Positions 1 to 64,000 of a stretch of 64,000 bases of DNA are shown here, one piece after another. The notes below the pieces were generated by a model. That model ran no database searches. It had not been told where the DNA came from and saw only the letters and a program-made list of their open reading frames with translations. The DNA is from Acidobacteriota bacterium (GTDB lineage: Bacteria; Acidobacteriota; Terriglobia; Terriglobales; Acidobacteriaceae), in the NCBI GenBank assembly GCA_003225175.1, contig QIBA01000029.1:62001-126000 (forward strand). Reading direction: 5' to 3'. Within the stretch, counting starts at the first letter, position 1. Each line of letters begins with the position of its first letter. The position numbers were made by a program, and so were the translations under genes.

Positions 1-700
1 TATCCAAATCGGATATTGAATAGCCGAACTCGGCGAACGCAGCTTTATCTAACTCTCCGACGAGTTGCGGCGGCTCTTCGTCGGCTTCGATCGGCACCGT
101 CAGTGTCCGAAATGTTCTGGGAGAAACATACATTTCATGGCTCGCAAACGCTTCCATGTATTGGCTGCTTGCTTTCCTATACTCATCACCTCTGATTCCC
201 AAGCGCCCTGAAGGCACAACACTCAGCTTGAGATCCGTGAGCTCGTTTTGGACAGAGTCGCTGAGCATTCCGAAATTAGTGATTTCGCTGGCCAGCATTA
301 GCATCTCATCGAATCGCTCCAGCGTCATCGGCAGTTGGCCAGACGGCGGTGTCGCGGCGAGATACTCGATAAGGAACCGGACAGCAATGGCATCGCGAGC
401 CTGACTCTGCAGGTCGTCCCGAAAGCCAGATACAAGCCTGGAGTCATTACCAAAGCATGCAAGTCGCGTCGCAATAGTTGATCTTCCGAGGGCCTGCCGG
501 TGCAGGATTGCCTCATGCTGCTGCATCACGAATTGCAGTACGCCTTCCTCGGCGAGTGATGCAATGAGATTTTCCAGCTTGCTGTAGCAAAAGCCGACTA
601 TGTTATTTAGAACGGCCGTACGATCCGGATCAGGAATAGGTCCGATGGCAAGCTGTGCCGCTGCCAAATGCTCTCCCACTGAATCGAGCAGTTTGCCGAT
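1..700 (-). pseudogene. 3' part of a broken large gene of unknown function (runs off the window)
   Basis: The minus strand stays open from the TAG at 703-701 to the window edge, in the same frame as the two fragments upstream. It encodes a mostly helical, soluble-looking stretch (starting IGKLLDSVGEHLAAAQ) with no signal peptide, membrane segment or catalytic motif that I recognise. If translated separately, the best start would be a TTG preceded by GGGAG about 35 bases after the TAG. The simpler reading is that it is the C-terminal part of the gene that starts at 2758. The true end lies outside the window. It sits in the tRNA-Phe element, whose genes often decay. Confidence 0.55.
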
Positions 701-1519
701 CTAGTACTTCCGTACACCTCTGTACAGAGGCAGACCGCGCTCGTCGAGAGCCGCGTCGGCCCTAACATTGAAGGACAGCAGTTTCTTTTTGAGCCCTAAA
801 GGCGCAATCTGCTCCACGAGAGTAGCGACTTGGTGTTCAAGTTCCAGATTTGGCGTCATCAGAGCGAGAAGTAGGGACTTGAGCAATTCACGGTCGGCGC
901 GATTATCGGGCTGACGAACGAGGTCGTGAAACGTCGAAGTAAACACGAGCTTCAGGGCGGAAGCCCCGGTGCTCTCAACCAGAAGTGCCGGCAGAGATTT
1001 GCTCTCTTCTACCTTCCCTTGGAACTCTTCTGCAACGGCCAGTTCGATTGTTAAAAGCGAAACATGTTTAAGCTTTCCATGCAAACGAACACTCGCATGC
1101 CATAGCCAAAATGCAACAGCATCTGCGAGTTCGCCATAGAGCGCGTCATTGTCGGACTGATCTGGCCCGAGAATCCAAACCGGAGTCTCAAGCGCTTCGA
1201 GGTAGACCGCTACCCGCCCTCTTCTTGGGCCCAGTGGAATGTAAATTGGAATCTCAGCGTTTCTGTGCAACGATTGCACTTCAACGCTGCCCTTGAGTTG
1301 ATAGTGTGAAACAGCATGTACACCCAAGAGGTGCGACACCTTACATCTCAGCGGGCGAGCAAAGTCCGCAGCGTGAATGGAAATTACGTTAGGTACACGA
1401 TCGTCTCCAACATAGAAGCTGTATTCGTGCGCCGCAAAAAATCCATACTCATCCAACGTGTTCCATACCTGTACGCGCACGCCCTTCTCGCGCAATCCGT
1501 GAGCTGCCTCGGCGAAGCT
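701..1519 (-). pseudogene. middle part of the broken large gene
   Basis: This segment continues in frame from the TGA at 1522-1520 and ends at TAG 703-701. It has about 272 codons. The residues across the first stop read naturally (GDPLAV-stop-SFAEAAHGLREKG), as expected if a TGG codon became TGA. The second stop (RGVRKY-stop-IGKLL) would fit CAG or TGG becoming TAG. A TTG at 1495 with GAGG about 11 bases upstream could let the piece be translated alone, so three small genes in one frame cannot be excluded. No known domain is evident. Confidence 0.55.
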
Positions 1520-2758
1520 TCAAACAGCAAGCGGATCGCCAGCCTCCAGCACGCTGATTGTTCGGAGGTCAGCCGCACTGACCATGTGAAGCATAGAGGT
1601 ATCTGAGAACTGCGGAAACGCGACACCGTAAGCCCGACCGATAGCTTGGTGAACTAAAAGAAACAGAATTCTGGTGTTGGAATCCTCAGCGTGAATCTGT
1701 TGTTCGAACTCTTTCATGCGATCCATAAGAGGAGTTATCAACGCATCCATGTTCCAATAGCGAGTTTTCCCACTCACGTCATAGTCTTCCATTGGGTCCG
1801 TTACTATCGCCACATATGCCCTCTTGTCCTTGTCGATTTCAGCCAGTATCTCCGTTATCGTCGATGGTAAGGTCAGTTTTGCTGGAGGGGCTAAGACGAT
1901 TCCGTTTACCAAATAACCAAGACTCTCTGAAACTGACGCTTCAACGGAGTGGTTGTATGCGAGGGCGTACTGAGCCTGCAGGTTATTTTGGATTGTCAGA
2001 CAATTCAGACGGTGTGCAAGCGCATCCAGGAGGGCACTTGGCGAAGCAACGATGTACGTGGTTCCAAGTCGCACTATCGGACAGCGGTGAAGGGGCCCAA
2101 CCTCAACGCTGTATGAACTAGCGTGATCCTCCCCGGCCTCTGCCAGGAATGGTGCGAGTGCACTGATGTCAACCTGCTGTCGAGAGAGAACCTCTTGCAG
2201 CTCGGTCTCCGTGAACGTCACTGAACGTTTTAAGGCTTGGAACACCTCCGATGAAGGCACACGAACATCTTTGCCTCCGGCACTGGGTTCTGTTCCTCGT
2301 CGGAGACCGGCGCGAACAGCGACTTCATTACTTATGGATAAGATCGCTGCCGCTGAGTCGTGCGAATCCTGCAGAAACTGCTTGTTAGTGATATGAGAAG
2401 AGAAGAATATTGCTGCGATCATGTTCCTGAGAATGAACGGAAAAGATTCGCCAGCGCCTGGGAAGACTCTGTATGAGCCACCAAAAATGGGAATCTCTTC
2501 AATAATGCAGTCGGGAGGAGGATCCTCTGCCCTCCCAAAGAGGCGATAAAGCAAATCATTCAACAAGTTTCGCAACCGAGGCGAACTGATTTGATTGTTA
2601 AAAGTCTTCAGGGACGCGGCTGCGTGCGCTAGTGCTTCTAGGCGTACGACGTGTTCCGCATTTTCGGGAAGTAATTGCAACCCACCAGCGGTCGCCACTA
2701 GATCCGCCGAGTCGAAGTGAGAAATTGCCGTTAGCACTTCGGAAAGTGGACTGGACAT
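1520..2758 (-). pseudogene. 5' part of the broken large gene (412 residues to the first stop)
   Basis: The reading frame opens at ATG 2758 and runs 412 codons to TGA at 1522-1520. There is no strong ribosome-binding site upstream. The protein is soluble, begins with an amphipathic helical region, and has alternating strand/helix segments such as YVAIVTDPMEDYDV and RILFLLVHQAIGRAYGVAF. The last segment before the stop, DLRTISVLEAGDPLAV, leads straight into the next fragment. Intact length would exceed 918 codons. The function is unknown. It is carried by the tRNA-Phe element and could be a defence or mobility-associated protein, but nothing in the sequence proves that. Confidence 0.5.
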
Positions 2759-2843
2759 TTCGTTTAGAAATTCTCGAACGAGCGGTTACGACGACAGAGT
2801 AATTTCGATGATCGTCTTCGCACCGGACCGAGCGCGCGTTGTG

Positions 2844-3290
2844 TCATCCCGTTAGGAGTTCAGGATGAGCCTTCTCTTGCCAGGCGACGACACCAAGGCG
2901 CAGGTCAGTTGCTGTCTTTATCGCCAAACCCAATTCCTGATTTGAGACGTTCCCCGCTGCGTCGTAGCTGGTCGCATTCCGTTTCTTCGAGAGCAGCTTC
3001 ATCCTCTGGATCAGCTTGTCATCTGCCCTGATGGTGAATTCGAGAGACTCGATGGTTTTCAGATGATGCCCAGTTTGAGATGACGTGCGATAGCCACAGG
3101 CACGAAGTGCAATCATGGCGGCGGTTCGCGCAGCGTTGTATGCAGCTTCGAACCGTCGGTCCTGCGAAACTGCAGCGACATTTGCATCCTTCAGGTCGCG
3201 CTCGACAATCGTAAGCAGGTTCTTAATCTCGTCGCGACTTGTCGGTTCCGTTTTGAGCCAACCGTATTCCACCCACTCTTCTAAGCTCAT
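2844..3290 (-). CDS. HEPN domain protein (putative toxin of an MNT-HEPN pair)
   Basis: A 148-residue helical protein with the HEPN signature R-x6-H: Arg68 and His75 in the segment YRTSSQTGHH. In MNT-HEPN systems the HEPN partner is an RNase-like toxin whose Arg and His form the active site, and the nucleotidyltransferase partner neutralises it, in known cases by modifying the HEPN protein. The start ATG at 3290 has GGAG about 7 bases upstream. It lies inside the 3' end of the upstream nucleotidyltransferase gene (68-base overlap), so the two are co-transcribed and probably translationally coupled. Family assignment is from motif and pairing; toxicity is inferred. Confidence 0.75.
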   Translation of the reverse strand: MSLEEWVEYGWLKTEPTSRDEIKNLLTIVERDLKDANVAAVSQDRRFEAAYNAARTAAMIALRACGYRTSSQTGHHLKTIESLEFTIRADDKLIQRMKLLSKKRNATSYDAAGNVSNQELGLAIKTATDLRLGVVAWQEKAHPELLTG

Positions 3291-3873
3291 CTTCGTCTCC
3301 GATCACGAATATCTTTTCGCCGCGGACCACCGAATTAAGGAAATGATTTCCGCTCGCGAACTTTGTCTTGAACTCGGAGGGGGAATAGACGGTGGGGTTT
3401 ACTGCTCGCCGAAGCGATGCTTCGATACTGCTCAGTTTTCCAAGAACATCTTCGAGACTGGCTTTGCCCACGACCATGAGGTCGATGTCGCTTTCTGATC
3501 TCTCTTCGCCTCGTGCCACTGAGCCATAGATAAACGCCACCGAAACAGAATCGGCTAAAGGAGCGAGTGCGGAACGCAGCATGGGAATTGTCCCGACTGT
3601 CTTTGCGACCAAGGCACGCAATTCGGGAAAAACTGGATGGCTGCGATTGGCACGATAAAAGACTTGTTTGCCGACTGTGGAGCGTTCGAGGAGACCAAGC
3701 TGGCTCAGAAGATCCAACTCGCGCTGGATCGTTCCCACGCTCAAGCCGCCAAGTTCGCGAGCGAGCTGACGGTAGTAAAAGGACTCATCAGGATGCTCGT
3801 ACAAAAGCCCAAGAATGGCTCCGCGGCCCTTCCCGAAGAGCACGTCTGCCAAGGCTTTCGGTTCTGCTCTCAT
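3223..3873 (-). CDS. winged-helix / MNT nucleotidyltransferase fusion (putative antitoxin)
   Basis: Starting at ATG 3873 this gives 216 residues. Residues about 10-85 form an ArsR-like winged helix (YYRQLARELGGLSVGTIQREL, then an RSTVGKQVFYRAN wing). Residues about 108-195 form a minimal nucleotidyltransferase domain with GSVARGE at 117-123 and SDIDL carrying Asp129 and Asp131, the metal-binding pair. MNT proteins paired with HEPN genes act as antitoxins. The extra DNA-binding domain suggests that this one also regulates its own promoter. A TTG at 3894 is an alternative start but would lie inside the candidate operator. The 3' end overlaps the HEPN gene by 68 bases. Confidence 0.8.
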   Translation of the reverse strand: MRAEPKALADVLFGKGRGAILGLLYEHPDESFYYRQLARELGGLSVGTIQRELDLLSQLGLLERSTVGKQVFYRANRSHPVFPELRALVAKTVGTIPMLRSALAPLADSVSVAFIYGSVARGEERSESDIDLMVVGKASLEDVLGKLSSIEASLRRAVNPTVYSPSEFKTKFASGNHFLNSVVRGEKIFVIGDEDELRRVGGIRLAQNGTDKSRRD

Positions 3874-3904
3874 TACGAGAGCAATTGTACGCAAATTGAG
3901 AGCA
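3866..3904 (-). promoter_or_regulatory. candidate autoregulatory operator of the MNT-HEPN operon
   Basis: Around the start codon there is an inverted repeat GCTCTC-N5-GAGAGC (3866-3882). A further copy of GAGAGCA at 3898-3904 is exactly 21 bases (two helical turns) from the copy at 3877. A second imperfect palindrome, CAATT-N7-AATTG, spans 3882-3898. Such an arrangement fits binding by the winged-helix domain encoded immediately downstream. This is inference from spacing and symmetry only. Confidence 0.4.
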
Positions 3905-4664
3905 GAGTCAAGCTGTCGAAGTAACTGGAAAACCGGCCGATTACGCTGTTCGGCATTACGCCGCCGGGCGCAAGCGCCTGTCCAGCTATGTAGATTTTTC
4001 TAAGGCAAAATTTTCTTCGGTCGAGGCGCTCATTTTTCCCAGTTCATGGGCATTAGGAATATATAGGAGGTCTTTGCGTTGGCCCAGCTTGCTTCAGGTT
4101 GTCATAACAATTTTTTTATTTTTTGTTTTGAGGTTTTGCCGAAAAAAGGCTTCTTACAAATAGAGTGATGTCATTGGTCGGCAGGGAGGCGCCCGTAAAA
4201 CGTCCGTTCCATTTCGTACCAAGGAAAATCGGTTTGACGCGACCATTTTTCGGAGTTTTTGTGCAATTAGATATATAGAGGGCAGCTCTTTGACCATACC
4301 TCCAGTTGGCCGAAATAGCCGTCGAGCCGCCCAAGTCAATCCACAACAGAACCTAAAGCCACTCGAATTTGGCCAAATAGGACCCTTATTCACCGTCCCC
4401 CAGACAAAGCCAAAAAAATTTGGTGAGCTTTTGCTCAAAAAACGCCTCATTGGTAAGTAGAGGGGTAATGCCAGGTCACCGGGCTGCGCAACTTTTCGCC
4501 GCAATTTTCGTTAGTACCGTTGCCCGAGTCTCTCCAAGAACGACTGTCATAGCCATCGCTTTTTAGCTCGAACCCACACTCAAGCCTCACCACAAAGCCA
4601 CATTCCACTGACCCACTAGTCAAAGCTACCGACCCACTCCAAATCTTGCATAGGAGAACCGGGG
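3905..4664. other. 760-base non-coding interval in the element, no supported gene
   Basis: The interval is more AT-rich than its surroundings, with a T-rich run near 4107-4135 and another near 3999-4020. The short minus-strand frames here (largest 116 codons, 4154-4504) lack a ribosome-binding site, show no domain and have basic low-complexity composition, so I do not call them. The promoter of the winged-helix gene at 4665 should lie at the right end. The element may have lost genes here. Confidence 0.4.
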
Positions 4665-5480
4665 ATGTTGCGTTTCGATAATCGCGTGGCGCTGTTGGAT
4701 CTGCGCTCAGACAATTTTCTCAACACGCTTGTCCAGCTCGGAGGGTACTGCACAATTGGACAAGCAAAACGGCTAGGACTCGCTAACTCGGACACCCGAG
4801 CGGCGGCTCACCTCCGAATTTTGGAGCAGAACGGATTCCTGCGGAGAGTGTCCAGTTATCCGGTTGTTTACCAGACAACGAAGTCAGCTACCCGACTGCT
4901 GGGAGCAGATCGGAGGGCCAGGCGTTCGCACAGGGAGAAGACCGTGCTCGATCGGTTGCTGGCGGTCGATTTCTATTTGGACGCGACCCAATGGGTGGCC
5001 GAGTTCGTATTTAACCATGAAATGAAAATCGCCCTGCTTACCAAGCAGGGATGCCCGTTGCCTACGATCCCGGAGCGCAGTGGACGACCTTACTTATGGG
5101 ATGAATTCCTCCTCAAGGTCGGCGATGGAAGCACCACAATTGCCCAAATAGATGACCAGCAACGGGGAACATTCTCGCAGGCAAAAAATCTGGCGATACG
5201 CTTCTCTGACGTCACCAAATTCCTTCCAAAACATTCGCAACTCTACATGGTTACGGGGAGCGCAGTGCGGGACCGGAGCTACGGATACGTGTTAAAGCAT
5301 CCGGACATGCAGCGAGTGCACGAGTGTTGCGGAATTCCAGTCAGAACATACTTGATCGAGCCATCAGTTAAGTCCTTCGCGACGACAGATCCCTCCATAA
5401 ATCCGAGCGTTGAGCAAACAACTGCTCACAGGCACCGACACCGGCGTGGCGCCTGGTCTCCACACCTAGCCAGAATTTAA
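4665..5480 (+). CDS. winged-helix protein resembling replication-relaxation/mobilisation proteins
   Basis: A 271-residue soluble protein with AGGAGA about 8 bases before ATG. Residues about 20-65 (LVQLGGYCTIGQAKRLGL, then AAHLRILEQNGFLRRV) look like a winged helix, followed by a mixed alpha/beta domain with aromatic and charged residues. The layout resembles the replication-relaxation family of plasmids and integrated elements, which carry an N-terminal winged helix and act in replication or mobilisation. I cannot confirm that family by eye. Its place next to the integrase and in the same direction supports an element-maintenance role. The C-terminus is His/Arg-rich (HRHRHRR). Confidence 0.6.
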   Translation: MLRFDNRVALLDLRSDNFLNTLVQLGGYCTIGQAKRLGLANSDTRAAAHLRILEQNGFLRRVSSYPVVYQTTKSATRLLGADRRARRSHREKTVLDRLLAVDFYLDATQWVAEFVFNHEMKIALLTKQGCPLPTIPERSGRPYLWDEFLLKVGDGSTTIAQIDDQQRGTFSQAKNLAIRFSDVTKFLPKHSQLYMVTGSAVRDRSYGYVLKHPDMQRVHECCGIPVRTYLIEPSVKSFATTDPSINPSVEQTTAHRHRHRRGAWSPHLARI

Positions 5481-5506
5481 GAGAAAACGAACCACAAAGA
5501 CACTCA

Positions 5507-5539
5507 GTCGGCAGCGGCGGCGAAGCCGCCGCTGCCGAC
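5507..5539. repeat. perfect 15-bp inverted repeat with GAA loop
   Basis: The arm GTCGGCAGCGGCGGC (5507-5521) is followed by GAA and by its exact reverse complement (5525-5539). It starts 27 bases after the stop of the winged-helix gene. There is no T-tract, so it is not a classical intrinsic terminator. It could be an mRNA 3'-end stabiliser, a REP-type palindrome, or a recombination/origin structure of the element. Confidence 0.8.
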
Positions 5540-5654
5540 AAGCACGAGCACAACAGGGCGGACTCCTTTCCCTTAACCCATTCTCCTTTACCCATTCGCA
5601 TTGGCCATTCCCATTCCGACTACGAGACGTTGGGGGCGGCCGACACAAAAAGAC

Positions 5655-5699
5655 GAAAGTGACAAACGGGCATTCATATTTGTCTTTTTCGTCACTTTC
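5655..5699. repeat. inverted repeat GAAAGTGAC ... GTCACTTTC upstream of the integrase
   Basis: Arms at 5655-5663 and 5691-5699 are exact reverse complements separated by 27 bases that contain TTTGTCTTTTTC. The composition (ACAAAAAGACGAAAGTGACAAA) resembles the CACGAAG/GTCACGAAG dispersed repeats at 7384 and 18695. It may be a degenerate member of that family, or a regulatory site for the integrase about 90 bases downstream. Confidence 0.5.
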
Positions 5700-5790
5700 A
5701 CAAGGGCTCGCTAGCAGAGCGAACAACCACAAGGGCTGACCCATATCAAGCAAACCCACGCCAATTCTCACGAAATGAGTAGGCGAGCTG

Positions 5791-7110
5791 ATGAAGAAAT
5801 TTGAGGAAAGCGAATGCAATCCGCAGCAACCGAGTTGTGCTATCGTTCGGATCAAGGCGAATTCCGGCGAGCCATCCAAAGGAGATTTCGAACGGATGGC
5901 CCGCAGGAGATTTCAAGACCCGCGACCTGTTCGACGCGGTGGGTGGTGGACCTTGCTGTTTTGGAAGGACCACTTCATCGCGGGAAAACACAAGCGGAAA
6001 CGAGAACGAATCAAACTAGCTCCCGCGAGTATGCGCGAGCGGGAAGTTCTGAAGGTCGCTGCTGAATATCTCAGGCCTCTCAATCAGGGACTTGAGAGCA
6101 TCGGATCAGCGACAAACTTTCAATCGTACGTGGAGAGCACGTACAAACCAGTGGTGATGCCGCTCATGGCCTCAAGCACGCGCGAGCGATACGAAGGAGT
6201 GATACGGAATTACCTGTATCCGGCCTTCGCAAACTCGTGCTTGCGTGATCTGACCACACTCGAATTCCAGCGATACTTCTCCGGAACAACTCTCTCAACG
6301 CTCGGCCAGGAATCGAAGGACAAAATCCGCGACGTTCTGTCGAGTATTCTGCGTTCCGCAGTGGGATACGGTTTGCTGGTGAAGAATCCAGTGGAAGGAG
6401 TGCGGCTGCCAACTAGCAAGAGAGGAAAGCGCAAAGCGAAACCACACATCACACCGGAGCAGTTCGAGCAGCTTGTAAACGAAATCCCAGAACCGTACTC
6501 CACGATGGTTTATGTGGCGGTTTACACCGGATTGCGTGTGAGCGAATTAATCGGATTGCGCTGGGAAGATGTGCACGCCGATTCCATCACGATTGATGAA
6601 CGTTACTGTCGTGGCGATTGGGGGCAACCCAAAAGCGATTGCAGCAACGCAACGATTGGAGTGGATCGGTCGGTTATCGAACGTATCCAACGGTTGAAAT
6701 CTTTGACCGTGATCGTGAGAGCGGGAAGGGCCAAGCGACGCTACAAGGTGGTGAAGTCCGCCCTACCGAATGATCTCGTTTTTCAATCGCTCAAAGATGG
6801 GAAGCCGATGCGCGATAACAACGTGCTAGTTCGGTTCATTAAACCCGCTGGGCGAAGGCTCGGCATCGAGTTTGTGAACTGGCGCTCGCTGCGCACTTCA
6901 TATGCGACTTGGTTGATTGAAGCCGGAGCAAATCCAAAAGATGTGCAGGGCCAGATGCGGCACTCGCGCATTGCGACGACCATGGACATCTACGCGCAAT
7001 TTGTTCCTGAGTCGCAGCAGCGTGCGATTAGCAAAATGACGGCGATGGTAGAGCAGCGGTTGGCGGCAAAGCACGCTACTGATGAGCTAGCTTCGCATAC
7101 CATTCAGTGA
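5791..7110 (+). CDS. tyrosine recombinase / phage-type integrase
   Basis: A 439-residue site-specific recombinase that cuts and rejoins DNA through a 3'-phosphotyrosine. Visible parts: a basic N-terminal region (about 36-75), a SAM-like core-binding domain (about 110-200, starting FQSYVESTYKPVV), and the catalytic domain with Arg249 (TGLRVSELIGLRW), Arg368 in box II (WRSLRTSYAT), His391 (MRHSRI) and nucleophile Tyr401 (MDIYAQF). The first box II residue, usually His, is Arg365 here. Met36 (MARRRF) is a plausible alternative start. The gene ends 71 bases before the 3' end of tRNA-Phe and points at it, the usual arrangement of a tRNA-integrated element. Confidence 0.93.
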   Translation: MKKFEESECNPQQPSCAIVRIKANSGEPSKGDFERMARRRFQDPRPVRRGGWWTLLFWKDHFIAGKHKRKRERIKLAPASMREREVLKVAAEYLRPLNQGLESIGSATNFQSYVESTYKPVVMPLMASSTRERYEGVIRNYLYPAFANSCLRDLTTLEFQRYFSGTTLSTLGQESKDKIRDVLSSILRSAVGYGLLVKNPVEGVRLPTSKRGKRKAKPHITPEQFEQLVNEIPEPYSTMVYVAVYTGLRVSELIGLRWEDVHADSITIDERYCRGDWGQPKSDCSNATIGVDRSVIERIQRLKSLTVIVRAGRAKRRYKVVKSALPNDLVFQSLKDGKPMRDNNVLVRFIKPAGRRLGIEFVNWRSLRTSYATWLIEAGANPKDVQGQMRHSRIATTMDIYAQFVPESQQRAISKMTAMVEQRLAAKHATDELASHTIQ

Positions 7111-7113
7111 GTG

Positions 7114-7143
7114 AATTGGAACCAATTGGAACCAAATGGAACC
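7114..7143. repeat. three 10-bp direct repeats between integrase stop and tRNA-Phe
   Basis: AATTGGAACC occurs at 7114-7123 and 7124-7133, with AAATGGAACC at 7134-7143. The period is one helical turn, and the core TTGGAACCAA is near-palindromic. Position between the integrase gene and the tRNA attachment site fits arm-type integrase or excisionase binding sites. That role is inference. Confidence 0.65.
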
Positions 7144-7181
7144 AAAACAGCGGAAAGGGCACTGCCAAGTGCTTGAAAATA

Positions 7182-7257
7182 TGGTGGCCAGGGACGGAAT
7201 CGAACCGCCGACGCCAGCCTTTTCAGGGCTGCGCTCTACCATCTGAGCTACCTGGCC
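7182..7257 (-). tRNA. tRNA-Phe (anticodon GAA), CCA encoded
   Basis: Read on the minus strand, the 7-bp acceptor GGCCAGG pairs with CCTGGCC. The D stem is GCTC/GAGC, the anticodon stem CAGCC/GGCTG encloses loop CTGAAAA with anticodon GAA, and the T arm has loop TTCGATT. Discriminator A is followed by encoded CCA at 7184-7182. The 3' half faces the integrase, so it is the likely attachment site of the element on its left. The matching distal att copy was not found inside the window. Confidence 0.95.
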
Positions 7258-7383
7258 AATCTGGATTGCAACGACAGGTTGGAGCGTCGAACCCCGATGC
7301 TCATGGAATTATAACAATCCGGCTTGGGCGGCGTGAACCTCTGCGAGGCATCGGTTCTGTGGATGCATCGTAGACCGAAAATC

Positions 7384-7464
7384 GATGAAACCACGAAGCA
7401 CACAAACGTCACGAAGTACGTGCGAATGTTTCCTTTGTGCTCCTTTGTTCCATTCGTGGTTTCA
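7384..7464. repeat. dispersed CACGAAG-type repeat with terminal inverted arms
   Basis: It begins GATGAAACCACGAAG and ends TTCGTGGTTTCA, so the ends are inverted copies (GAAACCACGAA / TTCGTGGTTTC). The left part, with GTCACGAAG, matches the reverse complement of 18695-18730 with a few differences. It lies in a gene-free interval (7258-7566) that otherwise shows nothing. It is probably a non-autonomous interspersed repeat. Confidence 0.65.
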
Positions 7465-7566
7465 CCATGGATTTTCCTGCAATAACTTTTTCCGATTGTA
7501 AGTATAAGAAATCTCGATTTCACTAATTGGTAATCGGAGCGCACAGTAGTTACCTGGAGGGCCAAC

Positions 7567-7731
7567 ATGGAAACAGGTCAAACAGTTGTGCTGTGTCCCA
7601 ATTGCCGGTGGAGCGCTCGTGGAATCGACGAGCAGCAACTTCGCGCGGCGAAGGACCACCATGCGATGTACGAGTGCCCGCTGCCTTCAGCCGCGCCTGG
7701 CGACCCGCTGGTCGATGCGCTTGCCAGCTAA
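7567..7731 (+). CDS. 54-residue zinc-ribbon-like small protein
   Basis: The frame starts at ATG 7567 with GGAGG 7 bases upstream and ends at TAA 7729-7731. The protein begins METGQTVVLCPNC, giving a CxxC at residues 10-13, and has His31/His32 and Cys37 (HHAMYEC), so it could bind one zinc. Small proteins of this kind are common in Acidobacteriota, but I cannot name a family or function. It stands alone between a dispersed repeat and a convergent hydrolase gene. The good ribosome-binding site and Cys/His pattern are the reasons for calling it. Confidence 0.65.
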   Translation: METGQTVVLCPNCRWSARGIDEQQLRAAKDHHAMYECPLPSAAPGDPLVDALAS

Positions 7732-7813
7732 CGCGGCGTAACCGCCGCAGACCCCCCAAGACGGTGGAAATTCCAGCTAGCTTTGGGAATTCTTGGCGCT
7801 GATGCGCGCTTGT

Positions 7814-8842
7814 TTACTGCCGTCTACTGCTGGCGGTTACTCCGGCTCCCTCGACAATCTTCGCGATCGCTGCGACCACTAGTTCCGGTTCATCGAGCTG
7901 CACCCAATGCCCGCTTTTTTCGGCGAAGATGAGGCGCGTCTCCGGTGAGAGTCTCTTTGCGTATTCTCGCGCATCAGTTGGATGTTCGTTCTGCGTGCCC
8001 AGGAGCATCGTCACCGGTACGTTGAGCGGCTTCACTTCGGAGAGCTCCTGCGCACTCTGGGCCAGGGCTTCGAAGTGCCGCGCCATGGCTTCGAAGCTCT
8101 TCTGATTCTTCCAGTGCGCTGCCACAAGCGGCCAGGTTTCCTCGGGCATCTTCTGTACTTGTCCGGCAATACGATTGGTGACCTGCGAGGCGTCTCCACT
8201 CCAGAGTTTGGCTGCGACTCGCGGTATGAGCCGGTTGCCGGCCAGCAGGAGATTTAGGCAGAGGCGCACAACTCCGAGTTTTGCGGCGAGAGCTCCTCGC
8301 CGAGACAGGCGTATACCTTGGCGGATCATGCGACGTTGCTCGTCGGTGATCGGAGTCCATTCCGCCGGATCGAGCGGATCAACCAGCACTAGACCGGCGG
8401 TTTCATGTGGGTACAAGTGGGCGAACGCCTGGACAATTAGTCCGCCAAAGGAATGTCCTACGAGAACGTAGGGAGCTCCGATTCCAGTGTTGTGAAGCAG
8501 CGTGTGGAGCTGCATCGCTAATGACGATGGCGTGCACGATTGCTGGCAAAGATCGCTCCATCCCAGCCCGGCGCGGTCGTAGCTGCATACGCGTGTGAAC
8601 CTGGAAACTTCAGCTTGAACTCTGCGCCAATTGAGCGAAGACGCAGAAATCCCTGATTCCAAAACGACGGCTGGAGAACCTGAACCTGCTTCGTAGAGAT
8701 GCAGCTTGTGTCCGCCAGTATCGATGAGGCGTCCCGGGGCTGGGAAGCGTCGTTCATCGCGCTTCAATCCGATGATCTGAAAGAGAAGCCCGATGACAAT
8801 TAGGGCGGCGATTGCAAAGACGACGATAAGGGCGTAGAGCAC
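7814..8842 (-). CDS. alpha/beta hydrolase, membrane-anchored
   Basis: A 342-residue alpha/beta-hydrolase-fold enzyme. An N-terminal membrane segment (about 3-25, LYALIVVFAIAALIVIGLLF) precedes the catalytic domain. The domain has the oxyanion strand VVLESGIS, YDRAGLGWSD, the nucleophile elbow GHSFGG and the catalytic His in SGHWVQLDEP near the end. Substrate cannot be told; relatives hydrolyse esters, lactones or epoxides. The start is GTG at 8842, because an in-frame TAG lies two codons upstream. The gene for a membrane protein ends 9 bases upstream on the same strand, so the two may be co-transcribed. Confidence 0.85.
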   Translation of the reverse strand: MLYALIVVFAIAALIVIGLLFQIIGLKRDERRFPAPGRLIDTGGHKLHLYEAGSGSPAVVLESGISASSLNWRRVQAEVSRFTRVCSYDRAGLGWSDLCQQSCTPSSLAMQLHTLLHNTGIGAPYVLVGHSFGGLIVQAFAHLYPHETAGLVLVDPLDPAEWTPITDEQRRMIRQGIRLSRRGALAAKLGVVRLCLNLLLAGNRLIPRVAAKLWSGDASQVTNRIAGQVQKMPEETWPLVAAHWKNQKSFEAMARHFEALAQSAQELSEVKPLNVPVTMLLGTQNEHPTDAREYAKRLSPETRLIFAEKSGHWVQLDEPELVVAAIAKIVEGAGVTASSRRQ

Positions 8843-8851
8843 AATCTAAGA

Positions 8852-9574
8852 CTAATCGGAAACAGCCAACTCGCCGGGAAGGATCGGGCGCGTACGCGGC
8901 AGATGTCCTCTCACCGCCAGCGCTCCCATGAAAGCGAGTACGCCGCCGAATCCGCAGAGCCGCAGGATGTCAAATATGCGGCCTCGTGGAAGCCACCACC
9001 AGAGCAATCCCAGAATGGGCTGCGCTACTACGCACGCCCAAACCGTGCCGTAGAAGTATCGGCGTTCGTGGCCCTCTCCGGCTGTGGATGGCTTTACTCG
9101 CGGAAGTTTTCCCAGCGCGCCGAGTACCCAAAACGTTGCAGCGATAGGGAAGTATGCGTAGGAATAGATTTGTTGCAGCCGCCATTGGCCAGTCGCGATT
9201 GCGCCGATCAGTCCCGCAATGTTCAAAGCGGCGTAGGTAACCAGCTCGCTCCATGCCAGTGTGTAGCAGGTGCGACGATAGAGCGGATTCGAACGATCCT
9301 CCGTGAAGCGGATGATGTATGGCTTTGGTTCAACTCCGGGTAGCTTCCCGAACAGGCCCGCCATTCCGGTAGCAATAATTACTAGTCCTAGCCAGGCCGC
9401 CATGTACGGATGAACTCCGTGGGCGAACAGGTCAAACGTAAATGGTCCGGGTGCAAGGTAGAACACGACGATCCAGATCGGCCAGTGCGCAAACCGATAG
9501 TGCAGCTTATTGCGCTTGCGAATGGTTCTCTCACTCGCATATTCGAAGCGAACCGCAACCGAGGAATTGGGCAT
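8852..9574 (-). CDS. polytopic membrane protein of unknown function
   Basis: From ATG 9574 the protein has 240 residues and about six hydrophobic segments (for example WPIWIVVFYLAPGPFTFDLF, AAWLGLVIIATGMAGLFG, FDILRLCGFGGVLAFMGALAV). The frame is open to a TTG at 9625, but the ATG has GGAGC about 11 bases upstream and avoids overlap with the upstream gene. Arginine-rich loops (RFTEDRSNPLYRRT) suggest cytoplasmic faces. No catalytic motif is seen. It lies between the nuclease-like gene and the hydrolase, all on the minus strand. Confidence 0.7.
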   Translation of the reverse strand: MPNSSVAVRFEYASERTIRKRNKLHYRFAHWPIWIVVFYLAPGPFTFDLFAHGVHPYMAAWLGLVIIATGMAGLFGKLPGVEPKPYIIRFTEDRSNPLYRRTCYTLAWSELVTYAALNIAGLIGAIATGQWRLQQIYSYAYFPIAATFWVLGALGKLPRVKPSTAGEGHERRYFYGTVWACVVAQPILGLLWWWLPRGRIFDILRLCGFGGVLAFMGALAVRGHLPRTRPILPGELAVSD

Positions 9575-9593
9575 TCGACGAAAAGCTCCGTGC

Positions 9594-10448
9594 TCAATAT
9601 CCCACAGCCGTGCTTGAGGCAGCAACGGTCGTGCAGATGCCGTATTTCTGATCGAGAAATTTTCGCAATGAAGCTGGCAATGCCTGCGACAGTTCCTGGA
9701 AGGTAAGCAGCTTACAGCGCACGCGCAGCTCTATTGGACGAATGGCGGCAAGTATTTCGTACCAGGAATCGATTAAATCTACCCGGCGAGCGTCGGTGAG
9801 CAGGCAAAAGGCGGCATTGTGCGCATTGGCCGCAAGCACATTGCGCAAGAGTTGATAGCAGCGATATTGCCTGCTTGAACGCGGCAGTTCACTCAGGTGG
9901 AAGACTTCGCGAAAGTCGGCGTAACTCTGCATGCGAGCCGTAGTGCAGCTCTCAAACGAACTCTCCGTAAGTTTGGCTTCGATGAGCAAATTGCCGAATT
10001 TCATGTCCACCTCAGTGCGATCGAACTTCTCATCGATCAACGGCACACGAGCTCGCCAGCCAAAGATCGGCACAGCGCAGTCGTCGACTGCGAGCATTGC
10101 GCGGAGTTGTGGGGAGCTACGTGCGCGCGGATGACAGAAGATGTTCATCAGCAATGCATCTGAGCTGCAGCAGGAATCGAGTTCGCACAGCCGGCGATCA
10201 TCCTCGCGATCGTTTAATCTTTCAGGCACCGTGAGCACCTTCGTCAAGCGTCTGCGCCACATGGGACGGTTGAGAAGTGCGCGATAGCTTGCAGGATGGA
10301 AATTGCCATGTGAGCTGTCAGCATTTGGGGTAAAAACAATGCTTCCAAAATCAAAGTGACTGCGACGGAAAGCTAAGCCGTTTTGCTGCGCATATTCCGC
10401 TGCTCGGCCGGTTATTTCGTTTCGAAGCTGTGCAGCGATTGCAGACAA
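9594..10448 (-). CDS. PD-(D/E)XK nuclease-like protein
   Basis: A 284-residue protein starting at TTG 10448, supported by AGGAGTG about 7 bases upstream. The central segment has Asp148, Glu157 and Lys159 in the arrangement VDMKFG-NLLIEAKL, the D...ExK core of PD-(D/E)XK nucleases, preceded by a conserved-looking FGWRARVPLIDEKFDRTE. Several Cys residues (CELDSCCS, CTTA) occur, but no clear zinc site. It resembles bacterial putative restriction-endonuclease-like proteins of unknown role. No methyltransferase lies nearby, so a restriction role is unsupported. Confidence 0.65.
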   Translation of the reverse strand: MSAIAAQLRNEITGRAAEYAQQNGLAFRRSHFDFGSIVFTPNADSSHGNFHPASYRALLNRPMWRRRLTKVLTVPERLNDREDDRRLCELDSCCSSDALLMNIFCHPRARSSPQLRAMLAVDDCAVPIFGWRARVPLIDEKFDRTEVDMKFGNLLIEAKLTESSFESCTTARMQSYADFREVFHLSELPRSSRQYRCYQLLRNVLAANAHNAAFCLLTDARRVDLIDSWYEILAAIRPIELRVRCKLLTFQELSQALPASLRKFLDQKYGICTTVAASSTAVGY

Positions 10449-10643
10449 CGTTCACTCCTCTTCAACCAGAATTCGTCGCACAAGAACTAGCGTGCTTCTC
10501 AATCCCAATAGCGTCAAGCCGAATGCCGATTGCCGATTTTCACAAATGAACCAGCCATGCTACTCGCACACGAGCCCGTGCGCTTTTATCTTCAACGAAT
10601 CTGTTGCGTCTACTTCGTCTGGTTAAGGGGCTCGACCTTCGGG

Positions 10644-11483
10644 ATGCCACATCTTCGGCCTGCGGATGTCACTTTCTTTGAACTCAAAAACACTGTCTTC
10701 TGCGTGGAATGCGAGCTAATGAGCTACAACAGCGGCGCCAACTGTCTTGCCTGCGGAAGTACTGCGCTGCTTACACTCGCTCGCGTTTTAGGCGGTTCGC
10801 TTCGAAGCCAGGAACGGGCACGAGTGATCGATGCTGAACTTATCGATCGCGCCGTAGAGAACATTCTCGGAAGCGACATGGTTCGCGAGATTCCTTCGGA
10901 CCCGGTCGCGCCCTCGTCATTTGCGCACCTCGCTTATCGTGCCGCAAGCGGCGTCGCATGCCGGACCCTGCCAAATTCCTTGCCGCAACACCAACCAGCT
11001 ATGCGATGGGTGGTCGAGCGCGCCTGCACGATTACGCGAGCTGACGGTGCTGCGCTCGCCCTTTCACGCCAGGGCAAGCTGGTGTGTCAGGCGCAAGCCG
11101 GAAATGTTGCTCCCGATCTGGGAGTAGAACTCAGGCTTGGCCACGGAATCTCGGGATTGTGCGCAAGTACGGGTGTCAGTTGGCGCTGCGACTCCGCCGA
11201 ATCTGATACCCATGTCGATCGCAATCGCTGCCGAGAGCTGGGAACGCAGTCCGTTTTGGCCGCGCCTGTGGCGCACCTGAATAGCGTGCTTGGCGTTTTG
11301 GAAGTATTTTCCAGCCACAGAAACGCGTTTAGCGATCATGACATCGCAACCGTTCAACTGCTGGCCGGCTTGCTGGTGGTTGCCATTACCCGCGGCCCGC
11401 GTCAATCAAGCTTCATTGAGTCCGCGCACACTTCCCTGGTGAGCCCAATCCCTGCCAGTCGAATGCGATACCTGGCTGACTAG
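10644..11483 (+). CDS. zinc-ribbon plus GAF-domain protein
   Basis: From ATG 10644 this gives 279 residues; the frame is open to 10530, so a longer form is possible. Residues about 16-40 carry CVEC and CLAC (a four-Cys zinc-ribbon-like unit). Residues about 125-255 form a GAF domain (VVERACTITRADGAALALS, LGHGISGLCASTG, GVLEVFSSHRNAFSDHDIATVQLLAG). GAF domains bind small ligands or sense redox state. With no output domain, it probably acts by protein contact. It stands just before lnt on the same strand, 95 bases away. Confidence 0.75.
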   Translation: MPHLRPADVTFFELKNTVFCVECELMSYNSGANCLACGSTALLTLARVLGGSLRSQERARVIDAELIDRAVENILGSDMVREIPSDPVAPSSFAHLAYRAASGVACRTLPNSLPQHQPAMRWVVERACTITRADGAALALSRQGKLVCQAQAGNVAPDLGVELRLGHGISGLCASTGVSWRCDSAESDTHVDRNRCRELGTQSVLAAPVAHLNSVLGVLEVFSSHRNAFSDHDIATVQLLAGLLVVAITRGPRQSSFIESAHTSLVSPIPASRMRYLAD

Positions 11484-11578
11484 CGGAAGGGATCACAAGT
11501 ATGCAGGAAGCTAACGAGAATCTCGGTAGGCAAGCACTTGTTGAGGGAATGACAACAATCATCCTGTAGACTTCAATC

Positions 11579-13132
11579 ATGCGACCATCGCCACGGACCG
11601 GATGGCTGCTTGCACTCCTCTCCGCCGCACTTCAGATCCTGAGCTTCCCGTCGCCTGGCCTATACTTTCTCTGCTGGATCGCGCTCGCGCCGCTGTTTGT
11701 CGCCGTAATCGACCGCCGATATTCTCCTACTCTGATCTGCGGCGTACTGCTCGCATATCTCAGCGGCGTCGTCTGGTACGCAGGCACTTGTTACTGGATC
11801 TTTCACGTGATGCACAGCTACGGCAATCTCTCGCAGCCGATTGCCGCCGGCATCCTCGTGTTGTTCTGTCTGTATCTGGCGCTCTACCACGCGGCATTCG
11901 GCCTGCTTCTTGCACTCGCGACACGTACTCGACTCTTCGCGAATGCGCGCTCTCTCATACTTGCGCCGATCTTCTGGGTTGCCGTGGAGTTCGCGCGCGC
12001 CCACATCACGAGCTTCCCCTGGGATCTTCTCGGATACGCTCAGATAAACAATCTGCCTTTTACGCGACTGGCTACATTGAGCGGTGTGTACGGGCTCTCT
12101 TTCGCGATTGCGCTCGTGAACTCAGTCCTGGCTCTCGGCTTTCTCCTCCCGCGAGAGCGGCGACTGCTGGTGGCGTTCACCGGAATCCTCGGTGCGATTG
12201 CATTGGAATCCGGATCGCTCGTTTCATATCCGGAGCCTCACCCTGACCACGTAGCCACACTTGTTCAGGAAAACCTCCCCATCGTTGAATCGGATTGGAC
12301 GCCCACCTTTTACGACTTAACTATCGCGCAACTCGTTCAACTCAGCGGCCAAGGCGCATCTGGGGCGACTCGGAGCCACGGGAGCCCAGCTCTGATCGTA
12401 TGGCCAGAATCTCCAGCACCGTTCTTCACTTCCGATCAAAAGTTCCAGCGTTGGCTCAGCGCTCTGGCTCAGGATTCGCATGCATACGTGATCGCCGGCA
12501 GCCTGGGTATAGGTCCGAGCGCCGGCAGTAAGTCCGAGATGTTTAACTCGGCCCAGCTCGTCCTGCCCGATGGCAACTGGGGACCTCGATATGACAAGAT
12601 CCATCTGGTTCCATTCGGCGAGTTTGTTCCATTCCGGAATCTGCTTAACTTTGCGCAATCGCTTACCCATGATATCGGTGAATTCTCGCGAGGGAACCAG
12701 CGCAATGTCCTGCACGTCGATGGTCATGGCATTGGAACTTTCATCTGTTACGAATCGATCTTTCCCGACGAGGTGTTACGATTTGCGCGCAATGGCGCCG
12801 AACTTTTTGTAAATATTTCTAACGACGGCTGGTTCGGCGAGTCCGGAGCTCCGGGACAGCATCTGAACATGGCGCGCATGCGCGCAATCGAGAATGGACG
12901 CTGGCTGCTGCGCGCCACCAACACCGGCATTACAGCTTCCATTAGCCCCTTGGGCCAAGTCGTTGCATTGTCTCCGCGGAAAACACGTACCGTGCTCGAG
13001 GCGCCTTACAGCTTCGAAACGGGAACCACATTTTACACTCGGTACGGCGATTGGTTCGCGGGAGGCTGTGCGATAATTTCAATATTGGCTCTATGCAGCG
13101 CCGCACTCAGCGGACGCGCTCCACGCCAGTGA
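11579..13132 (+). CDS. lnt: apolipoprotein N-acyltransferase
   Basis: This integral membrane enzyme adds the third acyl chain to the N-terminal Cys of lipoproteins in the inner membrane. The 517 residues comprise about six N-terminal membrane segments (to about residue 205), a nitrilase-like periplasmic domain and a C-terminal anchor (about 490-510). The catalytic triad is visible: Glu277 (WPESPAP), Lys340 (YDKIHLVPFGEF) and Cys390 (FICYESIFPD). The length is normal for the family. It is followed within 30 bases by prfB, in the same direction, so the two are probably one transcript. Several lipoprotein candidates lie in this window. Confidence 0.97.
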   Translation: MRPSPRTGWLLALLSAALQILSFPSPGLYFLCWIALAPLFVAVIDRRYSPTLICGVLLAYLSGVVWYAGTCYWIFHVMHSYGNLSQPIAAGILVLFCLYLALYHAAFGLLLALATRTRLFANARSLILAPIFWVAVEFARAHITSFPWDLLGYAQINNLPFTRLATLSGVYGLSFAIALVNSVLALGFLLPRERRLLVAFTGILGAIALESGSLVSYPEPHPDHVATLVQENLPIVESDWTPTFYDLTIAQLVQLSGQGASGATRSHGSPALIVWPESPAPFFTSDQKFQRWLSALAQDSHAYVIAGSLGIGPSAGSKSEMFNSAQLVLPDGNWGPRYDKIHLVPFGEFVPFRNLLNFAQSLTHDIGEFSRGNQRNVLHVDGHGIGTFICYESIFPDEVLRFARNGAELFVNISNDGWFGESGAPGQHLNMARMRAIENGRWLLRATNTGITASISPLGQVVALSPRKTRTVLEAPYSFETGTTFYTRYGDWFAGGCAIISILALCSAALSGRAPRQ

Positions 13133-13162
13133 CTCTTTATGCAGACCGGGGAACGCAAATTC

Positions 13163-14267
13163 ATGCTTGAGGATCTCGAACGCGAATACACCGTCGTGCG
13201 CGACAAGGTCCACGATCTGCGGGAGTATCTTTGACGCTCCGCGACTGCGCGAGCAGCTTGCCGAAGTAGAGAAGAAAGCAAGCGATCCTAACTTCTGGTC
13301 GAACCAGGAACAATCACAGCAGGTAATGCGTGAACGCAAGCGCATCGAGGCTTCCCTGGCCGGCGAGAGCGATCTCGCGCGGCGCACTCAGGACATCGAA
13401 GCTTACTTTGAGCTCGCGCGCGAGGGCGAGAACGTGGAACAGGAGCTGCGTCGCGAGATCGGCAGCTTGCGGGAGATGGTTGAGAAACTCGAAACTAAAA
13501 CACTCCTTGCGGGTGAGAACGATGTGCGCAACGCCATCGTGACAATTCACCCAGGTGCTGGGGGCACCGAATCGCAGGACTGGGCCGAGATGCTCATGCG
13601 TATGTATTTGCGCTGGGCTGAGCGTGAAGGCTTCGAGACGGTACTCAACGACTATCAGGCGGCTGAGGAAGCCGGCATCAAGTCTGCGACGTTCACTGTG
13701 AACGGCGAGTACGCCTTCGGTTTGTTGACCAGCGAGATCGGCGTCCACCGGCTGGTGCGCATTTCTCCATTCGATCAGGCAAGGCGCCGGCATACGTCGT
13801 TCGCCAGCGTGTTTGTCTCTCCGGAGATCGATGAGTCGATCGAAATTGATATCAAAGAGCCTGATCTGAAGATCGACACTTATCGTTCTGGCGGAGCCGG
13901 CGGGCAGCATGTGAACACGACAGACTCTGCCGTACGCATCACGCACATTCCTACCGGTATCGTTGTGAGCTGCCAGAACGAGCGTTCCCAGCACAAGAAC
14001 CGCGAACGCGCGATGAAGATTCTCCGCTCCAAGCTCTACGAATACGAACTCGAGAAGAAGCGCGCCGAGACGAAGAAACTCGAAGACTCGAAGCTCGACA
14101 TCGATTTTGGTTCGCAGATTCGTTCATATGTCCTCGCACCTTATCGACTAGTCAAAGACGTAAGGTCAAAGGTAGAAGTCGGCGATCCAGACCGGGTGCT
14201 CGACGGAGATCTGACTCTCTTCATCCGCGGATATCTCCTGATGCGGCGCGAATCCGGCGCGAGCTAA
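13163..14267 (+). CDS. prfB: peptide chain release factor 2 with programmed +1 frameshift
   Basis: RF2 terminates translation at UGA and UAA. The first 23 codons from ATG 13163 end at CTT (13229-13231) followed by in-frame TGA (13232-13234). Skipping T13232 continues the frame at 13233, giving 367 residues. The site CGGGAG-TAT-CTT-TGA-C is the classic RF2 autoregulatory slippery sequence with its internal Shine-Dalgarno-like element. The SPF anticodon-like tripeptide is at 201-203 and the GGQ catalytic motif at 246-248. A longer N-terminus from ATG 13139 is possible. Low RF2 favours the frameshift and so raises RF2 synthesis. Confidence 0.97.
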
Positions 14268-14273
14268 TTCCTG

Positions 14274-15380
14274 ATGGCTCGACTGATCGAGATGATGAAG
14301 CAGTCGGCTGTCCCGGCGGGCGTAATGCGATCGGCCGCCCGCGGAGCCCTCGCCGTTCCTCCCGGAGAGATGCTCGAAATACTCGTCTACTTGAGCGAGC
14401 ACCCCATCTTTGGTGAGCAGGCCCGCATGACGCTGGCCGCATTTGATGAAGCCGGATTTGCGAAGGCTTTGGCTGACCCGAACATTCCGCACGAAGTTCT
14501 GAACTACTTTCTTGTGCCACGGAATCGCAGGCCGTCCCTCCTCCAGTCGCTCTTCAATAATCCTTCCGTGCCTGAAGAAACGCTTGCGACGATAGCCGAA
14601 TCCGCTACGCGGGAGACAACCAAAATGTTGCTTTCGAGTCCGCGAGTCATGCGCTCCGGTACTATGTTGAAACCATTGCTCAACAATCCCAATCTCCTTC
14701 CCGAAGAGCACGAGCAAATCGCGGCAAATCTGAAGCGGCTAGGAGTGGACGTTTTAGCAGAGTTGGGGACCCGCACCGATGTCGAAGTAATCTCCTGGTT
14801 AAAAGAGCACAGGCCTGAACTTGAATCGGAAGAGGAGGAAGCGAAACCCTTCGTGCTGCTGGGCGGAGCGGATGAACTCGGCGACGAAGAAGGGACTGTC
14901 ATTACCATTCAGTCCCTCCAAACGCAAAAAGGCAAGAGCAAGGAAGAAGATGAGCGTCTTTCCATCTTGCAGAAGCTCGCGCGCATGAACGTCGGCGAGC
15001 GCATCAAAGTTGCCTTGCTCGGCAGCAGGGAAGAGCGCGGCATCTTGATTCGTGATGGATCAAAACTCGTTTCCTCCGCAGTGCTGGCTTCGCCCAAACT
15101 CACCGAGCAAGAGGTAGAGAGCTTCTCCAACATGAAGAACGTTCGTGAGAACGTGTTGCGCGACATCGCTCGCAGCCGCAAGTTCATGAAGAACTACGTG
15201 GTGCTCAGGAATCTCTGCAGCAATCCCCGCACCCCACTTGATCTCTCACTGAGCCTGATGAAGAACCTGTTGGGCCCAGACCTCAAGTTGCTTTCCATGA
15301 ATAAGAACATCCCCGAGACGCTGCGCAGAATGGCGATCCGTCTTGCGCAGACCAGAACCACAGGCGGTGGAGCTGGATAA
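14274..15380 (+). CDS. alpha-helical repeat protein downstream of prfB, function unknown
   Basis: A 368-residue soluble protein starting 7 bases after prfB, so it is probably co-transcribed. It contains irregular helical repeats of about 23 residues with an N-x-P pattern (LADPNIPHEVLNYF, LFNNPSVPEETLATI, LLNNPNLLPEEHEQI, LCSNPRTPLDLSLSL, LSMNKNIPETLRRM), like leucine-rich-repeat-variant or HEAT-type solenoids. An acidic linker (about 185-215) divides two repeat blocks. Such folds bind proteins or nucleic acids. There is no catalytic motif, and its role with RF2 is unknown. Confidence 0.75.
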   Translation: MARLIEMMKQSAVPAGVMRSAARGALAVPPGEMLEILVYLSEHPIFGEQARMTLAAFDEAGFAKALADPNIPHEVLNYFLVPRNRRPSLLQSLFNNPSVPEETLATIAESATRETTKMLLSSPRVMRSGTMLKPLLNNPNLLPEEHEQIAANLKRLGVDVLAELGTRTDVEVISWLKEHRPELESEEEEAKPFVLLGGADELGDEEGTVITIQSLQTQKGKSKEEDERLSILQKLARMNVGERIKVALLGSREERGILIRDGSKLVSSAVLASPKLTEQEVESFSNMKNVRENVLRDIARSRKFMKNYVVLRNLCSNPRTPLDLSLSLMKNLLGPDLKLLSMNKNIPETLRRMAIRLAQTRTTGGGAG

Positions 15381-15435
15381 GTGCTTGAGAATTCCAGCTC
15401 CGGTTAGGTCTTGCCCGAAACATTAGAGAGCTTTT

Positions 15436-16713
15436 CTATCGTGAACTCGGTGCTGCCGCACGCTGAGCAGGACCTGGCCGAGCCTCTCGGTCCCGTACAC
15501 TCCGTACAAGCTCATTGTAAAAATCTTCGACATCTTCCATGACTGTCCGATACTGCGCGCGATCTCTAACTAGCTTTCGGTTCCCGGCGGTCGCCCGCTT
15601 ACGAAGATCAGAATCCTCCAAGGCGCGAATGATGCAAGCGGCAATCGCCGCTGGATCGCTTGGATCGCAAAGGAGCCCATTTTCGCCATGAATGATCCAT
15701 TCGCGCAGAGACTCGATATTTCCTGATACGGGAAAACAGCCGGCGGCCATGGATTCCAATAGCGTATTTGGGGTGCCATCATGGGAGCTTGGCGACACCG
15801 ATACATCACCGGCAGCAAATAGGGAAGCGAGCTGCTCTCGGGTTAACGTGGGAAGCAGGCGGACAGACGCGGCAATGTTCATACGTCGAACCCAGCGCTC
15901 GGCCGCGGGATTCCCCAGCATTCCCGTAGCGATAATGACAGCTCTTGGAATTCTCTTTAGAACGAGGGGGATCGCTTTGAAGAAAGATTCGTTGCGAACA
16001 TATGTTCGAAATCCCCGGGGGTTGATGACCAAGAGAGAGCCTTCGGGAATGCGGAGTTCGCGTAGCAACGAATTATCGGGAGCAGCATCGAAAAAGGACT
16101 GATGAATGCCTCCGTTGCCGGGGAGCACCCGCCAGGGCTTGGATCGCTGGAATTCCAAAGTAAATGCCATGTTTAAGTCGCGATTGCAGTCGCAGTGAAG
16201 GGCGTCTGCGCGTTGCAGCGCGGATCGAGTAAGCGCGGCGAGCGTGCGATGCCGGCTTGCAAACAGAGTGAAGTCATTGCCCCAGACGGACAGCGCGAGG
16301 GGAAAATGCTTCACCGATGCTGCTGTCAAATATCCCTCAAAGGGCAAACGCATGGCATGAACAATGTCTGGCCTGAGATCGTCGATTAACGCAGAGAGGG
16401 CTGCTGTTTTTCGGCGAATGTCGATCGGGGCTAGCCAGGTTCGAACTCGTTGCGAGGCAGCTAACAGCTTCGCGCCGCGAAGTTCAGCCAGAATCCTATT
16501 TTGAAAGGAATTAGCCTTTGCATTTCCATTTCGAGTCATTCCGGAAAGGGAGCTCAGGGCAATCGGGAACTGGATAATTCTAGCTCCGAGAATTTCGTCG
16601 GGCCCGCACGGATAAGAACTTATGACTGTCACTTGGTGATTGCCGGCGACGAAGTAGGAAATCCAATTCTTGGCTATCGGGCTTCGTGCGTCAGCGACGT
16701 AGCAGATGTGCAT
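15436..16713 (-). CDS. glycosyltransferase family 4 (GT-B fold)
   Basis: About 425 residues. The N-terminal Rossmann half begins MHICYVADARSPIAKNW. The C-terminal GT-B half contains the nucleotide-sugar-binding region PSSHDGTPNTLLESMAAGC, with the expected E-x7-E-like spacing, followed by an ENGLL segment. It transfers a sugar from an activated donor, probably to a glycan or lipid carrier in the cytoplasm. ATG 16713 sits behind GGCGGAG; a TTG at 16725 is the alternative. It is the last gene of a three-gene minus-strand set (GT4, NeuD-like acyltransferase, GT4), which points to surface polysaccharide or protein-glycan synthesis. Confidence 0.88.
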   Translation of the reverse strand: MHICYVADARSPIAKNWISYFVAGNHQVTVISSYPCGPDEILGARIIQFPIALSSLSGMTRNGNAKANSFQNRILAELRGAKLLAASQRVRTWLAPIDIRRKTAALSALIDDLRPDIVHAMRLPFEGYLTAASVKHFPLALSVWGNDFTLFASRHRTLAALTRSALQRADALHCDCNRDLNMAFTLEFQRSKPWRVLPGNGGIHQSFFDAAPDNSLLRELRIPEGSLLVINPRGFRTYVRNESFFKAIPLVLKRIPRAVIIATGMLGNPAAERWVRRMNIAASVRLLPTLTREQLASLFAAGDVSVSPSSHDGTPNTLLESMAAGCFPVSGNIESLREWIIHGENGLLCDPSDPAAIAACIIRALEDSDLRKRATAGNRKLVRDRAQYRTVMEDVEDFYNELVRSVRDREARPGPAQRAAAPSSR

Positions 16714-16802
16714 GGGCTCCGCCAAAGTCCATTTCAGGAAGAGTCAGAAATACTACCGGGAGAGCGCAGCTTGTGGCAATCGTGGAGCTTGCAGTGGGAG
16801 CG

Positions 16803-17420
16803 TTAGCTGGAATGAACTTTAGCGGGAATACCGTAGGCGGTCTGGTGTTCGGGAATGTCGGAGATCACAACCGAGCCGCCGCCGATTACGCAACGCGCAC
16901 CTATTCGCTTCAGGGGGAGTACGGACGCCCCCATGCCAATATGGGCATAAGCTCCGATCTGTGCGCCGCCGCCCGCGGCGGATTTGGGCGAGAGGTGAGC
17001 AAAGCGGCCGATTCGCACATCGTGCTCCACGATCGCACCGGTATTAATGATGGCTCCTTCGCCAATTTCACAGTCGGGATTCAGCACAGCTCCGGGCATA
17101 ATCGCAGCGCCTTCTTTGATCCTGGCGCTGCGAGCAATCACCGCAGCCGGATGTACCACAGTTAAGATCGCGCAACCGGCCTGTTGTGCCCGCACTGCTG
17201 CTCGCTCCCGCGCCACGTTGTCGCCGATGCCCAGCGCCACTCGGCCGTCGGGATGAGAAAACAGCCATTCCGCGGCTGGATAGACTGGCAAGCTAATAAC
17301 CTCTGTGCCGGACACCTTGTCATCGATGAAGCATTCAACTTTCTGGCCGCAGGCCGCCAGGATCTCCGCTATTACCTTTCCGTGTCCGCCCGCGCCATAG
17401 ACCACACAAAGGGAAGTCAT
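16803..17420 (-). CDS. NeuD/PglD-type sugar O-acyltransferase
   Basis: A 205-residue enzyme with an N-terminal Rossmann-like domain (VVYGAGGHGKVIAEIL, residues 6-21) and a C-terminal left-handed beta-helix of hexapeptide repeats (VIARSARIKEGAAIMPGAVLN..., about 90-200). The probable catalytic His is in IVEHDVRIG, with the following HLSPKSAAGGG. Relatives acetylate sialic acid or amino-sugar nucleotides with acetyl-CoA. Its start overlaps the stop of the upstream glycosyltransferase by four bases (ATGA), so translation is coupled. The context suggests acylation of a sugar used by the flanking glycosyltransferases. Confidence 0.9.
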   Translation of the reverse strand: MTSLCVVYGAGGHGKVIAEILAACGQKVECFIDDKVSGTEVISLPVYPAAEWLFSHPDGRVALGIGDNVARERAAVRAQQAGCAILTVVHPAAVIARSARIKEGAAIMPGAVLNPDCEIGEGAIINTGAIVEHDVRIGRFAHLSPKSAAGGGAQIGAYAHIGMGASVLPLKRIGARCVIGGGSVVISDIPEHQTAYGIPAKVHSS

Positions 17421-18604
17421 CTCGAGTTCGCGGACTCCAAAAGGCTCTCTGATTCCTTTGCTGATGTTGGAAGTAGCTCATCGAGAAAATTCGAGATGAC
17501 CGTGTCGGGATCAAAGCGCTGGCGAGCTACTTGCCGGGAGTTCTCGCCAGAGGCCTTCAATTCTCCAGCGGAGAGCGAAAGCCACTGCGATATAGCTTTC
17601 ACGATAGATTGAGGATCGCTGACATCAAAGAGGAAGCCGTTCCGTCCAGTCTCCAGGCACTCAGGATGATTTCCGACTCTTGATGACAGCAGCAGAGGCA
17701 ACCCCGCCCACAACGCTTCAATTACCGAAATGGGATTGGGATCGAAAATGGATGGCAGGCAAAATCCATCAGCTCGCGCGTACAAGTCGGCTAATTGCGA
17801 TTGGGTTTGCTGGCCCCCCAATCGAACATCGAGACTATGCTGCGCCATCCATTGTTCCAGATGACGCCTCAGGCAGCCTGAGCCTGCGATGAGTACAGTC
17901 AATTTCGATTGATCGTCGGCGCTCAGTTCTTCGAGTCCTTTCAGGAAGGGAAGCAGCCCCTTTTCTTCTGCCAGACGAGAGACGATCAACAGTACTCTGC
18001 GGCCATTGCGGTCACTCGCAGAAAAAGAAGTATTGTCGGCAGCGCGCAGATTAACGTCGTTCTGGAACAGCGCAGGATCTACCAGATTCGGCAGATAGTG
18101 AATTTGAGCTCCAGGCGAATGATGCGCAACATACTCTCTCGCTAGCTGCCCAGGAACCGCAAATTCCCGAAAGCGTGACAGCACCCATCGTCGCGCCATG
18201 GCAGTGATGAAGCCGGTCCAGTGCATCGATCCAAGGTGGGATTCCGACCAGAAGATGGTTCGCGCTGGAGTCGAGGAAGCGGTCGCAAACAGAACCGTCG
18301 GATGGATCCACGCTCCCGCAACCAGCAAGATGTCCGGACGTACTTCCACTTGCAGATTGTTGATTTCAGGGTTCCAATACAGCGTTAGCGAACCGAATTG
18401 GAACCGCTTTCCACTCAGGAACCGGTGATGAAACTTGAATTCCGAACGCTCGAATGGCCAATGCCGCTCCGGTTCGGAGTGTCCCATGAACCAGACTTCG
18501 AATTCCCAGCCGCGCTCGCGGAGCCTCTCGCACATCCTGCGGAAGAGAAACAGCCGATACGGCGTAGGAATATTGGTCAAGCAGACGAGTCTGGACGCGG
18601 TCAC
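17417..18604 (-). CDS. glycosyltransferase family 4
   Basis: A 395-residue GT-B enzyme. It begins at GTG 18604 (VTASRLVCLTNIPTPYRLFLF), has the central RVLLIVSRLAEEKGLLPFL strand-loop that opens the donor-binding half, and FCLPSIFDPNPISVIEAL for nucleotide-sugar binding. It is the first gene of the minus-strand trio and shares an ATGA overlap with the acyltransferase. Acceptor and donor are unknown. The upstream interval carries a dispersed repeat and the divergent miaB promoter. Confidence 0.88.
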   Translation of the reverse strand: MTASRLVCLTNIPTPYRLFLFRRMCERLRERGWEFEVWFMGHSEPERHWPFERSEFKFHHRFLSGKRFQFGSLTLYWNPEINNLQVEVRPDILLVAGAWIHPTVLFATASSTPARTIFWSESHLGSMHWTGFITAMARRWVLSRFREFAVPGQLAREYVAHHSPGAQIHYLPNLVDPALFQNDVNLRAADNTSFSASDRNGRRVLLIVSRLAEEKGLLPFLKGLEELSADDQSKLTVLIAGSGCLRRHLEQWMAQHSLDVRLGGQQTQSQLADLYARADGFCLPSIFDPNPISVIEALWAGLPLLLSSRVGNHPECLETGRNGFLFDVSDPQSIVKAISQWLSLSAGELKASGENSRQVARQRFDPDTVISNFLDELLPTSAKESESLLESANSR

Positions 18605-18694
18605 GGAGCATACAACCTATCACGCGGAACAAACCTTGGAACCGAAAACCGGAGAATCTACAAGGGCAAAACGAGCACTAAGGGAGAACAATTG

Positions 18695-18730
18695 CTCCTT
18701 CGTGACTTTCGTGTCCTTCGTGGTTTCATC
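18695..18730. repeat. second copy of the CACGAAG-type dispersed repeat
   Basis: CTCCTTCGTGACTTTCGTG and the adjoining TCCTTCGTGGTTTCATC are the inverted counterpart of the left part of the 7384-7464 repeat (GATGAAACCACGAAG, then GTCACGAAG). It lies between the divergent glycosyltransferase and miaB genes. Confidence 0.65.
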
Positions 18731-18766
18731 CCGGATTTTGGGCGCTGAAACGCTATACTAGGCGTG

Positions 18767-20095
18767 ATGTCCACCGCACAGAAAACGTTTTACCTGGAAA
18801 CCTTCGGCTGCCAGATGAATGTCCATGACTCGGAAAAAGTCATCGGCACGTTGGTGCAGCAAGGCTACGCTCAGGTGAACACCGTTGAGTCCGCTGACCT
18901 TGTCCTTTACAACACCTGCTCAATTCGCGACAAGGCCGAGCAGAAGGTCTTTCATCGTCTCAACGACTTCAAGAAATTGCAGGCCCAGGGCAAAAAATTC
19001 GGGGTGCTTGGGTGTGTCGCACAGCAGGAAGGCGAAAAGATCTTCGAGCGCGCACCGCACGTCTCACTCGTTGCCGGATCAGCCTCGTACCGCAATCTTT
19101 CGCAAATGGTGGTGCAGATCGAAGCAGGGGAGCGGCGGGTAACCGGACTCGACGATCGCCAAACCGATCAGACCTTTGATACCCCATTCACCGTTCGGAC
19201 GAATCCTTACCGCGGCTACATCACCATTATTGAAGGCTGTGACAAATTTTGTGCGTACTGCGTGGTTCCTTATACACGCGGCAAAGAGCGCAGCCGGACA
19301 TCTGAGTCGGTCCTTGAGGAAGCCCATCGTCTCGCCGATAGCGGATACAGCGAGATTCAACTGCTCGGGCAAAACGTGAATTCTTACCGCGATCCTACTG
19401 ATAAAAAGACGTTTGCTGAATTACTAATTGCGGTCGCCGAAGTGCCGGGAATGCGTCGAGTGCGGTTTACCACGTCGCACCCGCGTGACTTCACGAAAGA
19501 CATCGTCGAGGCAATTGAGTCGACTTCAGCACTATGCGATCACGTACATCTGCCGGTACAGAGCGGGTCAAACCGTGTGCTAAAAGCAATGCTTCGTGAA
19601 TACACGCGCAACGATTATCTCGAGCGCATCTCTTGGATGAAGGCCTCGAAGCGGCCGATCAGCCTGACGACCGATATCATCGTCGGCTTTCCAGGAGAAA
19701 CCGAGCAGGAGTTTGAAGAGACGATCACGCTGCTACACGAGGTCGGCTATGACGGAGTCTTCTCGTTTAAGTACTCACCCCGTCCAAACACGCCTGCTAT
19801 TCGTATGTCAGATAGCATTCCCGACGCAGAAAAATCGAAGCGCCTAAGCATCCTTCAGGAGCGACAAAGGGAGATTCAACGGGTTAATTATGAGAAACAC
19901 ATCGGGAAAGTTCTGGAAGTAATGGTTGAAGGACGAAACGAAGCTCGCGGACAGATCATCGGCCGCAGCACGCAAAATAAAACCATCAATTTCACGGCAA
20001 ATTCGCCGATATTGCCGGCCACCGGAAGCTACGCCCATGTGCTGGTAACAAAGAGCTTCCCGAACAGTCTCATCGGCGAGATGGTAATGAACTAG
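18767..20095 (+). CDS. miaB: tRNA-2-methylthio-N6-isopentenyladenosine37 synthase
   Basis: A radical-SAM methylthiotransferase that adds ms2 to i6A37 of tRNAs reading codons that start with U. About 442 residues: an N-terminal UPF0004 domain with its three cluster Cys (ETFGCQMN, YNTCSIRDKAE, GVLGCVAQQ), then radical-SAM Cys158, Cys162 and Cys165 (GCDKFCAYC), and a C-terminal TRAM domain (about 375-440). ATG 18767 follows directly on a GTG at 18764 that could also serve. Length and motifs are typical; MiaB rather than MtaB/RimO is favoured by the TFGCQMN and GCDKFCAYCVVPYTRG segments. Confidence 0.96.
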   Translation: MSTAQKTFYLETFGCQMNVHDSEKVIGTLVQQGYAQVNTVESADLVLYNTCSIRDKAEQKVFHRLNDFKKLQAQGKKFGVLGCVAQQEGEKIFERAPHVSLVAGSASYRNLSQMVVQIEAGERRVTGLDDRQTDQTFDTPFTVRTNPYRGYITIIEGCDKFCAYCVVPYTRGKERSRTSESVLEEAHRLADSGYSEIQLLGQNVNSYRDPTDKKTFAELLIAVAEVPGMRRVRFTTSHPRDFTKDIVEAIESTSALCDHVHLPVQSGSNRVLKAMLREYTRNDYLERISWMKASKRPISLTTDIIVGFPGETEQEFEETITLLHEVGYDGVFSFKYSPRPNTPAIRMSDSIPDAEKSKRLSILQERQREIQRVNYEKHIGKVLEVMVEGRNEARGQIIGRSTQNKTINFTANSPILPATGSYAHVLVTKSFPNSLIGEMVMN

Positions 20096-20187
20096 CCGAT
20101 TGGCGGGTGTTGAATTCGCGGAACGCTGGTATTAACGATGGATCGCCGACGCGTTCCAGCACAGCGAACGCACGACGGAGGTCACTG

Positions 20188-20673
20188 ATGGAAGTCGAGA
20201 TGAAGATTCGCGGGCTGATGATGGACCCCGTCACCAACATGCCGATCGTCGTGCTGAAGGATCCCTCGAGCGACGCCGTCCTACCGATCTGGGTAGGGAT
20301 TTACGAAGCCAACGCGATCGCTCTGGAGATAGAGAAAGTCGCCACGCCCCGTCCCATGACGCACGATCTGATCAAGAATGTCCTGACCGGACTTGAATCG
20401 AAGGTTCACAAAGTAGTTGTAACTGAGCTGCGCGACGACACTTTCTTCGCCGTCATCTGGATCGAACGCGAGGGACGTTTCATCAGCGTCGATTCAAGGC
20501 CGTCCGATGCGTTGGCGATCGCTATGCGACTCGATTGTCCAATCTTCGTGGAAGACGATGTGTTGAAGTCCTCCAAGCTGGCTGCCACGGTTTCCGATCG
20601 GGTCTCTAGCGAAGAGCTGCGGAAACTACTCGAAAATATGAACGACGAGGACTTCGGGCGATACAAGATGTAG
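20188..20673 (+). CDS. bifunctional nuclease family (DUF151) protein
   Basis: From ATG 20188 (GGAGG about 6 bases upstream) the protein has 161 residues and begins MEVEMKIRGLMMDP. It contains the family hallmarks LPIWVGIYEANAIALEIE and FISVDSRPSDALAIAMRLDCPIFV. Relatives have been described as bifunctional nucleases in plants and occur widely in bacteria, where the role is unclear. An in-frame extension to 20107 lacks support. It follows miaB in the same direction, about 90 bases away. Confidence 0.9.
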   Translation: MEVEMKIRGLMMDPVTNMPIVVLKDPSSDAVLPIWVGIYEANAIALEIEKVATPRPMTHDLIKNVLTGLESKVHKVVVTELRDDTFFAVIWIEREGRFISVDSRPSDALAIAMRLDCPIFVEDDVLKSSKLAATVSDRVSSEELRKLLENMNDEDFGRYKM

Positions 20674-20700
20674 CAGCAGGCGGCAAGCTGCAGCTTAAAG

Positions 20701-21015
20701 ATGGATCCTTCCGAAATCCTCCAATCCCTCTATCTGGCGGGCTTCGAACTCCAGACCTTCGATCGTTTTCCCAGAGCAATTTGTGTCGTCAAAGGGAATT
20801 GCATCGCGCTTCTTGAGCCTGGCGGGAAAGGTTTACGCTTCATTGGAAAGCCTGGATGGCGCCTGGGCGAAGTTCTTGGCGTCCTCACCACAAAGGCCGG
20901 TCAGCAGGTCTTTCAAGCCAAGGATCAGTGTGTGGAGGCGACGGCAGAGCGCCTGAAGCAATTACAGGAGTTCGAAACGGAACTGGCAAGTTTTCTAAAC
21001 CCAAAGCCGAATTGA
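20701..21015 (+). CDS. 104-residue protein of unknown function
   Basis: A small soluble protein (MDPSEILQSLYLAGFELQTFDRFPRAI, shown in part) beginning 27 bases after the nuclease-family gene. It has a predicted alpha/beta region and a C-terminal amphipathic helix (TAERLKQLQEFETELASFL). No clear ribosome-binding site precedes ATG 20701. It may be translated from the same mRNA as the preceding gene. I do not recognise a family. Confidence 0.55.
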   Translation: MDPSEILQSLYLAGFELQTFDRFPRAICVVKGNCIALLEPGGKGLRFIGKPGWRLGEVLGVLTTKAGQQVFQAKDQCVEATAERLKQLQEFETELASFLNPKPN

Positions 21016-21035
21016 TGAGGTTTTTGCTGCAGTGA

Positions 21036-21254
21036 CTACGCTGCGCGTCTGCTTAGATCACGCCGCGGAGATCGCAATACGCGAAGTGGCAGAGTCACGA
21101 TCACCCAAAAAAGTTTCAGGACTCCGTCAACAGTAATACCAATGATTCGAAACGGCAGCAAAAACAACCAGACAATCGGATAAAGGCAAAGCGCCGCCAA
21201 TGCGACCGGCCAGCAAAGCACGAACAGGATGCACCACAGGACAAAAGTAAGCAA
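21036..21254 (-). CDS. 72-residue small membrane protein
   Basis: Starting at TTG 21254, which has a strong CAGGAGG 6 bases upstream (21261-21267), the protein has two hydrophobic stretches (TFVLWCILFVLCWPVALAA and LYPIVWLFLLPFRIIG) and a basic tail (RSPRRDLSRRAA). A longer frame to 21389 would add Cys-rich residues without domain sense; the ribosome-binding site decides for the short form. Function unknown. Confidence 0.65.
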   Translation of the reverse strand: MLTFVLWCILFVLCWPVALAALCLYPIVWLFLLPFRIIGITVDGVLKLFWVIVTLPLRVLRSPRRDLSRRAA

Positions 21255-21454
21255 CGCAAACCTCCTGAAGCAGAATACGACAGAGAACCTGCAGGAGTTC
21301 CTGCGGCAGATACACCAGATGCCCGACACAAAAGTTGCGGATTCATTGGGGCAGAGTCCATAGTTCACAGAATATCTGTTATCGGACATTGACTATAAGG
21401 CTGATCAGCCATCACGACTCTCAACCACATCGAGTCCATAGCCTTGCTGGCTAC

Positions 21455-22363
21455 CTAAGCTGCTCTCAGCACTACTTTCGGTTGAAACAGTGTTCCAGCG
21501 ATTCGGCTCGCAATTGCGATCAGCTCTTCCTCACCTAGAAATACTTTCACCTGCCGCGCTCCAGAAAACTCAGGGAGATTCACGGCGCGGCCATTTCCTA
21601 TGAGACCCGCCGTCTCATCGTTGACAGTCACGGATGGAATCTGGGGCAGAATCTGCCTCGGGTGTAGCGAGATATTGGATAACGAGTCAGGCAAGTTCCT
21701 TTCATGCTGTAACCCGTTCTTTCTGATCTCGGATAACCGTTCAAGGGTGACGGCCTGATCGAGAGTGAACTCGCCTGAACAGGTACGACGCAGATCGGCT
21801 AAGTGGGCTCCTACCCCCAGCTTTTGTCCGAGCTCATCCGCGAGCCCTCTAACGTAAGTTCCGGCGCTCACCTCGGCTGTGAACCTTGCATGATCCCCTT
21901 CTAGGTTCTGAATCTCAAACCGATGAACGAAGACTTTAACTTTTTTGAGTTTAACGTCGCGATCTTTCCGGGCGAGTTTATAGGCCGGAACTCCGGCGAT
22001 CTTCTTGGCGGAAAACTTTGGTGGCTGCTGCTCGATCTCGCCCGTGAGCGTCTGAGCCGCATTTCGTAATTCTTCAAGTGAAACTTTACCTAGTTGGGGC
22101 GGGCCGAGTGGCTCACCTTCGGCGTCCCAGGTATCGGTAGCGAAGCCAAACCGGATTACTCCCTCGTAGGTCTTGTCTGCAGCCGTGTAGAACTGCGCCA
22201 GACGCGTAAAACGTCCGGTGAGCAACGGCAGGACTCCGGTTGCCATAGGATCGAGTGTTCCCAGATGTCCGACCGAGCGTTCGCCGAGCAAGCGGCGCAC
22301 TCGAGCGACCACGTCATGAGACGTCAGGCCTGCGGGCTTGTCGATTACGAGAACGGCGTCCAT
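21455..22363 (-). CDS. truB: tRNA pseudouridine(55) synthase
   Basis: This enzyme isomerises U55 in the T loop of tRNAs. From ATG 22363 it has 302 residues and starts MDAVLVIDKPAGLTSHDVV. Catalytic Asp38 is in GTLDPMATGVLPL; the RFGFATDTWDAEG and GTYVRGLADELG segments are also typical. A 24-residue extension to 22435 is possible but not conserved in the family. It is transcribed away from the rhomboid gene, sharing a 93-base intergenic region. Confidence 0.95.
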   Translation of the reverse strand: MDAVLVIDKPAGLTSHDVVARVRRLLGERSVGHLGTLDPMATGVLPLLTGRFTRLAQFYTAADKTYEGVIRFGFATDTWDAEGEPLGPPQLGKVSLEELRNAAQTLTGEIEQQPPKFSAKKIAGVPAYKLARKDRDVKLKKVKVFVHRFEIQNLEGDHARFTAEVSAGTYVRGLADELGQKLGVGAHLADLRRTCSGEFTLDQAVTLERLSEIRKNGLQHERNLPDSLSNISLHPRQILPQIPSVTVNDETAGLIGNGRAVNLPEFSGARQVKVFLGEEELIAIASRIAGTLFQPKVVLRAA

Positions 22364-22456
22364 GGTCGGTTTGTTATTGTGTTCTGTTGCCTTCTGACCG
22401 GGCGCATGGGCATTCGTGGACGGGAGTTCCCTCACATTCGTACGCCCTGATCTCTC

Positions 22457-23170
22457 ATGATACCGATTCGCGACGACCAGCCGAGTTTCACAACGCCATT
22501 CATCAACTATCTACTGATTGCCCTGAATACGCTTGTGTTCTTATTCGAGGTTTCGCTCAGTCCGGCAACACGCAATGCTTTTGTTTTCCAGTTTGGAGTC
22601 GAGCCGATTCGCGTGCTCGCCGGACTCGGCTTGGCAGCCGCGCATGTGCCCGATCCTTCTGCGCTGCCGCTGTTCACATCCATGTTCCTGCATGCCTCAT
22701 GGCTGCATCTAATCGGCAATATGTGGGTGCTCTGGATCTTTGGCGACAACATCGAAGACACCCTCGGTCACTTTGGATATATGGTGTTTTATCTCGTCAG
22801 CGGGTTAGCAGCTTCGCTGCTGCACATTTTCCTGAATCCCAATTCGACGGTCCCCAGCGTGGGTGCCAGCGGCGCGATCGCCGGCGTGATGGGCGCCTAC
22901 TTCCTTCTATTTCCTGCCGCCCGCGTCTTAACGCTCGTGCCCCTAATTATCTTTTTCACCTTTGTGTGGCTGCCGGCCTGGATCGTTTTGGGATACTGGT
23001 TTGTGCTCCAGTTCCTAAGCGGCGCTGCCACTGCGATCGCATATTCAAGCGGTACTCGCGGCGGCGGTGGAATCGCGTTTTGGGCTCACGTGGGGGGATT
23101 CGTGGCTGGAATAGTGATGATTAAACTCCTGCCTAAACGAGTCCGTCAGAGATCTCGATACTCATATTAG
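22457..23170 (+). CDS. rhomboid-family intramembrane serine protease
   Basis: A 237-residue membrane protein with about six helices. The catalytic dyad is visible: Ser138 in GASGAIAG and His211 in WAHVGGFVAG. The HASWLHLIGNMWVLWIFGDNIED segment is the conserved first loop. Rhomboids cleave transmembrane substrates inside the lipid bilayer. The start at ATG 22457 is 93 bases from truB on the other strand. Confidence 0.92.
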   Translation: MIPIRDDQPSFTTPFINYLLIALNTLVFLFEVSLSPATRNAFVFQFGVEPIRVLAGLGLAAAHVPDPSALPLFTSMFLHASWLHLIGNMWVLWIFGDNIEDTLGHFGYMVFYLVSGLAASLLHIFLNPNSTVPSVGASGAIAGVMGAYFLLFPAARVLTLVPLIIFFTFVWLPAWIVLGYWFVLQFLSGAATAIAYSSGTRGGGGIAFWAHVGGFVAGIVMIKLLPKRVRQRSRYSY

Positions 23171-23607
23171 GCCCCGGCGCTAGCCAAAAAACCCCTTTCA
23201 CGGTTTGCCCTTTCTTCGCTATAACTCGTTGCGCGGTATGTGCCGGAATGGGAAAAATAAGAGAGATCACGTCACGCCTGACTTCCGTCTCCATCCGTGC
23301 GGTTCAATCGCTCGGGATTTCACGGGATATCCCATCCGATCCCGGGGGTCACACAGGGATATCGCCGGGGATCAGCTGGGGATGCGGTAATTAACTCCTT
23401 TAATTCAGGGAATTCAGAAAAAAGGCGGCACTACAATCTCAAAGCGATTCTTCATCAACCTGGTTCGCGCTGTTCGCTATCGCACAGTGGCGTTTCGTCG
23501 TTGCTCATTGCGGATTGCTGAACCAACCCCAGGCTCTTCCTAACCTCCTGATTTCTAAAAGTTTCGCTCAATTACTCCTCGGCGACTGACTTGCACGCGG
23601 AAGTGTA
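23171..23607. other. 437-base intergenic interval, no supported gene
   Basis: Short frames here lack ribosome-binding sites and domains. The run GGGATATCCCATCC-GATCCCGGGG near 23328-23348 is locally palindromic. The permease promoter should lie at the right end; no clear -35/-10 pair stands out. Confidence 0.4.
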
Positions 23608-26100
23608 ATGGATACGCTCATTCAGGATCTCCGTATCGGAATCCGGCAACTGCGCCGGACACCCGCCTTTGCCGTAGTCGCGATTTTGACGCTGGCTCTT
23701 GGAATCGGAGCCAACACCGCGATCTTCAGCGTGATGGACGCAGTTCTCATGCGCGCACTGCCGGGATTAAACCCTGATCGGCTCGTATATCTCCACTATC
23801 AGGATCAGCCTGAGCGCACCTCGCAAACCGGCTACGACGACGCTTCCATAGCGCAGCCGGTGTTCGAGCAGTTGCGCCAGGATCACCGTATCTTCAGTGA
23901 GCTGATGGCTTTTGTTCCTCTGTCGGCGGGCAAGATAGGAATTCGCTTTGGGGACGATCTTCAGCAGGGCCGCGGTGACATGGTGAGCGGAAACTTCTTC
24001 TCCGGGCTGGGGGTTCGTCCCGCCCTCGGGCGAACGTTCATCCTGGAGGACGAAAAGAATCACACGCAAAGCGCCGTCCTGAGCTACGCGTACTGGACGA
24101 CGCGCTTTAATCGCGACACGCAGGTGCTCGGGCAAACCCTATATGTAAAGGCAGTTCCCTTCACCATCGTCGGCATCGCTGCTCCAGGATTTACCGGCCT
24201 GGAGCGCAAAACCGCCGTCGACGTCTGGGTCCCATTTCAGGACCGTCCGGACCTCAAGCCCTGGGGAGCTTCGCCTCAGGAAAAAGTGTCGATGTATGGC
24301 AGCCCCGATTGGTTCTTCCTGATGATGATTGGACGGCTCAATCCGGGAATTACCACGCAACAGGCACTCGCGCAGATCAATGGTGAGTATCGCAACATCA
24401 TCGAGCAGACAGTCGGTAAGCAGACGAAGCCTGAGCACAAGATCGACCTTTACTTCACTCCCGCGCGAGGCATCGAAGGCCTTAACAGCGAATACAAGCA
24501 GCCGCTTTATATGCTGATGAGCATGGTAGCGCTGATCCTGGTGATCGCTTGCGGGAACGTTGCGATGCTTCTCGTCGCGCGGAACACTTCCAGGAGCCGC
24601 GAATTCAGTGTGCGGGTGGCGCTCGGCGGCAGCCGTGGACAGATCCTGCGTCAATTGCTGATTGAAAGCGCCGTGCTGGTAGCAGCAGGGGCGCTGCTCG
24701 GATGGATCTTTGCGAGGTGGGCAACCGATGCCCTTGCGAAATGGTCGGAATTACAAGCAAGTCTCGCTCCTGATCGAATAGTTCTGCTGTTCACCGTGGC
24801 TATTTCAGCTGCTGCAGCCTTGCTATTCGGACTGGCGCCGCTCCGCAGCGCCACCAGCGCACCTGTGGCTTTGGCGCTTAAGAGCTCCGCACTTTCATCG
24901 CAACACGACAAAGAAAAGGTGCGTAGCGGAAGGTTCGTGGTTGCTCTACAGATGTCACTATGTCTCGTGCTCCTCGTGGGAGCCGGGTTGCTGTTGCGCA
25001 CCTTGCAAAACTTACGTCATGCCAATCTGGGGTTCCGCGCTTCAGGTTTGCTGGTCTTCGGAATCGATCCGCCGACAAACATCAGGGGGGATCAGCAGGT
25101 CGCGCAGTTTTATACCAGCCTACTCGAGCGCCTGAAGACGATTCCGGCAGTGGAATCTGCGACCATCATGGGAAACCGCATTGGCTCAGGCTGGAGCAAC
25201 AACACGGGCGTGCACGTGGATGGAGCCGATCCAACGCCTGGAAAATTTCCAGCCGTGCGATGGAACCCTGTAGGTCCAGACTACTTTCACGTCCTCGGGG
25301 CACCACTTCGATTAGGACGAAATATCAGCGTGTCTGATACTGCGACTTCGCCTCGAGTTGCAATCGTGAACCAGACGTTTGTGGATCGCTATCTCGCTAA
25401 CCGCAGCCCTCTCGGACACCAGATCGCCCTTGAGACTTACGGCGACAAATTCGGAGAACCTTACGCGATCGTCGGTGTGGTTCCCGATTTGAAATATACA
25501 GCAGTGCGAGAGCGCGCCAGGCCCATGGCGTGGATTCCGTATACACAGTTTCCCGGTGCCTCAACCATGCAGGTGGAGTTACGCGCCAAAGGGAATCCGG
25601 CTTCGCTCCTGGACGATGCTCGCCAGATTGTGCGGGAGTTCGGCTCCGATATCCCACTTTTGCAACCGATGACTCAGATGGAGCAACTGCAGGAGTCGTA
25701 CTCCAGCGAGCAACTGTTCTCTCGGCTGGCGGTCTTCTTCGGCGCGCTCGCAGCGTTTCTGGTTGCGATTGGACTCTACGGAACGCTTGCGTATCGCGTG
25801 AGCCGCCGCACGGCAGAGATTGGTGTGCGGATGGCTCTGGGTGCGCAGAGAAAGCAAGTGCTTTGGATGATCTTGCGCGAGAGCCTGATCATGGCGGCGG
25901 TCGGGATTGGCCTCGGGCTTCCACTGGCATTCGCCGGAGCGCGACTGCTCAAATCGATGTTGTTTGGTCTGAGCCCATCTGATCCGTTGACTTTTTTCTT
26001 CGCGCTGTGTGGCATGGCGGCGGTTGCTTTAGTTTCAGCTTTGCTGCCGGCAAGTCGGGCATCATCGGTGGACCCGATGGTGGCGCTGAGGTATGAATAG
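23608..26100 (+). CDS. MacB/FtsX-type ABC transporter permease (acidobacterial ADOP-like)
   Basis: An 830-residue permease with two tandem MacB-periplasmic-core/FtsX units. It starts DLRIGIRQLRRTPAFAVVAILTLALGIGANTAIFSVMDAVLMRALP (shown in pieces: RQLRRTPAFAVVAILTLALG), the typical N-terminal block. The first FtsX part is around 305-440 (VRVALGGSRGQILRQLLIES), the second periplasmic part follows, and the C-terminal FtsX block is GVRMALGAQRKQVLWMILRE with final DPMVALRYE. No ATPase gene adjoins, as is common for this Acidobacteriota expansion. Substrate unknown; homologues export peptides or act on the envelope. Confidence 0.92.
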   Translation: MDTLIQDLRIGIRQLRRTPAFAVVAILTLALGIGANTAIFSVMDAVLMRALPGLNPDRLVYLHYQDQPERTSQTGYDDASIAQPVFEQLRQDHRIFSELMAFVPLSAGKIGIRFGDDLQQGRGDMVSGNFFSGLGVRPALGRTFILEDEKNHTQSAVLSYAYWTTRFNRDTQVLGQTLYVKAVPFTIVGIAAPGFTGLERKTAVDVWVPFQDRPDLKPWGASPQEKVSMYGSPDWFFLMMIGRLNPGITTQQALAQINGEYRNIIEQTVGKQTKPEHKIDLYFTPARGIEGLNSEYKQPLYMLMSMVALILVIACGNVAMLLVARNTSRSREFSVRVALGGSRGQILRQLLIESAVLVAAGALLGWIFARWATDALAKWSELQASLAPDRIVLLFTVAISAAAALLFGLAPLRSATSAPVALALKSSALSSQHDKEKVRSGRFVVALQMSLCLVLLVGAGLLLRTLQNLRHANLGFRASGLLVFGIDPPTNIRGDQQVAQFYTSLLERLKTIPAVESATIMGNRIGSGWSNNTGVHVDGADPTPGKFPAVRWNPVGPDYFHVLGAPLRLGRNISVSDTATSPRVAIVNQTFVDRYLANRSPLGHQIALETYGDKFGEPYAIVGVVPDLKYTAVRERARPMAWIPYTQFPGASTMQVELRAKGNPASLLDDARQIVREFGSDIPLLQPMTQMEQLQESYSSEQLFSRLAVFFGALAAFLVAIGLYGTLAYRVSRRTAEIGVRMALGAQRKQVLWMILRESLIMAAVGIGLGLPLAFAGARLLKSMLFGLSPSDPLTFFFALCGMAAVALVSALLPASRASSVDPMVALRYE

Positions 26101-26105
26101 TCCGG

Positions 26106-26206
26106 CTCGTCATGCCGAGCGCGGCCGAGGCATCCCTATTGTTAGAGACTCCATGCGTAGGCGCTAGGACTCCTCACCGCCAAAGAGCGGCGGTTCGGAA
26201 TGACAA
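26106..26206. repeat. REP-like dispersed element
   Basis: GTCATGCCGAGCGCGGCCGAGGCATCCCTATT (26109 on, given here only as a description of position) ends in GGTTCGGAATGACAA near 26191-26205. The ends ATGCCGAGC/GGTTCGGAATGAC resemble interspersed elements seen in several soil phyla. It fills the gap between the convergent permease and SDR genes. Confidence 0.5.
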
Positions 26207-26215
26207 CACTAGAGA

Positions 26216-26935
26216 CTACAGAGTTCCGCTCGCAGGTCCGATACGAATCTCGTCAATCGACGTATTCTTCGGCATGATGAGGGCGAGAACCACAGCGCGC
26301 GCAATATCCTGAGTTGAGACCATCTTCTCCCGGGGAGCGTCGGGCCAGAACTGCTCCCAAATATTAGTATCCACTGCTCCAGGGATAAGCGCCATGACGC
26401 GAATTCCCTGCTCTCGCAGCTCCTCGCGCAATGTGTTGGTCAGTGCCAGCGCGCCCGCTTTGGAAGCGTTGTAGGCCGACATACCGGCGAATGGCTGGTT
26501 GGCCGCAACTGACAGGTTGTTAACAATTACAGCGCCTGAACTCATCAGCGGAATTGCCGCCCGGCAGCAAACAAATGTGCCTATTAAATTGATATCGACA
26601 ACGCGCCGAAATTCTTCGGGTGCAAGCCGCTCTACATTCGCGAGATGGTGTGCCGCTCCGGCGTTGTTAATCAAAAAGTCGAGAGACTTGAAGCGCTCCT
26701 GTACCGCCTGAAACAGTTCATTCACCTGGTCGGGATTAGAAACATCGCAGCGCTTGGCAGAGAGCGATAGATCTTCCCTTTTGAACTGTTCGACGGCTGA
26801 TTCGAGGGCTTCAGGATTCCGGCCGGCGATCGCAACACGACAACCGTGTCGTGCAAGCTCATGGGCAATTTCCAAGCCGATACCACGGCTTCCGCCGGTC
26901 ACGACTGCGGTTTTTCCTGTGAGATTAGCGTTCAT
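26216..26935 (-). CDS. short-chain dehydrogenase/reductase (SDR)
   Basis: From ATG 26935 the protein has 239 residues with the classical SDR pattern: cofactor motif TGGSRGIGLEIA, NNAG at the fourth strand, Ser before YNASKAG (catalytic Tyr and Lys). Arg residues after the second strand (AGRNPEA) suggest NADPH. It oxidises or reduces a carbonyl/alcohol. It lies 136 bases downstream of folE on the same strand, so a sepiapterin-reductase-like or dihydropterin-reductase role in the pterin cluster is possible but not shown by the sequence. Confidence 0.88.
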   Translation of the reverse strand: MNANLTGKTAVVTGGSRGIGLEIAHELARHGCRVAIAGRNPEALESAVEQFKREDLSLSAKRCDVSNPDQVNELFQAVQERFKSLDFLINNAGAAHHLANVERLAPEEFRRVVDINLIGTFVCCRAAIPLMSSGAVIVNNLSVAANQPFAGMSAYNASKAGALALTNTLREELREQGIRVMALIPGAVDTNIWEQFWPDAPREKMVSTQDIARAVVLALIMPKNTSIDEIRIGPASGTL

Positions 26936-27071
26936 CGTAGGCACGAACATTTAACGTGGTTACGGCCGTCCCACGCCGGGCTCTTGGTTTTGCTCTTCAC
27001 GATCTGAATGCCAGCCAAAGCCCGGCCGAGGGCGGCCGGAACCACGTTGCCCTTCGTGACAAAGAAAGATT

Positions 27072-27725
27072 TTAGAAGCCGTTGGGCTTGCCCGACCGGA
27101 TCAACGACAAGAATTCCTCTCGCGTTTCATGTTCGTTGCGAAAAGCGCCCAGCATAGACGACGTAACCGTAGCTGAGTGCTGCTTCTCGACTCCCCGCAT
27201 CATCATGCAAAGATGGCGCGCTTCGATCACAACGCCTACGCCGATGGGATCGATGGCGTCCTGAATGGCTTCCGCAATTTGCTTGGTGAGCCTCTCCTGA
27301 ACTTGGAGGCGACGGGCGAATACATCCACTAACCGTGGAATCTTGCTGAGCCCAATCACCTTTCCTTTGGGCAGGTACGCAACGTGCACCTTGCCGAAAA
27401 ACGGCAGCATGTGGTGCTCACAAAGGCTAAACATTTCGATGTCTTTGACGATGACCATCTCGTCATAGTCGACTTCGAAAAGAGCTCCGCGAAGAAGCTG
27501 CGCAGGATCTTCCTGGTAGCCGCGAGTGAGGAACCGAATGGCCTTTGCCATGCGCTCAGGAGTTCGCTTGAGGCCGTCGCGATCCGGATCTTCCCCGATT
27601 CTCTCGATTACTTCGAGATAAGCTTTCTCGAGAGCGGCTTCCGCTTGATCTTTTTCCTGCAGTGTCGTCTTCGGCATGGTCATTACGCGCTTTGCTGCAC
27701 TGCCTTTCACTCGATCTCCCTTCAT
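27072..27725 (-). CDS. folE: GTP cyclohydrolase I
   Basis: It converts GTP to 7,8-dihydroneopterin triphosphate, the first step of folate, biopterin and queuosine synthesis. The 217 residues contain the zinc/active-site segments [13 protein letters not shown] and [15 protein letters not shown], and [20 protein letters not shown]. The ATG at 27725 overlaps the stop of the upstream PTPS gene (ATGA), so it is translationally coupled; Met15 or Met17 are alternative starts. It is the third gene of the PTPS-PTPS-folE operon. Confidence 0.96.
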
Positions 27726-28171
27726 CCTTCTACCCGTTTTGGAACTGCAGCCGGGCCAAGTTGCCGGCCGCCTGCGTACTCAAAAGAATTCATCATCGTT
27801 TCTTCAATCCGGACCTTCTCAACGATGGCCAGCTTGAAGTGATCGCGAAAGAGATGAAACAACTCACGCGAAAGATTCTCAGTAGTAGGCACGAGGTTCC
27901 GAAATTTATCTAACTGGTTGAGATTGCTGAACTCGAACATCGGCATAACGACCGTATCAACGAAGCCATCCAGATCGGCCAGATTGCAGATCATTCCTGT
28001 TTCCGGATCAGGTTGCCCGCTGACCGTGATCTCGACCTTATAGTTGTGACCGTGACCATATGGATTGTTGCATTTGCCATACATCTCGCGGTTCTCAGCG
28101 TCGTTGAAATGAGGCGAATGCAGCCGGTGAGAGGCTGAGAACTTGTACCGCCTTGTGAGATGGACCTTCAT
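27722..28171 (-). CDS. PTPS/QueD-family protein lacking the catalytic Asp-His pair
   Basis: A 149-residue T-fold protein with zinc ligands His15 (FSASH), His40 and His42 (GHGHNY), Cys34 (GKC) and Glu124 (IEET). Where the family has an Asp-His pair before LN, this protein has Glu80-Phe81 (MFEFSNLN), so the normal proton relay is missing. It may be a divergent enzyme, a substrate-binding subunit, or make a heteromer with its neighbour. Overlaps by ATGA with both the upstream PTPS and downstream folE show tight coupling. QueD and eukaryote-type PTPS both use dihydroneopterin triphosphate. Confidence 0.88.
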
Positions 28172-28578
28172 GGTTCACCGTAGATGTCCACGAAGAGGTC
28201 GTCCGTTTCGTAAAGGCGCACCCGATGCAGTTTGGCTCCGTTCAGCTTTCCCGCCAGGCGGTTCCAGATGACGATCGCAAGATTTTCGGTGGTGGGAATC
28301 TTGTCGCGAAACTCGGGAACTTCCTTATTCAGGTGCCGATGGTCGAGGTCGTCGATCACTTCATGGTTCATGAGGTCTTTAAGCTTCTTGAGGTCCATGA
28401 CGAAGCCGGAGCGCTCGTCAACCTCACCAGCCACAGTGACTTCCAGCGTGTAATTGTGGCCGTGCCCATGCGGATTGTTGCACTTGCCGAAGATGCGCTG
28501 GTTTTCTTCCGGTGACAATTTGGGATTGTGATAGAAGTGCGAGGCGGAAAACTCAGCCTTCCGCGTGAGATAGACCAT
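28168..28578 (-). CDS. 6-pyruvoyl-tetrahydropterin / 6-carboxytetrahydropterin synthase
   Basis: A 136-residue T-fold enzyme with the full catalytic set: zinc His14, His39, His41; Cys33 (GKCNNPHGHGHNY); Asp79-His80 (LDHRHLN); Glu124 (LYETDD). It converts the folE product, either to 6-pyruvoyl-tetrahydropterin (biopterin route) or 6-carboxytetrahydropterin (queuosine route). Other queuosine genes (queC, queE) are not in the window, so the product is open. First gene of a coupled operon with a paralogue and folE. The 5' side is divergent from the TlpA-like gene. Confidence 0.93.
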   Translation of the reverse strand: MVYLTRKAEFSASHFYHNPKLSPEENQRIFGKCNNPHGHGHNYTLEVTVAGEVDERSGFVMDLKKLKDLMNHEVIDDLDHRHLNKEVPEFRDKIPTTENLAIVIWNRLAGKLNGAKLHRVRLYETDDLFVDIYGEP

Positions 28579-28622
28579 GCTTGTGCCTTGAGTTCGTTTC
28601 CGTTGGATTTATTATACGTAGC

Positions 28623-29141
28623 GTGAGCTCTGCTCCCCTGTGTATCAGAGTCTTAAGGCTCCTATCCGTTGCATTTTTTATGGTGTTGCAGGGATGCGAC
28701 CGGGGTGCGCGGCCAGAGCTCGTTGGTCATTCAGCGCCCGATTTTACGGTTTCAGATTCGCAGCGGACTCTATCGCTGCATGACTACAAGGGGCAAGTTG
28801 TTGTCCTGAATTTCTGGGCGAGCTGGTGCGCTCCCTGCATCGAGGAGATGCCGTCGCTGATCCAGATGCAGCACAACATGCGCGATCGCGTGACCGTTCT
28901 GGCGGTGGCTACCGACCACGATCCAGATATGTACAGGAAGTTCATTCGGGATCACAATGTTGACCTGATTACAGTCAACGATCCCGCTCAGAAGAGTAGC
29001 GACACGTATGGGACCTCCGGCTGGCCGGAGACATACATCATCGACCGCAAAGGTATAGTCCGGCGCAAGTTTATTGGGCCGGTCGAGTGGACTAGTCCTG
29101 CTATTGTGGCGTATCTCGAGGGATTGCGGACGGAATCCTAA
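28623..29141 (+). CDS. TlpA/ResA-like thioredoxin lipoprotein
   Basis: The likely start is GTG 28623, giving about 172 residues. The frame is open to 28581 upstream. An N-terminal hydrophobic segment (VLRLLSVAFFMVLQGC) ends in a lipobox, so the protein is probably anchored outside the inner membrane. The AhpC/TSA-thioredoxin domain has the active site WASWCAPCIEEMPSL. Relatives reduce disulfides in cytochrome c or other exported proteins. It shares a short divergent promoter region with the PTPS operon. Confidence 0.88.
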   Translation: MSSAPLCIRVLRLLSVAFFMVLQGCDRGARPELVGHSAPDFTVSDSQRTLSLHDYKGQVVVLNFWASWCAPCIEEMPSLIQMQHNMRDRVTVLAVATDHDPDMYRKFIRDHNVDLITVNDPAQKSSDTYGTSGWPETYIIDRKGIVRRKFIGPVEWTSPAIVAYLEGLRTES

Positions 29142-29405
29142 AAACCTCTCATGGGCCTTTGGCCGTGAGCAGAAGGGATCTCGCCGCAATTTTCCCGGAG
29201 GTTCCCCAATTATTTATTTGAGTGCGCAGCAAAACAATTCTAAGAACTTTGTTCAGGATGGCTTGCGGAGAAATCCGCAGAAGTCCCGTTAGTTCCCTGC
29301 CCTTGAAGCAAATTTCGCAGATTTGGGCAGAATTCAAGGAATTCCAGGCCGTTTCAAAAGTGTCTGCTAATCTCGCTCTTTCTGAACATATGTTGGACGG
29401 GACCT

Positions 29406-31913
29406 CTAAAGCGATATCCGCCTCAGCCTTAGCGAATTCGTAATCACTGAAACGGAACTCAGACTCATGGCAGCGGCGGCAAAGATCGGATTAAGCGTCA
29501 TGTGAAATACTGGGTAAAGCGCCCCCGCAGCCAGTGGGATCCCAGCCGCGTTATAAATAAAAGCAAAGAACAGATTCTGGCGAATGTTGCGCATAACCGC
29601 CTTACTGAGCCGGCGTGCCCGCAGGATGCCCCGCAAATCTCCCTTGACCAAAGCAATATCGGCACTCTCAAGAGCGACATCGGTACCGGTCCCCATCGCA
29701 ATTCCAACATCGGCCTGCGCCAGCGCAGGCGCGTCATTGATGCCATCTCCAGCCATCGCCACTCGTCGGCCGCGCGATTGCTGATCGCGCACGAGCTCAG
29801 CCTTACCTTCAGGCGTGACTTCGGCCTGAATTTCCCCAACGGCAACCTGCCGAGCTACGGCTTCGGCAGTTGTCCGATTGTCGCCCGTGGCCATGATGAC
29901 ATGAACTCTTTGCGCACTCAGTTCCTTCACTACATCTGGCGTCGACCCCCGGATTGGGTCGGCTACTGCAATCAGTGCGGAGAGTTCCCCATTCATCGAA
30001 GCAAATAGCACGGTTTTTGCCTGAGTGCGCAGTTGTAGCGCCACGCTTTCAGCAGAGCTCACATCAACACCTGCTCTCCGCATTTGTTCGGCGCTTCCAA
30101 TTACCAGCCGCAAGCGACGAGCGGTGGCAGTCAACGTTGCCGTAATCCCATTCCCAGTTTCTGACTCGAAGTCCGACACCGGCAGCAGACTCAATCCAAA
30201 CGATTGCGCAGCTCGCAGGATCGCACCGGCAATCGGATGTTCACTTTGGGATTCCACGCTGGCGACCGCCTGCAAGACGTCTTTCTCGGAGACGTTGCCG
30301 AAGACCTTAACGTCAGTAACTTCCGGCCTCCCCAGCGTCAAAGTTCCGGTCTTGTCAACAATCAGTGTGTCGATCTTCTCCATAGCCTCAAGCGCGCGCG
30401 CATCTCGCACGAGCACACCGTGACGAGCGCCTTCTCCTGTTCCAACCATGATCGCCATCGGCGTAGCTAATCCCAGTGCACAAGGACAGGCGATGATGAG
30501 TACTGCCACGGCGCTAACCAAGGCATGAGCGAAGCGAGGTTCCGGACCAAAAAAGAACCAACCCAAAAACGCGGCGGCGGCGCACACAATTACTGCCGGG
30601 ACAAAAATGGCAGCTACCTGATCAGCAAGACGCTGAATCGGCGCGCGGCTGCGCTGTGCCGAGGCAACCATCGCTACGATCTGCGCCAATAATGTCTCGC
30701 TGCCCACACGCTCGGCAACCATCAGTAGCGATCCAGTGCCGTTCAGAGTGCCACCGATTATCTGGCCGCCTGGCTGCTTAAACGCCGGCAGGGATTCACC
30801 AGTAACCATCGATTCATCGACACTGCTCTTCCCTTCTACTACGCGCCCATCAACGGGTACCTTTTCGCCAGGACGAATACGCAGTCTATCGCCCAAGATA
30901 ATGTCCGCGACTGGAACATCAATGTCTTTCCCCGATTCTTGAATTCTGTGGGCAGTCTTTGGTGACAGGTCCAGGAGAGCGCGAATCGCACCGCTGGTCT
31001 CCTTGCGCGCGCGTAGCTCCATGACTTGTCCGAGAAGAACCAGGACAGTAATGGATGCGCTGACCTCGAAGTAGAGATCCGCGCGTCCGATGCCTTGAGC
31101 GATTCTGGCCAGCAGCCCCCGAGGCAGAATCGTCACGACGAGGCTGTAGAGGAATGCGACACCCGTACCCATCGCAATCAGGGTGAACATGTTGAGATTG
31201 CGACTGCGGATGGAATTCCATCCTCTTTCAAAAAAAGGAGCGCCTCCCCAAAGAACAACGGGGGCTGCGAGGGCGAGCTGAAGCCATGCTGAAGCCCGCG
31301 TCATATCGAACTCATGCAGCCCGCCCGACCTCAGCATGCCGCCCATGCTGATCACGAGCAAAGGAATGGTAAGAGCGAGGCCAACCCAAAAACGCAAGCG
31401 CATGCTGCGCAGCTCGTCATCGTCTTCCTCCGCTGCGCCTACTGCAATGCGTGGCTCAAGCGCCATGCCACAGATCGGACAGACTCCGGACCGGTTGGAG
31501 AGAACCTCCGGATGCATTGGGCACACGTACTCGGTTGTTGTGGCGCTCAGCAGCTCCGGCTCCAGAGCCATTCCGCATTTGGGACACGAAGCCGGTTTCG
31601 TAAAAATGACCTCCGGATCCATGGGGCAAAAATATTTGGGTGACGTCGGGGGTTTAGCTACCTCCTGCCTCGTGGGCTGCTTACTGACATGAGGTGACGT
31701 TGTGCCTAACTGAACCAATTCCCTGGAAGGCTGTGTCGACGCTTTGAGATATTTTTCTGGATCAGCACTGAATCGCTCTGCGCATGAGGTGCAGCAAAAA
31801 AAATAGTGATTGCCCCCGTGCTCCCTAATCGCACGGGCATGCGCAGGATCAACCTGCATCCCGCACACGGGATCGACCACCGAGCCGGGCGTAGTTTTCA
31901 GTTCGTTCTGCAT
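29406..31913 (-). CDS. heavy-metal P-type ATPase with YHS and two CPM(H/D)PEV domains
   Basis: An 835-residue P1B ATPase. Residues about 12-58 are a YHS domain ([17 protein letters not shown]). Two heavy-metal-binding modules follow (about 93-120, [21 protein letters not shown]; about 129-155, [21 protein letters not shown]). Eight membrane segments follow, with the CPC motif ([13 protein letters not shown]), phosphorylation site [11 protein letters not shown] motif SEHPIAG and [13 protein letters not shown] and the module set fit Cu(I)/Ag(I) export, CopA-like. It starts 5 bases after the EVE gene on the same strand. Confidence 0.95.
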
Positions 31914-31917
31914 GTTT

Positions 31918-32298
31918 TCATGACCCAGTCAGGAGTTTGTATTGCTCATCGCTGAGTGGCACTACGCTCAGCCTGCCCTGCCGCACCAGCGGCGAATCCG
32001 CAAACGCTTTCTTCTGCTTGATGTCTCCCAGGCTCAAAGGTTGCGAGATTGGCTTGCCGGCTTTGATTCTTACCTTGGGATTCTTCGTATCGGAAGGATC
32101 GACAGAGACCACTGAAGCAGTTCCAACGGCACATTTCTCGTCTCCCGTGTGATATATCACCAACTGGTCGCCACTCTTCATGTTGCGAAGGTTCCTTACG
32201 GCGACCGGATTGGTCACACCGTCCCAGATAGTGGTTTGTTCGCGCTCAAGGTCAGCAAACGAGTAAGCGGAAGCTTCGGTTTTCAGCAGATAGTTCAT
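31918..32298 (-). CDS. EVE-domain protein
   Basis: A 126-residue single-domain protein beginning [20 protein letters not shown] and containing [28 protein letters not shown], the PUA-like EVE fold that binds modified bases in DNA or RNA. Its partner biology is unknown. The ATG at 32298 is the natural start. It is the first gene of a two-gene minus-strand unit with the P-type ATPase, although their functions look unrelated. Confidence 0.88.
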
Positions 32299-32450
32299 TT
32301 GAGTTTCTCGATATGGAAGGTTGTTTTCTGAGTACCATATACCGCACCTGTGGAATCCCCAAGTTCAAGCGCGCTTGCAAGAATCACCAGCTCGCAAATG
32401 CCTGTTTTCTGCTGTAGCTTGGTTGTGAATCTCTGGAGGAATTCAACCCA

Positions 32451-32678
32451 ATGACGCAGCTCGACGTAGCTTTTCGTTATGGCACGCCGCCTGGAGAGAA
32501 CGAATTGCGTGCGCTAACTTATGCGCGAGAGGTTTATGGCATAAGGAAAATTGAATTCGATGAAGCGCAGCAGACCGTGCGTGTCGAATATGACGCATCT
32601 CGTCTGAATGAAGAAACGGTTGCGGCAATTCTGCGCCGCGCGGGAATGGATCTTCGAGAAAAGGTTGAATTCGTCTAA
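32451..32678 (+). CDS. HMA-like ferredoxin-fold small protein lacking the CxxC site
   Basis: A 75-residue protein with GGAGG about 11 bases before ATG. The pattern LDVAFRYG-x-ENELRALTYAREVYGIRKIEFDEAQQTVRVEYDASRLNEETVAAILRRAGMDL (shown in pieces; key parts VRVEYDASRLNEETVA) matches the beta-alpha-beta-beta-alpha-beta fold of heavy-metal-associated domains. The metal-binding CxxC loop is replaced by PPGENE. It is divergent from the EVE/P-ATPase unit. It may bind proteins rather than metal. Confidence 0.75.
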   Translation: MTQLDVAFRYGTPPGENELRALTYAREVYGIRKIEFDEAQQTVRVEYDASRLNEETVAAILRRAGMDLREKVEFV

Positions 32679-33098
32679 GCAGAAATGCTAGGTAACGTTG
32701 TTTGGAACAGGGTTGCCCAAAAGCAAAGAGACGCTCAAGAGATCCTCTGGCCGAGTAAGTCTCAAGAGCGTCCCGTTGCGCGCCACTTCGTCTGTCGTGG
32801 AAGAAAGCATCCCCAATGCCAACTGCCACTCACTCAAAATGCAGGACTTAGGGGAACGGGGCGAGAGCGTACTTGGTAAACTTTTCTGGAAGTCGCTGGT
32901 ACGGAGTGTAGGTTTTGCTCGGGCACTGCACCGAGAATGGGCGGGCCCGAATTCAAGAATCTATGCCCGAACCTTCCTGTGGAAATCGTCTTTGTTGACA
33001 AGCATTTAGCAGCAGCTCTCCGGTGCTGCAGAGTCCGCTCTGCTATAATTTTTTGTCCACGAAAGTTCTTCCTCTTTAGGCATCTCATTGCGCTAATC
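32679..33098. other. 420-base gene-free interval before tRNA-Arg
   Basis: Frames here overlap the known spurious readings of tRNA-Arg or lack support. GAGACGCTC (32728-32736) and GAGCGTC (near 32767) form a weak hairpin that may end transcription of the HMA-like gene. The promoter of tRNA-Arg should be in the last 60 bases; TATAATTTTT occurs at 33043-33052. Confidence 0.4.
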
Positions 33099-33175
33099 GC
33101 GCCCTTAGCTCAGTTGGATAGAGCGTCTGACTACGAATCAGAAGGTCGGGAGTTCGAATCTCTCAGGGCGCGCCA
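33099..33175 (+). tRNA. tRNA-Arg (anticodon ACG), CCA encoded
   Basis: Acceptor GCGCCCT pairs with AGGGCGC. The D stem is GCTC/GAGC, the anticodon stem TCTGA/TCAGA encloses CTACGAA (anticodon ACG, read as ICG after deamination), and the T loop is TTCGAAT. Discriminator G and encoded CCA follow (33172-33175). TATAATTTTT about 47 bases upstream fits a -10 element. Confidence 0.96.
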
Positions 33176-33356
33176 TCTTCCTGATTCCGCATCCTAAAGA
33201 ATCTGTCCGGAACTCTGGACTGAATTGATACTTCTTTCGGTTGGACCCAAGCCGTCCCGTCCCACGGGCCGTGAGTTTCTCATCCAAGTCGCCGGAATCG
33301 GCGTAACATAGGCGAATCAGGCCAGGGTTTCCGGACCGGAAAAGAGGGGCGCGTTC

Positions 33357-34568
33357 ATGAAAAGCTCCATCATCCGCTCGACACTTGCATTTGCCTCGAT
33401 TTTTAGCTTTTGCTTAGCAACGGTCGCCCAGCGTCCTAGCGGTTCCAGCGGAACCCCTTCTAGTGGAACCCGACCGAGCACACCGACTACGCCAACTTTT
33501 CCGCAGCCCGGTACGGGATTCCCGAATACTCAGACGGAACGTCAGATCCTTTACATTTCTGGCAGCGTGGTTCTCCAGGATGGAACATCGCCTCCGGAGC
33601 CGGTCGCTATTGAGAAAGTGTGTGGCGGATCAGCTCACAAGGAGGGCTACACCGACTCCAAAGGGCACTACCAGATTCAGCTCGGCCAAAACTTCGAGCT
33701 GCAGGATGTCTCTGAGAGTGGCGGCGCAGGTGGTTTTGGCTCGGGGAGTCGTTCCAGCATGGGAGCTCCGGGAGCAAGCGGACTTGGCGGTGTGAACCCG
33801 CGCGAGCTCATCGGTTGTGAGCTTCGCGCCCTGCTTCCCGGGTTTCAATCCAGCAATGTAATGATTCGTGTAGAGGGCAGCTTTGGTGAGATACGCATGG
33901 ATACCATTACTCTTCAGCATTTGGGAGGAGGCAGCGGGACCACCATCAGCCTGACAACGATGCAGGCGCCGCCGAGTGCCCGCAAGGCCTATGAAAAAGC
34001 GCAAAAAGACATCTCCAAAGAAAATTTGAAGGATGCCGAAAAGGAACTCGACAAAGCTGTGCAGGAGTACCCCAAATTCGCCGCTGCATGGGCACTGCTG
34101 GGCATGATTCACCAGAGTTCCAGGCAGTTGGACACGGCGACAAAAGACTACACGCAAGCCATTGCGTCCGATCCTCAATATGCCAAGCCATACTTCGGAC
34201 TCGCTGTGATTGCCGCGAACCAGCAGAATTGGAAGGAGACGGTTCGCTTAAGCGAGCAAGTGAACAGACTTGCTCCACTCGCCTACCCGGAAGCGTATTT
34301 TTTTAGCGGAGTTGGTAGTTTCAACTTGGGCAAGATGGACGGTGCCGAACGCAACCTTCGCAAGTTTCTCTCGCTCGACACTGAGCACAGAAGACCAATG
34401 GCAGTTCTCTATTTGGGGGACATTCTCGCGAAAAAACAGGATTTTGCTGGAGCCGTAGAACAGGCAAAGGCGTATCTCACTATGGCACCCAACGCTCCCA
34501 ATTCGCCGAGCATCCGCGAGAAGCTTAAGCAACTCGAAGAATTAAAAGCTACAACGCCGAAGCAATAG
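33357..34568 (+). CDS. secreted protein with regulatory-like domain and TPR repeats
   Basis: A 403-residue exported protein: signal peptide (KSSIIRSTLAFASIFSFCLATVAQ), a Ser/Thr/Pro-rich linker, a carboxypeptidase-regulatory-like beta domain (about 65-195, ILYISGSVVLQDGTSPP, YTDSKGHYQIQLG), a Gly-rich loop and TPR repeats (about 205-395, KDAEKELDKAVQEYPKFAAAWALLG and similar). GAGGGG precedes ATG. TPRs bind proteins in the periplasm. Its partner is unknown. It stands alone, after tRNA-Arg and before the symporter. Confidence 0.8.
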   Translation: MKSSIIRSTLAFASIFSFCLATVAQRPSGSSGTPSSGTRPSTPTTPTFPQPGTGFPNTQTERQILYISGSVVLQDGTSPPEPVAIEKVCGGSAHKEGYTDSKGHYQIQLGQNFELQDVSESGGAGGFGSGSRSSMGAPGASGLGGVNPRELIGCELRALLPGFQSSNVMIRVEGSFGEIRMDTITLQHLGGGSGTTISLTTMQAPPSARKAYEKAQKDISKENLKDAEKELDKAVQEYPKFAAAWALLGMIHQSSRQLDTATKDYTQAIASDPQYAKPYFGLAVIAANQQNWKETVRLSEQVNRLAPLAYPEAYFFSGVGSFNLGKMDGAERNLRKFLSLDTEHRRPMAVLYLGDILAKKQDFAGAVEQAKAYLTMAPNAPNSPSIREKLKQLEELKATTPKQ

Positions 34569-34675
34569 GACAAGCTCTGTCAAGCGTCCGTTAGCGCCGG
34601 CAACTGACCACGCTCAAAAACATACCTTCCCACGCATTCTTGAGTGCTGTATTGTCATGAGACCTTATATTCTGC

Positions 34676-36184
34676 ATGGGACTGAACGCCCTCGACCTCG
34701 CCCTGATCGCGATCTACCTCCTTGGCATTACGCTATTTGGAATTCGCTTTCGTTCTGCCGACCGTTCGCTCAAAAGCTACTTTCTGGCGGACCGCAATAT
34801 CCCCTGGTGGGCGATCTCGCTGTCGATAGTTTCTGCTGAAACCAGTACGTTGACTGTGATCAGCATTCCTGGCCTGGCATACGACCGCGACTTTGGCTTC
34901 CTGCAAATTGTGCTCGGCTATCTTATCGCGCGGGTGATGATTTGCATTATCTTCATACCCCAATACTTTCGGGGAGAGTTCTACACTGCTTATCAGCTCA
35001 TCCACGCGCGTTTTGGAGCTCGCCTGCATCGCTTTACTGCCGGACTCTTCCTGGCGACGCGCGCAGCGGCGGAAGGCGTCCGCGTCTGGGCAATTTCTAT
35101 CGTTGTCGGCATCGCACTCAGCAGTATCTTTGCCCATTTCGGGATCACGCCGGAAATTCGGGATATTATTTCCGTCGCAATTATTACGCTGCTGACGCTG
35201 GTCTACACGTTCGAGGGAGGCATGTCGGCGGTAGTTTGGACCGACGTAGTGCAGATGACCATCTACGTCGCCGGCACCATCATCGGATTCTTCACCATCC
35301 TGCATTTGGTACCTGGAGGCTGGAGCGTCGTAGATCACATCGCAGGCAGCGCTGGCAAGTTTCGTATCTTCGATTTCAGCTTCAGTCCCTCGAACAGCTA
35401 CAGCTTCTGGGCCGGAGTGATAGGCGGCACTTTCCTGACAACCTCCACCCACGGCACGGACCAGTTGATGGTGCAGCGCTTGTTGGCAACGAAGAACGAG
35501 GGCCAGGCAAAGCTCGCTTTGTTGTCGAGCGGTATCTTCATCTTCACTCAGTTTGGACTTTTTTTATTAGTCGGTGCTTCCCTATTTGCTTTCTACAAGC
35601 TCTTTCCTCCTTTGACCGCATTTGCCAGCTCCGACCGTATTTTTCCGACATTCATTGTCAACCGCATGCCACACGGAATCTCTGGAATCCTGATCGCCGC
35701 GATCCTGGCTGCTGCAATGTCGAACTTGAGCGCAGCTTTGAACTCGCTTTCTTCGACAACGGTCGTGGATTTCTACTTGCGTCTTCGTCCACAGGCAACT
35801 GAACAACGCCGCGTTGCCATTTCCCGTTTTGCAACTGTGCTTTGGGGAATCGTGCTGTTTGGCCTCGCGTTGCTGTCCAGGCACGGAGGGCGCGTGGTTG
35901 AAATTGGCCTGACGATCATTTCCGTGGCTTACGGTTCGCTGCTCGGAGTCTTTCTGCTTGGCATTCTCACGCGCCGTGCTACCGAGAATGGAGCGATTGC
36001 CGGCATGGTATGCGGACTGGCAATCAATCTATACCTCTGGCTGGGCGCAGCTCACTTTGCGAGTTGGACCGGCTTGCGCATCTCTTATACATGGCTAGTA
36101 GCTATTGGAACGGTGGTGACATTCGTTGTCGGATATTCAGTGAGTGCCGTTACATCGCCATCGCTGCAGAGAGTCCGTGCTTAG
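34676..36184 (+). CDS. sodium:solute symporter family (SSS) transporter
   Basis: A 502-residue membrane protein with about 13 hydrophobic segments. The family signature is visible in SYFLADRNIPWWAISLSIVSAETSTLTVISIPGLAY (key part WWAISLSIVSAETS, Na+-site region) and in GTDQLMVQRLLATKNEGQAK. It imports a solute with sodium; substrate unknown (sugar, amino acid, urea or pantothenate are the main options). The amino-acid permease starts 4 bases after its stop, so the two probably share an mRNA. Confidence 0.9.
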   Translation: MGLNALDLALIAIYLLGITLFGIRFRSADRSLKSYFLADRNIPWWAISLSIVSAETSTLTVISIPGLAYDRDFGFLQIVLGYLIARVMICIIFIPQYFRGEFYTAYQLIHARFGARLHRFTAGLFLATRAAAEGVRVWAISIVVGIALSSIFAHFGITPEIRDIISVAIITLLTLVYTFEGGMSAVVWTDVVQMTIYVAGTIIGFFTILHLVPGGWSVVDHIAGSAGKFRIFDFSFSPSNSYSFWAGVIGGTFLTTSTHGTDQLMVQRLLATKNEGQAKLALLSSGIFIFTQFGLFLLVGASLFAFYKLFPPLTAFASSDRIFPTFIVNRMPHGISGILIAAILAAAMSNLSAALNSLSSTTVVDFYLRLRPQATEQRRVAISRFATVLWGIVLFGLALLSRHGGRVVEIGLTIISVAYGSLLGVFLLGILTRRATENGAIAGMVCGLAINLYLWLGAAHFASWTGLRISYTWLVAIGTVVTFVVGYSVSAVTSPSLQRVRA

Positions 36185-36188
36185 CCCG

Positions 36189-37589
36189 GTGATCGCTAGA
36201 ACAGAATCCGCCCAACTCCCGAGAGTGCTCGGCTTGCGCCATGCGATCGCCATCGTGGTCGGCACCATTATCGGCAGCGGGATCTTTCTTGTTCCAAAAG
36301 AAATGATGCAGGCCGTAGGCTCGCCGAAACTGGTTTACTTTGCTTGGATCGTTGGCGGACTTCTCTCGATCTTTGGAGCCCTCACTTATGCCGAATTGGG
36401 AGCGCTCAAACCGCAAGCGGGCGGCGAGTACGTTTATGTTCGCGACGGATATGGACCTCTTGCGGGCTTTCTGTATGCGTGGACGTGGTTCGTAATAGCA
36501 AAGCCCGCTTCTATTGCGACGATCACCACTGGCCTGATGCGAATCTTGGGTACATTCAACGCGTTTCACTTCCTTACGAGCAACGCGATCTCGACACCAT
36601 TTGCGATCATGTGGGCACAACTCGGGGCGATTCTCGTGACTATCGCGATCTCCGGTTTGAACTACATCGGAGTTCGAAAAGCCGGAGACTTCCAGTACAT
36701 CTTTACTTGGCTCAAGGTGTTGATGATCGCCGCGATTGTGGGCATCGCGTTTAGCTTTAGCGGCGGAACCTTTTCCAACTTCTCGACCGCTTATTCCGGA
36801 GCTATAGGCGGCGTGAAGGGCTTCATGCTAGCCCTGGTTGCTGCGCTATGGGCATACGATGGATGGAACGACCTCAACATGGTAAGTGAAGAGATCGAAC
36901 GTCCTGAGCGCAACATCCCGCTCGGCCTGATCGTTGGCGTGTTGGCTGTTGCTGCTTTGTACATGGCTACAAACGCCGCCGTGCAGTATGTGTTGCCGGC
37001 AGTGCAGGTCGCAGGCTCAGAACGGCCTGCATCAGAGGCGACGCGACTTGCAATCGGCGCAGTGGGTGCGGCTGTGGTGTCGGCAGGAATGGCTTTGTCG
37101 ATGCTCGTGGGTCTCAATGGCACAGTCATGAGTGGTGGGAGAGTGCCCTTCGCCGTGGCTCGTGACGGCTATTTCTTTCGCGCATTAGCGGAAGTGCATC
37201 CACAATACTTCACTCCGGGAAAGGCTCTGGTCATCCAGGCTGTGCTGTCCTGCATTTTGCTGCTCCTGATCTCACGCTTTCAGCAGCTTTTTTCCATAGC
37301 GATCTTCGCCGAGTGGCTCTTCTACATGATTGCGGCCAGCACGATCTTCATCTTTCGCAAGCGAATGCCCGACGTGAAACGAGCATATCGCGCGTGGGGG
37401 TATCCAGTGCTGCCTGCAATCTTCATTGTGGCTGCGGCCTTCCTGCTGTATTCGACGTTTACGGAGAATTTAAAGAGATCGCTCTTGGGAAGCGCCGTGA
37501 TCTTGGCCGGAATTCCCGTCTTCCTGTACTTCCGTTCGCAGTCCCGAGTCAGAACGGTTATTTCTGAAAAAACATCTTCGCTGCGGTAA
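36189..37589 (+). CDS. amino-acid/polyamine (APC) permease
   Basis: From GTG 36189 the protein has about 466 residues and 12 membrane segments. IVVGTIIGSGIFLVP is the APC substrate-binding first helix, followed by YAELGALKPQAGGEYVYVRD and AYDGWNDLNMVSEEIERPERNIP, all typical. The frame is also open upstream to 36144, inside the symporter. The overlap-free GTG, 4 bases after the symporter stop, is preferred. Its last 32 bases overlap the convergent TauE-like gene. Confidence 0.9.
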   Translation: MIARTESAQLPRVLGLRHAIAIVVGTIIGSGIFLVPKEMMQAVGSPKLVYFAWIVGGLLSIFGALTYAELGALKPQAGGEYVYVRDGYGPLAGFLYAWTWFVIAKPASIATITTGLMRILGTFNAFHFLTSNAISTPFAIMWAQLGAILVTIAISGLNYIGVRKAGDFQYIFTWLKVLMIAAIVGIAFSFSGGTFSNFSTAYSGAIGGVKGFMLALVAALWAYDGWNDLNMVSEEIERPERNIPLGLIVGVLAVAALYMATNAAVQYVLPAVQVAGSERPASEATRLAIGAVGAAVVSAGMALSMLVGLNGTVMSGGRVPFAVARDGYFFRALAEVHPQYFTPGKALVIQAVLSCILLLLISRFQQLFSIAIFAEWLFYMIAASTIFIFRKRMPDVKRAYRAWGYPVLPAIFIVAAAFLLYSTFTENLKRSLLGSAVILAGIPVFLYFRSQSRVRTVISEKTSSLR

Positions 37590-37917
37590 CCGCAAGCAGG
37601 ACGGCAAACATCTTTCTAAGAACATTCTGCGGTATCTGTTGAGCCCATGAGCCACCGAAATACGCCCCGAAAAAGAAGCCTAGAGCGATGAGCAAGGCGA
37701 TCTTCACGTCGACGTTGCCGGCCTTGTAGTACTCGACGAAGGCGAGAATTCCAATCGGGGCAAGCAAAACACCGATCGACGTACCCTGCGCCCGGCGCTG
37801 GTTCATATGGAATCCGTAGACCAGGGCGGGAATAATTATGATGCCTCCGCCGATTCCCACCATCCCCGACAAGATGCCAGTCAAAAAGCCAAGCACAAGT
37901 GAAATCGCGATTGTCAT
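37558..37917 (-). CDS. half-size TauE/SafE-type transporter
   Basis: A 119-residue protein with about four membrane segments. It contains LGFLTGILSGMVGIGGGIIIIPALVYGF, the TauE/SafE glycine-rich hairpin. Full family members have about 250 residues and 8 helices, so this is half-length; it may dimerise, as other half-size members do. Probable export of sulfite, sulfonate or other anions. The 3' end overlaps the APC permease gene. It lies downstream of the PilZ gene on the same strand. Confidence 0.82.
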   Translation of the reverse strand: MTIAISLVLGFLTGILSGMVGIGGGIIIIPALVYGFHMNQRRAQGTSIGVLLAPIGILAFVEYYKAGNVDVKIALLIALGFFFGAYFGGSWAQQIPQNVLRKMFAVLLAVTAAKMFFQK

Positions 37918-37946
37918 GCTGCGCCCTCTCGATCAGATTTGAGTCG

Positions 37947-38282
37947 CTACTTTTCCCGTGCCGAGTAGTACTTCCCGATGATGACGCCGATTTCAACTGC
38001 AGAGTCCGGCCCCAGGTCCTCGAAGGCAAAGCCAATCCCTTTATCCTCGGTATAGCGAACTTCGCAGCTCAGATTGCGCTCTATTCCCTCGCTGGGATCG
38101 ACGATGCGCAACAGAACCACTTCTCCGGGACGATAGCTTTTGGGATCGCACTCACAGAAGAGACCACCTTGTCCGATTACGCGCAGCGAGCCTAGCCGCT
38201 TTCCATTAGCGTCCTCGATGTAAGCACCCGACTCGCCTGGGATTGAAACGCGCTCGTACTTCCGCTTTTCGATATTGTGCAT
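37947..38282 (-). CDS. PilZ-domain protein
   Basis: A 111-residue single PilZ domain. It begins EKRKYERVSIPG, an R-rich lead (RKYER) preceding the beta barrel, and has the cyclic-di-GMP-type segments IGQGGLFCECDPKSYRPGE and VRYTEDKGIGFAFEDLG. The canonical RxxxR plus D/NxSxxG are only partly present (G-Q-G-G instead of D-x-S-x-x-G), so c-di-GMP binding is uncertain. It is between the M49-like peptidase and TauE-like genes. Confidence 0.85.
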   Translation of the reverse strand: MHNIEKRKYERVSIPGESGAYIEDANGKRLGSLRVIGQGGLFCECDPKSYRPGEVVLLRIVDPSEGIERNLSCEVRYTEDKGIGFAFEDLGPDSAVEIGVIIGKYYSAREK

Positions 38283-38291
38283 GGATCTCCT

Positions 38292-40001
38292 TTATTGAAC
38301 CTTTTCGGGAAAAGGCTGCACGGGATCAACATCAACCGGCACCTTGCGCAATTGCGCAAGACTCGATCTGAGTTCACTCGGCATTACGGCATATTTCTGG
38401 AACCAGGCACTGGCTCGGTTACGATCTCCAGTGGCTTCTTGTTCCAGTAATTCTTTCGCGAGTGCCGCGATGCTATCGGGCATCTTCGTGTAATCGACGT
38501 GATATCGGCCCGACGGATCGCGAGTAATTGCCTTTTGCTCGCTAAGGTAGTTGAACTCCATCATCTCGGCCCGGCCATGCGCTTCGCCTACGCCGAAACG
38601 CACCGTGCGGAAAATTCCGGCGACGTAGGACGCGTAGTACTCCTGTTCGCGTTCTTTAGGTAAGACGCCTTTGTCCATTAGAAATTTCAAACTATACATG
38701 CCCACAACATCAGCCTTCGCTTCTTCCAATCCAGGAAACACATCGGCCAGCGCCTCCCGAATATCTTTTCGGCCCGCGGAGGTACGCGAGTACGCAGGAC
38801 CAAGTCCATGGCAAATCTCATGCATGACCGTCGATGCCATATATCCCTCCGCGCTCGCTTGCGCCGCCTGCTGCGGATCCATGATGCTCTTGGCAAGCGG
38901 CAGAATTACGTAGTTCACACGCGCATCCATGTAGTTCTTGAAGAAGATCTTTTTCGTTCCCTTCTGCTCGTGAATGCGTGGATCGTTAGGGAGGTTATCA
39001 GCGACAGCCTGATAGCCGTGACGCAGGTCTCCGCCGCGAAATGGCGTGTCGAGGACCTCCATCGGCGTGGGCTGACCAGCCTTGGATGGACGGTCTTCTG
39101 GCGCGAGCGGCAGTGCGTCCTGAATCTCAGGCACGTGCTGCTGATATGTTGCGAGCTTCGCGCTCTGCGCTTCATTGCGGATCATCACGGCAGAGCCATA
39201 TGAAGTCTTAACACCTAGAACGCCGTCGATATAGGTTTCATAGGGCGCCATGATCACGTCAAACTTCGGATTCTGCAGATCGACCCAGGCGAGGTCGCTC
39301 TTGTAGTAATCGTCCGAAAGGAAGGCGTCAGCGCGAAGGCGAAGGAAGTCGGCAAAGGCTTTGTCTTCCGAAAAATCGGCGGCTTCGCGAATAGCCTTCG
39401 CTGCAGGAATCAGAAACTGACGATAAGCAACGTGGTATGGAATCGCGTCAAGGCCATTCCCATTACGGCGGATTACCGTGTAAGGACTGTAGAGTTCATC
39501 CTTCTGCTCCGGATGCGCTACAACGTACTTCTCCAGTTCCTCGCGCGAGAGTCCCTCCGGATACACGCCGCGTCCCGGCGACATCTGTTGCGTTCCGATA
39601 AACGGTTTGTTGTCATTCGTCAAGTCGAAGCGGCTGCCATTGATCATCAGAAACCGGCGCAGTTGAACGTCTTTGGGAGTCTGAGACTTCTCCAGACGCT
39701 TGTAAACTTCCAATCCGTCGGGATCGTTCTGGCGCCAGAAAATCTCATCGATGTACCTCGCTGCATCCACAAGTCTGATGACCATCTGAAGTTCGCGCGA
39801 CGAAAGCTTCGACTTATCGAACGGGATCACAACTCGCTTGTATTTGGCTAACCGCTCGGCGAGATCGGGGACCAGATACGGCGGCTTGGCAAAACGCGAC
39901 GTGCCGTGATGTGGTGCTGATCCGGTCTTTTTTTGAGTTGATTGTCCAAGGAGTAACGAAGAAACCAGCAGCGTTGCTGACAGGGCTGTTAGGCTGGGCA
40001 C
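38292..40001 (-). CDS. zinc peptidase of the dipeptidyl-peptidase III (M49)-like family, exported
   Basis: A 569-residue protein with a hydrophobic N-terminal segment (LTALSATLLVSSLLLGQS) suggesting export. The zinc site is H394-E-I-C-H398 with G, A, and EEAKADVVG about 35 residues later supplying the third ligand. M49 enzymes normally have HExxGH and EExxAE; here the first motif is HExxH, a shorter spacing. Related bacterial proteins with similar overall layout are annotated as DPP III-like or Nudix-like hydrolases. The gene starts 42 bases after the remnant of hicA, on the same strand. Confidence 0.75.
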   Translation of the reverse strand: MPSLTALSATLLVSSLLLGQSTQKKTGSAPHHGTSRFAKPPYLVPDLAERLAKYKRVVIPFDKSKLSSRELQMVIRLVDAARYIDEIFWRQNDPDGLEVYKRLEKSQTPKDVQLRRFLMINGSRFDLTNDNKPFIGTQQMSPGRGVYPEGLSREELEKYVVAHPEQKDELYSPYTVIRRNGNGLDAIPYHVAYRQFLIPAAKAIREAADFSEDKAFADFLRLRADAFLSDDYYKSDLAWVDLQNPKFDVIMAPYETYIDGVLGVKTSYGSAVMIRNEAQSAKLATYQQHVPEIQDALPLAPEDRPSKAGQPTPMEVLDTPFRGGDLRHGYQAVADNLPNDPRIHEQKGTKKIFFKNYMDARVNYVILPLAKSIMDPQQAAQASAEGYMASTVMHEICHGLGPAYSRTSAGRKDIREALADVFPGLEEAKADVVGMYSLKFLMDKGVLPKEREQEYYASYVAGIFRTVRFGVGEAHGRAEMMEFNYLSEQKAITRDPSGRYHVDYTKMPDSIAALAKELLEQEATGDRNRASAWFQKYAVMPSELRSSLAQLRKVPVDVDPVQPFPEKVQ

Positions 40002-40042
40002 GGGCGCGATTTTAACAGGGGGAAGTCACCAGGCGGACAAGG

Positions 40043-40269
40043 CTACTGCCAAAAGCGAATCAACTCGTCCCGCGTAAAGCCCGCGTCTCGTAACAACGCC
40101 ACCAAAGTACCCGTTGGAATATCACGATTGTGTTTAGGGACAAGAGCGCGACGTTTCGAAGCGGGATGCTACAAGATGTGAGGGCTTCCTGAAACGTGAT
40201 CGAGAATAACTCCGTCTTGCTCAAGAAAGGTGATAACTGCTCCCGGCTTATCGCGGGCAGCTTCGGCAT
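40043..40269 (-). pseudogene. hicA toxin remnant, broken by a frameshift and a TAG
   Basis: From ATG 40269 the frame reads MPKLPAISREQ, the HicA N-terminus, then loses phase. One frame over, it resumes as VITFLEQDGVILDHVSGSPHIL, stops at TAG, and continues HPASKRRALVPKHN RDIPTGTLVALL to the TAG at 40045-40043, the HicA C-terminus. Inserting one base near 40238 would restore frame and also end hicB at a nearby TGA. The catalytic His context GSHH is GSPH here. The toxin is therefore very probably inactive. Confidence 0.8.
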
Positions 40270-40498
40270 ACTCAAGATCCAGCGACGTAACTAGCGTCTC
40301 CTCGTCGCCAGGCACAGGTTCGTTGCGTTTTTTGAGACTCTCGATGTAACCGGTCATGGTGTCCTTCGCCATCGTCCGAGCCCTGGCGAGCGTCCGACCG
40401 CAAGTGACATAGCCGGGCAGCGCAGGAACGACCGCCGTGAAACCGCCTTCTGGCTCGGGCCTAAGAACAACATTCAAGTGTCGACGCTGCTTCTTCAT
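40169..40498 (-). CDS. HicB-type antitoxin fused by frameshift to part of HicA
   Basis: From ATG 40498 the protein begins MKKQRRHLNVVLRPEPEGGFTAVVPALPGYVTCGRTLARA, a HicB partial-RNase-H-like domain (key motif GGFTAVVPALPGYVTCG), and runs to about EEAARDKPGA. The remaining residues ITFLEQDGVILDHVSGSPHIL belong to hicA in the original frame, joined by a one-base deletion. Without it, HicB would end at a TGA inside hicA. A long frame reaches 40549, but the ATG at 40498 matches the family. HicB neutralises HicA and represses the operon. Whether this fused form still folds is unknown. Confidence 0.78.
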   Translation of the reverse strand: MKKQRRHLNVVLRPEPEGGFTAVVPALPGYVTCGRTLARARTMAKDTMTGYIESLKKRNEPVPGDEETLVTSLDLEYAEAARDKPGAVITFLEQDGVILDHVSGSPHIL

Positions 40499-40949
40499 AG
40501 CGCGCCCAAATCTTATACCGAAACGATCGCCCTTCTGCTCTCTCGGCACACTGAGAGCCCGGTCTTCCTTTTACTCACCGCAGTCAAGATCGCTTTTTAC
40601 GGGGCAAAGCAGCCGAATTCTGTTAAGATTTCCACAGCTCTCGACGATTCTCGCACTTCCCCGAGAATGGCGACTTTACTCATCTGCTGCAACACAGATG
40701 CGATATCCTGTGTTCGTGACGCAATATCCACAATATATTGGGTCCTCGTATTGACGGCGAAGACCCCCAATCGTAAAGTGACCACGTCGCTACTGAGTTG
40801 GGCTGCTGTCTTTCGCCGCGGTGTCCGTGAGTGGAACCATTTGAGTAAACGCCTTCTTATGATCACGGAATTGCCGCTTTTTATGGTTCGTTTGAACCAT
40901 GGTATTTCCGGCGTTGAGATCCCTTCTTTCCTGCCCAAAGGAGAGCCCT
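40499..40949. other. 450-base interval between hicB and smc
   Basis: Several weak frames occur on both strands, but none has a domain or a ribosome-binding site. The smc promoter and the divergent hicB promoter should lie here. The only clear signal is the AAAGGAGAG ribosome-binding site for smc at about 40937-40945. Confidence 0.4.
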
Positions 40950-43900
40950 GTGCTTAAGCTGAAGAAGCTACAAATCCTTGGTTTCAAATCCTTCTGCGAC
41001 CGTACCGAACTCAAATTTCACGGCGACGGGATTGCCGCCATCGTTGGTCCCAACGGCTGTGGCAAGTCGAACGTCTCCGACGCGATCTCGTGGGTGCTGG
41101 GCGAGCAGTCTGCGCGCACTTTGCGCGGGGCACGCATGGAGGACGTGATCTTTGCCGGAACCCGCGACCGCAAGCCCACAGGGATGGCTGAAGTTTCTCT
41201 CACGCTGATCGACCCCGAAGTGTATGAGGGTGATTCCAGCGGCACGCCGGAAATCGAGATCCAGGATGAGTTGTCAGGCGAGGACTGGGACGAAGCCAGA
41301 GTGCGCACATTTGCAGCAGAGGACGCGGCGCGAGCTGAAGAGGAAGCTCGGCCGGGACAGGTCATTGGCGCCGAAGGAAACATCGTCGCAGAAGCTCCCG
41401 CAGAGCTTTCAGAAGATGGTCAAACCGAAATGGCAACCAGCGATGTCGAAGCACCCGAGGCCGCTGCCGCAGAGAATCCCGAATCGGGAAGTCCGACAGA
41501 ACAGTCAGCAACTCCTGAAGTGGTCCTCAAGATTCGGCGTCGGAAGTTTAAGGCACAATTTCGGGCGGGCGAGATCGTTGTCACACGGCGGCTGTTCCGG
41601 TCAGGTGAAAGCGAATACCTGCTGAATGGAAAGCTGTGCCGGCTACGCGACATTCAGGACATCTTCATGGGCACGGGTCTAGGACCTGAGTCGTACGCGA
41701 TCATCGAACAAGGACGCATCGGACAGATTCTCTCGAGCAAGCCTCACGATCGCCGTGCCATCCTCGAAGAAGCTGCAGGAATTACAAGATTCAAAACCAA
41801 GAAGCGTCTCGCCGAGCTTCGGCTGGAGCAATCGCGCCAAAATCTCTCGCGCATCAACGACATCTTTGATGAAGTCACGCGGCAGATGAACTCGCTCAAG
41901 CGTCAGGCGGCGAAAGCTGAGCGTTATGGCAAGCTGCGCGATGAGATGCGCGAGAAACTGCGGATCGTGCTCGCCAGCAAGCTCACGCATATGACGCGCG
42001 AGAACGCTGCTCTCGAAGAACGGATTCAGGCTCTCACCGATGAACTAAACACCCGCAATGCGTCGCTCGCCGAAATGGAGACGACGCATACGGCGGCCGT
42101 AGAACGCGGATACGCAATCGATGGTGAAATCCACATAGTGCGAGAACGGTTAGGAGCCATCGAAATTGAGAGTGGCCGCATTAGCTCTCGCCGCAGTAAC
42201 AACCAGGAGCGATGCGCCGATCTGGCAGCCCAAACAGTGGCGAATCAGGCCGAACTTGAGCGGATTCAAATTCGCTTCGAAGAACTGGCGGCCGAGGAAG
42301 TCGATAACCGAGCGGTGCTCGAGTCCGCGGCAGCAGATGTCGAACTCGCGGAGCAGCAATATCGATTTGAGCAGGAGCAGGTAGCCGAAGCCGGACGGCA
42401 GCTCTTCGATTTAGAACAACACCAGGAACAGCGTCGCAGATCGGCAATGGAAGTGATGTCGGCAGTAAGCCGAGTCCGGAGCGAAATATTACAGGCCGAA
42501 GATCATCTCTCGTCACTCGCCGCACAACGAGAGCGGATTGCGTCTGAGACAGAAGCAACTACCGCCGAAGCCGAATCGCTCGGAGGTCGGCGTGGCCAAG
42601 TGACAATGGAGTTCGAGTCCATCACGGACACGGTGAACGCATTATCGGACCGCATCGCGGAAGTCCGAACTAGTCTTGAAGAAAAGCGCGCGCTGGAATT
42701 GGAATGCAAGCGCCATGTCGACGGACTCCGCGGCGAACTTGCAACCGCCACGGGAAAGAAGGCATCGATCGACGCTTTGCTCAGAGATCACGGCTATTCA
42801 ACTGAGTCGGTGAAGCGATTGCTGAAAGCAAACGCTCTGGAAGGTGGATTAGCTCCTGCCGGAGTGCTTGCCGACTTTCTCGAAGTCGATGACCAGTATG
42901 AAACCGTGATAGATGACTTCTTCCGCGACGAGTTGAACTACATCGTAGTCAAATCGTGGAACGCGGCCGAGGAAGGCATGCGTTTGCTCAAGGGCGACGC
43001 CGATGGCCGCGCAACCTTCCTGGTCCATCCGAACGACTCTCAGGCGAAGTTTTCGTTTGCAGTAGACGAGAACGCACAGCGTGCTCCGGCGGGCGAATCC
43101 ATCGTGCCGCTCACGCGCTGCATTCGCGTCCTGAACGGCTTTGGCAAGTCGCTGGAAGTAATCTTGCCGAAGCTGCGCGACGGCTACATCGCTCCCGATT
43201 CGGCGGTAGCCCGCGAACTGGCACTTGAAAATCCAGCCGCATTTTTCCTCTCACCCTCCGGGGAAACCTTCCATAACGTCACGGTGACAGGTGGCAAGCA
43301 ACGCACGGAGGGGCCTCTGTCGCTGAAACGTGAGCTGCGTGATATCAGCCGCACCGTACAAGCCTTGGAAGGCGCACTGCGCAATGAGGAGCTCCGTGTT
43401 CAGATGCTCGCGAGAGAAGTAGCTGAACTCGCTGCCCTGCTGGAACGATTACAGGATGAACGGCGCGAAGCGGAGAAGGATGCCTATAGCTCCGGCGTGG
43501 CGCTCAAGCAAATGGAAGCCGAGCTTTCGCGGACGGAACACCGGCTGCACCAATTCCGTCTTGAGATGGATCGGATTCAGCAACAGCAATCGGGCAAAAA
43601 AGAGTTGCTGGCGTTCAAACGAGAAGAACTGGAGCGGCACGAAGTCAACCAATGTCAACTGCAGTTGGAGTTGGATAACGCGCAGCAAGCACTCGCCGAA
43701 AATCGCGCAACACGCGATAGCGCCCTGCAACGCGCGGCGGAGGCAAAGGCCCGCCTCGCCGGATTGGAAGAGCGGCGCCGCGCAGCCGCCACTGCCCTCG
43801 AGAGAATCAATCGCATGGTCACCGAAGTGCGCTCAAGAATTGAGGCTCTGGAATCGCAGATCGCGAACGCAGCGGCGGAGAAGCAGGAGCGCGAAGCGGA

Positions 43901-44888
43901 AAACGTTCGTTTGGCGGAGGCACTGATCTCACTACAGGCAGACCGCGAAGGCGGAGAGTTGAAGGCTGCCGAACTACAACGAACAGCAGAACAGACACGC
44001 CTGCTTGGCATGGAGCTTGACATTGCTCTGAAAACTGCGCGACAGGAACTCGACGCTGCCCGCGATCGCAAGAGCGAGCTGGCGGCGACGCTGGCAAGGT
44101 TACAGTCAGACATGCACCATATGTCTGAGAGTTGTCTCCAGGAGTTGTCGATCACAAGCGACATTCTGCTGGGCGACACCTCCATCGCGACAATCGAAGG
44201 CGAAGCGCTCGCGCAGGAAGAAGCATTTTATCGCGAGATGCGAACGAAGCTGGACAACATGGGTCCGGTCAACATGATGGCTCTGGAGGAATACAAAGAG
44301 ACGGCACAACGTCACGAATTCCTCGAAGTACAGCGTAAGGATCTGCTCGATTCCATTGAGAATACGCAGAACACGATCCGTGAAATCGACGAGTTCTCGA
44401 AGCAGAAGTTTGATGAGGCCTTTGCAAAGATCAACGAGAATTTCCAGGTAACATTCCGCAAGCTTTTTGGAGGTGGGCATGGATTCATGAAGCTCACCGA
44501 CGAAGAGAATTCTGCGGAGAGCGGAATCGACATCGTTGCATCGCCGCCGGGGAAAAAGCTTCAAAACGTATTGCTGCTTTCAGGCGGCGAGAAGGCGCTT
44601 ACTGCGTTGTCGTTGCTGGTCGGTATCTTCCAATATCAGCCGAGCCCATTCTGTATCCTCGATGAAGTCGATGCTCCGCTGGATGAATCGAACGTCGGAC
44701 GCTTCACCGAGCTGGTGAAAGAGATGAGTGATCGCACGCAATTCATCGTGATCACTCACCACAAGCGAACGATCAGCTCCTCACCTGTGCTCTACGGTGT
44801 GACTATGCAGGAACCGGGTGTATCGAAGGTGGTGTCGGTGCGATTCGGTGAGGAACAATCGAAGGTGCAGATGGCCGCTACAGCATAA
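40950..44888 (+). CDS. smc: chromosome segregation protein SMC with an acidic head insertion
   Basis: From GTG 40950 (AGGAGA upstream) the protein has 1312 residues. Walker A is GPNGCGKSN at 33-41, followed by the signature LSGGE and Walker B ILDEVDAPLD in the C-terminal head. Coiled-coil arms flank the hinge (VLADFLEVDDQYETVIDDFFRDELNY, about 630-660). Between the TLIDPE strand and EIVVTRRLFRSGESEYLLNG there is an insertion of about 100 residues (about 95-205), rich in Glu and Ala, absent from most bacterial SMCs of about 1190 residues. SMC organises and segregates chromosomes with ScpA/ScpB, which are not in the window. Confidence 0.97.
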   Translation: MLKLKKLQILGFKSFCDRTELKFHGDGIAAIVGPNGCGKSNVSDAISWVLGEQSARTLRGARMEDVIFAGTRDRKPTGMAEVSLTLIDPEVYEGDSSGTPEIEIQDELSGEDWDEARVRTFAAEDAARAEEEARPGQVIGAEGNIVAEAPAELSEDGQTEMATSDVEAPEAAAAENPESGSPTEQSATPEVVLKIRRRKFKAQFRAGEIVVTRRLFRSGESEYLLNGKLCRLRDIQDIFMGTGLGPESYAIIEQGRIGQILSSKPHDRRAILEEAAGITRFKTKKRLAELRLEQSRQNLSRINDIFDEVTRQMNSLKRQAAKAERYGKLRDEMREKLRIVLASKLTHMTRENAALEERIQALTDELNTRNASLAEMETTHTAAVERGYAIDGEIHIVRERLGAIEIESGRISSRRSNNQERCADLAAQTVANQAELERIQIRFEELAAEEVDNRAVLESAAADVELAEQQYRFEQEQVAEAGRQLFDLEQHQEQRRRSAMEVMSAVSRVRSEILQAEDHLSSLAAQRERIASETEATTAEAESLGGRRGQVTMEFESITDTVNALSDRIAEVRTSLEEKRALELECKRHVDGLRGELATATGKKASIDALLRDHGYSTESVKRLLKANALEGGLAPAGVLADFLEVDDQYETVIDDFFRDELNYIVVKSWNAAEEGMRLLKGDADGRATFLVHPNDSQAKFSFAVDENAQRAPAGESIVPLTRCIRVLNGFGKSLEVILPKLRDGYIAPDSAVARELALENPAAFFLSPSGETFHNVTVTGGKQRTEGPLSLKRELRDISRTVQALEGALRNEELRVQMLAREVAELAALLERLQDERREAEKDAYSSGVALKQMEAELSRTEHRLHQFRLEMDRIQQQQSGKKELLAFKREELERHEVNQCQLQLELDNAQQALAENRATRDSALQRAAEAKARLAGLEERRRAAATALERINRMVTEVRSRIEALESQIANAAAEKQEREAENVRLAEALISLQADREGGELKAAELQRTAEQTRLLGMELDIALKTARQELDAARDRKSELAATLARLQSDMHHMSESCLQELSITSDILLGDTSIATIEGEALAQEEAFYREMRTKLDNMGPVNMMALEEYKETAQRHEFLEVQRKDLLDSIENTQNTIREIDEFSKQKFDEAFAKINENFQVTFRKLFGGGHGFMKLTDEENSAESGIDIVASPPGKKLQNVLLLSGGEKALTALSLLVGIFQYQPSPFCILDEVDAPLDESNVGRFTELVKEMSDRTQFIVITHHKRTISSSPVLYGVTMQEPGVSKVVSVRFGEEQSKVQMAATA

Positions 44889-45050
44889 GTTCTTCCTCAA
44901 ATCAAGATCAGAGGACCGAAGATCACGCGCAGGTTTCGTCGAGAGCGGCGACTTTTTTCAGCCTTTGGGATATTACTGAAAACCAAAACCCGCCCGAGGC
45001 GCTCAGCAGTCCTGGCCTTACCTCTTCAACTACATTCGGGGAATGCGAAG

Positions 45051-45755
45051 CTAGTTTGTGCTCTCCAGCTTCTTAATCTGTAGCATCACATTTCTTGCCT
45101 CAGTCTTCATCAGACCTCTTGCCGTTCCATCGGCGTCGTTCTGACGAAAGTTGACGTCGCCGTCAAACAGTGGGACGGCGCCGTCTGGCTGGAAGAGTTT
45201 TACTCTCGCGTTCAGCTCTACGCGTCCCTGGCCACTTCCCCCTACTCCTCCTAAAGCTCCGCGATTGAAGACGCTGCCAAGCTTTTGTCCAACGCTCGCT
45301 GTCTTATACCCATTGATAATTGTGAAAACGACATATTCGCAATTCTGCTGTTTGGCTTGTTCCAGGGCGGCCTCGCGGTCCTCAGGTTCCGATGAGAGGA
45401 TCACTCCTTGTGCGCCGAGAAAATTCAGATCGTTCACCAACTCCTGCTGCAATCCTCCGGTTGAAAAGGAGCTCTCAACGGTGCTCGCGATCTCAACCAC
45501 TCCGATCCGGAGCGCCCGCTTCTTAGTTGTAGCTGAATTTGTGGTTTGATCCTCTTTGGATCTGTCGGTTGAAGCGGGTCCTTTCGCACGATCGGAAGGC
45601 GCTGCCGGCTGCTGAGGTTCTTGCGCGGCGCTGAACAGCGTCGCCTCCAATGTTGATCCTGCGATTGACATATTCGCAATCGATCTATGACTCGCAACAG
45701 CATTGAAGGAAGCTAAAAATATCAGAACAATCCCACTAATAACCCGCTTCATCAT
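45051..45755 (-). CDS. exported protein of unknown function
   Basis: From ATG 45755 the protein has 234 residues. A signal peptide (MKRVISGIVLIFLASFNAVAS) is followed by a Pro/Ala/Lys/Thr-rich linker (about 45-80) and a globular alpha/beta domain (about 80-234), with LRIGVVEI, CEYVVFTIINGYKTASVG and ARVKLFQPDGAVPLFDGDVNF. The two-strand motif and GVGGSGQG loop are unfamiliar. The longer frame to 45809 adds no likely signal. Its last gene position after smc is convergent. Confidence 0.65.
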   Translation of the reverse strand: MMKRVISGIVLIFLASFNAVASHRSIANMSIAGSTLEATLFSAAQEPQQPAAPSDRAKGPASTDRSKEDQTTNSATTKKRALRIGVVEIASTVESSFSTGGLQQELVNDLNFLGAQGVILSSEPEDREAALEQAKQQNCEYVVFTIINGYKTASVGQKLGSVFNRGALGGVGGSGQGRVELNARVKLFQPDGAVPLFDGDVNFRQNDADGTARGLMKTEARNVMLQIKKLESTN

Positions 45756-46129
45756 TGGCCCTTTCACGCCCAAATAGTTAGGTGCGACACATGCTGGTCC
45801 AATTAGCACCTACGAAGCCAGCGAAAGCACATGACGTGAACCTCTTACGCCCTGAAGCTCAAGTCTAGGAATCACCTGGAGCAGTGTCAAACCGCGTTGA
45901 CTAATATGTTACTGATTCGTCTAAATCCATACCGAAGGGAACCCTGAAGGGCGCGGCCGGCAGTTTCTGTCTGCGGGTGTTGACGATGCGCGACGACACT
46001 GTGGCAATCTGCTGGCCGCTTCTACCTGTAGCTTTCCTCTTCTCACTGCATCCCAGATTTTCGGAATTCTACTTCCATTCTGCGGTTCTACAATCGTGGC
46101 CCAATCTCCGCCTCCAGAGGAACGACTCT
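45756..46129. other. 374-base interval, no separate gene supported
   Basis: It lies between divergent genes. The pentapeptide-repeat gene's frame opens back to 45977, but its first residues lack protein-like character, and the ribosome-binding site supports ATG 46130. Promoters for both genes are expected here; none is clear. Confidence 0.4.
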
Positions 46130-46909
46130 ATGATCGTGTTTCGCGAACCCCGCAAACGGCCAATTCCGTGGCGTGAACGCCAGCAGCAAGTGCCCTCCTG
46201 GACTGTGCCCTTCTTTTCTCTGGAATGGGTATGGGAGTGGGTCTCGTTTGCGCTGAGTCGCTGGACATTTGTCGAAGTGCTCGAATATCTCAGCAGTCTC
46301 TCCGTTCTTGTTGTGGTGTTTTTCTATTTCAGCGAATCGGGAGACCGCGTTAAGCAACGGCACTATCAAGCTTGGCAGGTCATCAATACGGCACAGGGAA
46401 AGGGCGGCAGTGGTGGACGCATCGAAGCATTGCAAGAATTGAACCACGACGGCGTGGCACTTATCGGCGTGGACGTTTCGGGGGCGTTTCTACGGTCGAT
46501 TTCACTTCCCAACGCACGTCTGCGGCGCTCGGATTTCAGCGCAGCAGACATCCGCAACGGTAACTTTGAATCGGCCGATCTTCAGGATTCCAATTTCCGT
46601 TCCGCCAATTTTCGGCAAAGCAATTTTCAAGGAGCGTCGCTTGCTGGAGCCGAAATGGATGATGCCGATTTTGCAGGAGCAGACTTCAGCAGGGCCGACC
46701 TCTCGGGCGCCGCGCTCGACAATGCTGATCTTCGCCAAGCCTCTCTTAAGAATTCCAACTGGAATCGGATTCGTTCGATTAAGGGTGCCAACCTGTACGG
46801 ACTGCATGACGCCCCAACCGCATTTATCGACTGGGCCATGAAGCATGGGGCGGTGCAGATGCAATCGGATGCCCAATGGGAGAAATGGAGGCAGACACAA
46901 AAACAGTAG
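46130..46909 (+). CDS. membrane-anchored pentapeptide-repeat protein
   Basis: From ATG 46130 (GAGGAA about 9 bases upstream) the protein has 259 residues. A membrane segment (about 50-65, LSSLSVLVVVFFYFSE) is followed by a right-handed quadrilateral beta-helix of pentapeptide repeats (about 105-210, SDFSAADIRNGNFESADLQD, SNFRSANFRQSNFQGASLAG, ADFSRADLSGAALDNADLRQ). The central residue is Leu, Phe or Met, as expected. Such proteins can mimic DNA or scaffold proteins. Orientation at the membrane is unclear. Confidence 0.85.
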   Translation: MIVFREPRKRPIPWRERQQQVPSWTVPFFSLEWVWEWVSFALSRWTFVEVLEYLSSLSVLVVVFFYFSESGDRVKQRHYQAWQVINTAQGKGGSGGRIEALQELNHDGVALIGVDVSGAFLRSISLPNARLRRSDFSAADIRNGNFESADLQDSNFRSANFRQSNFQGASLAGAEMDDADFAGADFSRADLSGAALDNADLRQASLKNSNWNRIRSIKGANLYGLHDAPTAFIDWAMKHGAVQMQSDAQWEKWRQTQKQ

Positions 46910-47054
46910 CTTTCTCTCAATTTGCCGCAGTGCTTCCCTTCTTGTTAAGGCAGCTCCCATTCTGGTACTTGTCTTGATTGCAGAGCTTGCTTTATGCATC
47001 TGGAATCGGGTAAAACGAGGCATTCTATCCAACGGCAGTTGAACGTTTTCTCCG

Positions 47055-47750
47055 ATGAACCGATCACAAGAAAAACGTGCGTCAAAAGAAAGGCATTCGG
47101 TTCTGCTGGCTGACGATGATCCCATTGTCCGCGAGGTTGTTAAGACGAAATTATCGGCAGGCCAGGAGTTTGAAGTCATTGGAGAAGCGGTTGACGGCAA
47201 ATCTGCTATCGGCGAGGTCGAGAGGCTGCATCCTGATGTGCTGTTGCTGGACTTGCTGATGCCCAATCTCCCGGGGATCGATGCTCTTCACGAACTTTCC
47301 TCAAAAGGTACCGAGGTTCACACCATCGTTTTCAGCGCGTCCGTAGGGCCTCAGCAGATTGTGCAGGCGTTGCAGCTGGGGGCCCGCGGTATTCTCAGCA
47401 AGAAAAGTATCGCTCAACTCGAAGCGGCTATTCGCTGCGTGCTGAACGGGCATTATTGGGTTGATGGCCGCGAGGAAAAAACCATTGGCAAGGTGTTAGC
47501 TAAGATTTCTGCATCCTTGACGACGGAGAGGCAGCCCCGAAACTTTGGCCTTACCACTCGCGAGATCGAGGTGATTACACTCGTGACCGAGGGCTGCAGC
47601 AATCGAGAGATCGCGTCGCGGCTCAACATCACCGAAGACACGGTTAAGCGGCATCTGACGAACATCTTCGACAAAGTTGGTATGTCCACACGGCTGGAAT
47701 TGGCTCTTTTCGCTCTGAAGAATGATCTAGCCTCACCAAAGCGTTCTTAA
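47055..47750 (+). CDS. NarL/LuxR-type response regulator
   Basis: A 231-residue two-domain regulator. The receiver domain has phosphoacceptor Asp66 (LLLDLLMP), the acidic pair in LLADDDPIVRE, and Lys near GARGILSKKS. The C-terminal LuxR-type helix-turn-helix is LTTREIEVITLVTEGCSNREIASRLNITEDTVKRHLTNIF (shown key part NREIASRLNITEDTVKRH). It controls transcription when phosphorylated. No kinase is directly beside it, although a histidine kinase operon begins about 800 bases downstream. Confidence 0.95.
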   Translation: MNRSQEKRASKERHSVLLADDDPIVREVVKTKLSAGQEFEVIGEAVDGKSAIGEVERLHPDVLLLDLLMPNLPGIDALHELSSKGTEVHTIVFSASVGPQQIVQALQLGARGILSKKSIAQLEAAIRCVLNGHYWVDGREEKTIGKVLAKISASLTTERQPRNFGLTTREIEVITLVTEGCSNREIASRLNITEDTVKRHLTNIFDKVGMSTRLELALFALKNDLASPKRS

Positions 47751-47770
47751 CCCAGAACGGAATCGGCAGA

Positions 47771-48103
47771 CTAACAGGCCGCGACTAACAGCTCCAATTC
47801 ACAGCTGACATTTGTTGGCTGGTATCGACTGAGCAGTTCCGCCTTTGGTCGAGAATGGATCGATTCCATCCGTGCTGGCTCGAAGCAGCAACGACTGAGA
47901 GCATGAGCAGAACTTTCCAAGGAATACTCGCTCTGCGGCAAAGTCTCCTCGGGTGTGAATTCACATCTTTCTTGGTCGAAGCCCTGCTTCCGCATCACCT
48001 GGTCCACGACGAGAACGTAAACATCTATTAGAGCCGGCAGCTTCCGGAATTTGGCAGAGAGATTTGAAGGAACGTCCAGTTCTCTGGGGGCGGAAATCAG
48101 CAT
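47771..48103 (-). CDS. possible small protein, unknown function
   Basis: A 110-residue frame between two plus-strand genes, starting at ATG 48103 without a good ribosome-binding site. The N-terminal half (LPALIDVYVLVVDQVMRKQGFDQERCEF) looks protein-like; the C-terminal half is Arg/Ser/Cys-rich and less so. It may be a real small gene, a remnant, or chance. Confidence 0.3.
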   Translation of the reverse strand: MLISAPRELDVPSNLSAKFRKLPALIDVYVLVVDQVMRKQGFDQERCEFTPEETLPQSEYSLESSAHALSRCCFEPARMESIHSRPKAELLSRYQPTNVSCELELLVAAC

Positions 48104-48204
48104 GCTGTATCAGTACGACAGTCAAACACACGCGGATTGGGAATGACTCTACCACTTCAGTGGGATTTGAGCGGCAAATCGATCTTTCTAAGCTGAAATG
48201 ACAG

Positions 48205-48489
48205 ATGCGATCCGCTGTCGCAACTCTAACCAGAAGGCTGCCTCTCATCTCGCTAATCGTAGGGTGGGTCTTGCTGTGTATGTTTGCACCCTGGCGCCAG
48301 GTACATCCTTCGGACAACTCACTTGTGCATGCTTTGTCCCGTGCCCCATTGTGGACCAGCCATTATCGAGCAGTTCCAGGAGCTGAGGTGAACGCGATTG
48401 AGTTTCTGCTGGAGACCGCCTTGGTACTTTGCGTGGCATTGCTAGTATGGGCCTATCACGCGGGTCCTGATCCACTACGCGGTAACTAA
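48205..48489 (+). CDS. 94-residue small membrane protein
   Basis: Two hydrophobic segments ([19 protein letters not shown] and [21 protein letters not shown]) flank a short loop. The start ATG 48205 lies inside a short run of ATGs. It sits directly upstream of the CHASE3-like kinase gene in the same direction, 46 bases away, so it may be co-transcribed and could be an accessory of the kinase. Confidence 0.55.
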
Positions 48490-48535
48490 CTCTTACACAG
48501 CGGTTCCTTCCCGATACAATGGTCAGAATCCCTCG

Positions 48536-49954
48536 ATGAAACTCACGGTCGAAAGAACCGTCCTGGTCGGCTTCGTGATCGTACTTGCCCTTCTCGGCAC
48601 TGTTGGAGTCGTCTCCCAGCGAACAATCATCGGTTTGATTGACGATAGCAAGTGGGTGACCCATACCTATATCGTGCTGGAACTGCTGCAGCAAATCTCC
48701 TTTCGCATTTCCCAGGCTGAAGCTGCTGTCCGAGGATACGTAATCACAGGCGATTCGACATTTGAATCGCAATATGAGGACATTCGGAAGCAAGTTCCCG
48801 ATCTGATCTCGGAGATGCGCACTCAAACACTGGACAATCCCGCCGAGCAGAGCGATATCAATGCACTGGATACCCTTATCCAAAAGAGGTTCGACACGAT
48901 GGAAGAGGGGATCCGAGTGCGGAAATCCGGTGGTTTGCAGGCTGTGCTAGCCCTTGGAAGCACTAGCCCTGGCAGAAGATTAAGCATGGAAATCTCGGCG
49001 TTAACGGTGAGAATGCGAGGCGATGAAGAGCAGCTTCTCGCCGATCGCAATCAACGCGCACAGTTGAGCGCCCGCCGGGCGTTCCTGGTTGTTCTTTCGG
49101 CGCTCGTACTGGCAATGGTGGCTGTCATTGGCTCGGTCGTCCTGGTTTTCCGTGACCTCACGCGGCGACGAGAAGTTGAACGCATGAAATCCGAATTTGT
49201 ATCGGTCGTGAGCCACGAGCTCAGGACACCGCTTACGTCAATTCATGGTTCGCTTGGACTTCTTGCGTCCGGTCTATTGGGAAAGGTGAATCCAAAAGGC
49301 GAGCGCATGCTGGAAATCGCAGTGAACAATACAGACCGGCTGATTCGTCTGCTCAATGACATTCTCGATATGGAGAAGCTCGACTCCGGGAAGATTGCGA
49401 TGCGGCAGACGCAGTGCAGCGCTCGCGAACTTATCGACCACGCAATCGAGGTCATGCGGCCGATGGCCCAGAATCAACAGATCCAGCTCTCCGGCGACAA
49501 TTCAGATCTATTGATCTACGCAGATCGAGACCGCATCATGCAATGCCTGACAAATCTGCTGAGCAATGCAATTAAATTTTCCGAGCCAGGCGGTACTGTG
49601 AAGGTCTTGGCGAAGCCCGCCGAAAGAGAAGCTCGATTTGAAGTCTCCGATCATGGACGAGGTATCCCAGAAGGAAAGAGACACTCAATCTTCGAGAGGT
49701 TTCAGCAGGTTGACACCTCCGATTCACGCAAGCGCGGAGGCACCGGGCTGGGCTTGGCGATCTCTCGCAACATCGTGGAGCAGCACGGCGGCAAGATATG
49801 GGTAGAGAGCCAACTCGGGAAAGGGAGCACCTTCTTTTTCACAATTCCACTTGCTGATAAACAGCGCTCCCAGTTGCAGCCTTTTTATGCGGATCCTGCC
49901 GACATGGACGGTTCAGAACGGGAATCGAATGCCGAAACACATCCTGCTGATTGA
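48536..49954 (+). CDS. sensor histidine kinase with CHASE3-like input domain
   Basis: A 472-residue transmembrane kinase. Membrane segments at about 7-27 and 180-205 bracket an extracytoplasmic helical domain ([32 protein letters not shown]), typical of CHASE3. The dimerisation/phosphotransfer helix has His227 ([12 protein letters not shown]). The ATPase domain has N (LSNAIKF), G1 (DHGRGIPEG), F (FERFQQVD) and G2 (GTGLGLAI) boxes. It heads a kinase-receiver-Hpt operon, with the receiver gene starting inside its 3' end. Confidence 0.95.
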
Positions 49955-50303
49955 TGATGAGGATGACATTCGTGAAGTAACTGCCGTGGGCCTTGAGGCC
50001 ACTGCGGGATGGCTAGTCTCCTCCGCCGCCTCAGGGATTGCGGCCATCGATTTGGCTAGAAAGACCGTTCCGGATGCGATCCTGTTGGACGTCATGATGC
50101 CAGATCAGGATGGCCCTGCGACTCTGCGCCTGCTTCGGCAGGATGAAGTCACTGCGAAGATTCCTGTTATATTTCTGACCGCGAAGGCCCAGTCGATCGA
50201 AGGAGAACGCCTGCGGGCTATCGGCGCCGCTGGAACCTTGGCAAAGCCTTTTAATCCACTCACGCTGGCCAATGAAATCAAAGCAATTCTTAATTGGGAA
50301 TAG
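49929..50303 (+). CDS. single-domain response regulator (receiver)
   Basis: From ATG 49929 it has 124 residues: a bare receiver with acidic residues in [10 protein letters not shown], phosphoacceptor Asp54 ([12 protein letters not shown]), Thr (IFLTAKAQ) and Lys (LAKPFNPL). There is no output domain, so it passes phosphate on or binds a target. The start overlaps the kinase gene by 26 bases and its end is two bases from the Hpt start. The upstream extension to 49851 lies in another gene and is not supported. Confidence 0.93.
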
Positions 50304-50305
50304 AA

Positions 50306-50635
50306 GTGAGTTCATCAGACAGGCTACTCAAGGACATCGATAAGCTTTGGCAGAAACATCTTCCGCTGATGTACTCCCGAATTGAAACAATTCGGAGTGC
50401 GATCGAGAGTCTGAAGCGCGATCAGTTAACCGAAGATTTCCGAACAAAGGCCACGCGAGAAGCCCACAGCCTGGCAGGATCTCTGGGAACGTTTGGCCTG
50501 CAAACAGCCTCCGATGCTGCTGCAGAAATAGAGCGCGCATTCCAATCTTCGATTAAGCGTGATGATGCGCTTGGCGTCGGCAAGTACTTGGCTCAGATAA
50601 AGCAGGCGGTGGACGGTCGAAGGACAGATTCCTAG
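50306..50635 (+). CDS. Hpt (histidine phosphotransfer) domain protein
   Basis: From GTG 50306 it has 109 residues, mainly helical, with phosphoaccepting His54 in the pattern REAHSLAGSLGTFGL. Lone Hpt proteins relay phosphate between receivers. It starts 2 bases after the receiver gene, giving a kinase-receiver-Hpt relay without a DNA-binding output; the NarL regulator at 47055 is a candidate endpoint. Its stop overlaps that of the convergent FG-GAP protein gene. Confidence 0.85.
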   Translation: MSSSDRLLKDIDKLWQKHLPLMYSRIETIRSAIESLKRDQLTEDFRTKATREAHSLAGSLGTFGLQTASDAAAEIERAFQSSIKRDDALGVGKYLAQIKQAVDGRRTDS

Positions 50636-52422
50636 CTCTGAGGTGCGCGTTTAGTAACACTTGGCCGCACCTGCTCACGATCAACCACTCCCTTGCCTTC
50701 AAGAACCGCGTAGAACCTGTCTGCCGAAAGATTCTTTAATGTATCGATCATGCCAGACGGCCAGCGAATCTCCACAGAGTCGATCTTGGTGGCTGAACCA
50801 AGGCCAAAATGCACTCTCAAATCGTTCTGTGAGAGATAGCTCCCGCCGCTGCGAATTTCATCAATTTGCGTCATTCCCCCGGCGGTCAATTTGATCTTTG
50901 CCCCGATCGCGGCTCGATTACTCTTGGTACCTGTAAGCTGGAGAGTGATCCAATGATTAGCTGAGCTTCCTTCGTTATATAGGATCAGCGGCTTGCCATC
51001 GATATTTTCGACGACTACATCTATTCTTCCATCATTGTCCAGATCACCGAATGCAGCTCCCCGGCTGGGCTCGGGACGCATCACCGCACTGCCCACAAGA
51101 TTACTGACGTCGCGAAATGTCCCATCGCCCTGATTCAGGAAGACAAGCTTGCGCTCGCGGTACTTCGCTCCCTCCGCTAATGCGTCTACTTGCGGATAGA
51201 CATGACCATTCACGACGAACAAATCAGGCCAGCCATCGTTATCGAAGTCAACGCAGCCGGTGCCCCATCCAAGATATGGGATTGTCGCGGCGCCGATGGC
51301 GGCTTCATACGAAATCTCCGTGAAGCTCATTGCATCATCGTTGCGGTAGAGTGTGTTGCTCTGGTCCTCGAAGTCAGTGACGTAAATGGAAAACCGGCCA
51401 CTATGGTTGAAGTCACAGGCAGCAACTCCCATTCCCGCTATCTCCCCACCATCACGGCTCACTGCTGTTCCGGAGATATAGCTGATGTCTGTGAAGTGCC
51501 CATTGCCATCGTTGCGATAGAGATAGTTCGGCGTCGAGTCGTCAGCTATGAACAGATCGGGACGCCCATCATCGTTGAAGTCGCTCCAAAGCACGCCGAG
51601 GCCGTAGTAGCCGCTGGCATCGTCAACACCGGAGCTCTTTGAGACATCGGTAAAGGTGCCGTCGCCGTTGTTGTGATAGAGGCTATCGCCTACTCCTTTC
51701 ATTCCTCTAGGACCACACTGCACCGGAATACCGCGGTAGCGGCATGTGGCACCAATCCCAAACTTCGGCAGATTCTTCATGTCGAAATCGACGTAGCGCG
51801 AGACCATCAAGTCCACAAAGCCGTCGCCGTCATAGTCAGCAAAAGCAGCGCCCGTGCTCCATCGCGGATCGATCAAGTGAGCCTGCTTAGTTACATCTGT
51901 GAATGTGCCGTTCCCGTTATTGCGATAGAGCACGAGTCCTTCTTCGCAAGTAACGAGGATGTCGGGCCAGCCATCGTTGTTATAGTCCGCGACAGCTCCT
52001 CCCATGGCCCAGCACGGATAGCCCAGTCCCGCGTGATCGGTGACATCAGTAAATGTGCCGTCGTGATTGTTGTGGTACAGAGCGCTGCGCGCTTTTTCGC
52101 CTCGCAGGGCTCCTTCGACTGTCGGCGCATTCGTGAAGTAAATGTCAAGCCAGCCGTCCTGGTCGTAATCGAGCAACAGGACGCCGCCGCTCATCGATTC
52201 GATTAAGTATCTTTTTTCCGGCGATGCCACGTGCTCAAAACGAATCTTCGAGGCAGCGGTAGCGTCGATCAACTGAAAACCAGGAAGCTTTGGCGGACTG
52301 TTACGAGTCCTTTGCCCTGTTCCGGCAGTGGGGAGGCCGAGCAGAAGCAGCGCCGCGAGACACCGCCACAACAGCTTAGGAAGCCTAGAAATCTGGAATC
52401 GAAACCTGCTTCTGCCTGACAA
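50632..52422 (-). CDS. FG-GAP / ASPIC-UnbV (CRTAC1-type) secreted protein A
   Basis: About 596 residues from TTG 52422 (the frame is open to 52602). The hydrophobic signal segment is LWRCLAALLLLGLPTAGTG. The body carries repeated calcium-binding-like DxDxDG blades of a beta-propeller (DYDQDGWLDI, DYNNDGWPDI, DYDGDGFVDL, DFNDDGRPDL, DFDNDGWPDL, DLDNDGRIDV). The C-terminal ASPIC/UnbV region is AIGAKIKLTAGG, SGGSYLSQNDLRVHFGLG, VEIRWPSG. It is probably extracellular or periplasmic and binds ligands or partners. It is a divergent paralogue of the next gene. Confidence 0.88.
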   Translation of the reverse strand: MSGRSRFRFQISRLPKLLWRCLAALLLLGLPTAGTGQRTRNSPPKLPGFQLIDATAASKIRFEHVASPEKRYLIESMSGGVLLLDYDQDGWLDIYFTNAPTVEGALRGEKARSALYHNNHDGTFTDVTDHAGLGYPCWAMGGAVADYNNDGWPDILVTCEEGLVLYRNNGNGTFTDVTKQAHLIDPRWSTGAAFADYDGDGFVDLMVSRYVDFDMKNLPKFGIGATCRYRGIPVQCGPRGMKGVGDSLYHNNGDGTFTDVSKSSGVDDASGYYGLGVLWSDFNDDGRPDLFIADDSTPNYLYRNDGNGHFTDISYISGTAVSRDGGEIAGMGVAACDFNHSGRFSIYVTDFEDQSNTLYRNDDAMSFTEISYEAAIGAATIPYLGWGTGCVDFDNDGWPDLFVVNGHVYPQVDALAEGAKYRERKLVFLNQGDGTFRDVSNLVGSAVMRPEPSRGAAFGDLDNDGRIDVVVENIDGKPLILYNEGSSANHWITLQLTGTKSNRAAIGAKIKLTAGGMTQIDEIRSGGSYLSQNDLRVHFGLGSATKIDSVEIRWPSGMIDTLKNLSADRFYAVLEGKGVVDREQVRPSVTKRAPQS

Positions 52423-52470
52423 ATTGGCCCTGTGAACCCGGTCCGAATCCTTATAAAATGCATAAATCCC

Positions 52471-54234
52471 ATGGGAAGAATTTGTGCTCTTAGTCTGGGC
52501 GTTCTGCTCTCCTTTGCCAGCGCCGCTCAAGTTACCGTTGCCTCTTCCCCAACGCCACGGTTTGAAGACATAACGAAACAAGCTGGCCTGACCGTACCTC
52601 ATCTCTCTACCCCGGAAAAGCGATACATCGTGGAGTCAATGAGCGGCGGCGTGGGATTCATCGATTGCGACAACGATGGAAAGCTCGACATCATTAGCGT
52701 AAATGGATCGTCGGTAGACCGCTATCGAAAAGGCGGCGATCCGATGATTGCCCTCTACCATCAGGAGGCCGACCTCAAGTTCAAGGACGTAACTGCTCAG
52801 GCAGGCCTAACCCATAAAGGGTGGGGGATGGGGGTCGCTGTAGCTGACTTCGACAACGATGGTTGGCAAGACATTTACCTCACGGGCTTCGGCGGCAATG
52901 CCCTCTACCGGAACCTTGGCAATTGCAAGTTCGAGGATGTTACTGACAAAGCCGGAGTTCGCGTAGGTGGCTTTAGCACTGGTGCCTCGTGGGCTGATTT
53001 CGACCGGGACGGCTTCGTTGATCTCTTTGTGCCCCGCTATGTATTCATCGACATCAACAAGCTTCCGGAGTTCGGCAGCAATGACAAGACCTGCCGCTTT
53101 CGTGGAGTCCAAGTGCAGTGCGGCCCATGGGGCTTACCTGGAGAATCCGATTTCCTGTTCCGGAACCGTGGCGACGGAACATTCGAGGATGTATCAAAGA
53201 AGGCGGGGGTAGACGATCCCAACCATTACTTCGGAATGCAGGGAATTTGGGCTGACTATGACAATGATGGCTGGCCGGATCTCTACGTTGCGAATGACGC
53301 CGGACCAAATTACCTTTATCACAACCGCCACAACGGCACCTTTGAGGAAATGGGACTCATCACCGGCGCTGCTCTCAGTGGAGACGGCCAGGAACAAGGA
53401 TCGATGGGTGTCGACTTTGGAGACTTCGACCACGACGGCAAGCTCGACCTCTTCGTGACCAACTTCACTGAGGAGCCAGATACGCTTTACCGAAATCTGG
53501 GTGCGCAGGGATTCGCCGACATCAGCTGGAATGCCGGAGTGGCGCAACCCACTTATCCGTACGTAGGTTGGGGAACCGCGTTTTTTGATATGGATAATGA
53601 TGGCTGGGATGACATCTTCATCGCGAACGGTCACGTGTATCCGCAAATGGATCAGGTCAAGGGCGGGGTCCCATACCGTCAGCCTCTGCAGCTCTTTCGC
53701 AACAAGCGAGACAAGAGCTTTCAGGATGTGACTGCTGGTTCTGGACTCGACAAGCTGCCGCTACAATCGCGGCGCGGCGCCGCTTTTGGGGACATTAATA
53801 ATGATGGCAAAGTGGATGTTTTGCTGATGAATGTTGGGGAACCGCCTACTTTGCTCCTCAATCGAACCGAGAGTTCGAATCATGCCGTGCTCTTCAAACT
53901 AGTCGGAACTAAAAGCAACAAAGCAGCCATTGGAGCGAGGGTCACAGTAACTGCAGGAGATTTGATTCAATTCCGGGAGGTGCAAGCTGGCTCCAGCTAT
54001 CTGTCCCAGAACGATCTTCGGCTTCACTTCGGCTTGGGAACTCAGAGCAGCATGAATACGATCGAAATAGCCTGGCCAAGCGGACTCAAGGAGAAGTTCA
54101 CGGACTTACCTGCTGACGTCATCTACACGATCGTCGAAGGAACGGGAGTCACTGACAAGAATCCGCTTGCCGGACAAGCTTCCGCTGGTAACGCTTCGCC
54201 TTCGGTGGCGAAGAAAACTGTTCCGATGAAATAG
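52471..54234 (+). CDS. FG-GAP / ASPIC-UnbV (CRTAC1-type) secreted protein B
   Basis: From ATG 52471 it has 587 residues; GTG 52432 would extend it but blurs the signal peptide (ICALSLGVLLSFASAAQ). Blades carry DCDNDGKLDI, DFDNDGWQDI, DFDRDGFVDL, DYDNDGWPDL, DFDHDGKLDL, DMDNDGWDDI and DINNDGKVDV, and the C-terminal ASPIC/UnbV part is IGARVTVTAGD, AGSSYLSQNDLRLHFGLG, IEIAWPSG. The two divergent paralogues share the middle and C-terminal architecture and probably arose by duplication. The 3' end converges on the TPR genes. Confidence 0.88.
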   Translation: MGRICALSLGVLLSFASAAQVTVASSPTPRFEDITKQAGLTVPHLSTPEKRYIVESMSGGVGFIDCDNDGKLDIISVNGSSVDRYRKGGDPMIALYHQEADLKFKDVTAQAGLTHKGWGMGVAVADFDNDGWQDIYLTGFGGNALYRNLGNCKFEDVTDKAGVRVGGFSTGASWADFDRDGFVDLFVPRYVFIDINKLPEFGSNDKTCRFRGVQVQCGPWGLPGESDFLFRNRGDGTFEDVSKKAGVDDPNHYFGMQGIWADYDNDGWPDLYVANDAGPNYLYHNRHNGTFEEMGLITGAALSGDGQEQGSMGVDFGDFDHDGKLDLFVTNFTEEPDTLYRNLGAQGFADISWNAGVAQPTYPYVGWGTAFFDMDNDGWDDIFIANGHVYPQMDQVKGGVPYRQPLQLFRNKRDKSFQDVTAGSGLDKLPLQSRRGAAFGDINNDGKVDVLLMNVGEPPTLLLNRTESSNHAVLFKLVGTKSNKAAIGARVTVTAGDLIQFREVQAGSSYLSQNDLRLHFGLGTQSSMNTIEIAWPSGLKEKFTDLPADVIYTIVEGTGVTDKNPLAGQASAGNASPSVAKKTVPMK

Positions 54235-54251
54235 CGACGCAGCTCGATTCC

Positions 54252-55643
54252 CTACATCGGCTTCTGCTGTTCTCCCCTCGGTGTCAGTTCATTGTCTCTG
54301 GCCTGCTTGAGTTGGCGGAAGCGCGCCATATGTTGCTGCGCCGCGTCAGTCTTTCCCATTCTGGTAAAGAGAAGCGCGAGTTGGTACTCAGTCTCCGGTT
54401 CAGATGCATCGGCGTGCTGCGAGCGCTCGAGGGCTGCGTGAGCTTTATCAAATTGACCTTCCTCGAGATAAAGAGTTCCAATTCCCAAAAGCGCTTTTGG
54501 ATTTCCTGGTTGTTTTTGTAAGACCGTCTCGAACCGTTGAATGCCCTCAGCGGTCCTCCCTTCCTTGCGGGCCAACATCCCGAGTTCATAGTGCGCTTCG
54601 AGCAGACTGGGATCGAGCTCGAGGGAATGCTCCAGCCAGTTGCGTGCGTCGGCGTACTTCCCCTCGGCCAGATATGCTATCCCCAAGCCAAGCGCTGCCT
54701 GGCCGTCTTCCGGGCGTTTTGTCAGATAATCCGCAAGCAACTCGGCGGCCGTATCGTATTTTTTTCCCTGCAACATCACGGCAGATACCAAGTACTTGTC
54801 ATCCAGGTTTTCGGCGCTCTTCTCCTGAAGCTCACCAGCGAATCGCAGAGCCAACAGTGCCTGCTTCGTTTCCATAGCTTCCACGATCAATGCTCTGAGA
54901 ACTGGGAGAGAGTCGGGATCGATGCTGTGCGCCCGCTGAAGTGTAGCCAAGGATTTCTCATGGTTCTTTTGGGCAGCGTAGACGTGAGAGATGGCTACAA
55001 GCGTATGAACGGAATCGGGATTACGAGAAAGTGCGCGATTCAGCCTGCTGAGTATCTGAGTTTGAGAAATCAACACCACCGCCTCGGAGCTTTGTCCCAC
55101 GGCGGTCAGACACGCAGCCTTGAGCGCAATAATTTCGGCGGATAGCGCTGTAGGCGGAATGCCATCGATCAACTGCAGCGCCTGACTACATTTGCGCTGC
55201 CCCATATAAAGGCGTGCTAATTCAATCTTGAGATGCGGGTCGTGCGGAGAAAGCGCCAATGCTTCTCGATAAGCAGCGGTCGCCTCAGCATCTTTGCCCT
55301 GCGTGACGAGAGTACTCCCAAGGTTCTTTCTCGCCTCGACTGACTTCGGATTGAGCTGAAGCGCGCGACGGAACAGTGCCTCAGCCTCCGCATCGCGCTT
55401 CTGCTTTTCGCGAACTACTCCCAGCAGGGTTAGAGCGGCTTCGTCGTTTGCATTCGACGAGAGAGCATCCCAGAGAATCTTTTCGGCGCTATCCAGATGT
55501 CCGCGGTTTACTTCGCTGCGCGCGGTTGCGATTGAAGATGAGGGAGCAGACCTCCGCTGACGATCAGAGCCGGCGCAAAGCACCGCAGAGGCCACAGTCA
55601 ACGCCGCCACGAATCTACAGAACCTAGTTCGATTCCGGAACAT
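54252..55643 (-). CDS. secreted TPR-repeat protein
   Basis: From ATG 55643 (GTG 55652 possible) it has 463 residues. The N-terminus (RFVAALTVASAVLCAGS) looks like a signal peptide, possibly a lipobox-like ending. The rest is TPR repeats of 34 residues (for example ALTLLGVVREKQKRDAEAEALFRRALQLNP, in part; ALLGIGTLYLEEGQFDKAHAAL). Its start overlaps the stop of the upstream TPR gene by about 20 bases. Probably periplasmic, binding partners such as the neighbouring receptor or FG-GAP proteins. Confidence 0.82.
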   Translation of the reverse strand: MFRNRTRFCRFVAALTVASAVLCAGSDRQRRSAPSSSIATARSEVNRGHLDSAEKILWDALSSNANDEAALTLLGVVREKQKRDAEAEALFRRALQLNPKSVEARKNLGSTLVTQGKDAEATAAYREALALSPHDPHLKIELARLYMGQRKCSQALQLIDGIPPTALSAEIIALKAACLTAVGQSSEAVVLISQTQILSRLNRALSRNPDSVHTLVAISHVYAAQKNHEKSLATLQRAHSIDPDSLPVLRALIVEAMETKQALLALRFAGELQEKSAENLDDKYLVSAVMLQGKKYDTAAELLADYLTKRPEDGQAALGLGIAYLAEGKYADARNWLEHSLELDPSLLEAHYELGMLARKEGRTAEGIQRFETVLQKQPGNPKALLGIGTLYLEEGQFDKAHAALERSQHADASEPETEYQLALLFTRMGKTDAAQQHMARFRQLKQARDNELTPRGEQQKPM

Positions 55644-57849
55644 CTCGGCCACGATTACGGTTCTTAAGAGTTTGGTAGAGCTTTAGCTCGCGCTGGGCAT
55701 CTTCGTTTCGCGAGTCGCGCCGATAGGCCATTGCGAGCTGATAATGAATGTAGTCGCTCTCCGGAGTGAGTTTGGTTCCAGCCTCCAGATTCGAAATAGC
55801 CTCTTTTACTTCACCTCGCTCCAACAGCAGCTTCCCTAATTCGTAGTAGGCATCTGCATACTTCGGATCCTGATCGATGACCTGCCGCAAGAGGGAGAAC
55901 GCCTCAGTCTTGTCTTGGCGTTGGATCAATGCATAAGCAAGGTGGTACTTGCTGGCGACATCGGTTGGATTTAGCTTAAGCGCTGCCCGGAATTCCTTTT
56001 CAGCTTCAGCGCTCTCGCCCTGATGGATCAGCACCACTCCGGCCAGAAAGTGTAGGCGCGCCTGACTTGGGTCGATTGTCAGTGCCTTGCGATATTCTTC
56101 CAGCGCCGCGCTGTATTCTTTCCGATCCGCGAAAGCCTCCCCCAGCAATGTGTGAATGTCCGCGGAGTTGGGATTTTTACTACTCAGATCCTGGAGCCGC
56201 CGAACGCCTTCCGTGTAATCGCCAGTTTTCACCAGGGACGTTGCATACGCGTATCCCAATCCGGGATCTTTGTCGACTTCATCGGGAATCACCTTCAATG
56301 TCTCCGTCGTCTTGCGGAAATCCTGCGAGCTAAAGAAGCTCAGTCCCAGCGCAGCACGAGCGCGAATGTCTTCCGGATGTTGTTTCAGGACACGACCAAG
56401 AGGGGCGATTGCCTGGTCAAATTGATTGGCATAGAACGCGGCCATGCCTGTGTTGCGGTCAAGGGTGTCGAGTAGTGGGTTCCAGTCAGCGGCTTTACGG
56501 AAGTATTCCAAAGCAACCGGAAATGTCTTTTGACTCGCGGAAATTACTCCGAGATTGTTGTATGAATCCGCGACCGCCAGCCGTATTTCATTGATGTAAT
56601 CGTCAGCTTGTTTGCGCGTCTCAGGCGAGACGAGGATCGTTTCGGTAGCGGTAATCTCTTCCTTCTCAGACAGGTTCGCAAGTTCAGGAAATTTTTGATT
56701 TTGCGTCTCCTGGGGACGCATGGCGCGGTCGCGAAGTTCCTTAGAAATGGCCAGCTCCTTCGCCCCTTCGTCTTTGCGTCCGCTTCGGAGAAGTATGCGA
56801 CCGAGCAGATAGTGCGCGCGATTAATCTGGTATTCGTTGCGAGAAATATCGGTTGTAACGGCAATCGCCTTGCGCAGGGTTGTTTCGGCTTCTGAATCGC
56901 GCGCCTTGTCGGTGTATAGCTGCCCCAGCGAAATGAGAGGGTCAGGATTCCGCGGGTCAATCTGCGTGGCTCGCAGAAGCTCCTTTTCCGCTTCTGCGAA
57001 TCGTTGCTGCCGGAGTGCGATATATCCGAGCAAATAGTGAGTCCGCTCATCATTCGGACTTAGCTTTGCTTCAGCCTCCAGCTCCGGTATTGCGGTCTTG
57101 AATCCGGACTCACCGTCTCGTCCTAGATAAGCTAGCGCCAAAAAATAATGAGCCTGTGGCAGCTTTTCATTTTTTGCGATCGCCTTCTTGAATTCATCGA
57201 TCGAGTACTGGAGTGCCTCCCATTCTCCATTGCCGTAAGCACGGCCAAAGCGCATGTGAATCTCCGCAGTGTCGCCCAGCCCGGTAACCATCTCCTCGAA
57301 TAGCATGCGGGCATGGGGAAGATCATTCAGCTTGACGTAGGTGAGCCCCAGAAGGTAGCCCACGTCGAAACTGGGTGCCGCCACAACGGCGACCTCCAAT
57401 TCCTTGCGAGCGGCGTCGTACTCTTGCTTGCTGAATAGAATCTGGGCAAGAACCACCCGAGCTGCTGTGTTCTTCGGATGTCGTGCAATTACTTGCTCCA
57501 CCAACGATTGCGCGCCGACGAAATCCTTCTGTTGGAGACGCATAGAGGCGTAATCGAGCTGGACGCTGTCGTCCTCAGGCGCTAACCGCGCGGCTTCTTC
57601 AAACAGATTCGTCGCCTGCTCGAATTGAGCAACATGCGCCTGCGCATTTGCGGCGCCGCGCAGCACGCCGGCCAGAAAGCCTTTGTATTCCGCGGCGGCC
57701 TTCTCCTGATCACCAGCGAGCTGAAAGGTTCGAGCAGCGTCATAGTGCTGTCGAGGATTTACTACTTTGGTCTGCGCTTTCTGTGACTGTGCCTGGTTGC
57801 AGCTAGGAAGAAAACAGAGGAGCAGCGCGAGACGGAACCGCGAGGCCAT
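55624..57849 (-). CDS. large TPR-repeat lipoprotein
   Basis: From ATG 57849 it has 741 residues. The N-terminus MASRFRLALLLCFLPSC ends in a lipobox (LPSC), so it is a candidate lipoprotein (the window has an lnt). The body contains about 15-18 TPR units (YDAARTFQLAGDQEKAAAEYKGF, AEIHMRFGRAYGNG, HYQLAMAYRRDSRNEDAQ). The frame is open to 57906 but the ATG fits the signal. It is co-directional and overlapping with the second TPR gene and follows the TonB receptor on the same strand. Confidence 0.85.
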   Translation of the reverse strand: MASRFRLALLLCFLPSCNQAQSQKAQTKVVNPRQHYDAARTFQLAGDQEKAAAEYKGFLAGVLRGAANAQAHVAQFEQATNLFEEAARLAPEDDSVQLDYASMRLQQKDFVGAQSLVEQVIARHPKNTAARVVLAQILFSKQEYDAARKELEVAVVAAPSFDVGYLLGLTYVKLNDLPHARMLFEEMVTGLGDTAEIHMRFGRAYGNGEWEALQYSIDEFKKAIAKNEKLPQAHYFLALAYLGRDGESGFKTAIPELEAEAKLSPNDERTHYLLGYIALRQQRFAEAEKELLRATQIDPRNPDPLISLGQLYTDKARDSEAETTLRKAIAVTTDISRNEYQINRAHYLLGRILLRSGRKDEGAKELAISKELRDRAMRPQETQNQKFPELANLSEKEEITATETILVSPETRKQADDYINEIRLAVADSYNNLGVISASQKTFPVALEYFRKAADWNPLLDTLDRNTGMAAFYANQFDQAIAPLGRVLKQHPEDIRARAALGLSFFSSQDFRKTTETLKVIPDEVDKDPGLGYAYATSLVKTGDYTEGVRRLQDLSSKNPNSADIHTLLGEAFADRKEYSAALEEYRKALTIDPSQARLHFLAGVVLIHQGESAEAEKEFRAALKLNPTDVASKYHLAYALIQRQDKTEAFSLLRQVIDQDPKYADAYYELGKLLLERGEVKEAISNLEAGTKLTPESDYIHYQLAMAYRRDSRNEDAQRELKLYQTLKNRNRGRDVPESN

Positions 57850-57959
57850 GCAAAGCCTTGGTTTACTTCTGAAGATACCGCGCACCACGAGCGAAGATGA
57901 CCGCATGTTTACTGCAGGATACTCGAAGATCAGTGCGATCGATTCGAGAAAACAAGTAT

Positions 57960-57984
57960 GGGGCTTGATGCTGGATCAAGCCCC
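57960..57984 (-). terminator. hairpin after the TonB receptor gene
   Basis: GGGGCTTGAT, a 5-base loop, and ATCAAGCCCC form a perfect 10-bp stem just past the receptor stop at 58004. On the minus strand it is followed by ATACTTGTTTTC, a weak T-run, so termination may be partial. That would allow some read-through into the TPR genes. Confidence 0.55.
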
Positions 57985-58003
57985 ATTTTCTTCTGAGGAG
58001 CAG

Positions 58004-61000
58004 CTAGAAAATAAACTTCAAGCCGTACTGAATTTCACGCGGCCCCCTGTCCTTCGTCACCTGTCCGAACGTCGGGTTACGTGTGTTGGCTGCATCGAAC
58101 GTTACCGTGTTGATCGGCCGACGGAAACATGCACTCGCGGGATTGTTGATGCTGTTCATATCCGTTGCGCTCGTACTGGTCGTTGTGCATCCGCGCACGC
58201 TGTTCGAGAGGGTCGTATTTATGTTCGCCGTATCCTGATAGTTGCCCAGGAACTGCGCTTTGTTGAACAGGTTGAAGAACTCCATGCGGAACTGCATGTG
58301 GAACCGCTCGGTGAGCTTGAAGTTCTTGTAGAGCGAGAAATCGGTGTTGGCGATTCCAGGCGAAGAGCACTCGCCTACAGAGGCGTTGGCAGCGCCAGTT
58401 CCCCCAAACGTACCTATCTGATATCCAACCATCGTCCATCGATTCGGATTCAACCATTGGAACTCGGGAGAACCCGAAGGAGCGCGACAAGGCTGGCCCG
58501 GTACCACCAAGGGACGAATGTTGTCCTGATTGGCACCTGCTCCACTTATACCGCCTGGAGCAGTATCGACGGCGCGGGCGTTGAATATCGATAACGACGA
58601 ACCGCTGGTGTACTGCAGGATAGTGGCCATTTCCCAACCGCCAAGAGTGGTCTTGACGAAGGAGTTGTAGTCGTTCAGTTGCGGAGCGTTGTAGACGATA
58701 TTTGACGTAAATACATGCGGCCGATTGATCTGACTCGGCCCGTAGTTCAGGTGAGGATTGGCGGGATCCTGCAACAAGCTTGCCCGATTGTTGTTCCCGC
58801 TATTGGTTATGTCTGTATCACTAAGCGATTTGGACCAGGTGTAAGCAAACTGCGCGTCGACAGATTTCACTTTCGCGCGGTAAAGGGCCTGGAGTGCATG
58901 GTAGTTGGAATCGCCACCCCAGAATGCATCCGTGATGAAGCCGAAATTCGCCGCACCGAACTGCCTAACGCTGTTGCCGTTGTTGAGCGCATAGGTTAGA
59001 CGTTGTGAGGCAGGCACAGGGTTCGCATCCGTGTACTGCAACATGTGAACTCCGCGATTGCCGACGTAGGCAAGTTCCATCTTGCTGTCGTGTGAGAACT
59101 GATGTTCGGCCGTCAAGTTCCATTGCCACGTGTTGGGCAGAATGTCGCTTGTGTCCTGCGCGAAGCCTGGAGCCCCGGCAGATTTGAGCGCTCCGGGCGC
59201 CGGAGCCACATCCAAGAATCGGCCCGGACCGTAATCTGCAGTCAGCGAAAATGGCGGGTTCGTTGCCATTTGCAGTGTATTGTTGAGACGTTCGCGCTGG
59301 AAGAACTGTCCGACGCCTGCGCGAATCGCAGTCTTTCCGGTGCCCCAGGGATCCCATGCAAAGCCGAGCCGAGGTGCAATCGCGTGGTTGTTATTGTCCT
59401 TCAGTGCACGGTTTACACCAGCAGCTCCGCCTTTGAATCCTGCAGCCTGGCAGAAATTAGTGCCGGGAGGCAGCAACAATCCGTTGCATGCATCGTTGCC
59501 CAACGCTGCGTTAAAAGCGCTCGGACTAAAGGTGGCGATCCTGTCTGGGCCGCTATACGGCATACGCAGGAAGGACCAACGGAAGCCGTATTCCACGGTT
59601 AGGTTGGGACGCATTTTCCAAGTGTCGCCAAAGTACGGTTCGACATCGTGCCAGCGAATCTGAGAGTACGGATTCGTCTGGTTCTCGCTACCGCCCCATT
59701 GCACCTGATTCCACAACATATTGAATGCGCCGTTCCCAGTATTGTTGCTGGCCGCTCCCCAATAGAAAGCATTCTCTTGGGATTCGTTTTCCACCATTTC
59801 GTTTTTCTGGTTGTTGCTTACGAGGAACCCGACTTTGAAGGTGTGACTTCTCCATACTTTAGAGAGGTCGTCCTTTGCGATATAGAGTTGCTCGTTGTTA
59901 TGCCACGGTCCCTGCATCCACAAGTTGCTGCCGGTGGCGCAGTCTGGACCGCAACCGCCCCAGAATCCCGGATAACCGATCTTGTTTCCGTTGAACTTCT
60001 GAGAGAGTGGATAGAACGTGGGCGAGGCTGCAATGATCTGGTCGTTCAACCCAGGATTGGTTCCAGATTGACTTACCGTGATGCGGTTGGCGGCATAGGA
60101 AACCTGGAAATCATTGACAGCGCTGTTTCCAAAGAGTTTCGTCAGTTTGACTGTAGCTTGATAGCCTGGCTGCTTCCAACCACCTTCGATCGATGGAAAT
60201 TGATCGTCTCCCCAGAAGCCAAGCGTGCCGGGGAAAGGCTGCTCCCAGTGGTCCTGTGTAAACCGGCCAAACAGCATCCAGGTTTTACCGAGATTGTAGT
60301 CACCGCGAATATTCTCTTCTCTCCAGTAAATGGGCGCGGTGATTGACGTTGCCCAGTTTTGGCAGTTCACCGGATTGGCTTGGTTAGGGTCGGGGAACAT
60401 CTTCAGATAAGTCTTTCCCGCATTGGAAAGTCCGCCAGTGGGGACCTGCGAAATGTTCGTAAATGTGGTTCCACCAATGGCGGGAGCGGGATCACAAGGA
60501 TTCCCATTATTGTCCTTATCTGTACGCCGATTGCTGAAATCCCCATTTTTTTCCGCCGCCGTGGGGACATCACCTGTTCTTGCCTTGCCACGAAGTTCGC
60601 GATTCCACTCTTGCGACCAGAAGAAGAATAGTTTGTCCTTCTTGATGGGACCGCCAACGTTGTAGCCGAAGTCGTTGCGGCGCAACTTGTCTTTCGGGAT
60701 TTTATTCAGACTATTGAACCAATCTGTGGCATTCAAGGCGTCGTTGCGCCCGAAGTAGTACGCGCTGCCGTGGAAATTATTTGAGCCGCCGCGCGTCACG
60801 ATGTTGATGATTGCGCCCATCGCCTGGCCGTATTCAGGACCATAGCTGTTACGCAGCATCTTGAATTCCTGAATCGAATCAATCGACGGGTACACCAGAA
60901 TCGTGCGGTTCGATCCGATGTCGTTGTTGTTCACGCCATCGACCATGAAGATGTTTCCAGTAGTGCTGTTCCCGTTTACCGAGAAGTCGACACCAGCTTC

Positions 61001-61525
61001 CAAACCCTTGTGCTTGGAATCGAAGTTGGCCTGCGGCGAGACCCCGGGCATTAGCTGAGTCAGCTGAACGAAGCTGCGGCCGTTCAGAGGCAGTTCGCGA
61101 ACCTGGGTTCCGTCGACAACGTTACCCACCGCGCCAGTTGAAGTTTCCACTTGGAGAGCATTTGCCTCTACAGACACTACCTCAGTAGTGCCACCGGGTT
61201 GAAGCTTGAGATTTATGGTGGCGTTGCTGGAGACGTGCAGTTCAACGTTCCTGGCGACAACCTCCTTGAAGTTCGGGGCACTCGCCTTCAGCTCGTACGT
61301 TCCGGCTGCGAGATCCTGGATGGTGTATTCCCCTTGCCCGTTGGTAGTCGTCGTTCGCACGGCAGCAGTGGCAACGTTGCGTGCGGTGACCGTAACGTTC
61401 GGCATCATCGCTCCACTGGAATCGGCCACCGTTCCCAGAATTGTTCCTGTGTATTTCTGCGCGAAGGCCGAGCAGGTTGCGAAGAGAAGAGAGAACAACA
61501 GCAGAGCGCTGAGTTTGTGCTTCAT
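58004..61525 (-). CDS. Oar-like TonB-dependent receptor with N-terminal carboxypeptidase-regulatory domain
   Basis: A 1173-residue outer-membrane protein. Signal peptide (KLSALLLFSLLFATCSAFAQ); CarboxypepD_reg domain (about 25-105, TGTILGTVADSSGAMMPNVT); plug domain (about 120-235, VRELPLNGRSFVQLTQLMPG, VDGVNNNDIGSNRT); the rest is the beta-barrel, ending in QYGLKFIF with the terminal aromatic residue. Such receptors import large or scarce nutrients using TonB energy. It is divergent from the LacI-type gene, and a palindrome occurs downstream of its promoter. No SusD-like partner is seen. Confidence 0.93.
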   Translation of the reverse strand: MKHKLSALLLFSLLFATCSAFAQKYTGTILGTVADSSGAMMPNVTVTARNVATAAVRTTTTNGQGEYTIQDLAAGTYELKASAPNFKEVVARNVELHVSSNATINLKLQPGGTTEVVSVEANALQVETSTGAVGNVVDGTQVRELPLNGRSFVQLTQLMPGVSPQANFDSKHKGLEAGVDFSVNGNSTTGNIFMVDGVNNNDIGSNRTILVYPSIDSIQEFKMLRNSYGPEYGQAMGAIINIVTRGGSNNFHGSAYYFGRNDALNATDWFNSLNKIPKDKLRRNDFGYNVGGPIKKDKLFFFWSQEWNRELRGKARTGDVPTAAEKNGDFSNRRTDKDNNGNPCDPAPAIGGTTFTNISQVPTGGLSNAGKTYLKMFPDPNQANPVNCQNWATSITAPIYWREENIRGDYNLGKTWMLFGRFTQDHWEQPFPGTLGFWGDDQFPSIEGGWKQPGYQATVKLTKLFGNSAVNDFQVSYAANRITVSQSGTNPGLNDQIIAASPTFYPLSQKFNGNKIGYPGFWGGCGPDCATGSNLWMQGPWHNNEQLYIAKDDLSKVWRSHTFKVGFLVSNNQKNEMVENESQENAFYWGAASNNTGNGAFNMLWNQVQWGGSENQTNPYSQIRWHDVEPYFGDTWKMRPNLTVEYGFRWSFLRMPYSGPDRIATFSPSAFNAALGNDACNGLLLPPGTNFCQAAGFKGGAAGVNRALKDNNNHAIAPRLGFAWDPWGTGKTAIRAGVGQFFQRERLNNTLQMATNPPFSLTADYGPGRFLDVAPAPGALKSAGAPGFAQDTSDILPNTWQWNLTAEHQFSHDSKMELAYVGNRGVHMLQYTDANPVPASQRLTYALNNGNSVRQFGAANFGFITDAFWGGDSNYHALQALYRAKVKSVDAQFAYTWSKSLSDTDITNSGNNNRASLLQDPANPHLNYGPSQINRPHVFTSNIVYNAPQLNDYNSFVKTTLGGWEMATILQYTSGSSLSIFNARAVDTAPGGISGAGANQDNIRPLVVPGQPCRAPSGSPEFQWLNPNRWTMVGYQIGTFGGTGAANASVGECSSPGIANTDFSLYKNFKLTERFHMQFRMEFFNLFNKAQFLGNYQDTANINTTLSNSVRGCTTTSTSATDMNSINNPASACFRRPINTVTFDAANTRNPTFGQVTKDRGPREIQYGLKFIF

Positions 61526-61608
61526 TTGCTTCCCCCATCGAAGATCGATGACAGCTTGACTGCACTAACAGCCGGTTTTTTGGAGCCCGTCAGTTCTTAC
61601 GAATTGAC

Positions 61609-61626
61609 TGACAAATCGATTTAGTA
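61609..61626 (-). promoter_or_regulatory. candidate LacI-type operator in the receptor leader
   Basis: The palindrome AAATCGATTT (61613-61622, centre CG) lies about 10-30 bases past the predicted receptor transcription start, a usual repression position. An extended copy, CTAAATCGATTTA, occurs at 62931. LacI-family operators typically have a CG centre. Both copies flank the same LacI-type gene. Confidence 0.6.
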
Positions 61627-61643
61627 GAGCTTTTCGGCTGCTA

Positions 61644-61673
61644 ATTAAGCTGCATAACCTGTTTTGTTGTCAA
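61644..61673 (-). promoter_or_regulatory. candidate promoter of the receptor gene
   Basis: TTGACA (61673-61668 on the minus strand) is a perfect -35 element, and CTTAAT (61649-61644), 18 bases later, is a fair -10. The operator palindrome lies just downstream. The gene starts about 110 bases after the predicted start site. Confidence 0.5.
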
Positions 61674-61755
61674 GGATTTTTTTATTTCGCGAATTTACAG
61701 GCCAAAGCTGTACTCTGGGGTGCAAGCTGAGAGCACACAACCGCGTAAAGGTGAT

Positions 61756-62874
61756 ATGGCCAAATCCAAAGACGGCAATAAGGGCAAACGAGATGTCGCC
61801 GGTAAGAGGCATGCCGTTCGTACGCTTAGCCTGAAGGCCCTCGCAGAACACCTAAACCTTTCTCCGGCAACGGTTTCGCTTGTGATAAACCGCGCCAAAG
61901 CGGCAGCGGCTATCCCGGAGGAAACGCAAAAGCGCATTTTTCAGGCGGCCAAGGACTTGAATTACCGTCCCAACTTCTATGCTCGCTCCCTGCGCATGCA
62001 GCGTTCGTTCACAATTGGGATTCTCCACCCCGATCTTTCTGATTACGTTGCTCTTTTGACTAGCGGCATTGAGGACTACCTCATGCGGGAAGGCTATTTT
62101 TACTTCGCCGCCGGCCACCGCAATAACCCGGAGTTAATCGAGGAGTATCCGCTCATCATGCTCGACCGGTCAGTTGAGGGCATCATTGCCATTGATACCC
62201 CGATTACGCATTCACTTCCTTTGCCGGTGGTCATTGTGGCAGGTCATCGCAATCTCGACGGCGTTACCAACGTGATTCTTGATCATCGGCGCGCTGCGGA
62301 ACTCGCGCTTGGCCATCTTGTTCGCATGGGACATCGCGAGATCGCGTTTATGAAGGGACCAAAAGTCAGCTCCGACACGGAAGTTCGCTGGCAAAGCATC
62401 TGCGAGGTCGCCAAAAACCTCGATCTCGAGATGAAGCCGTCCTTGTGCGTCGAAATGGAATTCAGTACCCCGTTTCCCGATATGGGATATCCAGTTGTGC
62501 AGAGACTTCTCGCCAGTGGTGAACGCTTCACCGCGTTGTTCGCATTTAATGACGTCTCTGCCATCGGAGCGATTCGCGCGCTCCGCGACGCAGGACTGGA
62601 AGTTCCGGGCAGCGTAGCCGTCGTAGGTTTCGATGATATTCCCAGCGCGGCTTATAACACTCCGAGCCTGACAACAATCCGTCAGCCTTTGCGTCGCATG
62701 GGCGAAATCGCCGCCCGCACTCTGCTCGATCGTCTTCGCAACAAAGGAACATTCCCAAACGAGGTCGCTGTAGAGCCCGAGCTGGTGATTCGTGAATCCA
62801 CCACCACACGGTTGCGGCCTTCGGCGCCACCGCCATCAGAGAGTGTTCAGGCATCTGCAATCAGTAATGATTAG
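61756..62874 (+). CDS. LacI-family transcriptional regulator
   Basis: From ATG 61756 the protein has 372 residues (upstream frame open to 61720). The helix-turn-helix is at about 25-45 (LKALAEHLNLSPATVSLVIN), followed by the RPNFYARSLR hinge. The ligand-binding half has the periplasmic-binding-protein fold (ILHPDLSDYVALLTSGIEDYL, VAVVGFDDIPSAAYNTPSLTT). LacI proteins repress or activate catabolic and transport genes in response to a sugar or related ligand. Divergent from the receptor and upstream of TolC; the paired operators make both likely targets. Confidence 0.94.
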   Translation: MAKSKDGNKGKRDVAGKRHAVRTLSLKALAEHLNLSPATVSLVINRAKAAAAIPEETQKRIFQAAKDLNYRPNFYARSLRMQRSFTIGILHPDLSDYVALLTSGIEDYLMREGYFYFAAGHRNNPELIEEYPLIMLDRSVEGIIAIDTPITHSLPLPVVIVAGHRNLDGVTNVILDHRRAAELALGHLVRMGHREIAFMKGPKVSSDTEVRWQSICEVAKNLDLEMKPSLCVEMEFSTPFPDMGYPVVQRLLASGERFTALFAFNDVSAIGAIRALRDAGLEVPGSVAVVGFDDIPSAAYNTPSLTTIRQPLRRMGEIAARTLLDRLRNKGTFPNEVAVEPELVIRESTTTRLRPSAPPPSESVQASAISND

Positions 62875-62929
62875 GGTGCAGCCGGTGCTTCTGTCAGAGC
62901 ATCGCCGAAGTCACGGCTCAAAGACTTGA

Positions 62930-62947
62930 TCTAAATCGATTTACTAA
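62930..62947 (+). promoter_or_regulatory. second candidate LacI-type operator, upstream of the TolC gene
   Basis: TAAATCGATTTA (62932-62943) is a perfect 12-bp palindrome sharing AAATCGATTT with the site at 61613. It lies 56 bases after the lacI stop and about 62 before the TolC start. A specific 10-mer is expected far less than once in 64 kb. Confidence 0.6.
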
Positions 62948-63004
62948 GCACATTTTGGTGATGGGTCAGTCCAGCCAGCGCTGGGACCAAGTAGAATTTC
63001 TGCC

Positions 63005-64000
63005 ATGTTTGAGAACACTCGTGTTTCTCTTCTTCTCTGCGCTCTCGGCGCTCCCCTGCTGATTGCCACAAAATCCTTTGCCGAACCGGTTCCGTTTAAG
63101 CGAGCAATTGAACTGGCCATCCGCAACAGCACCGCCATGAGTTCCGCTTCTGCCGATGTGAGCCGACTGCAGTCGCTGTATCAGGAGTCACGGGACGCCT
63201 ACATTCCGCAGGTCTATTTTGGCTCAGGGCTTGCATACTCATTTGGATTCCCGCTGGGCGAACCTTCGATTTTCAAGGTCAGTTCCACCAGCCTCTTACT
63301 CAATTATGCGCAGCGTGAGTTCATTAAAGCCGCGCGCAGTGACATGCGCGCTGCGACTGCGAGTAAAGAGGACAAAAAGAACCAGGTGATCCTCGAGACT
63401 GCGCTTTCTTATTCGGAACTCGACAAGAACCAGGCTTCAATCAACATTCTTCGCCAGCAGGAGGACGCCGCGCACAAGTTCGAAACCATCGAGCAGCAGC
63501 GGATTCAGGCCGGAGTTGACCCAGCCATCGAACTTACACGAGCGAAGCTGAATACGGCGCGCATTCGACTGAAAATTGCGGAACTCCTCGCCGCTGCCGA
63601 TACGCTCAGGCTTCGTCTATCGCAACTGACCGGATTGCCGGCCAAAGATTTTGAGACCATCGGGGAATCGATTCCTCGTCTTCCGGAAGTCTCACAAGAG
63701 GAAGATCTGCCTGCGCGTGCCCTTGCCTTCAGTCCTGTCCTCAAGAGCGCACAGGAGCTGGCGGCGGCGAAGCTGTTTCAGGCGCGTGGTGAGCACAAGC
63801 AGCTTTATCCTGCGGTGGATCTCGTTGGACAGTACGCACGCTTCAGCAAGTACAACAATTACGACCAGTACTATAAGACGTTCAAACGCAATAACGGCGC
63901 CATCGGGGTGGAGATTCGCGTCCCATTTTTGAACAAAGGTCAGAGAGACCACAGCGAGGCTCTGTACGCGGAGGCACAACGAGCGCGAAAAGACGCGGAT
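63005..64000 (+). CDS. TolC-type outer-membrane efflux protein (5' part, runs off the window)
   Basis: 332 codons are seen, open to the window edge. A signal peptide (VSLLLCALGAPLLIATKSFA) is followed by FKRAIELAIRNSTAMSSASADV, the TolC-family opening helix. Two-repeat organisation is visible: residues about 100-215 are a helical hairpin (ALSYSELDKNQASINILRQQEDAAHKFETIEQ, in part), and VVDLVGQYARFSK-like strands follow. The partner permease or fusion protein would be downstream, outside the window. It lies behind the second operator copy, so it is probably LacI-controlled. Confidence 0.85.
   Translation, partial: MFENTRVSLLLCALGAPLLIATKSFAEPVPFKRAIELAIRNSTAMSSASADVSRLQSLYQESRDAYIPQVYFGSGLAYSFGFPLGEPSIFKVSSTSLLLNYAQREFIKAARSDMRAATASKEDKKNQVILETALSYSELDKNQASINILRQQEDAAHKFETIEQQRIQAGVDPAIELTRAKLNTARIRLKIAELLAAADTLRLRLSQLTGLPAKDFETIGESIPRLPEVSQEEDLPARALAFSPVLKSAQELAAAKLFQARGEHKQLYPAVDLVGQYARFSKYNNYDQYYKTFKRNNGAIGVEIRVPFLNKGQRDHSEALYAEAQRARKDAD

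Follow-up and report, generated by a model that had tools for sequence, protein, structure and literature searches.

The catalytic triad of 6-pyruvoyl-tetrahydropterin synthase (PTPS) is composed of Cys42 from one subunit and Asp88/His89 from the neighboring subunit, and sepiapterin reductase is an SDR enzyme. The "intersubunit catalytic triad motif" of PTPS stands in the title of an early report (Burgisser, 1995), and for the enzyme a hexameric assembly of identical monomers has been described, in which two trimers join and each site is located between three monomers (PMC7546909). BH4 synthesis takes three steps, catalyzed by FolE, PTPS, and sepiapterin reductase; the same source defines CxxxxxHGH as the PTPS-II motif and CExxHGH as the hybrid PTPS-I/III motif, and mentions canonical PTPS activity in vitro for the PTPS-II of Synechococcus (PMC5041015). 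Dual-domain bacterial PTPS have been linked to BH4 synthesis (Kong et al., 2006, FEBS Lett), so paired PTPS modules as such are not unprecedented. Outside phototrophs, BH4 synthesis was reported in 2017 for intestinal Actinobacteria (PMC5227711), and its spread beyond phototrophs is therefore not claimed as new here; background on cyanobacterial pterins is available (PMC3546692).

Here we analyzed a window of 64,000 nucleotides from an Acidobacteriota bacterium, in which two adjacent genes, PTPS-alpha and PTPS-beta, both encode PTPS proteins. Like the dual-domain bacterial PTPS-II, the locus provides two PTPS modules, and alpha groups with the first modules of the fused proteins, three cyanobacterial ones included. 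In contrast to them, the window has two overlapping ORFs, and its beta lacks the Asp-His pair. Alpha and beta share the zinc ligands, Cys, Glu, and CxxxxxHGH with mammalian PTPS (1b66, 3i2b), which has a single chain type with the Asp-His present and for which the intersubunit triad has been described (Burgisser, 1995). The hybrid PTPS-I/III (QueD with CExxHGH) belongs to the same Pfam family and is encoded elsewhere in the genome of the window, but CExxHGH occurs in neither alpha nor beta. A further parallel is bimodular QueF, a tandem T-fold enzyme (e.g., in V. cholerae) whose conserved active-site elements are divided between two T-fold modules that together create an interdomain site (PMC5372742), although it belongs to another T-fold family, catalyzes another reaction, and is one polypeptide. 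We found no report of alpha and beta PTPS as a conserved two-gene pair with complementary residues in limited searches, mostly outside the subscription journals.

Gene Content and Catalytic Residues of the Locus

The features of the locus are listed in Table 1. The gene order PTPS, PTPS, folE with ATGA overlaps at both junctions, which had been proposed in the initial annotation, agrees with the letters. The overlaps lie at 28168-28171 (alpha/beta) and at 27722-27725 (beta/folE), the latter on the presupposition that folE starts at its first ATG. In a congener (L006) the folE frame opens approximately 195 bp past the end of beta, and the overlap is not kept there. The SDR gene is present as described, 121 bp downstream of folE. 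Only two tRNAs reached Rfam gathering scores within the whole window, and a riboswitch or other upstream RNA was rejected as a candidate; promoter and terminator scans gave scores at or below chance level.

Table 1. Features of the PTPS-alpha/PTPS-beta locus, with positions in the window.
Feature	Position	Strand	Description and evidence
PTPS-alpha	28168..28578	-	136 aa, complete Cys-Asp-His; PF01242 132 bits; best PDB match 1b66, next 3i2b
PTPS-alpha Asp79-His80 codons	28339..28344	-	Sequence; D-H in 92/92 pairs
PTPS-alpha Cys33 codon	28480..28482	-	Sequence; Cys in 91/92 pairs, Thr in L019
PTPS-beta	27722..28171	-	149 aa; PF01242 98.4 bits; best PDB match 3i2b
PTPS-beta Glu80-Phe81 codons, Asp-His site	27929..27934	-	Sequence; D-H in 59/92 pairs
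PTPS-beta Cys34 codon	28070..28072	-	Sequence; Cys in 92/92 pairs
folE, GTP cyclohydrolase I	27072..27725	-	217 aa as listed, start ambiguous; TIGR00063 263.4 bits against a cut-off of 181.6
SDR oxidoreductase, candidate sepiapterin-reductase-like	26216..26950	-	244 aa; PF00106 190.1 bits

The residues named for the two proteins were also confirmed. Alpha has the zinc ligands H14/H39/H41, the catalytic residues C33 and D79-H80, and the glutamate E124, while beta has the zinc ligands H15/H40/H42, C34, and E124, with E80-F81 at the Asp-His site. When both were aligned with PTPS of known structure and with 91 orthologues, the Glu-Phe of beta occupied the Asp-His columns, and no substitute Asp-His pair was found elsewhere in the core of the beta sequence.

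Both proteins exceed the gathering cut-off of the PTPS family PF01242 (22.4 bits), and their best PDB matches are the PTPS structures 3i2b, of human PTPS, and 1b66, of rat PTPS. Both also carry the PTPS-II motif (C33NNPHGHGH in alpha, C34NNPYGHGH in beta). The Asp-His of the triad, the other mark of a PTPS-II enzyme, is present in alpha and absent from beta, and beta on its own is therefore not classified as canonical PTPS-II. The glutamate of PTPS-III, which replaces the catalytic Cys or directly follows it, is absent from both (CNNPHG in alpha, CNNPYG in beta). Both scored below the cut-offs of TIGR00039, the NCBIfam PTPS/QueD family (98.9 and 78.5 bits for alpha and beta; cut-off 125.5), and of the QueD model TIGR03367 (76.9 and 55.2 bits; cut-off 89.25). 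The third PTPS paralogue of the genome (L001) lies above the QueD cut-off with 108.4 bits, and the frame that follows it presumably is queE. The SDR gene belongs to its family by its PF00106 match. Among the 60 of 391 PDB sequences listed for its protein, sepiapterin reductase was not named, and the 25 of 236 models listed were generic SDR models, none above its own curated cut-off.

Conservation of the Pair in the Family of the Window

Within the order, at least three PTPS matches were found in 179 of the 186 genomes of f1, the family to which the window belongs, and the sister family f2 had one match in 13 of 14 genomes and none in the remaining one. From f1 we collected 92 alpha-beta pairs, counting that of the window; they consist of the 30 best matches, two more, and 60 loci hand-picked across genera; this selection is biased towards sequences resembling the beta of the window. 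Alpha preceded beta on the same strand in all 92 pairs, and folE was on the same strand at 91 of the 92 loci. An SDR homologue was present at 38 of the 92, many of the stretches being too short to contain one, and at 26 of 29 loci of relatives (the others of the 30 best matches).

In alpha, Asp-His, the zinc ligands, and Glu were conserved in all 92 pairs and Cys in 91. Beta likewise retained Cys, the zinc ligands, and Glu in all 92, but Asp-His in only 59. The loss of Asp-His is thus lineage-specific, and with so many orthologues retaining the pair, the view that the loss marks new chemistry is not supported. The 33 beta proteins without it had 13 different residue pairs at this site, some changed at Asp alone or at His alone. 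On a tree with poor resolution, the loss requires 15 changes, of which well-supported branches force no fewer than three. The dN/dS of beta was 0.05-0.06 (three comparisons) versus 0.024-0.028 for alpha (two comparisons, a third yielding no dS), rough values at a dS of 0.79-1.96; on this basis, the beta gene does not appear to be in decay.

Fused and Separate Pairs in Other Families

A profile search of the phylum (297 genomes of Acidobacteriota) found two PTPS matches per open frame in at least six genomes. In the five fusions of family f17 (L049-L053), module 1 has Asp-His without Cys and module 2 has Cys without Asp-His. Similarly, module 1 of the f10 fusion (L048) lacks Cys, and its module 2 has Asp-Cys at the Asp-His site. 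Separate neighboring pairs also occur in other families: both modules are complete in f20 (L054-L056), alpha lacks Cys next to a complete beta in f5 (L057, L058), and alpha lacks Cys and beta lacks Asp-His in f56 (L059).

A contig scan was run with the fusions as query and filtered for a GHGHNY-type zinc motif or the first-module pattern, and the best 80 of 269 loci were taken; the query favors fusions, so the scan gives no frequency of fusions. These 80 came from Acidobacteriota, Herpetosiphon, Binatota/Binatia, a record titled Desulfurellaceae, Bacilli, cyanobacteria, Gemmatimonadetes, Latescibacterota, Armatimonadetes, and a Vampirovibrio. By profiles, all 80 contained at least two modules, and four Nostoc proteins contained three. 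The assayed Synechococcus PTPS-II is reportedly a dual-domain enzyme. One module was incomplete in most of the fusions among these best 80. Of their 76 two-module proteins, 51 had Cys without an intact Asp-His (mostly Asp-Gly) in module 1 and a complete module 2, and 12 had two complete modules. Seven had Asp-His without Cys in module 1 and Cys without the pair in module 2, one of which (L082) qualifies solely through a cut-off second module. In another five, module 1 lacked both Cys and an intact Asp-His, and in one it had Asp-His only, next to a complete module 2.

Pairs and fusions (the latter from the best 80 of 269) were pooled into 173 rows, which include six separate pairs of other families and exclude L082. 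An intact Asp-His was missing from alpha in 56 rows and from beta in 40, but never from both, and Cys was missing from alpha in 16 and from beta in none. Eight rows had no full triad in either module, and each time alpha supplied Asp-His and beta supplied Cys. In 74 rows both modules were complete, and these need no residue sharing. The rows are related to each other rather than independent, and since the complementary losses are concentrated in a small number of clades, the number of separate events is far below 173. The strongest case for a shared site comes from L019 and the fusions of f17 and f10, where the triad is incomplete in every single module.

Phylogeny and Structure Model

In a tree of 77 modules, one group of 34 rows was recovered with a support of 87/98, below the star of the tool and with a bootstrap that had not settled; long branches occur in the tree. 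It contains all 8 alpha proteins, all 7 upstream separate copies, 18 of 19 first modules, and one further copy. Beta, the second modules, single-domain PTPS-II, QueD, the first module of L115, and 1b66 fall outside, and the order among beta, the second modules, and single-domain PTPS-II is not settled in this tree. With this support, alpha and the first modules of the fused PTPS appear to share ancestry.

The AlphaFold2 model of one fusion (L072), which like L076 lacks a full triad in either module, had a pLDDT of 94.5 and a pTM of 0.89. Its first module (model residues 2-139) matched the PTPS structure 1gtq with Z 19.7. Both modules together matched uricase (Z 10.6-12.3, 216-227 residues, rmsd 4.3-4.9) and GTP cyclohydrolase IB (Z 10.6-10.8, 196-203 residues), and Foldseek ranked PTPS at the top and also listed uricase and GTP cyclohydrolase IB. 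The matched chains of these two enzymes are tandem T-folds. The fused modules are thus predicted to lie side by side, as a shared site at their interface requires.

A Putative Heteromeric PTPS With a Shared Site

We lean towards the view that alpha and beta are subunits of a heteromeric PTPS-II-type 6-pyruvoyl-tetrahydropterin synthase, an unfused relative of the dual-domain bacterial PTPS. Because PTPS is known for its intersubunit triad, the simplest reading is that the two form a heteromer and share an active site. Alpha and beta would be neighbors once the T-fold barrel is assembled, and the Cys-zinc site of beta would be completed by the Asp-His of the adjacent alpha, as in the PTPS triad across subunits. 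If so, the Asp-His of beta itself would be free to drift. The suggestion in the initial annotation that the two PTPS act together has gained indirect support from the order of the genes in 92 of 92 pairs, the fusions in several phyla, the tree group of alpha, and the complementary residues, with the complex itself still putative.

Several observations count against sharing. In 51 fusions (from the best 80 of 269), the second module is complete and an intact pair is missing from the first only. In the five in which module 1 lacks both Cys and the pair, sites between beta modules would have to suffice. Moreover, trimers are the building blocks of PTPS, and a ring with three members allows no symmetrical alternation of alpha and beta. 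Since alpha is complete in 91 of the 92 family pairs, that of the window among them, it could act alone, with beta structural or differently acting. Under such an explanation, the alpha homohexamer would be the sole working PTPS and beta a stabilizing or regulating pseudoenzyme that gives no catalytic residues, which would also fit the repeated loss of the beta dyad. However, beta has kept Cys, all zinc ligands, and Glu without exception, unlike a mere scaffold, and the alpha of L019 and of the f17 and f10 fusions, lacking Cys, cannot provide a complete triad by itself. We regard a pseudoenzyme beta as unlikely.

Beta might instead be a separate enzyme with no shared site and with dihydroneopterin triphosphate or a downstream pterin as its substrate, for example as a FolB bypass for folate. 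Some bypass is needed, since FolB was above its cut-off in 1 of 41 genomes (the window's own and its relatives), which is not that of the window and lies outside the 40 genomes from families f1-f3, while HPPK was found in 38 of the 41. A sub-threshold FolB match in the genome of the window (22.5 bits, cut-off 31.8) lies in a 281-aa ORF that we take to be urate-oxidase-like. However, beta lacks the PTPS-III Glu and keeps Cys, and a separate QueD-like protein with CExxHGH was present at all 21 loci read (10 of f1, 10 of f2, 1 of f3). In addition, 12 of the 14 f2 genomes have HPPK, yet none has a second PTPS match. Because of the QueD and f2 results, the folate bypass was set aside as the job of beta, and we give little credence to a separate enzyme; folate is probably served by the separate CExxHGH QueD. 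Even less credence is due to two ordinary paralogues of equal function, kept after duplication for dosage, with beta slowly decaying. Both proteins are PTPS-II-like and 59 of the 92 beta orthologues are complete, but alpha and beta are separated in the tree, where alpha stands together with partners from other phyla, and their order is fixed. The dN/dS of beta also counts against this reading, as does the finding that Asp-His was never lost from both modules of one pair.

If alpha and beta do form a heteromer, the locus would be a natural experiment in which a shared inter-subunit site let one duplicated subunit shed catalytic residues, in a family known from human disease. It would also be a caution that a beta-type gene with a stand-alone PTPS annotation might not encode one.

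Pathway Context and Cofactor Users

In the proposed pathway, FolE would form dihydroneopterin triphosphate, alpha-beta would convert it to 6-pyruvoyl-tetrahydropterin, and the SDR would reduce this to a tetrahydrobiopterin-like pterin. No match to Biopterin_H, NO_synthase, or FA_hydroxylase was found in the genome of the window. Biopterin_H was found in 13 of the 41 genomes (0 of 6 of the genus, 6 of 25 of f1, 6 of 14 of f2). BH4 supply for aromatic hydroxylases was rejected as the role of the pair, because Biopterin_H does not track alpha-beta among the relatives: six of the 14 f2 genomes carry it without alpha-beta. NO synthase was found in none of the 41 genomes, and FA_hydroxylase was found in 9, including one congener. 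Pterin_4a dehydratase occurs in 37 of the 41, the window's genome and f2 included, and is not informative because it is so widespread.

It is possible, though less likely than not, that the pair is a PTPS that works as an obligate heteromer and splits the triad (Cys-zinc from beta, Asp-His from alpha), a division that Acidobacteriota would have reached in separate genes as well as in fused ones, in parallel to bimodular QueF, and that it makes a BH4-like cofactor for an enzyme outside the known BH4-dependent families. The locus also suggests that a whole bacterial family may make a biopterin-like cofactor, although none of the three user families searched was found in the genome of the window.

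The neighborhood of the fused genes supports the earlier suggestion for this locus of a BH4-like route in which the SDR would act as reductase, the enzyme activities being predicted from sequence. Among the 80 fused loci (the best 80 of 269), searched on the same strand within 1.5 kb, both folE and an SDR-family ORF were found at 41, an SDR-family ORF only at 17, folE only at 11, and neither at 11. An SDR-family ORF was thus present at 58 of these 80 loci, and folE and/or an SDR-family ORF at 69.

QueD and the folate pathway

The CExxHGH motif of hybrid PTPS-I/III was present in QueD at all 21 loci, which come from the family of the window (f1), its sister family (f2) and a further family (f3). 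FolB scored above the cut-off in none of the 40 genomes of this group. In genome G208, FolB was present and no match to QueD of the CExxHGH type was found. The QueD motif and the FolB pattern fit a folate bypass by hybrid PTPS-I/III throughout f1-f3.

Divergent PTPS modules and neighboring genes

At L059, a locus from a distant member of the phylum, PTPS-alpha lacks the Cys and its HGH is changed to FGH; the adjoining PTPS at the beta position is strongly divergent and lacks Asp-His. Four Nostoc proteins of about 429 aa (L141, L144, L147, and L150) carry three PTPS modules in a single frame. The first module lacks the Cys, one zinc ligand and an intact Asp-His pair, and the second has CxxxHGH, with the spacing of QueD.

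An SDR gene lies upstream of the fused PTPS at two Bacillota loci, L091 and L095. In our judgment, the N-terminal part of the ~800-aa product encoded there reads like a membrane sensor, and signaling tied to pterin is possible at these loci.

By Rfam gathering scores, no RNA genes other than the two tRNA genes were found in the window. Redoxin homologs also lie close to the PTPS pair at L005, L006, L008, L057, L058, L066, and L067, loci that include other genera and a second family. The redoxin perhaps guards pterin or the catalytic cysteines.

Coordinates of QueD and of genes in the window and at fused-PTPS loci
Feature	Locus	Position	Strand	Remark
QueD with CExxHGH	L001	1495-1872		QueD locus of the window's genome
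QueD with CExxHGH	L212-L232
~800-aa gene	L091	4828-7326		Bacillota; 3' of fused PTPS
~800-aa gene	L095	4958-7360		Bacillota; 3' of fused PTPS
tRNA-Phe	Window	7182-7257	-
tRNA-Arg	Window	33099-33175	+
Copper-type P-type ATPase gene	Window	29406-31913	-	Our judgment from the translation
TlpA/ResA-like redoxin gene	Window	28581-29141	+	Adjoins PTPS-alpha, divergent orientation
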